Shown here: positions 1 through 36,041 of the stretch, one piece after another
Numbering within the stretch: position 1 is the first letter of the stretch
Layout of the letters: each line of letters begins with the position of its first letter
Source of the DNA: a virus
Length of the DNA stretch: 36,041 nucleotides
Direction: 5' to 3' (one strand)
IMG/VR virus record: IMGVR_UViG_3300047562_001072
Location: 1-36,041 of that record
Notes under the pieces: model-generated
What the model was told of the DNA's origin: nothing
What the model saw: only the letters and a program-made list of their open reading frames with translations
The model's database searches: none
Translations under genes and position numbers: made by a program

Positions 1-1
1 A

Positions 2-1699
2 CACGTTGAGATGCCTGCCGTGTTGACGGTGCAGGGCAAATTTAACGTCCAGATCAGCCGGCATTTAATTGATCCGTTCCACGCGCTCCAGGACGACCGG
101 GTGCGCCGGGTGGTGATCCTCAAACCGACACGCGGAGGCGGAACGTTGCTGGCTGACGTGTGGTGCAACTGGGTGATGGCGGTGGACCCTGGTCCGTTTA
201 TGTTTAATTTGCACACTGACACAGTGGCGCGAGCGCACGCAGAGACGCGGATCATGCCAATGCTGGACAGGTGCGGGCCGATCCAGGCGTTGATTAACCG
301 GGAAGACAGACACGCCAAGCGCAAGACAAGTATCTTATTTAACAACGGTTTCCCAATCTGGATTCAGGGACCGTCGATTGGCAACCTTCAGGCGCGCGGT
401 GTGCGCTACATGGTATGCGACGAGATCTGGGACCGGACAGCATGGAAAGACGGACGCCTTGACGAAGCTCTGGCGCGTTTAGGTGACTACGACAAGATCC
501 AGAACAGCAAATGTCTTTTTGTCTCCCAAGGCGGGTGGAAATCGGATCCGCTTGACGATTGGTGGAATACCTCCAACCGGAACGAGTGGCAGGTGCAATG
601 TCCGAGCTGTCATAAATATCAAACACCTGTATGGCGCGGGCTGAGGCCGGATAAGACCCGGTATGGCATTGTTTACGATGGCGACGCGGTGAGCGAGGAA
701 GCGCGGGTCTGCGAGTCGATCCGCTGGGAATGTGAGCATTGCGGCGATGCTCAGAAATGGTCTTACAAGCTGGCGGCATTCTGGAACCGGACCGGGCGAT
801 ATAAGCAGCAAGGCGAATCTCGGACCGTCGCCGGGTATCACTGGAACGCGCTGATAGTCCGTCAATTCGAGATCCTGGCAGAGGCATGGTGTAAGGCGAA
901 CAGGGCAGCGGCGAGCGGTGATTATGAATATCTGCGCACGTTTATCCAGAAGAACTTGGCAGAACCTTGGGACGACTCCAGACTGATCGAGGCGGCGCCG
1001 GTTGAGACGATACAGCTGTCTGACTCAAAATCATGGCCTGAAGAAAAATACCGGCTGATGTGTGTGGACGTGCAGGAGACGGAGCTTTATTACACGGTGC
1101 GCGGATTTGATGGCGAGGGGAATAGCAGACGTTTGGATTTTGGGCGCGTCATTGGGCATGAGACGATCCGGGATATCCAACAGCAGTGGGAAGTGCCTGA
1201 CAACCATGTTGGAATTGACGCCGGGTTTAATCAGCGGGAGGTGGCGAAATGGGCGGTGGAGTACCGTTGGATTTTGTTGAAGGGATCTGACCAGCGCGGA
1301 TTCAAGCACAAGGTAGGGACCGGGAAGAAGGCGCGTCAGATCGAGCGTATTTACTCAAAGCCTCAAGGGGTGGACCCGCATCGAGGGACAACAGCGGGAG
1401 GCAGGCAATTTGCAACACTGATCCAGTTTAGCGACTATGATGCGCAAGACATGGTGCAACGGTGCTTAGAGGGCAAGACGTCCGTAAAATGGCAGCGGGT
1501 TGAATGCGGAGATCCTGAAAAGGAATTGATGTGGGAAAACCAACTCAACGGGACCAAGCGTAAAAAGGATGTCAAATCCTCCGGCGCGGTGACCTGGGGT
1601 TTTACCAAAAATCCAAACGATCACTTACGCGATACTGAGAAAATGATATTGGTCATGGCAACAATCAAAGGGTTGGACTTGACAAAATCGGTGAAATAA
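2..1699 (+). CDS. terminase large subunit, lambda GpA type, 5' partial
   Basis: Packaging ATPase-nuclease that cuts concatemers and pumps DNA into the prohead. A degenerate Walker A-like loop (LKPTRGGGT, about residue 37-45 from the ATG at 11) is followed by a Walker B-like MVCDE. Two Cys pairs (CPSCH, CEHCG) lie near residues 197-241, as in the lambda GpA family. The C-terminal part has nuclease-like acidic positions (CVDVQE, GIDAG, DTEK). The reading frame is open from base 2. The ATG at 11 leaves only about 36 residues before the ATP loop, against about 75 in lambda GpA, so the true N-terminus is probably missing. The small subunit is at the other end of the window. Confidence 0.9.
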   Translation, partial: HVEMPAVLTVQGKFNVQISRHLIDPFHALQDDRVRRVVILKPTRGGGTLLADVWCNWVMAVDPGPFMFNLHTDTVARAHAETRIMPMLDRCGPIQALINREDRHAKRKTSILFNNGFPIWIQGPSIGNLQARGVRYMVCDEIWDRTAWKDGRLDEALARLGDYDKIQNSKCLFVSQGGWKSDPLDDWWNTSNRNEWQVQCPSCHKYQTPVWRGLRPDKTRYGIVYDGDAVSEEARVCESIRWECEHCGDAQKWSYKLAAFWNRTGRYKQQGESRTVAGYHWNALIVRQFEILAEAWCKANRAAASGDYEYLRTFIQKNLAEPWDDSRLIEAAPVETIQLSDSKSWPEEKYRLMCVDVQETELYYTVRGFDGEGNSRRLDFGRVIGHETIRDIQQQWEVPDNHVGIDAGFNQREVAKWAVEYRWILLKGSDQRGFKHKVGTGKKARQIERIYSKPQGVDPHRGTTAGGRQFATLIQFSDYDAQDMVQRCLEGKTSVKWQRVECGDPEKELMWENQLNGTKRKKDVKSSGAVTWGFTKNPNDHLRDTEKMILVMATIKGLDLTKSVK

Positions 1700-1712
1700 G
1701 CGACGTTTGAAG

Positions 1713-1746
1713 CGTTGCAGGTTTTTCGGTTTTTTCTCCTGCAATG
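1713..1746 (+). other. hairpin with T-rich loop after terL
   Basis: TTGCAGG at 1715-1721 pairs with CCTGCAA at 1738-1744, extendable by a G-T and a C-G pair. The 16-nt loop is almost all T. It lies just after the terL stop and before the clear terminator at 1783. Function unknown; it may be part of a composite transcription end. Confidence 0.4.
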
Positions 1747-1782
1747 TCGTCATAGATAGGATTGGTAACATAGTGATACGAG

Positions 1783-1820
1783 ACAGCCTCACCTAGCGCA
1801 TGGGTGAGGCTGTTTTGTTT
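1783..1820 (+). terminator. rho-independent terminator after terL
   Basis: A perfect 11-bp stem (ACAGCCTCACC at 1783-1793 with GGTGAGGCTGT at 1803-1813), a 9-nt loop and then TTTTGTTTT. The T-run is on the + side only, so it ends the terminase transcript just before the convergent minus-strand gene. Genes downstream therefore need their own promoter or antitermination. Confidence 0.85.
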
Positions 1821-2126
1821 TCAAACCTGATCCATAGCCCACTTGAAAAACCTCTTATCATCCTCCGAAGCTCCTTTAAACCAAACGCTTGCAAGCTCGA
1901 TCATGTAATTTTGCTTGCTGATGGCAGGCTCATAATACACGGGTGAGCCTTTGATTTTAACGGATCTCATGAATCCCTTGTCAACGATCCTGTCACAGAC
2001 GGTGCGCAGTGTTGCGTCTTTCCTTCCATCTCCGACACCGGACTTTGACAGTTCTTCAATGGTGAATTTGCCGACCTCCCAAGCGAAGGTCATGATTGCG
2101 TATTGGCTGGGCGTTAATACATCCAT
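1821..2126 (-). CDS. BlaI/MecI-like winged-helix regulator
   Basis: A 101-aa protein with the pattern of the BlaI/MecI/CopY winged-helix family. It begins LTPSQYAIMTFAWEVG, has a helix-turn-helix region around residues 18-50 (IEELSKSGVGDGRKDATLRTVCDRI) and a wing near residue 62 (VKIKGSPVYYEP). No protease-sensor partner of the BlaR type is present. It is the only convincing minus-strand gene and sits between terL and the head genes, so it looks like a separately expressed accessory gene or a control gene acting on its neighbours. The family call rests on sequence pattern only and is moderate. Confidence 0.6.
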   Translation of the reverse strand: MDVLTPSQYAIMTFAWEVGKFTIEELSKSGVGDGRKDATLRTVCDRIVDKGFMRSVKIKGSPVYYEPAISKQNYMIELASVWFKGASEDDKRFFKWAMDQV

Positions 2127-2184
2127 AGCAATATAAAATCAGCCGTTTGTCTTTTTTGCAAGGTGGTTGTAAGCATTGACGAGG
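2127..2184. promoter_or_regulatory. divergent intergenic control region
   Basis: A short AT-rich gap between the minus-strand regulator and the + strand head operon, the only divergent promoter site in the window. On the minus strand TTGCAA lies about 20 nt before TATATT and just ahead of the ATG. The match to standard promoter spacing is poor. It is the natural place for the regulator to bind; no clear operator palindrome is visible. Confidence 0.35.
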
Positions 2185-2433
2185 ATGAATTATTTTATCG
2201 GCAAATCGCAAGCATGGTTGGAGACGGAGCTGGACAAGTGCCAGGCCGATTATGCAGCCGGTAAAACAACGGTGAGCGTGAGCGCGGGTGATGCGACAAC
2301 AGGAAAACAGGTCAGCATGAGCTTGGAGCGCCGGATGCAACAGATCCTAAAAGCGTTGCACATCCTTGACCCGGTAACCTACCCGGCAAGCAGCGTGATC
2401 CCACAACGCCAAACCAAGGCAGCTTTTAACTGA
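2185..2433 (+). CDS. head-tail joining protein, gpW-like
   Basis: About 82 aa, in the place where lambda has gpW (between terL and portal) and close to gpW in size (68 aa). The pattern AGKTTVSVSAGD ... KQVSMSLERRMQQILKALHILDP resembles the helix-hairpin-helix layout of small head-completion proteins. The ATG at 2185 is chosen. An in-frame TTG at 2176 preceded by AAGGTGG about 9 nt upstream is a real alternative. The stop overlaps the portal start. Confidence 0.65.
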   Translation: MNYFIGKSQAWLETELDKCQADYAAGKTTVSVSAGDATTGKQVSMSLERRMQQILKALHILDPVTYPASSVIPQRQTKAAFN

Positions 2434-3959
2434 TGGCGACGAAACCGTACAGGATTTTAGACAGAAGAGGTAAGCGGACCAGCGCAGGTCAAGCGCCAGT
2501 CGCCAATAATAAACTTTATCCAGCGGCGACGCCAACGACAGACAGGCGCAGCACACCGCAGCTTGATTACGACGCTTACAACCTGGTCAGCACGACCGGC
2601 CGGCGCAACCTGATGAACGCAGGGCGCTATCTGATGGCGGGTAACAGCGTTGTCAGATCGGCGGTTACTGACATGGTCCGTTTGAGCGCATCGAATTACC
2701 AGATGCACTTTTACACGCAGGACGCGGACTGGAACTCGCGCGCGGAAGAGCTATTGCGAGGTCATGATCTAATCTGCGACATGCGCGGGGGCGGGTACAA
2801 CATGCGCACGATCACGGAATTTATCGTCCGTGCGCCATACGTTGACGGAGATATTGGGATCATCAAATTTTTTACTCCGGCGGGTTACCCAATGTATCAA
2901 TGCGTACCAGCGCATCGGATCATGTCGCCAAGCGGGATCCAGAACGGAATCATCACCGGCGGGCGTTATGATGGCATGCGGTACATTGACGGAGTCATCG
3001 TCAACGACTACCTGCGGCCGATGGCTTATTTGGTTTCCGTCGGATCTGACAAGCGTTACAGCGCTGACGTGATGGCGGTACCTGCGTCTGACATGGTCCT
3101 GGCGTACGTGCCAGAGTTTCCTGACCAGGTGCGCGGGTACTCTCAATTAGGCGCATCTATTTTTGATTGGCAGGACGTTCAAGACACACGTCGTTTCGAC
3201 CTGATCGGGCGCAAGGTGCGGGCATCTCGGGCGATGATTATCCACAACGAGAGCGGCGAAGCAGATGAGACGCAGCGGATATTGGATGACGGGCTGGACA
3301 TCACCGACAACAAGTTGATCTCCATCAGTAAAGAGACCTTGGACGGCGGAACTATTGAGTATTTTAAAGCATCCACCGGGGCCAAGATCGAAGCCATACC
3401 GGACGACCGACCAAGCACAAACGGAATGGAGTTTGATCGGATGGTCACACGTGACGCGCTGGCAAGTATCGGCTGGAGTTACGACTACGCCATTGACCCA
3501 ACCAAGGCAGGCGGCGCTCAAATGCGAGTGGTGATTGAAAAGATCAACCGGACCATTGCACACATCCAGCGCACTTTGATTGAGCCTGTCCGACGGCAAC
3601 TGGATAACTGGCGGATCAACGTATTTATGCAGCGCGGAGATCTGCCGTTTAATCCTGATTGGATGCGGTTTAGATACCAGGTGCCTGCCAAGTTGACAGC
3701 AGACGCTAAGTATCAGAGCCAGGTCGATCTCATGGAGTACGCTGCCGGGTTTACAACGCAGGAGCGCATTGCCGCGAACAGATCGTCAAATTGGGAGGAC
3801 GATCAGGACCAAAAAATCCGGGAAATTAAACGGGCGATTGAGCGAGCAAACGCGGAGGGCATTGACCCGATGTATCTGCTGTCAGGAATCGCAAATCAGA
3901 ATTTACTGTCAATTTTAGCAACTCAAGATGCTGCACAATTTACACAAACTAGCGACTAA
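2433..3959 (+). CDS. portal protein, lambda gpB family
   Basis: 508 aa, forming the dodecameric ring at the DNA entry vertex. Family-typical features: an N-terminal LDYDAYN near residue 44, GRRNLMNAGRYLMAGNSVVRSAV near 56-78, VPAHRIMSP near 158, and the long-helix segment YAIDPTKAGGAQMRVVIEKINRT near 355. Length agrees with lambda gpB (533 aa). Its last 32 bases overlap the protease gene, which suggests translational coupling. Confidence 0.9.
   Translation: MATKPYRILDRRGKRTSAGQAPVANNKLYPAATPTTDRRSTPQLDYDAYNLVSTTGRRNLMNAGRYLMAGNSVVRSAVTDMVRLSASNYQMHFYTQDADWNSRAEELLRGHDLICDMRGGGYNMRTITEFIVRAPYVDGDIGIIKFFTPAGYPMYQCVPAHRIMSPSGIQNGIITGGRYDGMRYIDGVIVNDYLRPMAYLVSVGSDKRYSADVMAVPASDMVLAYVPEFPDQVRGYSQLGASIFDWQDVQDTRRFDLIGRKVRASRAMIIHNESGEADETQRILDDGLDITDNKLISISKETLDGGTIEYFKASTGAKIEAIPDDRPSTNGMEFDRMVTRDALASIGWSYDYAIDPTKAGGAQMRVVIEKINRTIAHIQRTLIEPVRRQLDNWRINVFMQRGDLPFNPDWMRFRYQVPAKLTADAKYQSQVDLMEYAAGFTTQERIAANRSSNWEDDQDQKIREIKRAIERANAEGIDPMYLLSGIANQNLLSILATQDAAQFTQTSD
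3911..3923 (+). repeat. AATTTTAGCAACT element before the protease start
   Basis: This 13-mer lies 4 nt before the protease ATG. The identical 13-mer recurs 8 nt before the capsid ATG (5092-5104). Neither start has a Shine-Dalgarno site. This copy lies inside the portal coding region; the other is non-coding. Confidence 0.5.
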
Positions 3960-5088
3960 CGAGACCTGGCTGATGCAGCCAGCGGCACACGCCACAATGA
4001 TGAAAGTCATTGAGCGCATGGAGGACGCGCCGAAGCGGTACGCGGAAATCTGCGGCGAGGCGGTGGAGCTGCCATCTATGCGCATAGAAAACGGAACAGC
4101 CATCATTCCAATCAATGGCGTCATGGTGCGCGGGGTAAGCATGGCTGAGAAAATCGGCGGCGTTGTCTGCATGGAGGACATCGAGCGTGATGTGATTTAC
4201 GCAATGGAATCTCCAGAGGTGGAACGGGTTGTCCTAGACATTGACTCACCTGGCGGGATGTACAACGGCACACCGGAACTGGCTGAAGTCGTCGCCAAGT
4301 GCAAAGAGCGAAAACCGATGGCGGCATTTACTGCCGGGACGATGGCGAGCGCTGCGTATTATGTCGGATCGGCAACCGGCAACGTGATGTCAACCTCCAG
4401 CGCGTCAACCGGATCCATCGGGGTCGTCCTGATGTGGCCGGACGTCTCAAAAGCGATGGAAGACGAAGGCATTAAGATCAAGGTCTTTTCCTCGGGTGAA
4501 TACAAAGGCATGACGCCAGAGGTGGAACTGACTGACAAGCAGTCTGAGTACATGCAGCAGCGTGTGATGAGCCTGGCAGATGATTTTTACTCGCATGTAA
4601 TGGGGCAGCGAGCGGGGGTAAATGCAGCCGCGTTTGACGGTCGGGTTTTTATGGCCAAGGAAGCCTTGGAACTCGGGTTGATTGACGGGACGGCGCGAAA
4701 CGTAAACGAAGTGATCGAAATGATGAACGCATCAGAAGAAATCCAGGCGCTGAAAGCAACTGTCAATCAGCTCCGGGAAGAATTGAAAGAAGCCCGTGCG
4801 GAAATTACCGCATTGACGGATCTTGTGACCGAACAGGCCAGCTCGAAAGAGCCTGAGCCGGAAGCACAGGAAGAACAGCCAGACATTAACGCGATTGTCG
4901 AACAAGCAGTTGCTGAAAAAATGGCAGAACTGAAAAACGAAACCAAGGCGAACGCAGCTCAAGAGGTTTCCAAGATCATCGCCAGCGCTGGACAGGCTGG
5001 ACCGATCCCAGAAGCCCAGACCAAACCAACCTCCGAACTCACCGGGCTTGAACGTGCTATTGCTGCACACAAGCAAGCTCAACGATAA
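3928..5088 (+). CDS. S49-family prohead protease with fused scaffold
   Basis: 386 aa. Residues about 45-265 form a SppA/lambda gpC-like serine protease: IPINGVMVRG, VVLDIDSPGG (oxyanion glycines) and TMASAAYYVGSA with the nucleophile serine, then STGSIGVVL. A lysine in the segment FSSGEYKGMTPE is the likely general base. Residues about 270-386 are a charged coiled coil ending in TGLERAIAAHKQAQR, typical of the scaffold fused to these proteases. It would shape the prohead and then cut the scaffold. The start is inside the portal gene and has no Shine-Dalgarno. Confidence 0.88.
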   Translation: MLHNLHKLATNETWLMQPAAHATMMKVIERMEDAPKRYAEICGEAVELPSMRIENGTAIIPINGVMVRGVSMAEKIGGVVCMEDIERDVIYAMESPEVERVVLDIDSPGGMYNGTPELAEVVAKCKERKPMAAFTAGTMASAAYYVGSATGNVMSTSSASTGSIGVVLMWPDVSKAMEDEGIKIKVFSSGEYKGMTPEVELTDKQSEYMQQRVMSLADDFYSHVMGQRAGVNAAAFDGRVFMAKEALELGLIDGTARNVNEVIEMMNASEEIQALKATVNQLREELKEARAEITALTDLVTEQASSKEPEPEAQEEQPDINAIVEQAVAEKMAELKNETKANAAQEVSKIIASAGQAGPIPEAQTKPTSELTGLERAIAAHKQAQR

Positions 5089-5091
5089 TAC

Positions 5092-5104
5092 AATTTTAGC
5101 AACT
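5092..5104 (+). repeat. AATTTTAGCAACT element before the capsid start
   Basis: Second copy of the 13-mer, non-coding here, 8 nt upstream of the major capsid ATG. No Shine-Dalgarno is visible even though this should be the most expressed gene. It may aid initiation or bind a regulator. Confidence 0.5.
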
Positions 5105-5112
5105 GAGATACA

Positions 5113-6066
5113 ATGGCAAGACAAACATTATTGGATATTGCCCGGCTTAACGGGCATGATCGGGTTGTCGGGTTAATTGAAGAAAACCTGACCTACGCAC
5201 CTGAACTCAACGTCATTCCTGCGCGAACCATCCGCGGAACGTCGTATAAAATCACAACTCGCTCCAGTTATCCTGGCGTGAGTTTTAGAAACGCCAACGA
5301 AGGCGGGACACCAACCAAGTCAACATTCACCTCCAAGCTGGTTGAATGCTACATCCTCAACGCTGTTATTCAATGCGACAAGGCAGTGGCTGACGCGTAT
5401 GAAGACGGGGCAGCAGCTTGGCAGATGATCGAAGCCGACGGCGTGATGCGTCAAGGGCTGATTGAGATCGGCAAACAGGTATTCCAAGGAACATCCACAG
5501 ACGCCAAAGGATTCCCAGGTCTGCAAGAGATCCACACAGCTCTCAACACTGGCATTGTGGTTGACGCAGACGGGTCAACTGCCGGAACCGGGTCTAGCGT
5601 TTACGCTGTTAAATACGGCGCGCAGGGTGTGCAGATGATCTTTGGATCTGACACAACATTCCAACTGGGTGATTTTACAACTCAGCAAATCACAAGCGAC
5701 AGCGGATCAACTTATTTCGACGCATATGTCTCCAGCTTGACAAGCTGGGTGGGTATGCAGGTCGGAAACCCGAACGCGGTTGGACGCATCAAGGATTTGA
5801 CCGAGGACAGCGGCAAAGGGCTGACTGATACCATCATCGCCAAGCTGCTGGAGAAATTCCCAGTCGGATACATGCCGGACGCTCTGTTCATGACCCGCCG
5901 ATCTGCGCGTCAATTACAAGTGTCTCGATCTGTTGTGATCAACGCAGGTCCTACCGGCGGAAACGCAGTTGGGTCCATCAGCAACATCGCTCCAATGCCG
6001 ACCGAAGCCTTTGGAATCCCGATCATCGTCACGGACTCCATCACCGACACCGAAACACTCAGCTAA
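5113..6066 (+). CDS. major capsid protein
   Basis: 317 aa, forming the capsid shell. It opens MARQTLLDIARLNGHDRVVGLIEE and contains ECYILNAVIQCDKAVADAYEDG and EKFPVGYMPDALFMTRRSARQLQ, a pattern recalled from a family of phage major capsid proteins with an HK97-type fold. Position after the S49 protease-scaffold agrees. No separate N-terminal delta domain is obvious, as expected if scaffolding comes from the protease fusion. Family placement is from memory of the pattern. Confidence 0.85.
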   Translation: MARQTLLDIARLNGHDRVVGLIEENLTYAPELNVIPARTIRGTSYKITTRSSYPGVSFRNANEGGTPTKSTFTSKLVECYILNAVIQCDKAVADAYEDGAAAWQMIEADGVMRQGLIEIGKQVFQGTSTDAKGFPGLQEIHTALNTGIVVDADGSTAGTGSSVYAVKYGAQGVQMIFGSDTTFQLGDFTTQQITSDSGSTYFDAYVSSLTSWVGMQVGNPNAVGRIKDLTEDSGKGLTDTIIAKLLEKFPVGYMPDALFMTRRSARQLQVSRSVVINAGPTGGNAVGSISNIAPMPTEAFGIPIIVTDSITDTETLS

Positions 6067-6079
6067 GGAGATTTGAATA

Positions 6080-6490
6080 ATGGCTAACATCAACGGGCGC
6101 AGAATTAAAGACGCCACATTTATCGACGCATCTGCGGCGCTTCCAACAGCAGACGGAACCAGTTACAGCGCAGATATTGATTTGGAGATCACAGGCTACA
6201 AGGGCGAGAACTACGAGCTTGAAGTTACGATCCCATCATTGACAGCTGAAGATCTGCCAAACGCGGACACATTGACAGTCAATATCGTAGCAGGAGCAGC
6301 TGCAAATCCTACATCTGTCATTTTAGGCAGTGTTATTGTCGTAACAGGCACAGGATCAGCATCCACAGCCGTTACTGACACGGTAAGACTTCCGTCTGAT
6401 TGCCCTCGGTACGTGCGCGCACAATTTGTTGCTGCTGGCGGAACCGGAGACATCAGCGACAAAGACGCAACGGTTCAACTGTTGTTTTAA
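6080..6490 (+). CDS. putative capsid decoration (cement) protein
   Basis: 136 aa, beta-rich, low in charge, directly after the capsid gene and preceded by a good Shine-Dalgarno (AAGGAG, 6062-6070). The layout (ADIDLEITGY early, then a strand-rich middle, then LPSDCPRYVRAQFVAAGG) resembles Bbp16-type jelly-roll cement proteins of phage BPP-1 relatives. Position supports the call; the family is inferred. It ends in TAATG with the next gene. Confidence 0.55.
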   Translation: MANINGRRIKDATFIDASAALPTADGTSYSADIDLEITGYKGENYELEVTIPSLTAEDLPNADTLTVNIVAGAAANPTSVILGSVIVVTGTGSASTAVTDTVRLPSDCPRYVRAQFVAAGGTGDISDKDATVQLLF

Positions 6491-6882
6491 TGTCACTGGT
6501 CAGCGACGAACTCGAATCACCGTTGGAGGAATTGGAGACGGATCTGGGATCGGCGACGTTCACTTTTAACAGCGTCGCCTATCCCTGCATCCTATCCACG
6601 GAGACGCGCGGATCTGACCTGGAGTCAGGGGGGTATGTGTCAGACGTGGATTTGACCATCCTTGTAAGACGGTCACAACTGCCATCCGCGTTAACGGTTG
6701 ATTCGACGCTCGTTACTGCTGACAGTACGGCTTACAAAGCCGACAATAACACGATCCATCCGAGGCCGGGGAACCGCGCATCCACGAGCGTCAACGGTTC
6801 TCGGGTGTATCGAGTGATAGAGATTAGGCTAGTGCCAGGCGGAAGCCATTACGAGGTTAGGTGCATGGACGCTAACAAATGA
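6490..6882 (+). CDS. putative head-tail connector (gpFII position)
   Basis: 130 aa. A short acidic helical N-terminus (DELESPLEELETDLG) is followed by a beta-rich domain with YPCILSTETRGSDLESGGYVSDVDLTILVRRSQL. This agrees in size, fold expectation and gene order with lambda gpFII-like head-closure proteins, but sequence similarity is weak to the eye. The start is the ATG inside TAATG; it overlaps the next gene by ATGA. Confidence 0.5.
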   Translation: MSLVSDELESPLEELETDLGSATFTFNSVAYPCILSTETRGSDLESGGYVSDVDLTILVRRSQLPSALTVDSTLVTADSTAYKADNNTIHPRPGNRASTSVNGSRVYRVIEIRLVPGGSHYEVRCMDANK

Positions 6883-7316
6883 TTAACGCGACGCTCGAAA
6901 AATTACTTGCTGACTGGATGGACAGCCTGACCGGGTGGGCCTATCTTGTGAATTTTTATCCTGGAATCGGGCGCGGCGAATCCGGGTCTGATCCGTCCAT
7001 GCTTTTACCTCGGTGCGTCATTGCCTGCGAGAATGCTATTGAGCGCATCAAAGAAAGCGGGATTTACGACACTACACTTGTCATCACAGTCACACATAGC
7101 GCCGACGATACGACACGTGAAGAGCATGTCAGCGCATGCAGTGAGATACTTTACACGATCACAGATGCAGCCAATATAGTAGCATTTAACCAAACGGTAC
7201 CGGCGCACATTTATCAGACGTTCGCGCATGAAATAGCCATTGACCGGGTGGACCGGAACTGGCAGACGATCATCACATTGCCGATTGTGGCGAGCCTCGG
7301 AAACATGGGCGCATGA
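6879..7316 (+). CDS. putative tail terminator protein
   Basis: 145 aa, alpha/beta, between the connector and a gpZ-like protein. It includes YPGIGRGES, an acidic stretch SADDTTREEHVSACSEILYTITDA, and a strand-rich end. Lambda has gpU (tail terminator) near this position. The function is inferred from order only. Confidence 0.4.
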   Translation: MINATLEKLLADWMDSLTGWAYLVNFYPGIGRGESGSDPSMLLPRCVIACENAIERIKESGIYDTTLVITVTHSADDTTREEHVSACSEILYTITDAANIVAFNQTVPAHIYQTFAHEIAIDRVDRNWQTIITLPIVASLGNMGA

Positions 7317-7993
7317 ATGTCACCTTTGACACAAAAGACTTTGATCGAACCTTTAGGGAATATCTAAAGGTTAACAAGCGCGCATCGGTGGAGCTGATCA
7401 ATAAAAAAGCCACTCAACTGGCGGCGGTGGCGCTCAACAAAACACCGTTTGCTGGAAACACACGAACACGCGCACAGGCCGAACGTCACATTTACCGGGA
7501 GTTAAAAAATCCGCGCAACGACGGAAACGACCGGGGACATAAACGATGGAGCAACCTGGGTGAAGCGATCATTCAACAGGCCAAGTTTAAGCGAGAAGGA
7601 AAGTATTACCCGGATGGCCAGTTGCAAACAGAAGCGGCGCAGTTGATCAACGCCAGGAAAAGAAAGATCGGCTTCCTGCGGGCTGGGTGGCTGCCAGCGT
7701 TGCGGACCTTAAACCGCCAGGCAATTAAGAACCGATATGTTCATGCCGATTACATTGACCGACTCGGACAACGCGAACAGCGGGAGGCGAAAAAGGTCAG
7801 CGCGGGAAAAGATAAGGGCTATGCGATCCCGGCTTACGGTTTGCGGATGCGGGCGACGATTGCCAACAGCGTTAATGTTGGATTACCTCAACGCGCAGAG
7901 GCGTTAAGGAAGGCTTTGGAGTATGTCAGACGAGATATGCTCCAGTATATCGCAAAGAAACATAAACAAGTGTTAGATAGATTTCAGAGATGA
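7313..7993 (+). CDS. minor tail protein, gpZ-like
   Basis: 226 aa, basic. The N-terminus (VTFDTKDFDRTFREYL) and the segment RKIGFLRAGWLPALRTLNRQ near residue 120-140 resemble the lambda gpZ / HK97 gp10 group, which joins tail to head. The C-terminus is helical and basic. ATGA overlaps at both ends show it is part of the morphogenesis operon. Confidence 0.6.
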   Translation: MNVTFDTKDFDRTFREYLKVNKRASVELINKKATQLAAVALNKTPFAGNTRTRAQAERHIYRELKNPRNDGNDRGHKRWSNLGEAIIQQAKFKREGKYYPDGQLQTEAAQLINARKRKIGFLRAGWLPALRTLNRQAIKNRYVHADYIDRLGQREQREAKKVSAGKDKGYAIPAYGLRMRATIANSVNVGLPQRAEALRKALEYVRRDMLQYIAKKHKQVLDRFQR

Positions 7994-8421
7994 GTACTCA
8001 ATTAAGCAACGCCAGCGCGAAGAAAGCTGTGGTATGGGGCAACAATATCGGAGTTGCCTACACGGGCCACGCATCAACAGCGAACATGCCTCAGACTGCG
8101 ACGTTTACGCAAGACGGGGACGAGCAGGAAATTAGAGATGCAACTGGAGAGGTCCAGACATTTGTCTATTACAACAACAGGGAGACGCTTGACATTGAAG
8201 TGATCCCGGTAGGAACAAGTTTAGCAAACGCAAAGACTGCCAACATATCTCCAGCTAAAGGTGATCTTGTAACAATTACAGATCCAGACTCAGCGCACAC
8301 GGAACTGCCAAGTACTTATTGGATTTGCATCAGCTCAACTCAAACCAACAGCAATACAGCAGAAGTCAGGATCTCAATGAGTTTACGCAAGTACGGAACG
8401 AAAAACATTGGCGCTCTCTAA
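7990..8421 (+). CDS. putative tail tube protein
   Basis: 143 aa, beta-rich, with FVYYNNRETLDIEVIPVG and a late strand AEVRISMSLRKYG. Position just before the chaperone and tape measure genes is where the major tail protein normally sits. It is shorter than lambda gpV (246 aa), without an added Ig-like domain. The call rests on order and predicted fold type. Confidence 0.5.
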   Translation: MSTQLSNASAKKAVVWGNNIGVAYTGHASTANMPQTATFTQDGDEQEIRDATGEVQTFVYYNNRETLDIEVIPVGTSLANAKTANISPAKGDLVTITDPDSAHTELPSTYWICISSTQTNSNTAEVRISMSLRKYGTKNIGAL

Positions 8422-9029
8422 TGCCATACATCCACCAATCCGAATCCTGGGCGCGGAGTTTATTTCCGCCTGCGCCAGTTATTAACGGGGTGCAGATTTT
8501 GCCGTTGTCAATCGGGCACTTGGCATTGCTGGACATGACAGACGTCTTTTCGAGATTGCAAAACGTGATGACAGCGGGAGGCGCATTGGTTCAGGGGGTG
8601 ACGATCTGTTCTCAGCTTGTCGAAAAAACGATTGAGCAATTTAACAGGGGCACGTTTGACGCCGAGGTGGAGGAGGTCGGAAAACATATTTTCGAGGGCG
8701 ACGTCAACCAAGCTGTCAATGCGTTTGCCGAATACCTTTCAGACAGCCAAGACTCTCCAGCGTATTTCAGCAAATCTAAAAAAGGCAAATCCGGGTCTGA
8801 TTTTTGGATGAGCGTCAAGACATTGATCCAAGAGCGATTACACTTGTCTGATTATGAGATGCTCAACAGGCCGGTCACTCAATGCCTGGCGGAGTATTTT
8901 TCAATAGCGGAGATGGAGGGATGGTTGACATTGCAAAGCGCGTCAGATGCCAGCTTGAGCGAACGAGCCAAACAGGATGCGGAATGGGCGCTGGAAATAG
9001 CCAAGAAAGTGAGGTCGTCAAATGCCTAG
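8421..9029 (+). CDS. putative tail assembly chaperone
   Basis: 202 aa, mostly helical, directly before the tape measure gene, as for lambda gpG. It begins MPYIHQSESWARSLFPP with the ATG in TAATG. No -1 frameshift extension (a gpGT equivalent) is visible: the tape measure gene starts 8 nt before this stop. Its function is inferred from position. Confidence 0.5.
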   Translation: MPYIHQSESWARSLFPPAPVINGVQILPLSIGHLALLDMTDVFSRLQNVMTAGGALVQGVTICSQLVEKTIEQFNRGTFDAEVEEVGKHIFEGDVNQAVNAFAEYLSDSQDSPAYFSKSKKGKSGSDFWMSVKTLIQERLHLSDYEMLNRPVTQCLAEYFSIAEMEGWLTLQSASDASLSERAKQDAEWALEIAKKVRSSNA

Positions 9030-9975
9030 CATGGGAGAGATCGTGGCTCACTTGGGCCTGAATGATTCAAAGTTTAAAGCGGGGGTTAATAATGCCGGAA
9101 AGTGGTCGAAGTCAAAGTTTGCGGCCATTGGAACCGCTGCAGCTGGCGCGTTTGCGGCAACTTTTTCAATTCAAAAATTTACAGAATCATTAAATTTTAC
9201 AGCATCAATTCAAGAACTGGCAGAGCAAACCAGTTTAACGACTGAGGAGTTTCAGCGGCTTAGCTACCAACTCAGGCAGGTTGGAGGGAATCAGCAAGAC
9301 GTCGTCCGCGGTGTTAATACGCTGGACCGGATGATGGCCAAGGCCAGAGAAGGAAATGAGGCGGCGATCAAAGATTTTGACAGGCTTGGGATCAGTATTA
9401 AAAACGTCACTGATGAGAGCCGGCTGGATATTTTAAAGCGGATGGCGGTTGTATTTAACAACCTGGACGAGCAAAGCAGAGGTGGCGCGTTGGATGCGTT
9501 AAGGCGTTTGCTCGGGGATGATTCAGCTCGGCGGTTTGTAGCAGCTTTTAAAGAGGATTTTGTCGGAGGGTTAGCATCGGCAAAAGTGATTTCAGATGAA
9601 GTTATTTCAAACGCAAAAGCATTAACTGGCGAGCTCCAAAATTTAAATGACACTGTCATGAAAGAGCTTGCTAAGATTTTGTCAGACAATAGCGAAGAAA
9701 TTGTAAAAATAATACAATTAACAGGTATGGCGGTGGAGCAAATTGGCAATCTAGTAAACTTAATGAAGTTTTTCAAAAATCCAATGAACATTGTGACATT
9801 GCCAATAGCTGAAGCTAGAAATTTAATGATTTCAAACGCAATGTCTCAAGCAATTCCATCAAGACAAGTAAACCAAAAATCTGAAGAATATCTTAAAGAA
9901 ATGCGTGATACTTTGAAAACTATGCAATCACAGCCAGCTGTTTATGGATTGTCAGGATTTTTAATGGGTGAATAA
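9022..9975 (+). CDS. tape measure protein, short
   Basis: 317 aa. The N-terminus MGEIVAHLGLNDSKFKAGVNNAGKW is typical of tape measure proteins (each such proteins opens with a strand and 'D..KF..G...A'). A hydrophobic segment follows at about 33-50 (FAAIGTAAAGAFAATFS), then long helices. At the usual ~0.15 nm per residue it would give a tail near 47 nm, about a third of lambda. The second half of the gene is more AT-rich than its neighbours. Confidence 0.78.
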   Translation: MPSMGEIVAHLGLNDSKFKAGVNNAGKWSKSKFAAIGTAAAGAFAATFSIQKFTESLNFTASIQELAEQTSLTTEEFQRLSYQLRQVGGNQQDVVRGVNTLDRMMAKAREGNEAAIKDFDRLGISIKNVTDESRLDILKRMAVVFNNLDEQSRGGALDALRRLLGDDSARRFVAAFKEDFVGGLASAKVISDEVISNAKALTGELQNLNDTVMKELAKILSDNSEEIVKIIQLTGMAVEQIGNLVNLMKFFKNPMNIVTLPIAEARNLMISNAMSQAIPSRQVNQKSEEYLKEMRDTLKTMQSQPAVYGLSGFLMGE

Positions 9976-9976
9976 C

Positions 9977-10723
9977 ATGGCAGAATTTCTAGGCAGTCAA
10001 ATCGTTGAACAAGGTCAACAGTGGGCATGGGATCAGCAAACCGGGGACACGTTGATTCGTGCCTGGCGCGGATCTCAGCAATGGGCGACGGCATACCATA
10101 ACAGTTTGAAGGGCGCTGCCGGAGTATTACGGACAAGACTATCTCAGGACGGTGACGGGGCTGTTTACATCGTCACCGCTGAATATGGCCAGATACAGCA
10201 GCAGGCAGAGACGGACGGTAGCATTCCGTATTTCTGGGAACTGGCTGGGAACATGATCGACCGTGAAGTGACATCGAATCCAGCGTTTGACTCACTGACA
10301 AATTTTGAAAAAGCAGGCGTTAAAAATGCCATCGCTGACAACCTTGATGGCGCAAATTTAGAGACAGTTTATGCAGCTTGGAACAATCTCCAGAAGTCGC
10401 TTTACGACACGCTTTTAAACCAAGAAGCATATCAGGTCAGCTCCTACGTCCTACGAATAAACCGGACACACTCCAGCCTGTACGCCAACACAATCAGCAC
10501 GGCCAACGTCGGCAAAGTTTACACTTACGCGCAGATACAAGCAGAAGCATCCAGCATTGCCAGCCCGATCAGCGTGAGCATCAACAGCAATATCCCATCC
10601 TCTGGGGCATGGTTAAAACAGGCGCCGATCTTGACTGAGTTAAGTAACCGAAAACTACAAATGACTCAGGAATGGTGGTGGTCTGATAATTGGTCAACGG
10701 TGCTTTACGACGCAGTAACATGA
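9977..10723 (+). CDS. tail protein of unknown function
   Basis: 248 aa from the ATG at 9977 (GTG at 9968 in frame is an alternative overlapping the tape measure stop). Rich in Gln, Trp and Asn, with a pattern WAWDQQTGDTLIRAWRGSQQWATAY near the N-terminus. It lies where distal-tail or tail-tip proteins occur. No family is recognised. ATGA overlap with the next gene. Confidence 0.5.
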   Translation: MAEFLGSQIVEQGQQWAWDQQTGDTLIRAWRGSQQWATAYHNSLKGAAGVLRTRLSQDGDGAVYIVTAEYGQIQQQAETDGSIPYFWELAGNMIDREVTSNPAFDSLTNFEKAGVKNAIADNLDGANLETVYAAWNNLQKSLYDTLLNQEAYQVSSYVLRINRTHSSLYANTISTANVGKVYTYAQIQAEASSIASPISVSINSNIPSSGAWLKQAPILTELSNRKLQMTQEWWWSDNWSTVLYDAVT

Positions 10724-10923
10724 GCCTTCCAAAATTACCTCCACGATTAACCGGGCGAAGCAAGCTGACGGATTGGCTAAACGCAATGCGTGAGTACGTA
10801 TCGCGAACGATGCCACAACCGGGCACAAGCGGCCAGTCGGTGACAACACGCGGAACGGTGCGACGCGATAAGACCGGCGGCGGCGGCGGCGGCGGATCTG
10901 GAAAACCTCCGAGATGGGCCTGA
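10720..10923 (+). CDS. small proline/glycine-rich tail protein
   Basis: 67 aa. A basic N-terminal half (PPRLTGRSKLTDWLNAMREYV) is followed by a run of seven glycines and a basic tail. It overlaps its neighbours at both ends (ATGA; 10 nt). It resembles a flexible linker or adaptor between tail-tip parts. Function unknown. Confidence 0.55.
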   Translation: MSLPKLPPRLTGRSKLTDWLNAMREYVSRTMPQPGTSGQSVTTRGTVRRDKTGGGGGGGSGKPPRWA

Positions 10924-13900
10924 CATTTACAACAGCGGATACGGTAGCGACCGGGGATGAGATCAAAGGCAGTCAACTCAAAAGCCTGGCTGATGCTTTT
11001 AATGACCGCCTTCGCTCAGGGGTGGCTGATCCAACGTATCGCATCCATCATTATTTCCTTTCAGCCTGGCGCCAGATCCGAACCGGCGAGGGCCTGACCT
11101 TTCCGGCGAACTCTGAATTTCTGGAATCGTACATGCACGTTAATCCGTCTCAAGGATCATACCCGGAACCATATTTCCAGGGAGAGGGCGGTATGAATCC
11201 GGGGAACGTCATGATCCAGTTTGTCGCGGGACTGCCTGCCATCGCCTGCCAGGGTGACGAATCTCCGATTAGGTGCCAAGATGAAACGCGGATCAATATC
11301 GACATCAGCAACCCGTCCACGCTTCGCGGAAAATGGGAGCTTGCCAAACGACAGCGAGGTTACCGAGATCCAGTGGCAGAGACTCAGGTGGCTCCAGCGG
11401 TACAAGCTGCGGATCTGTATAACCTTTACCTCGGCAACTCGGTAAATGATAAGGCCTATGGCGGATTCAGCGCGCAAGGCCTGACTGGCGCAGTCATCCA
11501 AAAGACAGCGGCCAAGGCTATTGAGCGGCTTGGGTTTCAGTCATTTGTCTCAGAGTTTCGCGGGTCAACATCGCAACGGGCTGAAGACATCGACGACATC
11601 GAAAACATCGCATTCGACTTCCAACATTTTTTAACATCGCAATACCAACTCAGCCCAAACTATGGCACAGGCGGCGCTGCGGTTTATCCGAAGTTTGAAG
11701 CAACCGGCGCCACAATATCAGCCGGGGCCATTGGATCACCTCACACGATCAACGCAGAGTTTGTCCTGGGTGGCGCGTTATTTGAAGCTGAAGGTTTGAG
11801 CGGATCAGCAACGCTGACCATCAAGCGCGATGGCGTGAAATTGCGACAAGTGACTTTGACGCAAGACAGCTTGGAGTCGCTCCAGTTTTTTGACGTGGAA
11901 GCGGGTGGTGAGATCACGGTGACACTGGAGGCAGACGCGGAGTTTGAAGATAGCAACGGAAGGATCACAATCGAATGCAGCGAACTCTACGAGGTGCAGC
12001 CTGGACTTCAAGACGCGTATTTATTTCTGAGATTGGCTACAACCACCGGAAACGTCTTGGACGACTCAACCGACGCCATCGGGATCAATTACGCATCCTC
12101 GAAGCAAATCAGCGACGATTACAAAGCGTTTGGGTGCCTGATCGGGTCAAACCAAGTACCTCAGCAGGTTGTTTTTGGAGTCAACGATAATCCGGTTTGG
12201 GATGCAGCTAGAAGGCGAACGCGGGAATATGTCCGGGTCATCACTCGGGAGTCATTGATGGGGTACTCAGCCACTGCCAATAAATCAACGCTGTATTTCA
12301 AGCGCTACAAATTTATTGACGGCGAAAACTATGATATGTGGGATGGCATAGTTGACGCCATTCAGGACGATCCAGATCAGGGCGAGTACTCAAACGAGTG
12401 GCTGACGTTCTTTCAATTCAAAGGATTCAACAATTCCGAGAGTAGCATCTGGAAGCCATCTGCATACTCCGATTATTGGAGCATGTCGGAGCGGTGTCAG
12501 TTTGCGGGGCAGTCGCTGGAGAACTCTGAGAACGGCGACTACTACGATCATTTCCAAAGCAACCTGGCGCCGGAAGCGTCAACTGGATATCGGTATATAG
12601 GGACCACTAACCCGACAAACTTTTTAGACTCAGACGAGCGCTCGCGGTTTTACAAAAGCTGCAAAATTTACGCTCCTGATTACGAAGTGGAGTCAGTTAC
12701 CTCCACGAACATCGACGGCGTTGAAGCGGTGGCGGTGACTTACAAGACACGCTTTCACAGATCGGCGACGGCTCCGGCGTCAGTTGCGTTTGACATTGGC
12801 ACATGGGACATTGACCAGATCAATGAGGACGAGTATCGGACCGATGAAAACGCGATCATGTCTTACATCCTGCACGCTCAGCTTGGGGCGGCTATGGTGG
12901 CGCGTAAGACAGGGGACACTGCTACCGACTGGCAGCCGGTACTCGGGACCGATCAGCCACATGCTACAATCTACCCGCATTTCTTTTTTACCAAGCTGAT
13001 CCCGTTTGCGGGTACGGGCGAGGATGGCGTCTGGGAGCGAGACGACGCCAGACCAATAATTGACCAACTCCAGCAATGCGAACTTTATCTGCGGTGCATG
13101 TGTGAGGGTTACATCGACGGACCTGGGACGGCGTCTTACGAATGCGATCTCAACGGCTCCAGCCTATACGACTACACATTCCAAGCGCTTTGTCAGGAGG
13201 CCAACGGATTAAACCGAATCTCGTTTCTGCCAGCGGATCTTTTGACAGGTGAGACGATATCAGCGGGGCCATTACCTAACACGCTGATGTACGCTGAGGT
13301 GTTTAACCAACTGGCGCGGGCGGTTAATCTGCTGGACAAGGCGCGGGTGGCGATACCTTACAAACTGTTTTGCAAAGAGTACTTTTTCGAGACTTACCAG
13401 GACATTACAGCCGATTGGGACAACGGCGCATGCACATCCCCACCGGGATCGGTTAAAGCCGTTTGGACCGGGACAGCCCCAGCGCCATCGACTCTGACAG
13501 CGGAGACCGACTGGCAGGAATGCACGCAGCCTGGAGGTCCGGGCAACCCTTACGGATTTCAATCCACGGTCAACAGCCAGATCGACGCGTTTACCTGCGG
13601 AACGTCTGGCGCGTATTTGCTCAAATCCGAGGCGCTGATCGTTGAGTTTAGATTTGAGCCAAGAGACCCGCTATTTACGGAGGCCATTCCATCTCACATC
13701 CTGGAGTTGATGCGGGGTGGTCAAGGCGGGTTTCTTGGCTATCTCCAGACCGCCGAAACAACTCGGGAGATGTATGCGGTGGCGACGGGTGGCGAGGCGA
13801 TCGAATGCGACAGCAACCAGCTTTTCCATTCTGGCACCGGGTATAATAACAACATCATAACCAACGACTCAACCCAATGCGTTTTAATCTCCAGCGGCGC

Positions 13901-14054
13901 GTTAGATCCAGGAACCACGGCCTACAGTGGGCACTATCTGATCCGGTGGGGATCTGCGACACATCAATTTTGCTCAGGCGGTTTTAGCCGGACGCTTAAC
14001 CTGACGGCCGACCCATCAAATACCTCTTTTTTTGTGCAAGTGCCTTTGGTATAG
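10914..14054 (+). CDS. large tail-tip/adsorption protein
   Basis: 1046 aa, the largest protein here, in the place of lambda gpJ. The N-terminus GLTFTTADTVATGDEIKGSQLKSLADAFNDRL is followed by an alpha/beta region and later beta-rich parts. About twenty cysteines are spread along it (for instance QQCELYLRCMC and ECTQPGG), many for a virion protein. No catalytic motif is recognised. Position between the tape measure and the receptor-binding cluster suggests the tip hub or a central fibre. Confidence 0.6.
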   Translation: MGLTFTTADTVATGDEIKGSQLKSLADAFNDRLRSGVADPTYRIHHYFLSAWRQIRTGEGLTFPANSEFLESYMHVNPSQGSYPEPYFQGEGGMNPGNVMIQFVAGLPAIACQGDESPIRCQDETRINIDISNPSTLRGKWELAKRQRGYRDPVAETQVAPAVQAADLYNLYLGNSVNDKAYGGFSAQGLTGAVIQKTAAKAIERLGFQSFVSEFRGSTSQRAEDIDDIENIAFDFQHFLTSQYQLSPNYGTGGAAVYPKFEATGATISAGAIGSPHTINAEFVLGGALFEAEGLSGSATLTIKRDGVKLRQVTLTQDSLESLQFFDVEAGGEITVTLEADAEFEDSNGRITIECSELYEVQPGLQDAYLFLRLATTTGNVLDDSTDAIGINYASSKQISDDYKAFGCLIGSNQVPQQVVFGVNDNPVWDAARRRTREYVRVITRESLMGYSATANKSTLYFKRYKFIDGENYDMWDGIVDAIQDDPDQGEYSNEWLTFFQFKGFNNSESSIWKPSAYSDYWSMSERCQFAGQSLENSENGDYYDHFQSNLAPEASTGYRYIGTTNPTNFLDSDERSRFYKSCKIYAPDYEVESVTSTNIDGVEAVAVTYKTRFHRSATAPASVAFDIGTWDIDQINEDEYRTDENAIMSYILHAQLGAAMVARKTGDTATDWQPVLGTDQPHATIYPHFFFTKLIPFAGTGEDGVWERDDARPIIDQLQQCELYLRCMCEGYIDGPGTASYECDLNGSSLYDYTFQALCQEANGLNRISFLPADLLTGETISAGPLPNTLMYAEVFNQLARAVNLLDKARVAIPYKLFCKEYFFETYQDITADWDNGACTSPPGSVKAVWTGTAPAPSTLTAETDWQECTQPGGPGNPYGFQSTVNSQIDAFTCGTSGAYLLKSEALIVEFRFEPRDPLFTEAIPSHILELMRGGQGGFLGYLQTAETTREMYAVATGGEAIECDSNQLFHSGTGYNNNIITNDSTQCVLISSGALDPGTTAYSGHYLIRWGSATHQFCSGGFSRTLNLTADPSNTSFFVQVPLV

Positions 14055-14064
14055 TGACCAAGCT

Positions 14065-14724
14065 ATGATTACACCATATTACAAAGATGATTATGTGACG
14101 CTGTATCACGGAGACTGCAAAGAGATTGTTCCGACGCTTGGAAAGTTTGACCTGCTGCTGACTGATCCGCCTTATGGGATCAACGTGGACAAGACGATGG
14201 CAAAGCAAGGAGGCACTCAATACGGCAAAGCCGCCGCCGCGAAGCGGAACTACGAATCAACGGGGTGGGATGACAGTGCGCCGCCGCGATGGGTGCTGGA
14301 GATGCTGCGAGGCAGTGCCAGATGGCAAATTTTATGGGGCGGCAACTACTATGACGCGCTCCCCGCTGCCCGTGGCTGGCTCGTGTGGGATAAGGAAAAC
14401 GGCGACAACAACTTTGCGGACTGCGAGCTGGCATGGACGAACCTCGACATCGCGGTTAGGAAAAAAGCTCACATGTGGAACGGCATGATCCGCAAGGGCA
14501 AAGAGTCCCGTGACCATCCAACACAAAAACCGCTTGAAATAATGACTTGGTGCATCGGACTCGCCGGAGACGTGCAAACCATCCTTGACCCATTTGCAGG
14601 ATCGGGGACAACAGGACGGGCAGCAAAGGATCTCGGTAAAAAATGCGTAATGATCGAGCGGGAGGAACGATATTGCGAGATCGCTGCTAAACGCATGGCT
14701 CAGGAGGTTTTAGCTTTATCATGA
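14065..14724 (+). CDS. DNA adenine/cytosine-N4 methyltransferase (copy 1)
   Basis: 219 aa. Motif IV LLLTDPPYGI (residues about 30-39) precedes motif I DPFAGSGTTGRAAKDLGKKC (about 173-192), the beta-class order of amino-methyltransferases. It transfers methyl from S-adenosylmethionine to an exocyclic amine of DNA. The ATG at 14065 is used; the upstream ATG present in copy 2 is replaced by TAT here, and an in-frame TTG at 14032 is a less likely start. It ends with AGGAGG and an ATGA overlap into copy 2. DPPY suggests N6-adenine. Confidence 0.85.
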   Translation: MITPYYKDDYVTLYHGDCKEIVPTLGKFDLLLTDPPYGINVDKTMAKQGGTQYGKAAAAKRNYESTGWDDSAPPRWVLEMLRGSARWQILWGGNYYDALPAARGWLVWDKENGDNNFADCELAWTNLDIAVRKKAHMWNGMIRKGKESRDHPTQKPLEIMTWCIGLAGDVQTILDPFAGSGTTGRAAKDLGKKCVMIEREERYCEIAAKRMAQEVLALS

Positions 14725-15386
14725 GTGACCAAGCTATGATTACACCATACTATCAAGATGATTATGTGACGCTTTATCACGGGGACTCCGCGCAAATCCT
14801 GCCGCTACTTGGTGGCTTCGATCTCCTCCTCACTGATCCGAAATACGGAATCGGCGCTGACGCTGCCGCCGCCAATAACAAAGGCAAGTTTGGATGGAAG
14901 TACTATGGAGACAGCAACTGGGACGCCGAAAGAACGCCGCGATGGCTGCTTGAAATGGCTCTTGACCGATGCGAGGAAGGAATTGTGTGGGGAGGGAACT
15001 ACTTCACAGACTGTCTGCCTCCTCGCATGGGCTGGCTGGTCTGGAACAAAATGCAGCGAGACTTCTCGCTGGCCGATGGCGAACTGGCATGGAGTAGTTA
15101 CGACAAGGCTCTGCGAATCGCGGACATCTCACGCGGGAAGGCGAATACGGACGGGAAAGAACATCCGACACAAAAGAGCCTCGACCTGATGCGCTGGTGT
15201 ATCTGCTACGCGGAGCGGGCGGGCGGGAAGCGCATCGAAACCATCCTCGACCCATTTGCCGGATCAGGAACAACAGGACGAGCCGCGAAGGATCTTGGTA
15301 AAAAATGCGTGCTGATCGAGCGGGAGGAACGATATTGCGAGATCACAGCTAAACGGATGGCTCAGGAGGTTTTAGCTTTGGTATGA
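14721..15386 (+). CDS. DNA methyltransferase paralogue (copy 2) with altered DPKY motif
   Basis: 221 aa, clearly paralogous to copy 1. The first ~60 nt and last ~140 nt are nearly identical to copy 1 while the middle, which would hold target recognition, differs greatly. Motif I (DPFAGSGTTGRAAKDLGKKC) is intact, but motif IV reads LLTDPKYGIG rather than DPPY. The second proline usually lines the active site, so this copy may be altered or weak. Shine-Dalgarno AGGAGG lies in the end of copy 1. Confidence 0.82.
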   Translation: MSDQAMITPYYQDDYVTLYHGDSAQILPLLGGFDLLLTDPKYGIGADAAAANNKGKFGWKYYGDSNWDAERTPRWLLEMALDRCEEGIVWGGNYFTDCLPPRMGWLVWNKMQRDFSLADGELAWSSYDKALRIADISRGKANTDGKEHPTQKSLDLMRWCICYAERAGGKRIETILDPFAGSGTTGRAAKDLGKKCVLIEREERYCEITAKRMAQEVLALV

Positions 15387-15634
15387 ACTACCCACTGCCA
15401 AGATTGAGTCGTGTTATTGCTAACGCATCCAAGGCAGTTGTAAGCACCGCTAGAACCGCCATTTCCGAGCGCAGGGTCATTGTGGACGATGCTACACAAA
15501 AAAGCCGTTTGTCTTTTTGCCAAACCTGCGAGTATTATCGCGACGACGGACGATGCGCGCACGCGGGTTGCGGATGTTTTGTCAAATTTAAAACCTACCT
15601 GTATTCCCAACGCTGCCCGGCTGGGAAATGGTAA
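15383..15634 (+). CDS. Cys-rich small protein, CPxGKW type
   Basis: 83 aa. The C-terminal half has FCQTCEYYRDDGRCAHAGCG, CF and a terminal CPAGKW, giving a zinc-ribbon-like set of cysteines. The ending CPxGKW recurs in small phage and bacterial proteins of unknown role. The N-terminus is amphipathic with basic residues. It overlaps the methyltransferase by ATGA, so it is co-translated. Confidence 0.6.
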   Translation: MNYPLPRLSRVIANASKAVVSTARTAISERRVIVDDATQKSRLSFCQTCEYYRDDGRCAHAGCGCFVKFKTYLYSQRCPAGKW

Positions 15635-15637
15635 TTT

Positions 15638-16276
15638 ATGAGCGCAGCCATCACACTTTATCTCGACGTTGAAAACAAGGCGTTGGTCACAAGCCTGACA
15701 AACTCCAGCTCGTTTCGCGGGCTGGCGACGGCTTACCAGTACGCATACTTCAACTTTTACATCGTGCCCGTCAGGCCGAACGGCAACATCACCGGCACGC
15801 TGTACGAAAAGTTGGACCTAGACAACCTGACCATAAAAATGGCGATAGGCGCCAGGGCAGGCGGTGAGGATCTGCTGGCATACACGGCGCCAGGATCATG
15901 GACTAAGGTTTATGACAGCGGATCATCGGGTCCGGGATATTTCAGCGGCGCGTTTAATCTCAACACGACCGAACTTAATACGGCGATGGGGTCCAGCGAC
16001 TCCATCAGCTCATTTTTTGAGATCCAACTTGGAGACAGCTCCAACTATCGGACGGCATATAATGCAGGGATTACGATCTACGCCACGGTGATGACGTCAG
16101 GATCTGCGGCGACCCTACCGACAACAGCGGATCAGTTTTACACCAAGGAAGAGGTTGCCGGGCTGTTTGCCAAGCTGTACGGATCGGAAACCATCACACT
16201 TCAAAGCCCGGACGGAACCCGATTCCGAACCCTTGGAATTGATAACGACGGGAACGCGATTGACGATTTGATCTGA
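15638..16276 (+). CDS. virion or adsorption protein, beta-rich
   Basis: 212 aa. It begins MSAAITLYLDVENKALVTSLTNSSSF and has an N-terminal domain that looks like a beta sandwich, then a linker PTTADQFYTKEEVAGLFAKLYG and a short strand region at the C-terminus (LQSPDGTRFRTLGID). That linker helix may trimerise. It is the first gene of the fibre cluster. No family is recognised. Confidence 0.5.
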   Translation: MSAAITLYLDVENKALVTSLTNSSSFRGLATAYQYAYFNFYIVPVRPNGNITGTLYEKLDLDNLTIKMAIGARAGGEDLLAYTAPGSWTKVYDSGSSGPGYFSGAFNLNTTELNTAMGSSDSISSFFEIQLGDSSNYRTAYNAGITIYATVMTSGSAATLPTTADQFYTKEEVAGLFAKLYGSETITLQSPDGTRFRTLGIDNDGNAIDDLI

Positions 16277-17631
16277 TGAAAAAGACATTTGCATTTTTAA
16301 TACCACTGCTGATCCTGGCGTTGTTGTTTAAACCGGATTACACCGGACACGCAGCGGACCGGATCACATTGACGCTGACCATCACCAACACGCCAACGGA
16401 TGGGAACACGTTTACCCTTAACTCCGACGTCCGGACATGGGCCGATGGTGTGGTTGATCCGGGCATTCAGATCGAGGAACCTGCGAGTATCGGCGAAGCG
16501 GCGACAAACCTATTTCTCCAAGTGGCTGCAAATCCATTTAACCGGGTGATTCCGCGATGGGTGGCAACCAATGAGGTGCAGTTTATCGGGGCGACGGATC
16601 TGGCAATGGCTGCCAGCTTGTCTGGGACCTGGGGGACACTGGCATACTCAACCAACACGGTCACTCAACTGACTACGGTGCGCGTGCCTATGTCAGGACT
16701 GCCCAACAACATCCGCACAAACGAGGCAACGCTGATCGTCACAGCTCTAAACGATTACGCGCAGAATCAACTTGAGGCCGATCTGTTACCGGATGAGATC
16801 AACGCATCAACGCTTAATGTCTCCACAGCATCGACAGTTGAAAATCCTGCTATTGCGTTTGATGACGGAACCGGGTTGTACACCACCGGAGGCACGCCAG
16901 GCGTATATTTTACAGTCAGCTCTAACGCCGTCGCACAGATCGACGCGGGAAGCATCATCCAGGGAGCATCGACCGCCAAGGCAGAGATCACTACCGACAC
17001 TCCATCGGGCACAGTGCCAAGTATCCTCCCGCGATCCAGCTATTCAGATACCGGACTTGGGGCGAGCGCAACGGACACGCTGACGCTGATCGCTGGCGGT
17101 GTTGCAGGGGTGGATATTGGATCAACCAATGTGATCGTCAACACATGGCTCCAGGCATCCAGCGGGCGTCTTGACGGGCTGACGGTGACAAACTCCACGA
17201 TCCAAGGCAGCACGTTAACCACTGGAACATACAGCGGAACGATCGGACTATTGACAGGCGGCGACATCTCCGAGACATCTGTCTCTAACGTGGTCCACAT
17301 TGGTAAAGTCAACATGACGCTGACCAGTTCGACAAGCCTTGCAAACAGTAACGCTGACGTCAATTTTGGCGACGTCAACACAGTTGTCATTAGGTCAGGG
17401 CCGAGCGCAGCGTTTACGATCAGCTCCATCGTCGGGTCATCCTCCGGGCGCATGTTGCGATTGATAAACAAGACAGGGCACAACATGACACTCAGCGATT
17501 TGACCGGGACCGCTACCAATCAGATCGACACTCTAACAGGGTCCGACTACACAACGACCGGCAACGGCGCAGCGACGCTTATCTATGATCTCACAGATAC
17601 TAAATGGATTTTAATCTCAACCCGCGACTAA
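16276..17631 (+). CDS. fibre-like beta protein with N-terminal signal peptide
   Basis: 451 aa. Residues 1-27 form a textbook Sec signal peptide: MKKTF, a hydrophobic core AFLIPLLILALLF, and a cut site near GHAA. The rest is Ser/Thr/Asn-rich with repeated strands, like phage fibre shafts (LDGLTVTNSTIQGSTLTTGTYSGTI). A short domain ends the protein. A signal peptide is not expected on a virion protein assembled in the cytoplasm. Either it is exported, or the hydrophobic N-terminus is used for attachment. The start is in TGATG. Confidence 0.6.
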   Translation: MKKTFAFLIPLLILALLFKPDYTGHAADRITLTLTITNTPTDGNTFTLNSDVRTWADGVVDPGIQIEEPASIGEAATNLFLQVAANPFNRVIPRWVATNEVQFIGATDLAMAASLSGTWGTLAYSTNTVTQLTTVRVPMSGLPNNIRTNEATLIVTALNDYAQNQLEADLLPDEINASTLNVSTASTVENPAIAFDDGTGLYTTGGTPGVYFTVSSNAVAQIDAGSIIQGASTAKAEITTDTPSGTVPSILPRSSYSDTGLGASATDTLTLIAGGVAGVDIGSTNVIVNTWLQASSGRLDGLTVTNSTIQGSTLTTGTYSGTIGLLTGGDISETSVSNVVHIGKVNMTLTSSTSLANSNADVNFGDVNTVVIRSGPSAAFTISSIVGSSSGRMLRLINKTGHNMTLSDLTGTATNQIDTLTGSDYTTTGNGAATLIYDLTDTKWILISTRD

Positions 17632-17632
17632 T

Positions 17633-17914
17633 ATGCTCACAACAGTTTCAGTTTTAGACAGCTCAACCGAATTGGTTCCCGCAAGCGACACCGGATATAA
17701 ATTTGTAATGCTCCAAAACGACGGCACGGTGAACGTCCGTGTATCGTTTAGCGGAGGCACGCCGACAAGCTCGCTTGGGTACACTCTGGAGGCTAACGGA
17801 GGCCAGTTGATTTTGACCGACAGCGCAAACCCAGGCGCGTTGTTACTCGGTAAAAACGGAATCAACGGAATCAGCGGAACCACTGGTCAGGATGTAATTG
17901 TCGAATACTATTAA
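17633..17914 (+). CDS. small beta-rich structural protein
   Basis: 93 aa, all strands and turns by pattern (SSTELVPASDTGYKFVMLQNDGTVNVRVSFSGG). It lies between the signal-peptide protein and the tailspike, one base after the former's stop. Probably an accessory fibre or collar piece. No family is recognised. Confidence 0.5.
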   Translation: MLTTVSVLDSSTELVPASDTGYKFVMLQNDGTVNVRVSFSGGTPTSSLGYTLEANGGQLILTDSANPGALLLGKNGINGISGTTGQDVIVEYY

Positions 17915-17917
17915 ACC

Positions 17918-20281
17918 ATGTCAGGATTTACACAGATAGGCGTAGGGTCGAGCGCCAACGACGGAACCGGGGACGCATTGCGGACGGCGATGCAGGCGGT
18001 AAATTCAAATTACGGACGGACGACCAGAGCATTAGACAGCGTCACCGATCTCGCATCTGAAGCGGCGGCGGCGGGTTATACCAGGATAGTCACTGACTCT
18101 GATCGAGGCGGCGTGTTTAAAGCCGTTAATAGCGGTGTGCCTGACAGTGGTTTAGTTTTTGGCAGCGCGACAGCCGGATGGACTTGGCAGAGAGTTTACG
18201 AAGGCGCGATAAAAGCAACATGGTTTGACGTGACCGCTGACGGATCTACGGATGACAGAGACGCATTGCGATTAGCATTGTTGGCAGCCGATGGGAAAAC
18301 ATTGTCCTTGCCAGATGGTGTTATTGTTGTGGGATCTCAAATATCTATCACGCTAGAAGAGATCAACATTGAGGGTCAGAATTCGACTATTAAAAGCGGG
18401 GCAGCAATCAGTAATCCAATGATCCTTTTGACATCATGCAGCAAATTTGATTGCAGGGGAGTCACATTTGACGGCAACTCAAACGGGACTTTGATAGGCG
18501 TCAGGATTAACAACGATGAGGACTTAAACGGGCAGTCCGTTTATTTAGACAACTGTATTTTCAAAAATTTCACAACATCAAACGGCAATGAAAATCCTTA
18601 TGGGTTTTTAGCCTATGGATCTTTTGAAAATGTCATTGTTGAAAACTCAAAATTTGAAACGATCCAAAACACAGCGGCAAGTGGAAACAGAATATCAAAA
18701 GGAGTTTACGCTGATTCTGCATCATCTACGCGAGGCACAAAACATTTTTTTGTAACGAATTGTATATTTGACACGATCACGCCATCAAATGACGCAGACG
18801 CAATTTATCATGAATGGTTTGATGGAAGTGAGGACGCGACATTGAACGTGTCTGGATGCGTGTTTAACGATGTCGCTAAACGATGTGTTAAATCACAAAT
18901 CAAAGGTGTAACGTATGTAACAAACTGCCGAGCAGAAAACACTGCCGTAGATGCTGTAACGTGTGTGGATTTACAATATGGTGGCGGAATTATTTCAGAT
19001 TTTACGTATGTGTGTAACAGCACATCCAATTCACCAACGTATTTATTCAAAGTAAGCCGAAACAGCGACACAACAGATGGTGTGCTCATCAAAGGGATCA
19101 AAGTGATGGGATCTCAAGATTTTGATGGGGCGATTGTTTTTATTGATCCAGAGAGCGGTGAGAAGAATTTTGATTTCGTCCACGTCGATGATGTTCTTGT
19201 AAGCGTATCAATTCCAAGATTTGCGATCCATTACGCAAACGGAAACGACGTAAACGTGGCTCAGGTTGACGAGATCAATTTTTCTAATATCAGATTAAAA
19301 AATCTGACTGGAGAATTTATTGATCTTTGGAGAGGTGGAGCGATTGCTGGCACGGCTGGAAACCGATCGCTTGTTAATGTCGGAGTTAGGAACATTACAA
19401 ACCTCGGAACATCTCAAAAGTTTTACAACTCTGGAGCGTCTGGCAGCGCGACTAACAACGGGTTGAATTTGTTGAGATGGGAAAACATCAAAGGCATCAC
19501 GTTTGAGGACAGCTATTCTGCCGGTCAAATTAGCAACACAGCACACACGATTGAAAATGGATTGATATACAATTTAACTGGGCCTAATAACTCAGTTATT
19601 CCGGCTGTTAAGGAATTGAAAGTTGCTGACATGAATAGCAACCTGAAAGTATTTGACGCTGACACAGATATTTCAGTTGCAAACAACACCATTACAATAT
19701 CAGCGCATCCGTTTGTAAACGGTGAGCAGGTAGCGGCTGACTCTGCTGGGAATACATTGCCGACAGGGATGAGTGAGGGTGTGAGATATTATGTTTCTGT
19801 CGTTGATTCCAGCACAATAAAACTTTTTACGAATCCAGACCTTGTTACTGGAGAAGTTGATATTACCGCAATCGGATCTGGGCAATGTCGAATCATTGAT
19901 CTAAACGACATCTTTAAAATTGAATTAGTGCCAGGTGTCACTGCGGGCGACGAAAGGGCGCACATTAGCACAGCCTTTGTAAAATGGCAGACAAATAAAA
20001 CAGCGGCTCCTTACGGGTCTTATATTGCCGAGGACTGGCTGACATGCGTCAGGGACTCAGCTACAACTCTGTATCAAGTCAATCAAATCAACGAAGTAAA
20101 AAATCCGGGGTCAGGATTTATTGAGCCAAAATGGGTTTTTGATTCGGTCGCTGCGAGCATGTATTTTACATCTAACGTACCTGATTATTCTGGAGTCATT
20201 TATATGATCCATTTCTTGTCGGGGTTAAGCGGTGCATCTGGCACAAGCAGAACCCTCGGAACCTTTAAATGGATGTTTTAA
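17918..20281 (+). CDS. tailspike, pectate-lyase-like beta-helix
   Basis: 787 aa. The N-terminus GFTQIGVGSSANDGTGDALRTAM is the common phage fibre anchor type. Near residue 100-130, ATWFDVTADGSTDDRDALRLAL and LSLPDG mark the start of a pectate-lyase/right-handed beta-helix domain. The following region has repeated short strands with Asn ladders (VENSKFETI, VTNCIFDTI, VSGCVFNDV). A C-terminal strand-rich domain follows. It probably binds and may cut surface polysaccharide. Much of the gene is AT-richer than the head genes. Confidence 0.78.
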   Translation: MSGFTQIGVGSSANDGTGDALRTAMQAVNSNYGRTTRALDSVTDLASEAAAAGYTRIVTDSDRGGVFKAVNSGVPDSGLVFGSATAGWTWQRVYEGAIKATWFDVTADGSTDDRDALRLALLAADGKTLSLPDGVIVVGSQISITLEEINIEGQNSTIKSGAAISNPMILLTSCSKFDCRGVTFDGNSNGTLIGVRINNDEDLNGQSVYLDNCIFKNFTTSNGNENPYGFLAYGSFENVIVENSKFETIQNTAASGNRISKGVYADSASSTRGTKHFFVTNCIFDTITPSNDADAIYHEWFDGSEDATLNVSGCVFNDVAKRCVKSQIKGVTYVTNCRAENTAVDAVTCVDLQYGGGIISDFTYVCNSTSNSPTYLFKVSRNSDTTDGVLIKGIKVMGSQDFDGAIVFIDPESGEKNFDFVHVDDVLVSVSIPRFAIHYANGNDVNVAQVDEINFSNIRLKNLTGEFIDLWRGGAIAGTAGNRSLVNVGVRNITNLGTSQKFYNSGASGSATNNGLNLLRWENIKGITFEDSYSAGQISNTAHTIENGLIYNLTGPNNSVIPAVKELKVADMNSNLKVFDADTDISVANNTITISAHPFVNGEQVAADSAGNTLPTGMSEGVRYYVSVVDSSTIKLFTNPDLVTGEVDITAIGSGQCRIIDLNDIFKIELVPGVTAGDERAHISTAFVKWQTNKTAAPYGSYIAEDWLTCVRDSATTLYQVNQINEVKNPGSGFIEPKWVFDSVAASMYFTSNVPDYSGVIYMIHFLSGLSGASGTSRTLGTFKWMF

Positions 20282-20284
20282 CCC

Positions 20285-22249
20285 ATGCCATACATCATTC
20301 CATCATCAGCAGTCACGCCGGGAACTGTTTATCAACCTGGCAAAGGTGTGCCAGCCTATATTACAGCCAACGCCAGGGCTATGGCGTGCATAAAAGGCGG
20401 CGCGTTGTCAGCAACTCACATGCTTGACCAGTCACCGCGTAACAACGGCACGCGCAGGACTGGGGAAAAGGGAAGATGTTACACGGCTGACGGGACTGAT
20501 GACGAAGTCAATTACGGCGACATCGGATCAGCAATTTGGTTTAGCGGATGGGTCAAGCTCAACTCTGACGATCAATGCTTGTTTAGTTTGTCAAACGACA
20601 CTAACACTAATCTCATTGTATCATCTGGAGTATTGACCGCTGGAGCCACATTGACGCTTTCAGCGATCAAGGTGGACAACGTGACTAAAACCGCATCCGA
20701 GGCTGGCGCATTACTAAACGATAATCTCTGGCATTTCCTATCATGCGGGATCGGTGACGGGCTGGGGGGCGCATCCACTGCGGACGATGTCAGATATTTT
20801 ACCGATGGCACAAACCACGGATCTGTAAGCGGATTTGATTGGCGATTTTGGGCGACGGCTCCGACTGCTGACGAATTGACCGAGGCTTACAGTGGCGAGT
20901 CAACAAACCGCAACTCAGCCAGTTTGAGCAAGTACGCGCTCTGGTCCAAGATGGATGAGCAGGGCGGGACTACATCTTACGACTCCAGCGGCAACGACTT
21001 GACCGGCACAATCACAAACGCGACGCTCGCCACCTTCCACGCAACACAGGACATTTGGAGTTTTCAGAATCAGGTTGGATATAACCTAAGCGGATCGGTT
21101 TATATACCAAGAGACGAGTCCGACCCATCAAACGACGTTCTCGGAAATCCGCTCATCTACTCGGGACGCAGGCCGAACGATTTAAAAATCAATGACAGCA
21201 ACTGCTTAAAACTCAACGGAATTAATCAGGCTGTGAGGGTTATTGATAATCCGGCTTTTGATATAACCGATAATTTAACCATAATGGTTTGGCCTAAATT
21301 TAATTCAGCTACACCTTCAAACCAAACAATGTTAGCAAAACATGATATTGGTTTAAATTATAGGGAGTATTTATTTAGGATCGGATCAAGTCAAAAATTA
21401 CAATTTTATATAGGTGATGATGGTGGGTCATCTGCGATTGTAATTGAGAGCGATTCAGCTCTATCTGACCTAGATTCTTTTAATTTATATTCATGCACAT
21501 TCCAGTCTGGTTCAATTGTTTTAAGTAGAAACGGGATTCCACTTCCCAGTACAGCGTCGGGAAATGTTCCAACATCGTTGACGCCGAATTTAGCGGACTT
21601 ATCAATTGGATGTTTTTTTAATTCTGGCTCTAAAACATCTCTCATAGACGGTCAACTATTTGACGCAAGAATCTACAACCGAGTTTTATCAGCGTCAGAA
21701 ATCCAATCCATTTACGAAGATTCCAGAAACCTGACCGACGACGCAAACCTTGTCGGAAGGTGGAAATCTCAAGAAGGGGCTGGGGCTGTTGTTTATGACT
21801 CATCTGGCAACGAAAACCACGGCACAATCGAAAACGCAGCGTCAAATTGGGGAGTGACTCAGGATTTGGTGCATTCAAATTTGTTGGAAGGATTTTCTCT
21901 TTACGAACACGCATCAAGTGATCCTATTAGAGTCCCATTTGGATCAGATGGTCAGCCGTTATCAATAACACCTCCAACGGGGTATTCTAAAACCTCTGAC
22001 TATTACGCGGGCGACTACCACAACGACGCAGAGACGACCGTTGATTTTGATCCAGACTCAACGCCGGAGATGGGAGCGACGCAGCTTGGCATTACGGTTC
22101 CATCAGCTCACGCATTCGGGGACGCATTTACAGCCAGCGATCAAATTTTCTCCCGCCAGCGCACTAAAACCGAGGATCGTTTCTTGGTGTTTACTGAAGC
22201 GCAAACCGGATCAGCTTTAACCAACATCCAGAAATATACTCAACCATGA
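20285..22249 (+). CDS. LamG/concanavalin-like receptor-binding protein
   Basis: 654 aa with two concanavalin-A-like (LamG) repeats. Marks: WSKMDEQGGTTSYDSSGN near residue 219-236 and GRWKSQEGAGAVVYDSSGN near 492-510, each followed by G-T-I-x-N-A. Between them is a typical LamG strand set (FDITDNLTIMVWPKF; SIGCFFN; DARIYNRVLSASEIQSIY). Such domains bind sugars. With the tailspike it forms the adsorption set. The part around 21.2-21.7 kb is AT-rich. Confidence 0.72.
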   Translation: MPYIIPSSAVTPGTVYQPGKGVPAYITANARAMACIKGGALSATHMLDQSPRNNGTRRTGEKGRCYTADGTDDEVNYGDIGSAIWFSGWVKLNSDDQCLFSLSNDTNTNLIVSSGVLTAGATLTLSAIKVDNVTKTASEAGALLNDNLWHFLSCGIGDGLGGASTADDVRYFTDGTNHGSVSGFDWRFWATAPTADELTEAYSGESTNRNSASLSKYALWSKMDEQGGTTSYDSSGNDLTGTITNATLATFHATQDIWSFQNQVGYNLSGSVYIPRDESDPSNDVLGNPLIYSGRRPNDLKINDSNCLKLNGINQAVRVIDNPAFDITDNLTIMVWPKFNSATPSNQTMLAKHDIGLNYREYLFRIGSSQKLQFYIGDDGGSSAIVIESDSALSDLDSFNLYSCTFQSGSIVLSRNGIPLPSTASGNVPTSLTPNLADLSIGCFFNSGSKTSLIDGQLFDARIYNRVLSASEIQSIYEDSRNLTDDANLVGRWKSQEGAGAVVYDSSGNENHGTIENAASNWGVTQDLVHSNLLEGFSLYEHASSDPIRVPFGSDGQPLSITPPTGYSKTSDYYAGDYHNDAETTVDFDPDSTPEMGATQLGITVPSAHAFGDAFTASDQIFSRQRTKTEDRFLVFTEAQTGSALTNIQKYTQP

Positions 22250-22749
22250 TTAAAGTAATCGCTCCAGACGCTAATTTCCTGCCGGCTTACATGTCCGGTA
22301 AATGGTGGGACACGCAGTTGATTCAGACTGCCGCCACACGCCAATGCTTTGTTAAACGGATCTCAGGCGGTGATAGCTGCATTGAGTTTCCAGACGCGAC
22401 GCTCCTGCCATTGACGGCTTTTCTTGGATCAGCTCCAGATGGGTTTGTGATCCATAATTGGCCATGCTTCCTTAGTTTGACAGCTGCCAAATATAACGAT
22501 CCTGTACCGGAAGGAATCCATGACCGGATCATCACGGACGACGAGGGGGTTGAGACCGTTAAAACCTGGGCGCAATGGGGCAGCTCAGCGCATGTCGATT
22601 TAACAAATGGCACTAAAGGCATCCCGTTGGTTCACAATTACACGGCATGCACAAACGTCGAGGCGGTGACGTTGTATGGGCTGGCGGGCTATACATTGCT
22701 TGACACGGCATCGTATCGGGCATTGATGCCAGTATCAGAGGGTGTTTAA
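22246..22749 (+). CDS. unknown protein after the receptor-binding genes
   Basis: 167 aa, coupled to the upstream gene by ATGA. It has paired aromatic and cysteine residues (WPCFLSL, YTACTNVEAVTLYG) and no membrane segment. No enzyme motif is seen; I looked for an endolysin signature and found none. It may be a fibre assembly helper. Confidence 0.45.
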   Translation: MIKVIAPDANFLPAYMSGKWWDTQLIQTAATRQCFVKRISGGDSCIEFPDATLLPLTAFLGSAPDGFVIHNWPCFLSLTAAKYNDPVPEGIHDRIITDDEGVETVKTWAQWGSSAHVDLTNGTKGIPLVHNYTACTNVEAVTLYGLAGYTLLDTASYRALMPVSEGV

Positions 22750-22777
22750 GTTTTACATTTTGGCGGCTTTAGTCAAA

Positions 22778-22960
22778 ATGAAATTAACGATGAATCACCC
22801 GAACATTATCCGCATCGGAGACGCTCTGGCAGTTACAACGCTGGCGCTGACTGCCGCTCAGATACAACCATATATCGGGATCATCACCGGCATTTTGGCA
22901 TCCATTTTTTATATCACTAAAATTCTGGACTGGTGGAAAGATCGTGAGCGCAGAGACTAA
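22778..22960 (+). CDS. small membrane protein, putative holin
   Basis: 60 aa from the ATG at 22778. A GTG at 22742 would add 12 residues. Two hydrophobic segments (ALAVTTLALTAAQIQPYIGIITGILASIFYI) are followed by a charged tail WWKDRERRD, a holin-like layout. It begins a run of three overlapping membrane-protein genes at the end of the late operon. Function is inferred from topology and position. Confidence 0.5.
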   Translation: MKLTMNHPNIIRIGDALAVTTLALTAAQIQPYIGIITGILASIFYITKILDWWKDRERRD

Positions 22961-23204
22961 ACTCCTATTGACCCGCATCAGCCGGCCATTGCTTGCTTGG
23001 TATTTCGCATTACTATACGGAGGAGGTTATGCCGGGTTATGGGAGACGGATGAGCATCAGGACAAGTTGCTTGGAACAGTTGTCTTAATGGTGGCGCTGT
23101 TTTTCTTTGGTGAGGGCGCGGCGGCCAGGTTTGGATTAGGTGATGCGTTGGCGGAGCGCATTAAACCGCAACCACAACCACAACAGCCGGAGGTTAAAAA
23201 GTGA
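22944..23204 (+). CDS. membrane protein, putative second holin or antiholin
   Basis: 86 aa starting at GTG (no in-frame ATG nearby). Hydrophobic segments near residues 16-31 (LLAWYFALLYGGGYAGL) and 43-60 (LGTVVLMVALFFFGEGAAA), then a Pro/Gln-rich hydrophilic tail (PQPQPQQPE). It overlaps both neighbours. Lysis role is likely but unproven. Confidence 0.45.
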   Translation: MSAETKLLLTRISRPLLAWYFALLYGGGYAGLWETDEHQDKLLGTVVLMVALFFFGEGAAARFGLGDALAERIKPQPQPQQPEVKK

Positions 23205-23629
23205 GGACGTGGGCGCATGCCATATTGATCTGCATCATCCTGACCGGGTGCCTGGGTGGTGTTATCCGACTGCCAGACGGGACGGAGGTCAGGCAGCCAT
23301 CACAGGCCAACACGCCAGCGACTCTGACCACTGCCGACGGGGTGACGATCTCCACAGGCGCGGATCTGCCACAAACAGCTACCGAGATCCGGGAGAGCGC
23401 GCGGGCTAAGCTCGTTTGGATCGGGGCGGCCTGCATTGTTGCCGGGATCGCCATCGCAACCTGGGGAGGATATCCAACGCCAGGCATTGGCGTAGGAGCT
23501 GCCGGGGCGTGCATCCTGCTGGCACAGGCATATCCTTGGGCATTGTGGTTGTGCGCCGGGTTGGTGGTCCTGTCAGGTGGGGTATATTTTGCGCACGAAA
23601 TAGGATTGCAAAAGCCCACTCCCAAATAA
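23201..23629 (+). CDS. putative lipoprotein with C-terminal membrane segments
   Basis: 142 aa from GTG. The N-terminus has a lipobox (IILTGCLGG), so cysteine 17 would carry the lipid. A hydrophilic stretch is followed by three hydrophobic segments around residues 70-88, 92-110 and 113-130. A lipoprotein with later membrane spans is unusual, and it does not look like a compact Rz1 spanin. It could still be part of the lysis set. It is the last gene before the late terminator. Confidence 0.5.
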   Translation: MRTWAHAILICIILTGCLGGVIRLPDGTEVRQPSQANTPATLTTADGVTISTGADLPQTATEIRESARAKLVWIGAACIVAGIAIATWGGYPTPGIGVGAAGACILLAQAYPWALWLCAGLVVLSGGVYFAHEIGLQKPTPK

Positions 23630-23674
23630 TTTTGGCCAGGTCACGAGGTCAAAAAACGGATTCGCTACCCGTGG

Positions 23675-23707
23675 AAGCCGTCTCTCAGAAATGGGGGGCG
23701 GTTTTTT
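23675..23707 (+). terminator. rho-independent terminator ending the late operon
   Basis: AAGCCGTCTCTC at 23675-23686 pairs, with several G-T wobbles, with the G-rich strand 23693-23704. The loop is AGAAAT and six Ts follow from 23702. It lies 46 nt after the last late gene and its T-run touches the start of the next gene. Confidence 0.65.
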
Positions 23708-23708
23708 A

Positions 23709-24068
23709 ATGCATGAATGTCAATGGTTTGCGGATAAAAATGAACAAGCGATTCAAAAAAGTGAACTCTTTGTTCAATTTTTTATTGACGCCAGTTCAGG
23801 GTTGTGGAATAGTTTGAACATCGACAGCGACAAGAACATTAAACATCACACACACATGACACTGACACAGGAATTCATTAAAAACCAATGGCACATGATC
23901 GACGTTAACACAATGCCTTCCAACGGAACAACACCGCGTGCGTTGGATGGGTTGAGTGTGGTTGACTCTGATACTAGTTTGCAAAACCTGCGCAGGCGGA
24001 TAGCCAAAACGCATCAGTACAATTCATTCAAATGCGTTTGGATGCCGAATAAAAAATCAGCAAAATAA
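23709..24068 (+). CDS. unknown small protein
   Basis: 119 aa starting at the ATG right after the terminator T-run (TTTTTTAATG). An in-frame ATG at 23691 would fall within the terminator stem. It is hydrophilic, with several His, Asn and Ser residues and an N-terminal MHECQWFADKNEQA. A transcript starting beyond the terminator, or read-through, is needed. No family is recognised. Confidence 0.55.
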   Translation: MHECQWFADKNEQAIQKSELFVQFFIDASSGLWNSLNIDSDKNIKHHTHMTLTQEFIKNQWHMIDVNTMPSNGTTPRALDGLSVVDSDTSLQNLRRRIAKTHQYNSFKCVWMPNKKSAK

Positions 24069-24072
24069 CATC

Positions 24073-24237
24073 ATGGAAACGAGAAAAATAACCATAAGGG
24101 AAATTATATCTGATTATAACCTCTGGATGGAATACGTTGACCCGTCCGGGGTTGACTCAGAACAAAAATTTAACTCCATGTCATTCGGCGAAAAGCTGGA
24201 CATCATCAAAGTTTGTTTTGGCATTGAAACTATATAA
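24073..24237 (+). CDS. 54-aa unknown protein
   Basis: Starts at an ATG four bases after the previous stop. The product is METRKITIREIISDY..., acidic in the middle (EYVDPSGVDSEQ) and ending LDIIKVCFGIETI. It is too short for domain calls. Tight spacing supports it being real. Confidence 0.45.
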   Translation: METRKITIREIISDYNLWMEYVDPSGVDSEQKFNSMSFGEKLDIIKVCFGIETI

Positions 24238-24241
24238 CGCC

Positions 24242-24349
24242 ATGGAAACACTCAGATTTCTCATATACTCGCTGTTATGCGCGTTACGTCCAGGCCCGTT
24301 AGATGAGGCCGCCAGCGCCGACCAGGACGCCACAGAATTTCCGCGTTAG
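24242..24349 (+). CDS. 35-aa micropeptide, possible
   Basis: Starts at an ATG four bases after the previous stop, following the same spacing. A hydrophobic N-terminal half (LRFLIYSLLCAL) is followed by a polar half. It ends at the first hairpin of the structured non-coding region. Low confidence because of length. Confidence 0.3.
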   Translation: METLRFLIYSLLCALRPGPLDEAASADQDATEFPR

Positions 24350-24525
24350 CGGATTCCCACCATACCAACCAAAACTCACCTCGCTCCGGCTGGATACCGG
24401 GGCGAGGCTTCAAAAAGATCCTGCGCGTTAGCGGTTGAAACCTTTAACGCCTGGGATCACCGGGGCAGGCATGAAGCCTGTTAATTTAGTCCACGCCGAT
24501 TGAGCGAGTCACTCGAATCGGCAAA

Positions 24526-24553
24526 CCCTGCCTCCCGCGTGGGATGTGCAGGG
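24526..24553 (+). repeat. 28-nt hairpin unit A
   Basis: Outer stem CCCTGC/GCAGGG and an inner TCCC/GGGA, followed by ACAATTT. Same length and layout as units B and C, which lie 102 and 198 nt downstream; sequence is more divergent. Confidence 0.5.
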
Positions 24554-24627
24554 ACAATTTCCGGCGCAATAACGCGCCAGAAAAACTAAACATAAATCTT
24601 GGTCGATTCAGTGTTTAGTCACCTATT

Positions 24628-24655
24628 CCCGGCTCCACGTGTGTGGATGCCCGGG
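24628..24655 (+). repeat. 28-nt hairpin unit B
   Basis: Outer CCCGG/CCGGG, inner TCCA/TGGA around the loop CGTGTG, ending GCCCGGGA. It shares loop and outer stem with unit C, but the inner stem differs on both sides. Confidence 0.7.
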
Positions 24656-24723
24656 AGGTTAACGGATTTCGAGGTAATTCCGCCTCGATAAAAAGAAACA
24701 AATCTCAAGCGTTTCTTTAACAA

Positions 24724-24751
24724 CCCGGCCTCACGTGTGTGAGTGCCCGGG
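24724..24751 (+). repeat. 28-nt hairpin unit C
   Basis: Outer CCCGG/CCGGG, inner CTCA/TGAG around the same loop CGTGTG, followed by ACAATTTT, 20 nt before the ATG of the next gene. Compared with unit B the inner pairs changed together, keeping the stem. Confidence 0.7.
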
Positions 24752-24771
24752 ACAATTTTCAAAAAAATATC

Positions 24772-25029
24772 ATGAAAAAAATCAGCGTAGTCAACGGAAC
24801 AGAGGCGGCTTTAATTATGGGGTGCGCCAAAAGCAACGTCATTAACATCAGCGACAAACTCGGTTGGGAGTACGAGCGGCGCGGGAACTCTAAGTATTAC
24901 CGACTAGCCGATATCTGCGGGCATGCCGGATGTACGCAAAAGGAGGGACTGCGGCGCGTCGATGATTATCGTGCGTCAAAGGGTTTGCCATCTGATGTCA
25001 AAATTGAGTTTCCGGGGGTGTCAAAATGA
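24772..25029 (+). CDS. small HTH DNA-binding protein
   Basis: 85 aa. An N-terminal helix-turn-helix pattern (GTEAALIMGCAKSNVINISDKLGW) is followed by a wing-like YERRGNSKYYRLADI and a helical tail. It resembles small excisionase or Nu1-type DNA-binding proteins. It is the first gene of the early operon, directly after the structured region, so a regulator or origin-binding role is plausible. Confidence 0.55.
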   Translation: MKKISVVNGTEAALIMGCAKSNVINISDKLGWEYERRGNSKYYRLADICGHAGCTQKEGLRRVDDYRASKGLPSDVKIEFPGVSK

Positions 25030-26003
25030 TTCCTGCATGGACGCAGAAACACTGCGAGCCAGTGCCAGGCGAGTGGCACGAAAACCGGCGCCGGGTCATC
25101 ACCGGGACGGACATCGCCAGCATAATGGGTGAAAATCCATATCAAAGCGCGTTTGAATTGTGGCTGAGTAAAAAGGGCGAACTGGAACGCCAGCCAGACA
25201 ATGAGGCTATGCGGATCGGGCGCATTGTAGAACCTGGACTCAGGATGGACGCGACACAGCGTTACGGTGAGGTCGCCGAATGCCTCAACATGCTCCAGAG
25301 TAAAAAATGGACTATCATGGGAGGCACACCGGACGGACTCAGAGTTGAAGCGCCTTGGTTGTTCGAATTTAAAACCGCCGGGATACGCAATAGCTGGGCA
25401 ACGTCCGACCTGTCACGGACGTCCTGGGGGCAGGAGGGAACTGATCAGGTGCCACCGCATTACCTGTATCAGTGCATGTGGTACATGGGGTTGACAGGCG
25501 CGGATCAGTGTAACCTCGTCGCGTTGATCTCCAATCACGGCATCCTGGAATACATTATCCCGCGGGACCAAGAGTTGATCGAGTACATGGTTGAGCAGGC
25601 GCAAGAATGGTGGAATGTGCATATCGTTAAAGACATCCAGCCGGATCTTGAATGGTCACCTAAAGTTGAGGATTGGATCAAGCGAAGGTATCCGACCACA
25701 GACAAGGCCAAAGTCATTGAGGCCGATCAGGAAACGGCTGACATGATCCGCGAATATAGCACGATCCGATCACAGCTCAAACAACTGGAGGCGGAGGAAA
25801 AGCAGCTCAAACTGGAGTTACTGGAACGTGTAGGCGACGCCTATAAACTGACCAGCGACGCGGGAACGATCACATGCCCTGAAGTTAAAGGGCGCGAGTC
25901 AGTAGACTGGAAACAACTGGCAGATGATCTGCGAATTGATCCAGCAGTTATCGCCAGGTACACACGCACAGGAAAATCAACAAGACAATTCAGATTCAAG
26001 TAA
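25026..26003 (+). CDS. YqaJ/lambda-exonuclease-like nuclease
   Basis: 325 aa. It degrades one strand of double-stranded DNA ends so that RecT can anneal the other. Conserved marks: RRRVITGTDIASIMGENPYQS (residues about 19-39), GGTPDGL with the metal-binding Asp near 101, and EFKTAG with the E-x-K pair near 112. A C-terminal coiled coil (about 240-275) is added. Starts at ATGA overlap with the HTH gene, and recT follows. Exonuclease plus annealase is the Red/RecET arrangement. Confidence 0.88.
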   Translation: MIPAWTQKHCEPVPGEWHENRRRVITGTDIASIMGENPYQSAFELWLSKKGELERQPDNEAMRIGRIVEPGLRMDATQRYGEVAECLNMLQSKKWTIMGGTPDGLRVEAPWLFEFKTAGIRNSWATSDLSRTSWGQEGTDQVPPHYLYQCMWYMGLTGADQCNLVALISNHGILEYIIPRDQELIEYMVEQAQEWWNVHIVKDIQPDLEWSPKVEDWIKRRYPTTDKAKVIEADQETADMIREYSTIRSQLKQLEAEEKQLKLELLERVGDAYKLTSDAGTITCPEVKGRESVDWKQLADDLRIDPAVIARYTRTGKSTRQFRFK

Positions 26004-26012
26004 TAAAAGTTT

Positions 26013-26969
26013 ATGAACAAGCATTTAACAAAACCGACAACGGATCTCAAAAAACTGATCAACAGCTCCACCATGATGGAGCAATTCCGTAGAGCATTGC
26101 CGAGACACCTGTCTCCAGATCGCTTCGCAAGGATCGCAATCACGGCACTGACTCGCACGCCAAAACTTCAGCAATGCACGCCGGAGAGTTTGATGAAGTG
26201 CCTGCTGGATTTATCAGCAGCAGGGCTGGAACCGGATGGACGACGAGCGCATTTGATACCATACGGAAACGAATGCACGCTGATTATTGATTACAAGGGA
26301 CTGGTCGAACTGATCCGCAGAAGCGGCGAAGTTGTTGGACTGCGCGCTGAAACCGTTTGCGAGTTTGACGAGTTTTTCTGGATCAATGGAGAGATCACAC
26401 ACAAGGTTGACTGGAGACGACCAAGGGGTGAGGTCCAAGCTGTCTACGCTGAGGCAAAGATGAAGGATGGAGAGACTCAAACCGCTGTGATGACGCGGGA
26501 AGAGGTTGAAGAGATCCGAAAGAGAAGCCGAGCTGGAAATAATGGACCTTGGGTTTCTGACTGGTCCGAAATGGCCAAAAAGACAGCAGTGCGCCGATTG
26601 TCAAAGATGCTCCCACTGTCAAGCGAGGTGGCTCAAAACATCGCAGCAGACGACAACCAATTTGCTCCAGAGGATCGAATTGAAGCGGTTGAGGTTGAGT
26701 CTGAAGCCGTTGAAGAAAAACCAATCAGCCGAACAGAACAACTCAAAGCCAAGGCGAAAGCCGCTAAGGCAGATGCTAAGGCGCCACTTGATGAACTGCT
26801 GGACCTATGCGAGCGCGACGGGGTACGAGTGGTTGAGGATTTAATTCCTTGGATCAAAACAAACGACCCAGCCAGCGAGGAGTTTGAGACACTGACGGAT
26901 TTGAGCCAGGCAACGCTTAAGCTGGTGATTAAATCCTGGGACCAAGTGGTTGAAGATGTGAAAAAGTGA
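26013..26969 (+). CDS. recT: RecT-family single-strand annealing protein
   Basis: 318 aa. It anneals complementary single strands during phage recombination. Family pattern: ARIAITALTRTPKLQQCTPESLMKCLLDLSAAGLEPDGRRAHLIPYG (about 45-91), then IDYKGLVELIRRSG and MAKKTAVRRLSKMLPLS near 188-204. An acidic and Lys/Ala-rich tail (EAVEVESEAVEEKP) follows. Directly after the nuclease gene. Confidence 0.92.
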   Translation: MNKHLTKPTTDLKKLINSSTMMEQFRRALPRHLSPDRFARIAITALTRTPKLQQCTPESLMKCLLDLSAAGLEPDGRRAHLIPYGNECTLIIDYKGLVELIRRSGEVVGLRAETVCEFDEFFWINGEITHKVDWRRPRGEVQAVYAEAKMKDGETQTAVMTREEVEEIRKRSRAGNNGPWVSDWSEMAKKTAVRRLSKMLPLSSEVAQNIAADDNQFAPEDRIEAVEVESEAVEEKPISRTEQLKAKAKAAKADAKAPLDELLDLCERDGVRVVEDLIPWIKTNDPASEEFETLTDLSQATLKLVIKSWDQVVEDVKK

Positions 26970-27244
26970 ACCCATTTGACAAAATGCGCTCCGACATTGG
27001 TCTAGTCGACACAACCAACGACGGGCCAAAGGTCGGAAATCAACGGCTGAAACGCTACCTTGAAAGCAAGCGCATTGGATACGACACAGGACTCAACATC
27101 CTCCAAGCTCATGGCGTTGTGTCTGATTGCGCTGAGTACATCGAGGACGTTTACGGGCCGGATCAGGTCAAGGCGATTGCGTGGATGAAGGTTAACGTCT
27201 GGCGGGATCGAAACGACAGACTTAAAGTGAAGACGGATTTATGA
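26966..27244 (+). CDS. unknown early protein
   Basis: 92 aa from a GTG in GTGA overlap with recT. The first part is KMRSDIGLVDTTNDGPKVGNQRLKRYLES; a helical middle and basic C-terminus (WRDRNDRLKVKTDL) follow. Coupling to recT suggests a recombination or replication accessory. No domain is recognised. Confidence 0.5.
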   Translation: MNPFDKMRSDIGLVDTTNDGPKVGNQRLKRYLESKRIGYDTGLNILQAHGVVSDCAEYIEDVYGPDQVKAIAWMKVNVWRDRNDRLKVKTDL

Positions 27245-27423
27245 CAGAACTTGAAAAATTGAGAGCTGAAAATCAACGGCTTAGGCAGGCATTGGAAACC
27301 ACGCGCGGAAATGTGGACTCTTTGAGGTATTGCATGCAAGGCCAGGTCGTCACGTTTGACCGGTGGCTCTCAATGGTTGATGATGCGCTCAAACCCACTG
27401 ACGATCAGCCGGAACTGTTTTAA
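27241..27423 (+). CDS. small coiled-coil protein
   Basis: 60 aa in ATGA overlap. LEKLRAENQRLRQALETTRGNV has a heptad leucine pattern like a short leucine zipper. The C-terminus is acidic and ends PELF. Function unknown; perhaps dimerisation of a small regulator. Confidence 0.5.
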   Translation: MTELEKLRAENQRLRQALETTRGNVDSLRYCMQGQVVTFDRWLSMVDDALKPTDDQPELF

Positions 27424-27426
27424 CCC

Positions 27427-28341
27427 ATGGCAACAATACCAGACATAAACGTTGAAGTTTCTGATGCTAAAATATCAGAAAAGACTATTTCAACACATGA
27501 AAGCATCTGCTCGGGGCAAGTCGGTGTTTGGGGCAACAATTTGTTTTCGCTTGATTCGGTGATTTGCGGGGATAACTGCGAAGTGATGCGGCAATGGCCG
27601 GATGAGTGCATTGATTTGGTGGTGACAAGCCCGCCTTATGACGATCTGCGAACGTATGGCGGGCATAAATGGGATTTCTACGGCGTGGCTTGGAATCTTG
27701 CGCGACTGCTGAAACCTGGCGGAGTGATCGTGTGGAATGTGGCGGACGCAACGAAGGATGGGAACGAGTCTGGAACGTCAATGCGCCAAGCTCTGCACTT
27801 TCAGCAAATAGGGCTGAACCTCGCCGATACAATGGTGTATCAAAAGCAGAACTACCTTCCGCAAAGCGCGCCCGGACGATACGATCAAGCATGGGAATAC
27901 TGCTTCGTGATCTGCAAGGGAACACCAAAGGCGGCAAACATGCTTAGAGATCGCCGTAACGCGAAAGCGGGGCAAACCTACAAGACCGGCGGCGGGCGCA
28001 TGAAAAACGGCAAGACTGCTGAACTGGTCACAATCACCGCGCAAGACATGGGACTGCGCAACAACGTCTGGAGCTATCCAGTCGGCGGATACGACAACGG
28101 ACACCCCGCGCCAATGCCGGAAGCGATGGCGAAAGACTGCGTGGCTACATGGAGCAATCCCGGCGATGTGGTGCTCGACCCGTTCGCGGGAAGCGGGACA
28201 ACGCTACGCGCAGCAAAAGACTTCAACCGTCGATATTTGGGGATCGAGATCAATCCCGCATACGTGGAAATCTGCAAGGAGCGAATTTCGCAGGAAGTAC
28301 TGCAACTCTTCATTCCACAGAACAGCAAAATAACCGAATAA
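27427..28341 (+). CDS. DNA methyltransferase, TSPPY type
   Basis: 304 aa. Motif IV VVTSPPYDD near residue 63 and, late in the protein, motif I DPFAGSGTTLRAAKDFNRRYLGIE (about 253-276), the beta-class order. S-P-P-Y is typical of N4-cytosine enzymes but also occurs with adenine. A central PQSAPGRYDQAWEYCFVICKG region fits this family. It is unrelated in detail to the 14 kb pair. The start context is TTTTAACCCATG. It would modify phage DNA early. Confidence 0.85.
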   Translation: MATIPDINVEVSDAKISEKTISTHESICSGQVGVWGNNLFSLDSVICGDNCEVMRQWPDECIDLVVTSPPYDDLRTYGGHKWDFYGVAWNLARLLKPGGVIVWNVADATKDGNESGTSMRQALHFQQIGLNLADTMVYQKQNYLPQSAPGRYDQAWEYCFVICKGTPKAANMLRDRRNAKAGQTYKTGGGRMKNGKTAELVTITAQDMGLRNNVWSYPVGGYDNGHPAPMPEAMAKDCVATWSNPGDVVLDPFAGSGTTLRAAKDFNRRYLGIEINPAYVEICKERISQEVLQLFIPQNSKITE

Positions 28342-28346
28342 ATTTT
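28321..28346 (+). repeat. 26-bp direct repeat, copy 1
   Basis: Overlaps the last codons and stop of the TSPPY methyltransferase. An identical 26-bp copy lies at 28781-28806. Confidence 0.8.
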
Positions 28347-28364
28347 CGCGTAACGTTTTAACCC

Positions 28365-28610
28365 ATGCAACGCAGCGAGCAGGAGATCATCAGAGACGCC
28401 GTCAGGCAGCTGAACCGAGAATCTGATTTGTTGCTCGCTGACTGCATTGGTTTAGCTAAAATCTACCGGGACGAGATCAAACGGGAGTTGATCCAGTCAG
28501 GATCAGCATATCTGCCAGGTTTACTCGCTCTGCACGTCGTAGGCGATCCTGGGCAACGGTGGGTCCGGGTTGAGGTTAAGCCTAATGTGATTAAAAAATT
28601 GAACTCATGA
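28365..28610 (+). CDS. unknown small protein
   Basis: 81 aa after TTTTAACCCATG. The helical N-terminal half (EQEIIRDAVRQLNRESDLLLADCIGLAKIYRDEIKREL) is followed by strands (WVRVEVKPNVIKKL). It lies between the two 26-bp repeats. No family is recognised. Confidence 0.5.
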   Translation: MQRSEQEIIRDAVRQLNRESDLLLADCIGLAKIYRDEIKRELIQSGSAYLPGLLALHVVGDPGQRWVRVEVKPNVIKKLNS

Positions 28611-28623
28611 AAAGTGAATTGTT

Positions 28624-28782
28624 ATGCAGACAATGTGCGAAACAGATAGGCGGCTCATAAACGAAGTCGCTCAAATATGGGTGGATGGCGGCGGAGACGC
28701 TGAAGGAATCGTATGGCTATGGCAGTCAATAAAAGAGCGCGTCCAAGAAATTGAACATGAACGCAATCAAGAGTCCGAATAA
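28624..28782 (+). CDS. 52-aa acidic protein
   Basis: Begins MQTMCETDRRLINEVAQIWVDGG and has a helical charged C-terminus (SIKERVQEIEHERNQESE). Its stop overlaps the second 26-bp repeat. Too short for a domain call, but spacing and codon use look real. Confidence 0.4.
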   Translation: MQTMCETDRRLINEVAQIWVDGGGDAEGIVWLWQSIKERVQEIEHERNQESE

Positions 28783-28806
28783 CAGCAAAATAACCGAATA
28801 AATTTT
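28781..28806 (+). repeat. 26-bp direct repeat, copy 2
   Basis: Identical to 28321-28346. Here it is non-coding and supplies the AATTTTAAC start context of the following membrane peptide. Confidence 0.8.
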
Positions 28807-28814
28807 AACATATC

Positions 28815-28943
28815 ATGATTGAGACACTTTTAAAACTGACCGGCATGGTCCTTCAGGTGATCGGATTATTAACAGTGGCAGTGGTGGTTGTCGCTTTATT
28901 GCTGGCAGTCACGGACGCATACGGGAGGGATGACGATGATTGA
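28815..28943 (+). CDS. 42-aa single-span membrane peptide
   Basis: Product MIETLLKLTGMVLQVIGLL... with one long hydrophobic segment (about residues 10-32) and an acidic end (GRDDDD). Overlaps the next micropeptide by 8 bases. A superinfection or host-membrane role is possible but not shown. Confidence 0.45.
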   Translation: MIETLLKLTGMVLQVIGLLTVAVVVVALLLAVTDAYGRDDDD

Positions 28944-29013
28944 GCTGACATTCTGGATCGTCTGGCATGCCGTTTGCGGATGGTTCATTTGGCAACTCCA
29001 TGCCGGGGAGTAA
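28936..29013 (+). CDS. 25-aa Trp-rich membrane micropeptide, possible
   Basis: Starts inside the previous gene. The product begins MIELTFWIVWHAVCGWFIW and has four tryptophans in 25 residues. The overlap and hydrophobicity suggest a real coupled peptide, but it is too short to be sure. Confidence 0.3.
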   Translation: MIELTFWIVWHAVCGWFIWQLHAGE

Positions 29014-29024
29014 AAAATTTTAGG

Positions 29025-29053
29025 TTGACAAGCGGTAACTTTTCGCAACAAAT
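29025..29053 (+). promoter_or_regulatory. possible promoter before the replication genes
   Basis: A perfect TTGACA at 29025-29030 lies in the gap before the HTH gene at 29082. The -10 at normal spacing (ACAAAT) is weak. TTGACA also occurs by chance in coding parts, so this is only a candidate. Confidence 0.25.
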
Positions 29054-29081
29054 GAAAACAGCATGAAACAAAAGGCTAATA

Positions 29082-29267
29082 ATGGAAACTGAGTTACTTA
29101 CTGTTAAAGAAGTAGCAGATATTTTGAAGTGTCACGTCAACACTGTCAGAGCGTTGATTAGGACAGAAACATTGCCTTCTAGGTGGATCGGCAAGAAAGG
29201 CTCAAAAGGGTTTTTGAGGGTGAAGAAAAGCGATGTTGTAAAACTTATTGAGCATAAAGGATTTTAA
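29082..29267 (+). CDS. excisionase-type (HTH_17) DNA-binding protein
   Basis: 61 aa, almost wholly one domain: LLTVKEVADILKCHVNTVRALIRTETLPSRWIG then a wing GFLRVKKSDVVKLI. This is the MerR/excisionase-like winged helix. There is no integrase in the window, so it is more likely a regulator or origin-binding accessory than an excisionase. Two bases separate it from the initiator gene. Confidence 0.75.
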   Translation: METELLTVKEVADILKCHVNTVRALIRTETLPSRWIGKKGSKGFLRVKKSDVVKLIEHKGF

Positions 29268-29269
29268 TC

Positions 29270-30322
29270 ATGGCAGGTGACTGGATAAAAATAAGGCATG
29301 CGCTTCCGAGATCCGGTCATGTTGTCCGCATTATGTCCGCTTGCGATGCGGACAAATTGCGGACGCTTGGCGGACTTGTGTCCGCATTACTTCTTTTTGA
29401 CGAGCAGACACAAGACGGACACTTGTCCGGTTATAGTCTTAAAGCGTTTGATGAGACGGTCGGATTAACCGGTTTAGGCGCTGCTTTATGCGATCCGAAA
29501 GTGGGGTGGATGGAGGTTGATGAAGACGGTTTAACGCTGCTTGATTGGGATAAACACAACGGTTCCAGCGCGAAAAGACGGGCAAATGACGCGACCAGGA
29601 AAGCAAACAAGCGATCCGAAAAACCTGTCCGCATTTTGTCCGAAAAAAAACGGACAGTTTGCGGACCAGAGAAGAGAAGAGAAGAGAAGAATATTATTAA
29701 CTCTCTCTCAGCGCGCGCGCGGGAAGATCCAGTTTTGGATCTGGACCAGGACGCCAGACAGGAGGCCTCGGTAGTTATTCCTCCATGCACAAAAAACGAG
29801 GCGGATCAATTTGGAGCGCAAACGGGCATTCCTGGCGATTTGGTGGCCGAGTGGTATGAGAAGCACGACAGCAACGATTGGCGGCCTTACGGAGGCAATC
29901 CGCCGATGACAACGAAGTCTTGGAAGTTTGACCTGAAGAACTTTTGGAAACACAGAAAGGCAAAGGACGATGAAAGACGAAATGCAGGAACATCAAATCA
30001 GAGAAATGGAGCGGAGGCGGTTGGAAAAGTTAGAATCAACGCGGCGAACGACAGAAACAACTTCGTCGATCAAGCCACACTTGACGCATACGCTCGAAAA
30101 GATCGAATCAAGGAAATCGCGGATCTTATCGGATTATGGATCAACACCGAACGATGGGGATCATGCACAACGCTCCATGAATGGTACGACGACCCGCTCA
30201 TGCCAGACATCATCAGCTTCATCAGAGAAAAGGATGAACAACTTTTCAACAAAATTTCAAAACTCGGTTTTATTGATGCAGAATCCGGGAGGTGGACTGG
30301 ACCGACTCGGCCAACACGTTGA
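29270..30322 (+). CDS. replication initiator-like protein (lambda O position)
   Basis: 350 aa. The N-terminal ~110 residues (DWIKIRHALPRSGHVVRIMSA ... LLLFDEQTQDGHLSGYSLKAF ... VGWMEVDEDGLTLLDWDKHNGSSAKRR) match the pattern of phage replication proteins with an N-terminal winged helix. A charged linker follows, then a C-terminal helical domain that may bind the loader. A DnaC-like gene overlaps its end, as O and P pair in lambda. The gene holds an iteron array and purine/AT tract, so it probably contains its own origin. TTTTAATCATG start. Confidence 0.7.
   Translation: MAGDWIKIRHALPRSGHVVRIMSACDADKLRTLGGLVSALLLFDEQTQDGHLSGYSLKAFDETVGLTGLGAALCDPKVGWMEVDEDGLTLLDWDKHNGSSAKRRANDATRKANKRSEKPVRILSEKKRTVCGPEKRREEKNIINSLSARAREDPVLDLDQDARQEASVVIPPCTKNEADQFGAQTGIPGDLVAEWYEKHDSNDWRPYGGNPPMTTKSWKFDLKNFWKHRKAKDDERRNAGTSNQRNGAEAVGKVRINAANDRNNFVDQATLDAYARKDRIKEIADLIGLWINTERWGSCTTLHEWYDDPLMPDIISFIREKDEQLFNKISKLGFIDAESGRWTGPTRPTR
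29324..29384. repeat. GTCCG/CGGAC iteron cluster 1
   Basis: Six copies of GTCCG or its complement in 61 bp: 29324, 29335 (GTCCG), 29349, 29360, 29371 (CGGAC), 29380 (GTCCG). Same-orientation copies start 11 bp apart, about one helical turn. The copies fall in all three codon frames, so the protein sequence does not force them. Confidence 0.8.
29416..29429. repeat. GTCCG/CGGAC iteron cluster 2
   Basis: CGGAC, 4 nt, GTCCG: the same facing pair, with the same spacing, as the last two sites of cluster 1. Confidence 0.65.
29627..29700. repeat. iteron cluster 3 with purine/AT tract (candidate origin core)
   Basis: Two GTCCG (29627, 29638) six apart, eight As, then two CGGAC (29651, 29662) six apart: an exact dyad. 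The 16-mer at 29627 differs by one base from that at 29324. Directly after come a 23-nt purine run of GAAGA repeats (29668-29690), ATATTATTAA (29691-29700), and then CT and GC alternations. Iterons plus an adjacent easily melted tract inside the initiator gene match the lambda ori plan. Confidence 0.7.
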
Positions 30323-30812
30323 AGACTGGGCCAGGCGCGTTTATCGAAACGAGCGACAAGGGACGATGATCATTCTCCACGGACCAAGTGGATGCGGGAA
30401 AACTATGGCTCTGGATTTTATGTTTTCCTGGGCGCGCCGAACCGCGTCCACAATGGAATGGCAAAGCAACTGGCATCATGTCCCTTCATCCATGCGCGTG
30501 AGTTGGCCGAAAACATGGTTTAGGCTGGAGCGGGATCGGGGCGCAGAGAATTATCTCTTGGAAGACATCCAGACAACGGACATACTGTTTCTGGATGACA
30601 TCGGGGCAGAGGCGGACCGATTTAAAAGCAAAGAGTCAACTGCCGTTTTGCAATCTATCTTGGACTACCGCCAAAAGAAATTCACTTTTATCACAACCAA
30701 CATTAAAAAGGAGATGTGGCAGGACCATTGGGACATGCGAGTGTCTGACCGGCTCAGGCGTAACAGCGCGGTTGATGTCAGTCTCTGGCACATGCGATCA
30801 TTTAATCTTTAG
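30276..30812 (+). CDS. DnaC-like helicase loader ATPase
   Basis: 178 aa. AAA+ ATPase that would load the host replicative helicase. Walker A is GPSGCGKTM near residue 36-44 and Walker B ILFLDDIGAE near 107; a sensor-like FITTN follows. ATG at 30276 is chosen because it precedes the whole ATPase domain; the frame is open further upstream within the initiator gene, but that part has no domain. It overlaps the initiator by 47 nt. Confidence 0.85.
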   Translation: MQNPGGGLDRLGQHVEDWARRVYRNERQGTMIILHGPSGCGKTMALDFMFSWARRTASTMEWQSNWHHVPSSMRVSWPKTWFRLERDRGAENYLLEDIQTTDILFLDDIGAEADRFKSKESTAVLQSILDYRQKKFTFITTNIKKEMWQDHWDMRVSDRLRRNSAVDVSLWHMRSFNL

Positions 30813-30818
30813 TAAACT

Positions 30819-31124
30819 ATGAGCAACACAATAACAGGACGGATCGACGTCACTAAAATTGACAAGGCGCGATTGTATAAGGGCCAAAAAGGCATATATC
30901 TTGACTTTGTATTGATACCAACGCCGAACGCCAAATATGACCAGACTCACATGGTTGTAGAGTCAGTCAGCAAAGATGAACGGGATCAGGGCATCAAAGG
31001 CGCTATTATCGGAAACGCTACAGAAATCATCAAGCGGGAGCAACGCCAAGCAAAAGACGAACCGCCTGCGCAGATGGAGCGACCTGGCTTTAAATATGAC
31101 GACGAGGACGACGTGCCATTTTAA
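30819..31124 (+). CDS. SSB-like protein
   Basis: 101 aa. A strand-rich body (ITGRIDVTKIDKARLYKGQKGIYLDFVLIP) fits a small OB-fold, and the acidic tail ends DDEDDVPF, like the DDDIPF tip through which SSB recruits partners. It coats single-stranded DNA during replication and recombination. It is shorter than E. coli SSB (178 aa). The tail motif is the main support. Confidence 0.72.
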   Translation: MSNTITGRIDVTKIDKARLYKGQKGIYLDFVLIPTPNAKYDQTHMVVESVSKDERDQGIKGAIIGNATEIIKREQRQAKDEPPAQMERPGFKYDDEDDVPF

Positions 31125-31136
31125 ATTTTAATATTT

Positions 31137-31166
31137 ATGTTGAAAACTAAAACAAAAAAAATATGA
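31137..31166 (+). CDS. 9-aa leader peptide overlapping mom start, possible
   Basis: ATG at 31137 encodes MLKTKTKKI and stops at TGA 31164-31166, which overlaps the ATG of the next gene. Four of nine codons are Lys (AAA). Ribosomes stopping here could restart at the Mom-like gene. Short leader, so low confidence. Confidence 0.3.
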   Translation: MLKTKTKKI

Positions 31167-31852
31167 GCATGATTAAACAATTTATTATTCAAAAAATACC
31201 AAGCAAAGAAACTAAGCCATGGTTGCTCAATCGTCATTATGCACGAAGGATGTGTTCTATTTCTTATGCGTTTGGAGCGTATAGAGAAGGAATAAATTAT
31301 GGAGTGGTAACGTATGGAACTCCTTCAAGCCCAAAATTACGCGAAGGAATAGCAGGAAAGGAATGGGCAGAGTATGTTATAGAGTTGAACCGTCTTTGTT
31401 GTGTAAGTGAAAAAAATCTTGCCAGTCGTTTAGTAAGTAAATCTTTAAAAATGCTTCCAAAGCCTTCTATAGTTGTCAGTTATGCCGACATAAAGCAAGG
31501 GCATATTGGATATGTTTACCAAGCTGCAAATTTTTTATATACTGGACTTAGCGCGAAACGAACTGATTGGAAAATAAAAGGCCAAGAGCATCTTCATGGA
31601 ACAACCGTTGCGGATTTAAGCAGGGGGCAAAATAACCGAGTTGAATGGATGCGCAAAAAGTACGGTGAAGATTTTTATTTAGAAGAACGAACACAAAAGC
31701 ATAGATATGTATATATATGTGCCAGCAATAAGCAAAAAACAGAAATAATTAAATCTTTAAAATACACTATTCATCCATACCCAAAAGGGGAAAGTGTTAA
31801 ATACCATGCTGAAAATAAAATTGAATTGCAAACGACTTTTTCATTAAAATAA
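31163..31852 (+). CDS. Mom-like DNA adenine modification protein
   Basis: 229 aa. Pattern of the phage Mu Mom family (GNAT-fold, adenine to N6-carbamoylmethyladenine): PWLLNRHYARRMCSISYAFGAY, GVVTYGTPSSPKLREGI, VIELNRLCCVSEKNLASRLVSKSL, VVSYADIKQGHIGYVYQAANFLYTG. Such a modification blocks many restriction enzymes. The gene is distinctly AT-rich and has no GATC site, unlike its neighbours, which points to recent transfer. Family is recognised from the sequence; the exact chemical product is inferred. Confidence 0.82.
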   Translation: MSMIKQFIIQKIPSKETKPWLLNRHYARRMCSISYAFGAYREGINYGVVTYGTPSSPKLREGIAGKEWAEYVIELNRLCCVSEKNLASRLVSKSLKMLPKPSIVVSYADIKQGHIGYVYQAANFLYTGLSAKRTDWKIKGQEHLHGTTVADLSRGQNNRVEWMRKKYGEDFYLEERTQKHRYVYICASNKQKTEIIKSLKYTIHPYPKGESVKYHAENKIELQTTFSLK

Positions 31853-31867
31853 ATAATATTTTAACCT

Positions 31868-32062
31868 ATGCCAACACTATATCAAACACACACACTCCAG
31901 ACCATCCATGACAATGAGTGGTATTGGGCCAGGGGCAAATACGAATACATGGCGCACTACGGACAGTGGCGCGCCAAGCAGGGTAAGGACATAAAAAGCC
32001 TTTCAGCAAATTTAAACTTTCAAATAGTAGGACCGATTCAGAAACCTGAAGATCATGAATGA
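31868..32062 (+). CDS. unknown small protein
   Basis: 64 aa after TTTTAACCTATG. Rich in aromatic residues (DNEWYWARGKYEYMAHYGQW) and ending PEDHE. It overlaps the zinc-ribbon gene by 8 bases. No family is recognised. Confidence 0.5.
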   Translation: MPTLYQTHTLQTIHDNEWYWARGKYEYMAHYGQWRAKQGKDIKSLSANLNFQIVGPIQKPEDHE

Positions 32063-32327
32063 AGTTGCCGCATGTAAAAACTGCACAGCAAGTGTCGAGA
32101 TTGACGATGAGAGATGTTATCATTGCGGTACAATTTTTGATAAAAATCAAACGACCATGAATGAGAAAATTTTAAACAACTGGCAATTCCTGAACGCCAA
32201 GGCGGAGGAATTAAAAACCATCACACGCGCTTGCGATCCGTCAGAGCGAGCCGTCGAACGCGCCAAGGAGATCGCCAAGGAAATATGCGAAACAGCGGAT
32301 CTGATCCAGCTGGGGGAAGAATTATGA
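32055..32327 (+). CDS. zinc-ribbon protein, Com-like N-terminus
   Basis: 90 aa. N-terminal CKNC ... CYHC (residues 7-24) would bind one zinc; a helical charged domain (about 35-90) follows. Phage Mu Com, the translational activator of mom, is also a small CKNC zinc protein, and this gene lies 203 bp after the Mom-like gene. But Com normally precedes mom, and the ribbon is common, so the link is a hypothesis. An internal ATG at 32157 could give the helical part alone. Confidence 0.55.
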   Translation: MNEVAACKNCTASVEIDDERCYHCGTIFDKNQTTMNEKILNNWQFLNAKAEELKTITRACDPSERAVERAKEIAKEICETADLIQLGEEL

Positions 32328-32761
32328 ATGGTCCATGTTACATTGGCATCGACCCGGGAAAGAACGGATCCATTGCGTTTGTGTCAGCATCCTGGCAGCC
32401 TTACACCGTCGCATTGGATTCAACTCCACGCGATATCTCCGACGCATTGGAAACCGTTACTTTAGAATACAACTGTATTGCTGTCATCGAGCAGGTCAGC
32501 AGCTCGCCACAGATGGGAGTTAAATCCGCGTTTACGTTTGGGCAGGGGTTTGGGATGCTTGAGGGGTTACTGACAGCGCATTGCATACCGTTTGAAAGAG
32601 TCAGGCCCCAAGTATGGCAGAAGGCGATGGGTTGCATGACCGGGGGAGATAAAAACATCACTAAACGCCGGGCGCAGGAGTTGTTTCCGAAAGTTAAAGT
32701 CACGCATAAAATTGCTGATGCGTTGTTAATCGCTGAGTATTGCAGGAGGTTAAAATCATGA
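32324..32761 (+). CDS. RuvC-like Holliday junction resolvase
   Basis: 145 aa, RNase H fold. GIDPGKNGSIAFV gives the first catalytic Asp (residue 9), AVIEQVSS the Glu (about 56), and THKIADALLIAEYC the last Asp (about 131). It would cut branched DNA made by replication and RecT annealing before packaging. Strong Shine-Dalgarno (GGGGGAAG), and ATGA overlap with the next gene. Confidence 0.85.
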   Translation: MNGPCYIGIDPGKNGSIAFVSASWQPYTVALDSTPRDISDALETVTLEYNCIAVIEQVSSSPQMGVKSAFTFGQGFGMLEGLLTAHCIPFERVRPQVWQKAMGCMTGGDKNITKRRAQELFPKVKVTHKIADALLIAEYCRRLKS

Positions 32762-33105
32762 GTCAAATTACATTTGAAGCCGACGGGACCGCGATCTGGG
32801 CAGACACAGGCAGGCCGGTTAAAACGACAGTCAATTATTGCGCGCGGAAGCGCTTGGGAATCGAACACGCCAAGCCCACAAAAGCTATGGATGAGCCAGA
32901 GTGGATTTACGAAAAGCAGGTGAAGTTTAAAGACATCTCCCAAGGCATGCGCATACCTCCAGCGGAGCTTTACATCATGCTGAGGTCATTGCCATGCACG
33001 CAAGACGAGATGTACATGACGGATCATGTGGCGCGCGTGCTTAACATTCCTCCAGGGACGTTGGCGGGGAAATGCAGGGTGGCGAAAGCGAAGCAAAAAA
33101 AATAA
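32758..33105 (+). CDS. unknown protein, possible HTH
   Basis: 115 aa from the ATG at 32758 with AGGAGG upstream. The C-terminal part (LPCTQDEMYMTDHVARVLNIPPGTLAGKCRVAKAKQKK) looks like a helix-turn-helix with a basic tail. No family is named. Last gene before a structured intergenic region. Confidence 0.5.
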   Translation: MSQITFEADGTAIWADTGRPVKTTVNYCARKRLGIEHAKPTKAMDEPEWIYEKQVKFKDISQGMRIPPAELYIMLRSLPCTQDEMYMTDHVARVLNIPPGTLAGKCRVAKAKQKK

Positions 33106-33106
33106 T

Positions 33107-33280
33107 TTGACAGGTGGGATTTAGTCGGGCATGTTGGCCGGCAGTCTTATCCACGGACTTTAAAACTATGAGAAAGCAAATCAATCAAACCCCAATCTCC
33201 CTGCATTGTGCGGCTCTCATAGGCCGGTGGAACTCAGTGTAGGGAGATTGGGGTTTTTTGTTATCTAAGCACAGCACAGA
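33107..33280 (+). ncRNA. candidate structured RNA or leader before 33281
   Basis: A 175-bp gap with TTGACA at 33107 (a weak -10 follows), an AGTC/GACT hairpin (33143-33161), CTATGAGA at 33166-33173, and the 16-bp-stem hairpin below. CTATGAGA is complementary to TCTCATAG in that hairpin's loop (33215-33222), so a pseudoknot or a switch between two structures is possible. It could be a separate small RNA or a leader controlling the next gene. Confidence 0.45.
33187..33259 (+). terminator. long-loop terminator or attenuator, 16-bp stem
   Basis: AAACCCCAATCTCCCT (33187-33202) pairs perfectly with 33241-33256, followed by further Ts to 33259. The 38-nt loop holds a CGGC/GCCG mini-stem. Stem and T-run are terminator-like, but the loop is large, and it sits 22 nt before the next ATG. 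Confidence 0.7.
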
Positions 33281-33868
33281 ATGAAAACATTAAAACTCAG
33301 ATGGGTCGGACAAACACCTTTGCTCATGTCATCGGACAAGCTCGCAAACCCGCTTTCTGCGGAGTACAAGGAAATGAAACCTCTGACCAAAAAGCGAAGC
33401 AAGACCGAAGACGATTACGAAACCATCATGAAACTTGAATGGAAGTATCTGATGTATTTCGACAAGGACATTGGACCATACATTCCAACCAACAACATCA
33501 AGCAGTGCATGATTCAAGGAGCGACTTTCAGACGGCTTGGATCAAAATTTACAGGGGTAATTATTAACGCTCCGAGCCTCAAGGTTAAGCTGGAGTACAA
33601 AGGCCCAAGAGACATGGAAGGGCTTCAAAAAAGATTTGACGATTTCCAACTCACTACAAGCGTTGTTGTCAGCCGGGCGCGGGTGATGAAATGCCGACCA
33701 AAGTTTGACGGGTGGTCAATCCAGTTTGAAGTCATTTACGACGAAGCTGATCTGACCAAGGAAGAAATCATTCAGGCATGTGAAGACGCTGGCAGTAAAA
33801 AAGGTTTATGCGGATGGCGCCCAGCATGTAAGGGCGAATACGGAAGATTTACGGTTGAAACCGTTTGA
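33281..33868 (+). CDS. phage protein of unknown function (GWRPxxxGxYGRF type)
   Basis: 195 aa. Recalled pattern of a family seen in many phages: LRWVGQTPLLMSS at the N-terminus, IPTNNIKQCMIQGATF near residue 67-82, VVSRARVMKCRPKFDGW near 126-142, and the end GLCGWRPACKGEYGRF. Role unknown. The fold pattern (strand, glycine-rich end) is loosely like RAMP proteins of the Cas7 type, but that is only a guess. It stands alone between two structured regions. Confidence 0.6.
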   Translation: MKTLKLRWVGQTPLLMSSDKLANPLSAEYKEMKPLTKKRSKTEDDYETIMKLEWKYLMYFDKDIGPYIPTNNIKQCMIQGATFRRLGSKFTGVIINAPSLKVKLEYKGPRDMEGLQKRFDDFQLTTSVVVSRARVMKCRPKFDGWSIQFEVIYDEADLTKEEIIQACEDAGSKKGLCGWRPACKGEYGRFTVETV

Positions 33869-33890
33869 GACATTCCCGAAAGGGTGAACA

Positions 33891-33980
33891 TAGCCAAGCC
33901 GAGCAAAGCAAAGCATAGTCTAGCACAGCGAAGCGAAGCCGAGCATAGCGAAGCGTATCTAAGCAAAGAACAGACAAGCC
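33891..33980 (+). repeat. 18-unit NAGNN pentamer array
   Basis: Eighteen consecutive 5-mers in strict phase with no gap. 17 of 18 have AG at positions 2-3 and 14 of 18 have AGC; positions 1 and 5 vary. It begins 22 nt after the stop of the 195-aa gene and lies in a non-coding gap. On the minus strand it makes a false repeated reading frame. Confidence 0.9.
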
Positions 33981-34000
33981 GGAGTCTATAAAACACCGGC
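33978..34000 (+). other. hairpin before the 34013 start
   Basis: GCCGG (33978-33982) pairs with CCGGC (33996-34000), then CAATTTTTAAC and the ATG. It touches the end of the pentamer array and resembles the hairpin-plus-CAATTTT arrangement before 24772. Confidence 0.45.
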
Positions 34001-34012
34001 GCAATTTTTAAC

Positions 34013-34249
34013 ATGAAAACCTGGCAAAAAATTACAATCAAAACAAAGCTAGAGCCTGGCACGATCATCGGAGGCTGGACTACCGACGGCGTCTGGATGA
34101 AAGGGCGCGTCACTGAACACATGGTCCAAACAGGGCTTTACCTGATCGGGCATTTAGAGCCGACACACTGGACAAAGGCCGCTGCATTCTGGGACATTCC
34201 ACGCGCTCCACGGGTGGAGGATTGTCAAATGATGGAACCAGCTTGGTAA
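34013..34249 (+). CDS. unknown small protein
   Basis: 78 aa after ATTTTTAACATG. Strand-rich with several Trp residues (IIGGWTTDGVWMKGRV; THWTKAAAFWDI). Possibly an SH3-like barrel, but no family is recognised. Confidence 0.5.
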   Translation: MKTWQKITIKTKLEPGTIIGGWTTDGVWMKGRVTEHMVQTGLYLIGHLEPTHWTKAAAFWDIPRAPRVEDCQMMEPAW

Positions 34250-34253
34250 GATT

Positions 34254-34667
34254 ATGGGATTAAAAAAAGTCACATTTGGCAAACCGTCAAAATACCCGCT
34301 GACCTATTCAGTGGTCGTAGGCAACACCGTATCACGCTCGCTGATGTTTCACGGATCTCATCAACTGGCAGAGCAAACCGGATTCGTTTATGGTGATTTT
34401 TATGAGGTATATTTTGACAGCCATGCCTGCGCGATGCAGATCCAGAAATTAGGCGCCAAGAAACGCGATAGCCGACAGATGAGACGCATGTCACACAAAG
34501 GGAAAGTGGTTGGAGGTTTCTGTTTCTCGTTCACGTCGTACCCGTTTGAGGGTTTCTTTCCCAACGGCAATCAGATACCATTGGAAATACTTAAAGCTGA
34601 GCCTGGGGTTTTGCTTTTCAGAATCCCTAGAGATGTCCCAAACATAAACACAAACACAAAATCATGA
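34254..34667 (+). CDS. unknown protein
   Basis: 137 aa, strand-rich and basic in the middle (GAKKRDSRQMRRMSHKGKV). No family is recognised. Its stop overlaps the next start by ATGA. Confidence 0.5.
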   Translation: MGLKKVTFGKPSKYPLTYSVVVGNTVSRSLMFHGSHQLAEQTGFVYGDFYEVYFDSHACAMQIQKLGAKKRDSRQMRRMSHKGKVVGGFCFSFTSYPFEGFFPNGNQIPLEILKAEPGVLLFRIPRDVPNINTNTKS

Positions 34668-35143
34668 TTGAATTATTTATATCAATGGCAGCGTTGGCGG
34701 CGGCATCTTATGCCGTCTGGATCTCGTCTGGCGTCACATCATGCCAGCGGGAATTAAAATCACTTGAGCGGCGCGTTAATGGCTTTCGCGATGATATGCT
34801 GGAATGGCTAAATAGAACGAACTCGCTGGAAGACAAAGCCAAAGAGTTTGCGCGGTGGGATCAGGATATTAGAAGAAATATCCGTGAGATGGACAGATTG
34901 CATAGTAATTGGATTAAATCTTTGACTGACCGGGTCAATGAGCAGCACGAAAGCACACAGAAGGTTGCTAAACTGATTGACACAATGACCCAAGAGATCC
35001 GCGGTGAGTTGTCAATCACAGATGTCAGCGTGGAAGAACTCAAGATCCAGATCATAAAGTGCCAGGCAGAACAGCAGCGCATGCAATCAGCGATGAAGGA
35101 AAACCGGGATGCGTTGGTCAAATGGTTTGAGGGTGAGTTGTGA
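34664..35143 (+). CDS. membrane-anchored coiled-coil protein, Rz-like layout
   Basis: 159 aa. One N-terminal membrane segment (MIELFISMAALAAASYAVWI) and then a long charged coiled coil to the C-terminus. Length and layout match an inner-membrane spanin (lambda Rz, 153 aa). But it is far from the holin-like genes and no overlapping Rz1 lipoprotein is seen, so this is only one option; a membrane-tethered scaffold is another. Confidence 0.45.
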   Translation: MIELFISMAALAAASYAVWISSGVTSCQRELKSLERRVNGFRDDMLEWLNRTNSLEDKAKEFARWDQDIRRNIREMDRLHSNWIKSLTDRVNEQHESTQKVAKLIDTMTQEIRGELSITDVSVEELKIQIIKCQAEQQRMQSAMKENRDALVKWFEGEL

Positions 35144-35441
35144 TAATCCATAACCATCCAGTTATATTTCAAATGAGCAAAATTTTGCGCTGTCGATTTT
35201 TATACAGGGGGGCATGGTCGAAGGCTTCCGCGCCAGATCCAGCGGTGGTTTCCACGAACATCGCCGATTCCATTTATGTGCCAATTTTTTAGCACTTAGC
35301 ACCCAAAATTGGGAAATATTCCCCAATTCTGGCAAAATAAACCAAATTTGAAGCAAAAAGCTACATATTCGTACAGTAAAACAACAATCAAAGCACGGAA
35401 TCAGAAATTTACTCAGGCGAGTTTCACACAAGAGAAAAACA
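35144..35441 (+). other. gene-poor region before the terminase genes, candidate cos/operator
   Basis: About 300 bp with no convincing gene. It holds the perfect palindrome GCAAAATTTTGC (35177-35188), TAGCAC twice (35290 and 35297), and a near-perfect inverted repeat AATTGGG/CCCAATT (35307-35328). The terminase small-subunit gene starts 173 bp later. In lambda the cos site lies just before nu1, so this is the best place for a packaging site here. Confidence 0.4.
35173..35292 (+). CDS. 39-aa open frame, doubtful
   Basis: ATG at 35173 gives MSKILRCRFLYRGAWSKASA... and ends TTTTTTAG. It starts just upstream of, and overlaps, the GCAAAATTTTGC palindrome, lacks a Shine-Dalgarno, and is probably chance. 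Confidence 0.15.
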   Translation: MSKILRCRFLYRGAWSKASAPDPAVVSTNIADSIYVPIF

Positions 35442-35627
35442 ATGAAATCATACAAGCTGCATATCATTGGGACAGCATCACCAATCGTCATTTACGCAGA
35501 CCGGGTAAAAATCGACCGAGACACGCTTATTTTTTTCGTCAGGGAGAACGGAGCCGACAACGTAGTCGCGGCATACGCTCCTGGGACATGGCACAGTTTC
35601 GAGGAGGTGACTAATGCCAGCGCCTAA
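35442..35627 (+). CDS. unknown small protein before terS
   Basis: 61 aa, strand-rich (YKLHIIGTASPIVIYADRVKIDRDTLIFFVREN). A short acidic end follows. Overlaps the terminase start by 14 nt, so it belongs to the packaging transcript. No family is recognised. Confidence 0.55.
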   Translation: MKSYKLHIIGTASPIVIYADRVKIDRDTLIFFVRENGADNVVAAYAPGTWHSFEEVTNASA

Positions 35628-36041
35628 GGCATACACAGCAAACGAACTCAGCAACCTACTCGGGGCGGACCGGCGCCGGATTGAGTCTGTCCTGGAGTCG
35701 CTCAACATCGAGCCAGCCAAGCGACGGCGCCGGAATGCGAAGCTCTGGCACATCAGCAAGAGCGCATTTGAGGAACTTGAGGCCAAGTTAAAAGCAACGG
35801 CCTGGAGAGCGCCACAGGGTGAGCTACCTCTGGATCTCAAAGAGGAAAAGCTGAAGGAGGAGGTCGAACACTTACGACTTAAAAACCGAAAACTCAGAGA
35901 CGAGGCGACACCAAACCGCATCCTGGCAGAAATCTTTGGAGGGCTGGCGACGTTCACAGCTTCGTATCTCACCCAAAAACTTGAGATCGAAAACCCGGTC
36001 CAAACTGCCGGGCTGGAGCCTGCTGAGATCCGGGAGATCAA
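35614..36041 (+). CDS. terminase small subunit, Nu1 type, 3' partial
   Basis: 142 complete residues, cut by the window end. N-terminal winged-helix (AYTANELSNLLGADRRRIESVLESLNIEPAKRR), then helical parts and a family-like LEPAEIREI near the cut. It recognises the packaging site and hands DNA to the large subunit. Good Shine-Dalgarno GAGGAGG. The frame would run on, without a stop, into the large-subunit frame at base 2 if the ends were joined. Confidence 0.78.
   Translation, partial: MPAPKAYTANELSNLLGADRRRIESVLESLNIEPAKRRRRNAKLWHISKSAFEELEAKLKATAWRAPQGELPLDLKEEKLKEEVEHLRLKNRKLRDEATPNRILAEIFGGLATFTASYLTQKLEIENPVQTAGLEPAEIREI

What the first reader, a model, noticed from the sequence alone, without database searches (positions are those of the whole stretch)
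24341..24771. About 420 bases with no gene and at least ten hairpins, between late and early operons
The density of perfect stems is far above what surrounds it, and the stretch lacks any credible reading frame in a genome that is otherwise tightly packed. It is not a known RNA class I can recognise. It could be a structured phage RNA, an origin, a packaging signal or a set of processing sites.
Basis: partly seen in the sequence, partly recalled or inferred. Interest (0 to 1): 0.82.

Follow-up and report, generated by a model that had tools for sequence, protein, structure and literature searches.

The report
Phage hairpin array beside anti-CRISPR gene
A bacterial virus carries about 430 bases with no gene that fold into a chain of twelve hairpins, right after a gene that looks like a known CRISPR inhibitor; the folding is real and partly preserved by paired mutations, but its job is unknown and no relative was found.

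Summary
Window 24341-24771 is the most strongly folding stretch sampled in this 36 kb phage: z = -8.0 to -8.5 on the + strand and -6.9 to -7.5 on the - strand, with no shuffle folding as well. It forms twelve hairpins in a row, most with pair probability 0.86-1.00. No ORF longer than 47 aa lies wholly inside. Three hairpins (24526-24553, 24628-24655, 24724-24751) are paralogous copies 102 and 96 nt apart. Three of their nine shared pairs changed on both sides, none is broken, and all share two one-base bulges on the 3' side. This points to a maintained structure, most easily a sense-strand RNA. The gene just upstream (24073-24237) is an AcrIE4-like anti-CRISPR; the early recombination operon starts just downstream. 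No search gave a convincing homologue. The hairpins resemble Verrucomicrobiota type I-E CRISPR repeats no more than the rest of the phage does, so a repeat-mimicking RNA anti-CRISPR is not supported, though the neighbourhood fits. Best reading: a structured leader or noncoding RNA of the early operon with tandem bulged hairpins as binding units. The mechanism stays inferred.

The parts
24073..24237 (+). AcrIE4-like anti-CRISPR gene (54 aa), last recognisable gene before the array
   Evidence: Pfam PF25703 30.6 bits vs cut-off 27; AcrIE4-F7 structure 7vzm E=3.7e-6; 36-38% to Pseudomonas phage acr-locus protein
24242..24349 (+). 35-codon ORF, coding status uncertain; its stop lies in the loop of hairpin 1
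   Evidence: sequence
24341..24771 (+). Noncoding array of twelve hairpins
   Evidence: z -8.0 to -8.5; no long ORF
24341..24352 (+). Hairpin H1, CCGC-GTTA-GCGG
   Evidence: pair probability 0.98
24379..24407 (+). Hairpin H2, 11 bp
   Evidence: -21.3 kcal/mol, P=1.00
24417..24459 (+). Hairpin H3, long, with internal mismatches
   Evidence: -21.4 kcal/mol, P=0.96
24466..24481 (+). Hairpin H4
   Evidence: P=1.00
24495..24522 (+). Hairpin H5
   Evidence: P=0.86
24526..24553 (+). Hairpin H6, first copy of the bulged hairpin family
24560..24581 (+). Hairpin H7, hexaloop AAUAAC
   Evidence: P=1.00
24585..24620 (+). Hairpin H8, A+T-rich
   Evidence: P=0.97 on +, 0.12 on -
24628..24655 (+). Hairpin H9, second copy of the bulged hairpin family
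24669..24688 (+). Hairpin H10, hexaloop AAUUCC closed by a U-G pair on the + strand
   Evidence: P=0.97
24692..24718 (+). Hairpin H11, A+T-rich
   Evidence: P=0.97
24724..24751 (+). Hairpin H12, third copy of the bulged hairpin family, 20 nt before the next ATG
24772..25029 (+). First early-operon gene (85 aa), orphan; HTH-like by eye only
   Evidence: no significant match in Pfam, PHROGs, phages or viral contigs
25026..26003 (+). YqaJ/RecE-type exonuclease
   Evidence: PF09588 E=1.7e-24
26013..26969 (+). RecT annealing protein
   Evidence: PF03837 E=2.1e-48

Best explanation
The stretch is a sense-strand structured RNA at the junction of the late/anti-CRISPR genes and the early recombination operon. 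It most likely works in cis as the long 5' leader (or intercistronic leader) of the early operon that begins at 24772. The tandem bulged hairpins H6, H9 and H12 would be repeated binding units for a protein of phage or host, controlling elongation, processing or stability of the early transcript. Shown: the structure, its statistical excess, the paralogous hairpins with compensatory changes, the location. Inferred: that it is transcribed, that it acts in cis, that a protein binds the hairpins.
For: Strongest fold sampled in the genome, z -8.5. Three paralogous hairpins with three pairs changed on both sides and 100% of cells paired; sliding the partners drops pairing to at most 59%. Two one-base bulges on the 3' arm and a G[U/C]GU loop recur in all three copies, which an RNA-binding hairpin would keep and a DNA palindrome need not. 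The + strand, in the sense of the genes, has the better z (-8.5 vs -7.5) and a centroid energy equal to its MFE. H12 ends 20 nt before the ATG at 24772. By precedent, two AcrIE4-bearing phages (L180, L182) carry a conserved two-hairpin leader before small genes in the same acr neighbourhood.
Against: No promoter-like site above chance and no terminator. No homologous element in any relative, so pairing conservation between species is untested. The strand difference is small, and G-U evidence is mixed: H2, H3 and H10 favour +, H7 favours -. With only three copies, shuffled columns reach the observed covariation in 15 of 500 trials.
Confidence: 0.42

Rival explanations
1. A trans-acting noncoding RNA, processed or standalone, of unknown target, for example a decoy for a host or defence RNA-binding protein.
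For: Beads-on-a-string design with repeated bulged hairpins; sits beside an anti-CRISPR gene, where counter-defence genes cluster.
Against: No promoter or terminator of its own recognised; no Rfam match.
Confidence: 0.2
2. A DNA-level element (origin, recombination or packaging site) in which the palindromes act as cruciforms or protein sites.
For: The hairpins also form with DNA parameters, z -7.35; recombination and replication genes follow directly.
Against: Asymmetric bulges are kept between copies; no skew turn at this point; the packaging genes are elsewhere on the map.
Confidence: 0.16
3. An RNA anti-CRISPR (Racr): the hairpins imitate CRISPR repeats and occupy Cas6 or Cascade.
For: AcrIE4-like gene directly upstream; Racrs are reported next to acr genes (PMC10651486); Cas6e occurs in 28 of 387 Verrucomicrobiota genomes.
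Against: I-E repeats from the Verrucomicrobiota arrays found score 8-12 against this region but 10-14 elsewhere in the window, so there is no repeat mimicry of that type. Racrs are solitary; here three copies lie about 100 nt apart. The host is unknown.
Confidence: 0.12
4. Remnants of duplicated leaders of lost small genes in a variable counter-defence locus, with only the last copy (H12) still used.
For: About 100-nt units each starting with the bulged hairpin; two are followed by GACAATTT, one of them just before a start codon.
Against: Compensatory rather than disruptive changes in all three copies; nine further stable hairpins are not explained.
Confidence: 0.1

Closest known systems
RNA anti-CRISPRs (Racr, solitary repeat units; PMC10651486)
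   Same: Short hairpins in a phage intergenic region next to an acr gene.
   Different: No similarity to the CRISPR repeats tested; an array rather than a solitary unit; twelve hairpins over 430 nt.
Phage antitermination leaders (lambda nut, HK022 put; from own knowledge)
   Same: Protein- or polymerase-binding RNA hairpins in the leader of an early operon.
   Different: Those are about 60-100 nt with one or two hairpins; here twelve. A boxA-like CTTTAACAA stands only before H12 and partly inside H11; no N-like protein recognised.
ROOL and GOLLD phage RNAs (PMC12286853)
   Same: Large structured noncoding RNAs of phages with unknown function.
   Different: No Rfam match; no tRNA in the window; a linear chain of hairpins rather than a branched, pseudoknotted fold; shorter than GOLLD.
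Two-hairpin leader in acr loci of phages L180 and L182
   Same: Hairpin, then a hairpin with an AAU-type hexaloop, then an A-rich stretch in an AcrIE4-bearing phage.
   Different: No sequence homology shown; AAU hexaloops are not enriched among such pairs of hairpins overall.

Membership tests
Racr / solitary repeat unit | High similarity to a CRISPR repeat | tested here: not met
   Region scores 8-12 vs 10-14 for the rest of the window against Verrucomicrobiota I-E repeats; other CRISPR types not tested
Racr / solitary repeat unit | Solitary, no similar copy within 100 bp | tested here: not met
   Paralogous copies at 24526, 24628 and 24724; the last two are 86% alike
Racr / solitary repeat unit | Intergenic, often near acr genes | tested here: met
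   AcrIE4-like gene ends 104 nt upstream
Racr / solitary repeat unit | Host carries the matching CRISPR type | not testable with these tools
   Host unknown; no spacer from 17 sampled arrays matches the phage clearly above control
Any Rfam 15 family | Score at or above gathering threshold | tested here: not met
   0 hits in window; best sub-threshold hit 20.1 vs 84 bits
tRNA / tmRNA | ARAGORN match | tested here: not met
   0 genes
Intrinsic terminator cluster | G+C stem followed by a T run | tested here: not met
   No terminator-like site inside the stretch
CRISPR array | Near-identical repeats with regular spacers | tested here: not met
   Copies 76-86% alike, only three, spacing 102 and 96
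nut/put-type antitermination leader | boxA plus hairpin in an early leader, or an autonomous put fold | tested here: inconclusive
   boxA-like CTTTAACAA only before H12 by eye; no N-like gene found; location fits
AcrIE4 family (upstream gene) | Sequence match to AcrIE4 and its Cas8e-binding acidic residues | tested here: met
   PF25703 above cut-off, 7vzm E=3.7e-6; E and D of the LWxEYxD helix are invariant, matching E19/D22 of PMC8887544

The most novel reading that the evidence does not exclude
The array is a tandem RNA counter-defence element paired with an anti-CRISPR protein: a multi-hairpin decoy that ties up a host RNA-binding defence component without copying a CRISPR repeat.
Probability: 0.1. 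Interest if true: 0.85.

Novelty: new variant of a known kind. Interest (0 to 1): 0.5.

Why it matters
It would give a concrete test case for RNA-based control or counter-defence outside Proteobacteria. It also shows an AcrIE4-like gene in a phage that is not of Pseudomonas; PMC8887544 reported AcrIE4 homologues in gamma-proteobacteria.

Tried and rejected
CRISPR-repeat mimicry: compared with repeats of Verrucomicrobiota I-E arrays, not above the rest of the window. Homologues of the hairpin family: covariance model R1 finds only the three copies in the window, nothing convincing in 60 related loci, nor in the acr-bearing loci. In 387 Verrucomicrobiota genomes the best hit, 30.6 bits, lies inside a G+C-rich ORF and is expected about 0.2 times by chance. 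Synteny: RecT relatives L004 and L006 have other sequence before their early genes. A shared two-hairpin module with hexaloop AAU was suggested by L180, L182, L061 and L018, but a control over all hexaloops shows no enrichment, so it is kept only as a lead. The DNA pattern scan for that module returned only the L180 and L182 contigs plus unrelated loci. CsrA-type sponge: GGA triplets are not in clear excess by hand count (about 9 seen, about 7 expected) and mostly lie in stems. Integron attC: wrong order of GTT and AAC boxes (read from sequence). A spacer search for the host found nothing clearly above control.

Full report
What the window is. The window is a 36,041-base IMG/VR virus record. 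It encodes a large terminase subunit, portal, head protease, major head protein and tape measure, then YqaJ/RecE, RecT, DNA methyltransferase, replication initiator, AAA protein and Mom. A related contig, L070, carries a match to the last 212 bases of the window just upstream of its terminase gene, so the window is close to a whole genome on a circular map. The annotated phage relatives that cover the terminase best include Verrucomicrobia phage P8625 (24%), and Verrucomicrobiota genomes give 31-33%. The host is therefore probably of that phylum, but this is inference.

Noticed in passing
window 24073-24237: AcrIE4-like anti-CRISPR gene in a probable Verrucomicrobiota phage; relatives at 40-61% in other environmental viruses (L178-L182).
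   Followed up: yes
L050 7160-7400, also L051, L052, L054, L056, L057, L059, L060: A roughly 245-nt conserved structured noncoding element upstream of phage replication initiators; eight aligned copies, 58 predicted pairs, two with both-side changes, no Rfam match even at a loose threshold. L051 and L053 carry its last 58 nt a second time.
   Followed up: partly
L180 about 3405-3470 and L182 about 2925-2995 and 3735-3805: Two-hairpin leaders ending in TTTAAACAC or TTTAACC before small genes in acr neighbourhoods, conserved between two phages with the first hairpin changing but still paired.
   Followed up: partly
window gene starts, e.g. 20285, 27427, 28365: Many starts lack a clear Shine-Dalgarno and several share the context TTTTAACCC-ATG.
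   Followed up: no
window 33190-33255: A strong hairpin with a T run, like a canonical terminator, suggesting that ordinary terminators exist in this phage, unlike the array.
   Followed up: no
window 1-36041, L068, L070: L070 joins the window's end to its start; L068, a separate record, is 99.98% identical over 10 kb.
   Followed up: partly
L180 494-734 and 2178-2382: Long alternating GTGCGCGTGTGCG tracts in a phage contig, possible Z-DNA-forming sequence.
   Followed up: no
window 31163-31852: Mom-type DNA modification gene (PF25680, E=1.2e-39), a further counter-defence gene in this phage.
   Followed up: no

Follow-up and report, generated by a model that had tools for sequence, protein, structure and literature searches.

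A putative replication origin inside a phage initiator gene, with iterons whose sequence follows helix residues of the encoded protein

Few phage initiator families have a mapped origin, and it is an open question how an initiator changes jointly with its many scattered binding sites. The locus studied here lies in a phage record of 36,041 bases, the whole stretch that was analysed and which we call the window; end repeats were looked for in this record and none were found. Twelve copies of GTCCG or its complement CGGAC fall inside a single open reading frame, which raises the question of whether a phage carries its replication origin, as an array of short iterons, within its own initiator gene. 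A sequence-only reading of the window had proposed such a role by inference, describing the array as an independent version of the lambda layout with a different and shorter repeat. Our analysis makes it likely that the array is the phage origin, with binding, melting, loading and origin activity all remaining inferences. The features discussed below are collected in Table 1.

Table 1. Features of the initiator locus in the window
Feature	Position	Strand	Remarks
Replication initiator gene, 350 aa	29270..30322	+	phrog_2509 replication initiation protein, E 1.5e-41 over residues 1-264
N-terminal domain code, residues 1-117	29270..29620	+	Presumed iteron-binding domain (no binding data)
Iteron block 1a, six GTCCG/CGGAC copies	29324..29384		29324+, 29335+, 29349-, 29360-, 29371-, 29380+
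Iteron pair 1b	29416..29429		29416-, 29425+
Helix 99-117 code	29564..29620	+	Strongest well-filled correlates of iteron type
Presumed base readers	Residue 107 (D) 29588-29590; residue 111 (K) 29600-29602	+	Inferred from word association
Iteron block 2	29627..29666		29627+, 29638+, 29651-, 29662-; dyad around A8
Period-5 purine run (AGAAG)n	29668..29691	+	One base after last inverted iteron
AT-only stretch AATATTATTAA	29690..29700	+	Presumed start of unwinding
C-terminal domain code, about residues 175-242	29792..29995	+	Confident model segment; presumed loader or ssDNA contact
DnaC-like helicase loader gene	29970..30812	+	phrog_50, E 2.4e-20; PF00004 AAA; overlaps initiator gene end

The gene that holds the array encodes a winged-helix-like N-terminal domain, a linker and a C-terminal domain. 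Its match to an initiator family and the loader gene that overlaps its end support the proposed origin role, which is still inferred; RecE-like, RecT-like and methyltransferase genes lie upstream. The N-terminal domain is conserved across the family and was modelled by AlphaFold with a pLDDT of about 94-98 for residues 11-90 and 75-89 for residues 91-117. The C-terminal domain matched DnaT (primosomal protein 1) weakly (E 0.35), and the record of the Salmonella phage epsilon15 itself notes an HHpred match to DnaT. A Pfam search with the 350-aa protein returned no family at E 0.1, hence neither a lambda O nor a RepA_N model; the RepA_N model matched 0 of 28 N-terminal domains of the family, and NCBIfam and Pfam scans of these 28 domains gave no consistent family. 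Foldseek found weak winged-helix matches (best E 0.46 for the whole protein and 0.19 for the N-terminal domain alone). The best VIA Z scores were 6.0 for the whole protein, against ribosomal chains over the C-terminal part, and 5.0 for the N-terminal domain alone, while RepA_N entries scored Z 4.5-4.6 over 81 residues with an rmsd of 3.4-3.5, tied with unrelated winged-helix rows. A profile search of solved structures with the initiator gave nothing useful. Because these matches are weak, we name no fold family beyond winged-helix-like. Elsewhere in the window, a Mom-like DNA modification gene (31163-31852; PF25680, E 1.2e-39) stands soon after the replication genes, and the stretch 23990-24700 has no long open reading frame (between 24068 and 24739 none reaches 80 aa) and shows, by eye, several GCGTTA/CGTTAG-like words and a repeated CACGTGTGTG(A/G)..GCCCGGGA motif.

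What the sequence-only reading had described in the array held, with two qualifications. All twelve copies in its three clusters were found, as were the adjoining purine run and AT-only stretch, and the copies occupy three codon phases (4, 1 and 7 copies), as its claim of retention at the DNA level through different codon frames requires. The 11-bp step that it had given for same-strand copies holds exactly for five pairs, the remaining neighbours being inverted pairs. The exact dyad that it had seen in the third cluster (block 2) holds as a positional dyad, in which the inner and outer pairs share one centre; the A8 between the inner pair is not itself self-complementary. This inner pair is also one base closer than the 13 bp usual in the family. 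Block 1a occupies the position of block 1 in other relatives of the GTCCGC type, pair 1b stands where relatives of other word types have their block 1, and the position of block 2 is common to all types.

The number and phasing of the copies exceed what codon use would give. In 20,000 synonymous shuffles of the gene the mean count was 5.1, and 12 copies were reached in 21; the five same-strand pairs at 11 bp (shuffle mean 0.23, maximum 3) were reached in none. In a test that presupposes no word, the highest count of any 6-mer was 9, against a maximum of 6 in 1,000 shuffles. Outside the gene region, the densest 350 bp of the window hold 5 copies, and all four copies of TGTCCGCA in the window are in the initiator gene. 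Cumulative GC skew, another check made, shows no turn at the array and runs monotonically across the window.

Relatives were drawn from three scans: one gave 45 viral loci, and from the other two we kept the top 80 among 550 confirmed viral loci and the top 80 among 116 confirmed genome loci. Both top-80 sets were found with the peptide MAGDWIK alone, so the sample favours proteins that start in this way. With the window counted once there were 206 loci, 202 of them with a gene of at least 140 aa, and reduction at 90% identity over the first 140 residues left 120 representatives. For each we counted the commonest 6-mer within the first 480 nt and set this count against that in 1,000 synonymous shuffles. 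An in-gene word excess was present at p<=0.05 in 100 of the 120 genes and at p<=0.01 in 85, and in 57 it was never matched by the shuffles; the other 20 had no significant excess (p<=0.05). The winning words are few, and they differ between relatives (TGTCCGC, TGTAACGC, TGTCACGC, TGTAGACG and TGTCCCC). Typing with fixed patterns assigned 56 of the 120 genes to GTCCGC, the window's word and the commonest in this sample, 32 to GTAACG, 11 to GTCACG, 4 to GTCCC(C/G), 4 to GTAGACG and one each to a GTCGGAC-like word and GTGACG, leaving 11 without a type. Further words, such as GTCACA, TGTCGCC and GTTGCGC, were seen among untyped relatives (loci L316, L347, L349, L351, L352, L385 and L391).

Many relatives have thus swapped the word and kept its spacing, position, phasing and purine tract, a finding that goes beyond the sequence-only reading. 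Neither outcome that would have counted against that reading was seen, since synonymous shuffles did not reproduce the phasing and relatives retained the layout. Across the 109 typed genes, with their 733 sites, any two same-strand neighbours not more than 40 bp from each other are spaced 11/12 bp (208), 22-24 bp (51) or 33-35 bp (12), with no other distance found. Convergent neighbours are 13 bp apart in 189 of 203 cases, 24 bp in 7 and otherwise spaced in 7, and divergent neighbours 10 bp apart in 15 of 26. Shuffled genes retained a mean of 161 sites, and in them each main spacing occurred about 5 times. Since the words had been picked from the typed genes themselves, the counts favour the real data; the spacing was not so chosen. 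The 7-bp word GTAGACG takes 12-bp steps in 13 of 13 cases, so that the gap between cores stays at 5 bp. Block 1 lies at nt 30-120 of the gene in the GTCCGC type or 120-210 in the others, and block 2 at nt 330-420 in all types.

The purine run is the second conserved element. In the relatives the array ends with an inverted iteron, and a period-5 purine run comes next, usually with a single base in between. AGAGAAGAGAAG was found in 106 of the 120 representative genes, where it encodes TREEKRR-like (71), PEKRREE-like (31) or QRREEK-like (4) peptides in three codon frames, and in an enlarged set AGAGAAGA was found in 227 of 238 relatives (codon frames 152/67/8), preceded directly on its 5' side by AC[C/T] in 186 of the 227. 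Since the run is read in three codon frames, it is the DNA and not the peptide that is conserved. Across the family the AT content reaches 0.60 over the run's final 20 nt and 0.59 over the 20 nt after it; the gene averages 0.44, and beyond this point the value is 0.39. The AT stretch is short, and more AT-rich parts exist within the gene. Searching viral contigs for 21 bases of the run gave at least 119 stretches, of which 80 were readable: 60 in MAGDW genes, 7 in genes cut by a contig end and 13 others, most of these, judged by eye, apparently variant starts of the same family.

Several observations concern the surroundings of this run. Loci L232, L257 and L272 encode other or divergent initiator-like proteins with the same purine run, and L232 and L272 have repeated words of their own upstream of it; it is possible that the in-gene layout extends beyond the phrog_2509-type family. 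In place of the AGAAG run, the Rac, BUCT554, phi3.2 and ZX5 loci have GAGGAA repeats, Xanthomonas phage SAC has GAACAA repeats and Vibrio phage 1.211.A has GAGTAGA-like ones. In 39 of 227 genes (for example L002, L025 and L130) the 110 nt that follow the run contain a C-rich pair such as CCCCCCCTAACCCCCC, which is read in three codon frames; 0 of 227 genes have one in the 110 nt beyond. This pair might be a further origin element.

These data bear on the explanation that repeats and purine run are mere by-products of protein constraint, of codon bias or of slippage in a charged linker. In its favour, the run encodes a linker rich in Lys, Arg and Glu, in which slippage could make repeats. Against it, synonymous shuffles keep the protein and its codon use and lose both counts and phasing, the copies are spread over different frames and both strands, and the run keeps its sequence while its frame changes. 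We consider this explanation very improbable.

The word follows residues of the initiator itself, the second finding beyond the sequence-only reading. On a tree of the 109 typed N-terminal domains, built on few columns and with many open forks, the word needs 11 changes, against a mean of 46.5 when shuffled, and a value as low was obtained in 0 of 200 shuffles. Residues 107 and 111 head the list of associations between residue and word, with many others ranking below. They are four apart in the predicted helix 99-117, and hence are predicted to share one face. Their codons rarely coincide with the repeats: codon 107 overlaps an iteron core in 4 of 206 genes and codon 111 in none of 206. Residue 114 also tracks the word; in 35 of 206 genes, however, an iteron core runs into its codon, and for this reason it was not relied on as a reader. 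One ranking placed columns 75/76 first without a single same-type difference; we took this for an artefact of near-empty alignment columns and left them out. Correlation with type is also seen at many other N-terminal columns, partly through relatedness and partly because block 1 itself encodes residues there.

A rule that predicts the word from residues 107, 110 and 111 was written on the 120 genes and fits 104 of the 109 typed ones. It was then applied to 324 further loci, from which 26 without gene or anchor were dropped and, at 90% identity or more, 123 were removed against the training genes and 57 against each other. This left 118 held-out genes, 98 typable and 20 not. The rule called 91 of the 98 and was correct in 84 of these 91, and the nearest neighbour by residues 1-98 was correct in 76 of the 98; in the 22 cases where a call by the rule disagreed with the neighbour's type, the rule was right in 16, the neighbour in 5 and neither in 1. 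That helix residues predict the repeat type is as expected if the initiator binds the repeats.

The association can be resolved to single bases in the 189 of 238 genes in which words were found de novo. Base 3 of the word is C in 112 of 112 genes with K111, A in 39 of 41 with V111, C in 23 of 30 with Q111 and G or T in 4 of 4 with M111, and base 4 is C in 93 of 99 genes with D or E107 and A in 34 of 35 with T107. Repeat letters are thus tied to helix residues across genes. Counting independent pairs of tree paths over all branches, supported or not, 9.8 of 10 agree for residue 111 (p 0.002) and 6.4 of 8 for residue 107 (p 0.03), and none oppose for either residue; supported branches alone leave 4 and 5 pairs, too few for significance (median p 0.125 in both tests). 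There are exceptions: D107 together with Q111 goes with CA (3), GA (1) and CC (1), and several S114 genes use GTCACA regardless of residue 107. The contacts that such pairings would imply, Lys or Gln against the G of a C-G pair, Val against the methyl group of thymine and Asp or Glu against the amino group of cytosine, are of familiar kinds. Gene pairs also exist that share 65-73% identity over residues 1-98 and yet have different repeats.

Two other readings of the array can be weighed against these results. In the first, a host protein and not the phage initiator binds the repeats, and host factors do take part in many phage origins. Against this, relatives from Pseudomonas differ among themselves (GTCCGC in L153, GTCACG in L181 and L199, GTAACG in L190 and L202), and the word correlates with initiator residues; we regard a host binder as highly unlikely. 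In the second, the initiator or another phage regulator binds the sites as operators that control its own expression, with the origin elsewhere. In-gene arrays can act as operators, block 1 is near the gene start, and the epsilon15 record annotates a repressor site just downstream of the homologous gene. Against an operator role, block 2 sits some 340-400 nt into the gene whatever the type and faces the purine run in every case, the choice of word tracks residues of the initiator protein, and the purine tract and its frame-free conservation would be left unexplained. We judge it unlikely, if less so than a host binder.

The origin reading extends to known phages. Among sixteen named phage or prophage loci examined that carry the family domain, the word agrees with the residue rule in 15: epsilon15, SPN1S, BUCT711, phiPSA1, PAN70, VW-6S, Carin1, TL-2011b, Rac MN652886, CP2, Olaya, BUCT554, ST11-OXA245phi3.2, ZX5 and SAC, Carin1 and SAC having 3 sites each only. 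Vibrio phage 1.211.A breaks the rule, with GTCACA found where GTCCGC was predicted. Paenibacillus phage Harrison and Faecalibacterium phage FP_Lagaffe are distant matches without such a word, and were excluded from this count. Epsilon15 resembles the window in carrying GTCCGC in the same two blocks (eight sites, at nt 55, 66, 79 and 101 and at nt 334, 345, 358 and 369), the same purine run, and D107 with K111; unlike the window, it has no DnaC-like gene directly following in its record. In the stretch of that record examined, IHF and repressor sites are annotated and no origin is.

The Rac prophage of E. coli offers a comparison within one locus, since its ydaU gene has at least two forms, those of MG1655 and MN652886. 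The MN652886 allele is a family member, with a MASNWIK start, GTAACG iterons and the adjoining loader gene ydaV. The MG1655 allele differs: its N-terminal domain is a different one, annotated DUF1376, and its word count is not significantly raised, 257 of 1,000 shuffles reaching its maximum. Between the two loci compared (L540:1228-2016 and L550:6120-6977), ydaT is for the most part 80-92% identical; identity then breaks down across the region of the N-terminal domain and iterons, and recovers to about 90% or above from ydaU nt 550 onward. The N-terminal domain and the in-gene origin, as we infer it to be, therefore differ as one block, and the C-terminus and ydaV stay. We read the two alleles as a natural exchange of domain plus putative origin. 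Of 5,426 E. coli genomes, 1,403 contain the ydaU end and 683 the family-type start. The Rac prophage of MG1655 has an active origin, oriJ (PMC3945230), whose position relative to ydaU was not found in the literature searched.

Origins inside initiator genes are already known, in lambda and in RepA_N plasmids. The locus has three features of the lambda O layout, namely phased in-frame repeats beyond codon effects, an AT/purine tract and an adjoining loader gene. As here, the lambda initiator gene holds its own iterons and the loader gene is next to it; the lambda record annotates four iterons at nt 349-433 of O, about where block 2 stands in this family, and an AT-rich tract adjoins them (PMC7466680). 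The lambda iterons are four repeats of 18 bp, whereas here there are 6-7 bp repeats in two blocks on an 11/13-bp lattice; lambda has an AT tract in place of a period-5 purine run, and the initiator described here matches no lambda O Pfam model. The description as an independent and shorter-repeat version of the lambda layout fits these data. RepA_N of pSK41 has a DNA-binding N-terminal domain of ~120 residues, a separate C-terminal domain and an origin inside the rep gene that codes for the linker, and in pPR9 the N-terminal domain plus origin has been exchanged (PMC5703833). The domain layout and in-gene position are thus like those of pSK41, and the pPR9 exchange resembles the Rac alleles; the present family differs in having no Pfam RepA_N match and weak fold similarity. 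What sets the present locus apart is a different initiator family by Pfam, a different and shorter iteron, the strict 11/13-bp lattice, the two blocks, the frame-independent purine tract and the partial residue-to-base code. A search of the open-access literature, judged by titles and the starts of abstracts, turned up no description of an in-gene origin in this family; subscription papers were mostly outside this search, and a prior description cannot be excluded.

We favour as the most likely reading, itself an inference, an origin of lambda O-like type whose specificity evolves through paired changes of helix and repeats and through exchange of the DNA-binding domain together with the origin. 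Under this model the N-terminal winged-helix-like domain would bind TGTCCGC iterons in both blocks, the lattice (11 bp on the same strand, 13 bp when convergent) would line the bound copies up on one helix face, and the last iteron would set the distance to the purine/AT tract. The bound array would then strain and melt the AT-rich end by the purine run, and the C-terminal domain and the DnaC-like loader encoded downstream would recruit the replicative helicase. That binding, opening and loading take place is an inference by analogy with lambda O (PMC7466680) and pSK41 (PMC5703833). Against an origin stand the relatives without word excess, the absence of a GC-skew turn, the short AT stretch, the exception in 1.211.A and the off-by-one inner pair of block 2 in the window, and there are no binding or replication assay data.

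A bolder version of this model joins three parts, and we lean, by a small margin, towards their holding together. Residue 111 would set base 3 and residue 107 base 4 of a GTNN word (K111 with C, V111 with A, M111 with G or T; D or E107 with C, T107 with A). A change of type would come about either by paired changes of the helix and all repeat copies or, by an alternative route, by a cassette swap of the N-terminal domain with the in-gene origin, the loader-recruiting C-terminus staying in place. The frame-free (AGAAG)n run would be a strand-opening or loading element common to all types.

If these inferred roles are right, one gene would carry the protein, its binding sites and the melting tract. 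Natural gene pairs with differing repeats make the residue-to-base code testable with short probes and small domains, and origins and replication compatibility groups may become predictable from sequence in many prophages, including epsilon15 and the E. coli Rac alleles.

Follow-up and report, generated by a model that had tools for sequence, protein, structure and literature searches.

VIPR was described in 2026 as a relative and possible ancestor of CRISPR (PMC13142463, preprint). It consists of a small RAMP protein, Vipr (~20 kDa), and of vrRNAs made of 9-16 GGY/NN pentanucleotides and a 3' tail; the NN pairs form the guide, which reads double-stranded DNA as NNxNNx and represses competing phages (PMC13142463). 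The type system is SUSP1, the intergenic region next to vipr encodes the vrRNA, and the skipped base coincides with the codon wobble position (PMC13142463). An accessory gene, vap, is typical but not universal, and some systems have a single vrRNA (PMC13142463). Besides GGY, the preprint mentions "a related consensus" (fig. S17).

Here, we describe a locus in the viral record IMGVR_UViG_3300047562_001072 of IMG/VR (positions 1 to 36,041; this whole stretch of 36,041 nucleotides is called the window below). The locus is a new example of VIPR in which AGC replaces the published GGC/GGT repeat core, and we are highly confident that it represents a minimal phage VIPR, with one vipr and one guide RNA (vrRNA) acting by the mechanism proposed below. 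Since both a related consensus and single-vrRNA systems are mentioned in PMC13142463, a new type is not claimed. The features of the locus are as follows.

33187..33262, plus strand: 22-bp stem-loop and T-run directly upstream of vipr (fold, -45.5 kcal/mol, z=-7.0)
33281..33868, plus strand: vipr, encoding a 195-aa RAMP (Cas7-like) protein, phrog_4652 (homology, AlphaFold model, fold matches)
33892..33981, plus strand: repeat tract of the predicted vrRNA, 18 AGY/NN units (direct reading and simulations)
33978..34009, plus strand: 3' tail of the predicted vrRNA, a GCCGG...CCGGC hairpin beginning within the last repeat, then GCAATTTTT (fold)

The array lies within the 144-nt gap separating the plus-strand ORFs 33281-33868 and 34013-34249 and begins 23 nt past the stop codon of vipr, on the same strand. 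Units 1-9 read AGCCA AGCCG AGCAA AGCAA AGCAT AGTCT AGCAC AGCGA AGCGA and units 10-18 read AGCCG AGCAT AGCGA AGCGT ATCTA AGCAA AGAAC AGACA AGCCG, which gives the NN series CA CG AA AA AT CT AC GA GA CG AT GA GT TA AA AC CA CG. The first-pass annotation had placed the same array at 33891-33980 in an NAGNN register and had described it as 18 units without gaps, in phase, with AG in 17 and AGC in 14. Direct reading and 100 first-order Markov simulations confirmed this: indels and frame breaks were absent (0 each), and the simulated windows topped out at 8 AG and 5 AGC per 18 units. The four units departing from AGC are AGT, ATC, AGA and AGA; ATC is the sole loss of AG, and the two AGA units sit toward the tail end. 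On the opposite strand, the top comparable 18-unit run had 6 AG and 4 AGC. No other trinucleotide at periods of 3 to 12 rose above 9/18 in the whole window, and the array was the only one that a generic pentamer scan detected in the 36 kb. An Rfam search of the array region gave no match, and BLASTN of the array against phages returned short unrelated matches only.

By homology and by its modelled structure, the gene directly upstream of the array encodes a Vipr protein. Its matched family, phrog_4652, has no assigned function, but phmmer aligned residues 1-194 with PDB entry 36pp_D, "SUSP1 Vipr protein" (E=4.2e-27), and a profile search gave E=6.8e-55 for the same entry. The reading frame is full-length and intact, and the alignment showed every invariant residue to be kept; the C-terminal G-rich loop GLCGWRPACKGEYGRF aligns with the invariant G171, G175, R180 and G188. 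An AlphaFold model built with 20 homologues as input had a mean pLDDT of 91.8. The best 50 PDB fold matches listed were all CRISPR effector complexes, mostly their Csm3/Cas7 subunits, with TM-scores of 0.36-0.54, so the likeness of Vipr to Cas7 holds at the level of the fold. By analogy with these subunits, Vipr is expected to coat the vrRNA. Phage relatives of the protein were found in SUSP2, many Ounavirinae, LESphi2, Medea1, actinophages and Vibrio phages. PADLOC did not match the protein, and a search for related loci with this single Vipr as the query found none because it is too divergent. Homologues with 31-35% identity also occur beyond phages, on large Azospirillum and Bradyrhizobium plasmids (H146-H151).

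The tail hairpin is short (-9.3 kcal/mol, z=-2.78) and possibly doubles as a terminator; a hairpin is found at the equivalent place in relatives too, for example AGCCCCATAAGGGG. The stem-loop upstream of vipr is probably an intrinsic terminator dividing vipr from the preceding gene. It is unusually strong for a terminator, and another RNA element is an alternative. A search for vap1, the one vap gene covered, gave no homologue in the window (top E about 1), and neither CRISPR repeats nor cas neighbours were found in the window by the repeat search and with the families searched. Elsewhere in the window, a Mom family protein (31163-31852, E=1e-39) points to phage DNA modification, and two neighbouring similar ORFs at 14032-15386 and a third at 27427-28341 are DNA methyltransferase-like, with DPPY-type motifs recognised by eye, and probably serve further DNA modification. 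Terminase and portal weakly resemble those of Verrucomicrobia phage P8625 (24-28%), from which a verrucomicrobial host may be guessed.

The locus shares a full-length Vipr homologue with Escherichia phage SUSP1 and the Pseudomonas fulva prophage (type II VIPR; PMC13142463); the identity to the SUSP2 protein is 33%. It also shares with them the 5-nt tandem repeats with a fixed triplet and hypervariable NN, the array in the adjacent gap on the strand of the gene, and, as regards position, a short hairpin after the array. Unlike in these systems, the triplet is AGY, a departure from the strict GGY form, there are 17-18 units instead of the stated 9-16, and a single vrRNA lies directly downstream of vipr with no vap1 detected. 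The closest named Vipr homologue, both by identity (42.6%) and in the tree, is that of Pseudomonas phage LESphi2 (L124). In that phage, in contrast to the window, the triplets are GGC, the arrays lie upstream of the gene and vipr is immediately followed by a vap1-like gene. Several IMG/VR loci with multiple AGCNN arrays (L030, L014, L070, L045, L012/L079, L035/L065) have AGC on the same strand and a Vipr 37-42% identical to that of the window but, unlike the window, usually combine several serial arrays, joined by a conserved linker, with a homologue of vap1. Class 1 CRISPR effectors with Cas7/Csm3 are similar in the RAMP fold and in having subunits that coat a guide RNA; in the window, no CRISPR array and, with the families searched, no other cas genes were found, and the guide bases would be read with gaps.

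Such arrays occur together with vipr elsewhere too. In-phase pentanucleotide arrays were found beside the gene in 11 of the 12 phage Vipr homologues scanned, SUSP2 included; the exception was prophiBWHA-1, which had no array flanking its Vipr homologue. The outcome that the first-pass annotation had named as a refutation, arrays absent or broken in frame in homologues, was thus not observed. The match in MakoManhole was weak. The flanking triplet was mainly GGT in SUSP2, tootiki, Mijalis and Medea1 and GGC in LESphi2 and most actinophages, and the Vibrio phages phiHSIC and 1.266.O (L132 and L133) had GCA as a further variant. A phage-wide search for the companion gene of AGCNN arrays, proposed from the first reading, was then answered with a protein-independent pattern, seven AGC at 5-nt spacing, run against IMG/VR. 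Among the matches listed, a vipr homologue was present within the stretch fetched in 36 of the 53 contigs with high-entropy arrays (variable NN) and in only 2 of the 66 with low-entropy arrays, i.e., simple AGC repeats (Fisher p=3.8e-15), and the nearest array shared the strand of the gene in 37 of 38 cases. Many of the AGCNN arrays from IMG/VR are non-coding, since every one of their six frames is interrupted by a stop codon. In several relatives, as many as about ten arrays follow one another, separated by a conserved hairpin-bearing linker, which resembles the array architectures of PMC13142463; AGT units are also present in intact relatives. Across a 43-protein Vipr tree, AGC was widely scattered, with at least three label changes on well-supported branches, although 2-3 of the automatically assigned triplet labels may be off; since the sample was drawn by the AGC pattern, the tree shows that AGY is widespread and not how frequent it is.

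Some AGCNN arrays run to ~30 to 71 uninterrupted units and far exceed the published 9-16 (L024, reverse strand, 1215-1569; L120, 854-1163; L043/L104; L074, reverse strand, 4021-4195 and 10143-10297). The long array of L024 has AG in 70 of 71 units. Such arrays adjoin distant Vipr homologues, none of which was seen in the L043/L104 stretches, and are perhaps overlapping or staggered guides. Five contigs (L012, L035, L042, L065 and L079) carry CRISPR-like strings of AGCNN guides with the conserved linker AGGCTACAAAGTAGCG...GCGGTATTCGTACCAC. Some of the guides are common to several of these contigs and others differ, so that gain and loss of guides can be compared directly.

If the skipped base falls on the wobble position, the NN pairs of AGY guides should resemble codon positions 1-2 on either strand. 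Therefore, the guides were compared with codon statistics from the ORFs of their own contigs. Positions 1-2 were indeed the best phase in 58 of 95 AGY guides among the matches listed, the other two phases being best in 14 and 23, and the total log-likelihood ratio was +22.9; shuffling the second base within guides 200 times gave a mean of 5.3 and at most 19.7. With one vote per locus, positions 1-2 were favoured in 22 of 32 loci, related loci being partly dependent. GGY guides gave the same sign, and random 5-periodic reads taken from these contigs lacked the signal. For the guide of the window, the preference for phase 1-2 is weak (+1.0); its NNx reading forces no stop and gives the codons [HQ]R[KN][KN][IM]LT[DE][DE]R[IM][DE]VY[KN]... 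These data indirectly support the view that AGY guides as a class follow a 1-nt-skip, wobble-aligned reading rule. A direct comparison of guides with 1.5 Mb of loci under different skip rules yielded two 10-unit skip-1 matches, each in the contig of the guide itself (L056, L101), which were GC-rich and unconvincing.

By analogy with the published systems, we infer transcription, RNP formation, DNA binding and silencing of competitors for the locus. The array would be transcribed into an RNA of ~115 nt, as deduced from PMC13142463. Vipr subunits would then polymerise along this vrRNA, one per pentanucleotide, gripping AGY and presenting NN, and the NN pairs would recognise double-stranded DNA, skipping one base at each step. 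The predicted target is CAxCGxAAxAAxATxCTxACxGAxGAxCGxATxGAxGTxTAx..., and the bound RNP would repress a gene belonging to a competitor in the same host, be it a phage, a satellite or a prophage. Searches for this target with 1-nt skip found no match to the 10-unit patterns in IMG/VR. The 9-unit pattern gave 4 matches in GTDB genomes, which is about the chance expectation, and 8-unit seeds gave 14 and 34; none of these extended past 10/18 units. A peptide tblastn and a search within the window's own record found no target of its guide, nor was one found for the two guides of relatives that were searched.

The first-pass annotation had proposed that a ring-shaped protein reads each triplet. Gripping of each conserved triplet of an RNA at a fixed 5-nt spacing is very probable, but the ring was given up since the adjacent gene encodes a Cas7-like Vipr, and RecT, which had been named as another reader, was ruled out by the same evidence. 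In Bacillus TRAP, repeated protein units recognise about 11 (G/U)AG triplets at 4-5-nt spacing. A TRAP-like ring (11-mer or other) that controls expression by binding NAG triplets of the transcript, the NN being mere spacers, would fit the geometry of triplet plus 2-nt spacer, the fixed 5-nt phase and the 17-18 units. This is nevertheless highly improbable: the lack of a TRAP gene and the scarcity of GAG or TAG, both already seen at first reading, were borne out by a search for the TrpBP family (PF02081), which matched nothing in the record and was positive in the B. subtilis control, and by the triplets themselves, only 6 of 17 of which are GAG or TAG, the rest being mostly AAG/CAG. Moreover, such arrays are accompanied by the gene for the Cas7-like Vipr, and the NN, once taken for spacers, are informative guide bases that resemble codon positions 1-2. 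A repeat at the protein level is hardly credible either. An ATG-started minus-strand ORF of 116 aa (33772-34122) does span the array and reads AxLxx across it, like a pentapeptide repeat, but AxLxx arises from any GCTNN array in frame, the ORF opposes all of its neighbours and overruns both vipr and the next gene, and many related arrays have stops in six frames.

Slippage of a simple repeat or a chance run could be suspected from the weak period-5 and period-20 repeats reported by TRF at the array. Both are refuted by the simulations, in which chance runs reached at most 8/18 AG, and by the association with vipr, which separates variable arrays from simple repeats; the units are non-identical, with an NN entropy of 3.0 bits of 4, and the early argument against slippage thus proved sound. 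A degenerate relic, with array and vipr genuine but no longer working, is unlikely. The four deviating units, one of them without AG, the missing vap1 and the fruitless target searches of IMG/VR and GTDB genomes would agree with it. Against decay speak the full-length vipr frame with all its invariant residues, the AGT found in intact relatives, the position of both AGA units near the tail and the single vrRNA known from some published systems. The array, the homology and fold of Vipr, the same-strand co-occurrence and the codon-phase signal are established here.

The AGCNN pattern is a cheap finder of VIPR loci, as is evident from the share of variable arrays with vipr (36/53 among the matches listed). 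It is conceivable, although we hold this with less than even confidence, that AGY/NN arrays make up a large and phylogenetically broad half of VIPR in environmental phages, in which the 1-nt-skip, wobble-aligned code would be kept despite the changed triplet, and that here a single Vipr with a single AGY guide may be enough in the absence of vap1. VIPR has been proposed as an ancestor of CRISPR, and the locus is a naturally very compact instance of it, with a 195-aa protein and a guide of ~115 nt. Its small size and altered repeat core make it suited to testing which part of the repeat Vipr reads and whether an accessory gene is needed.
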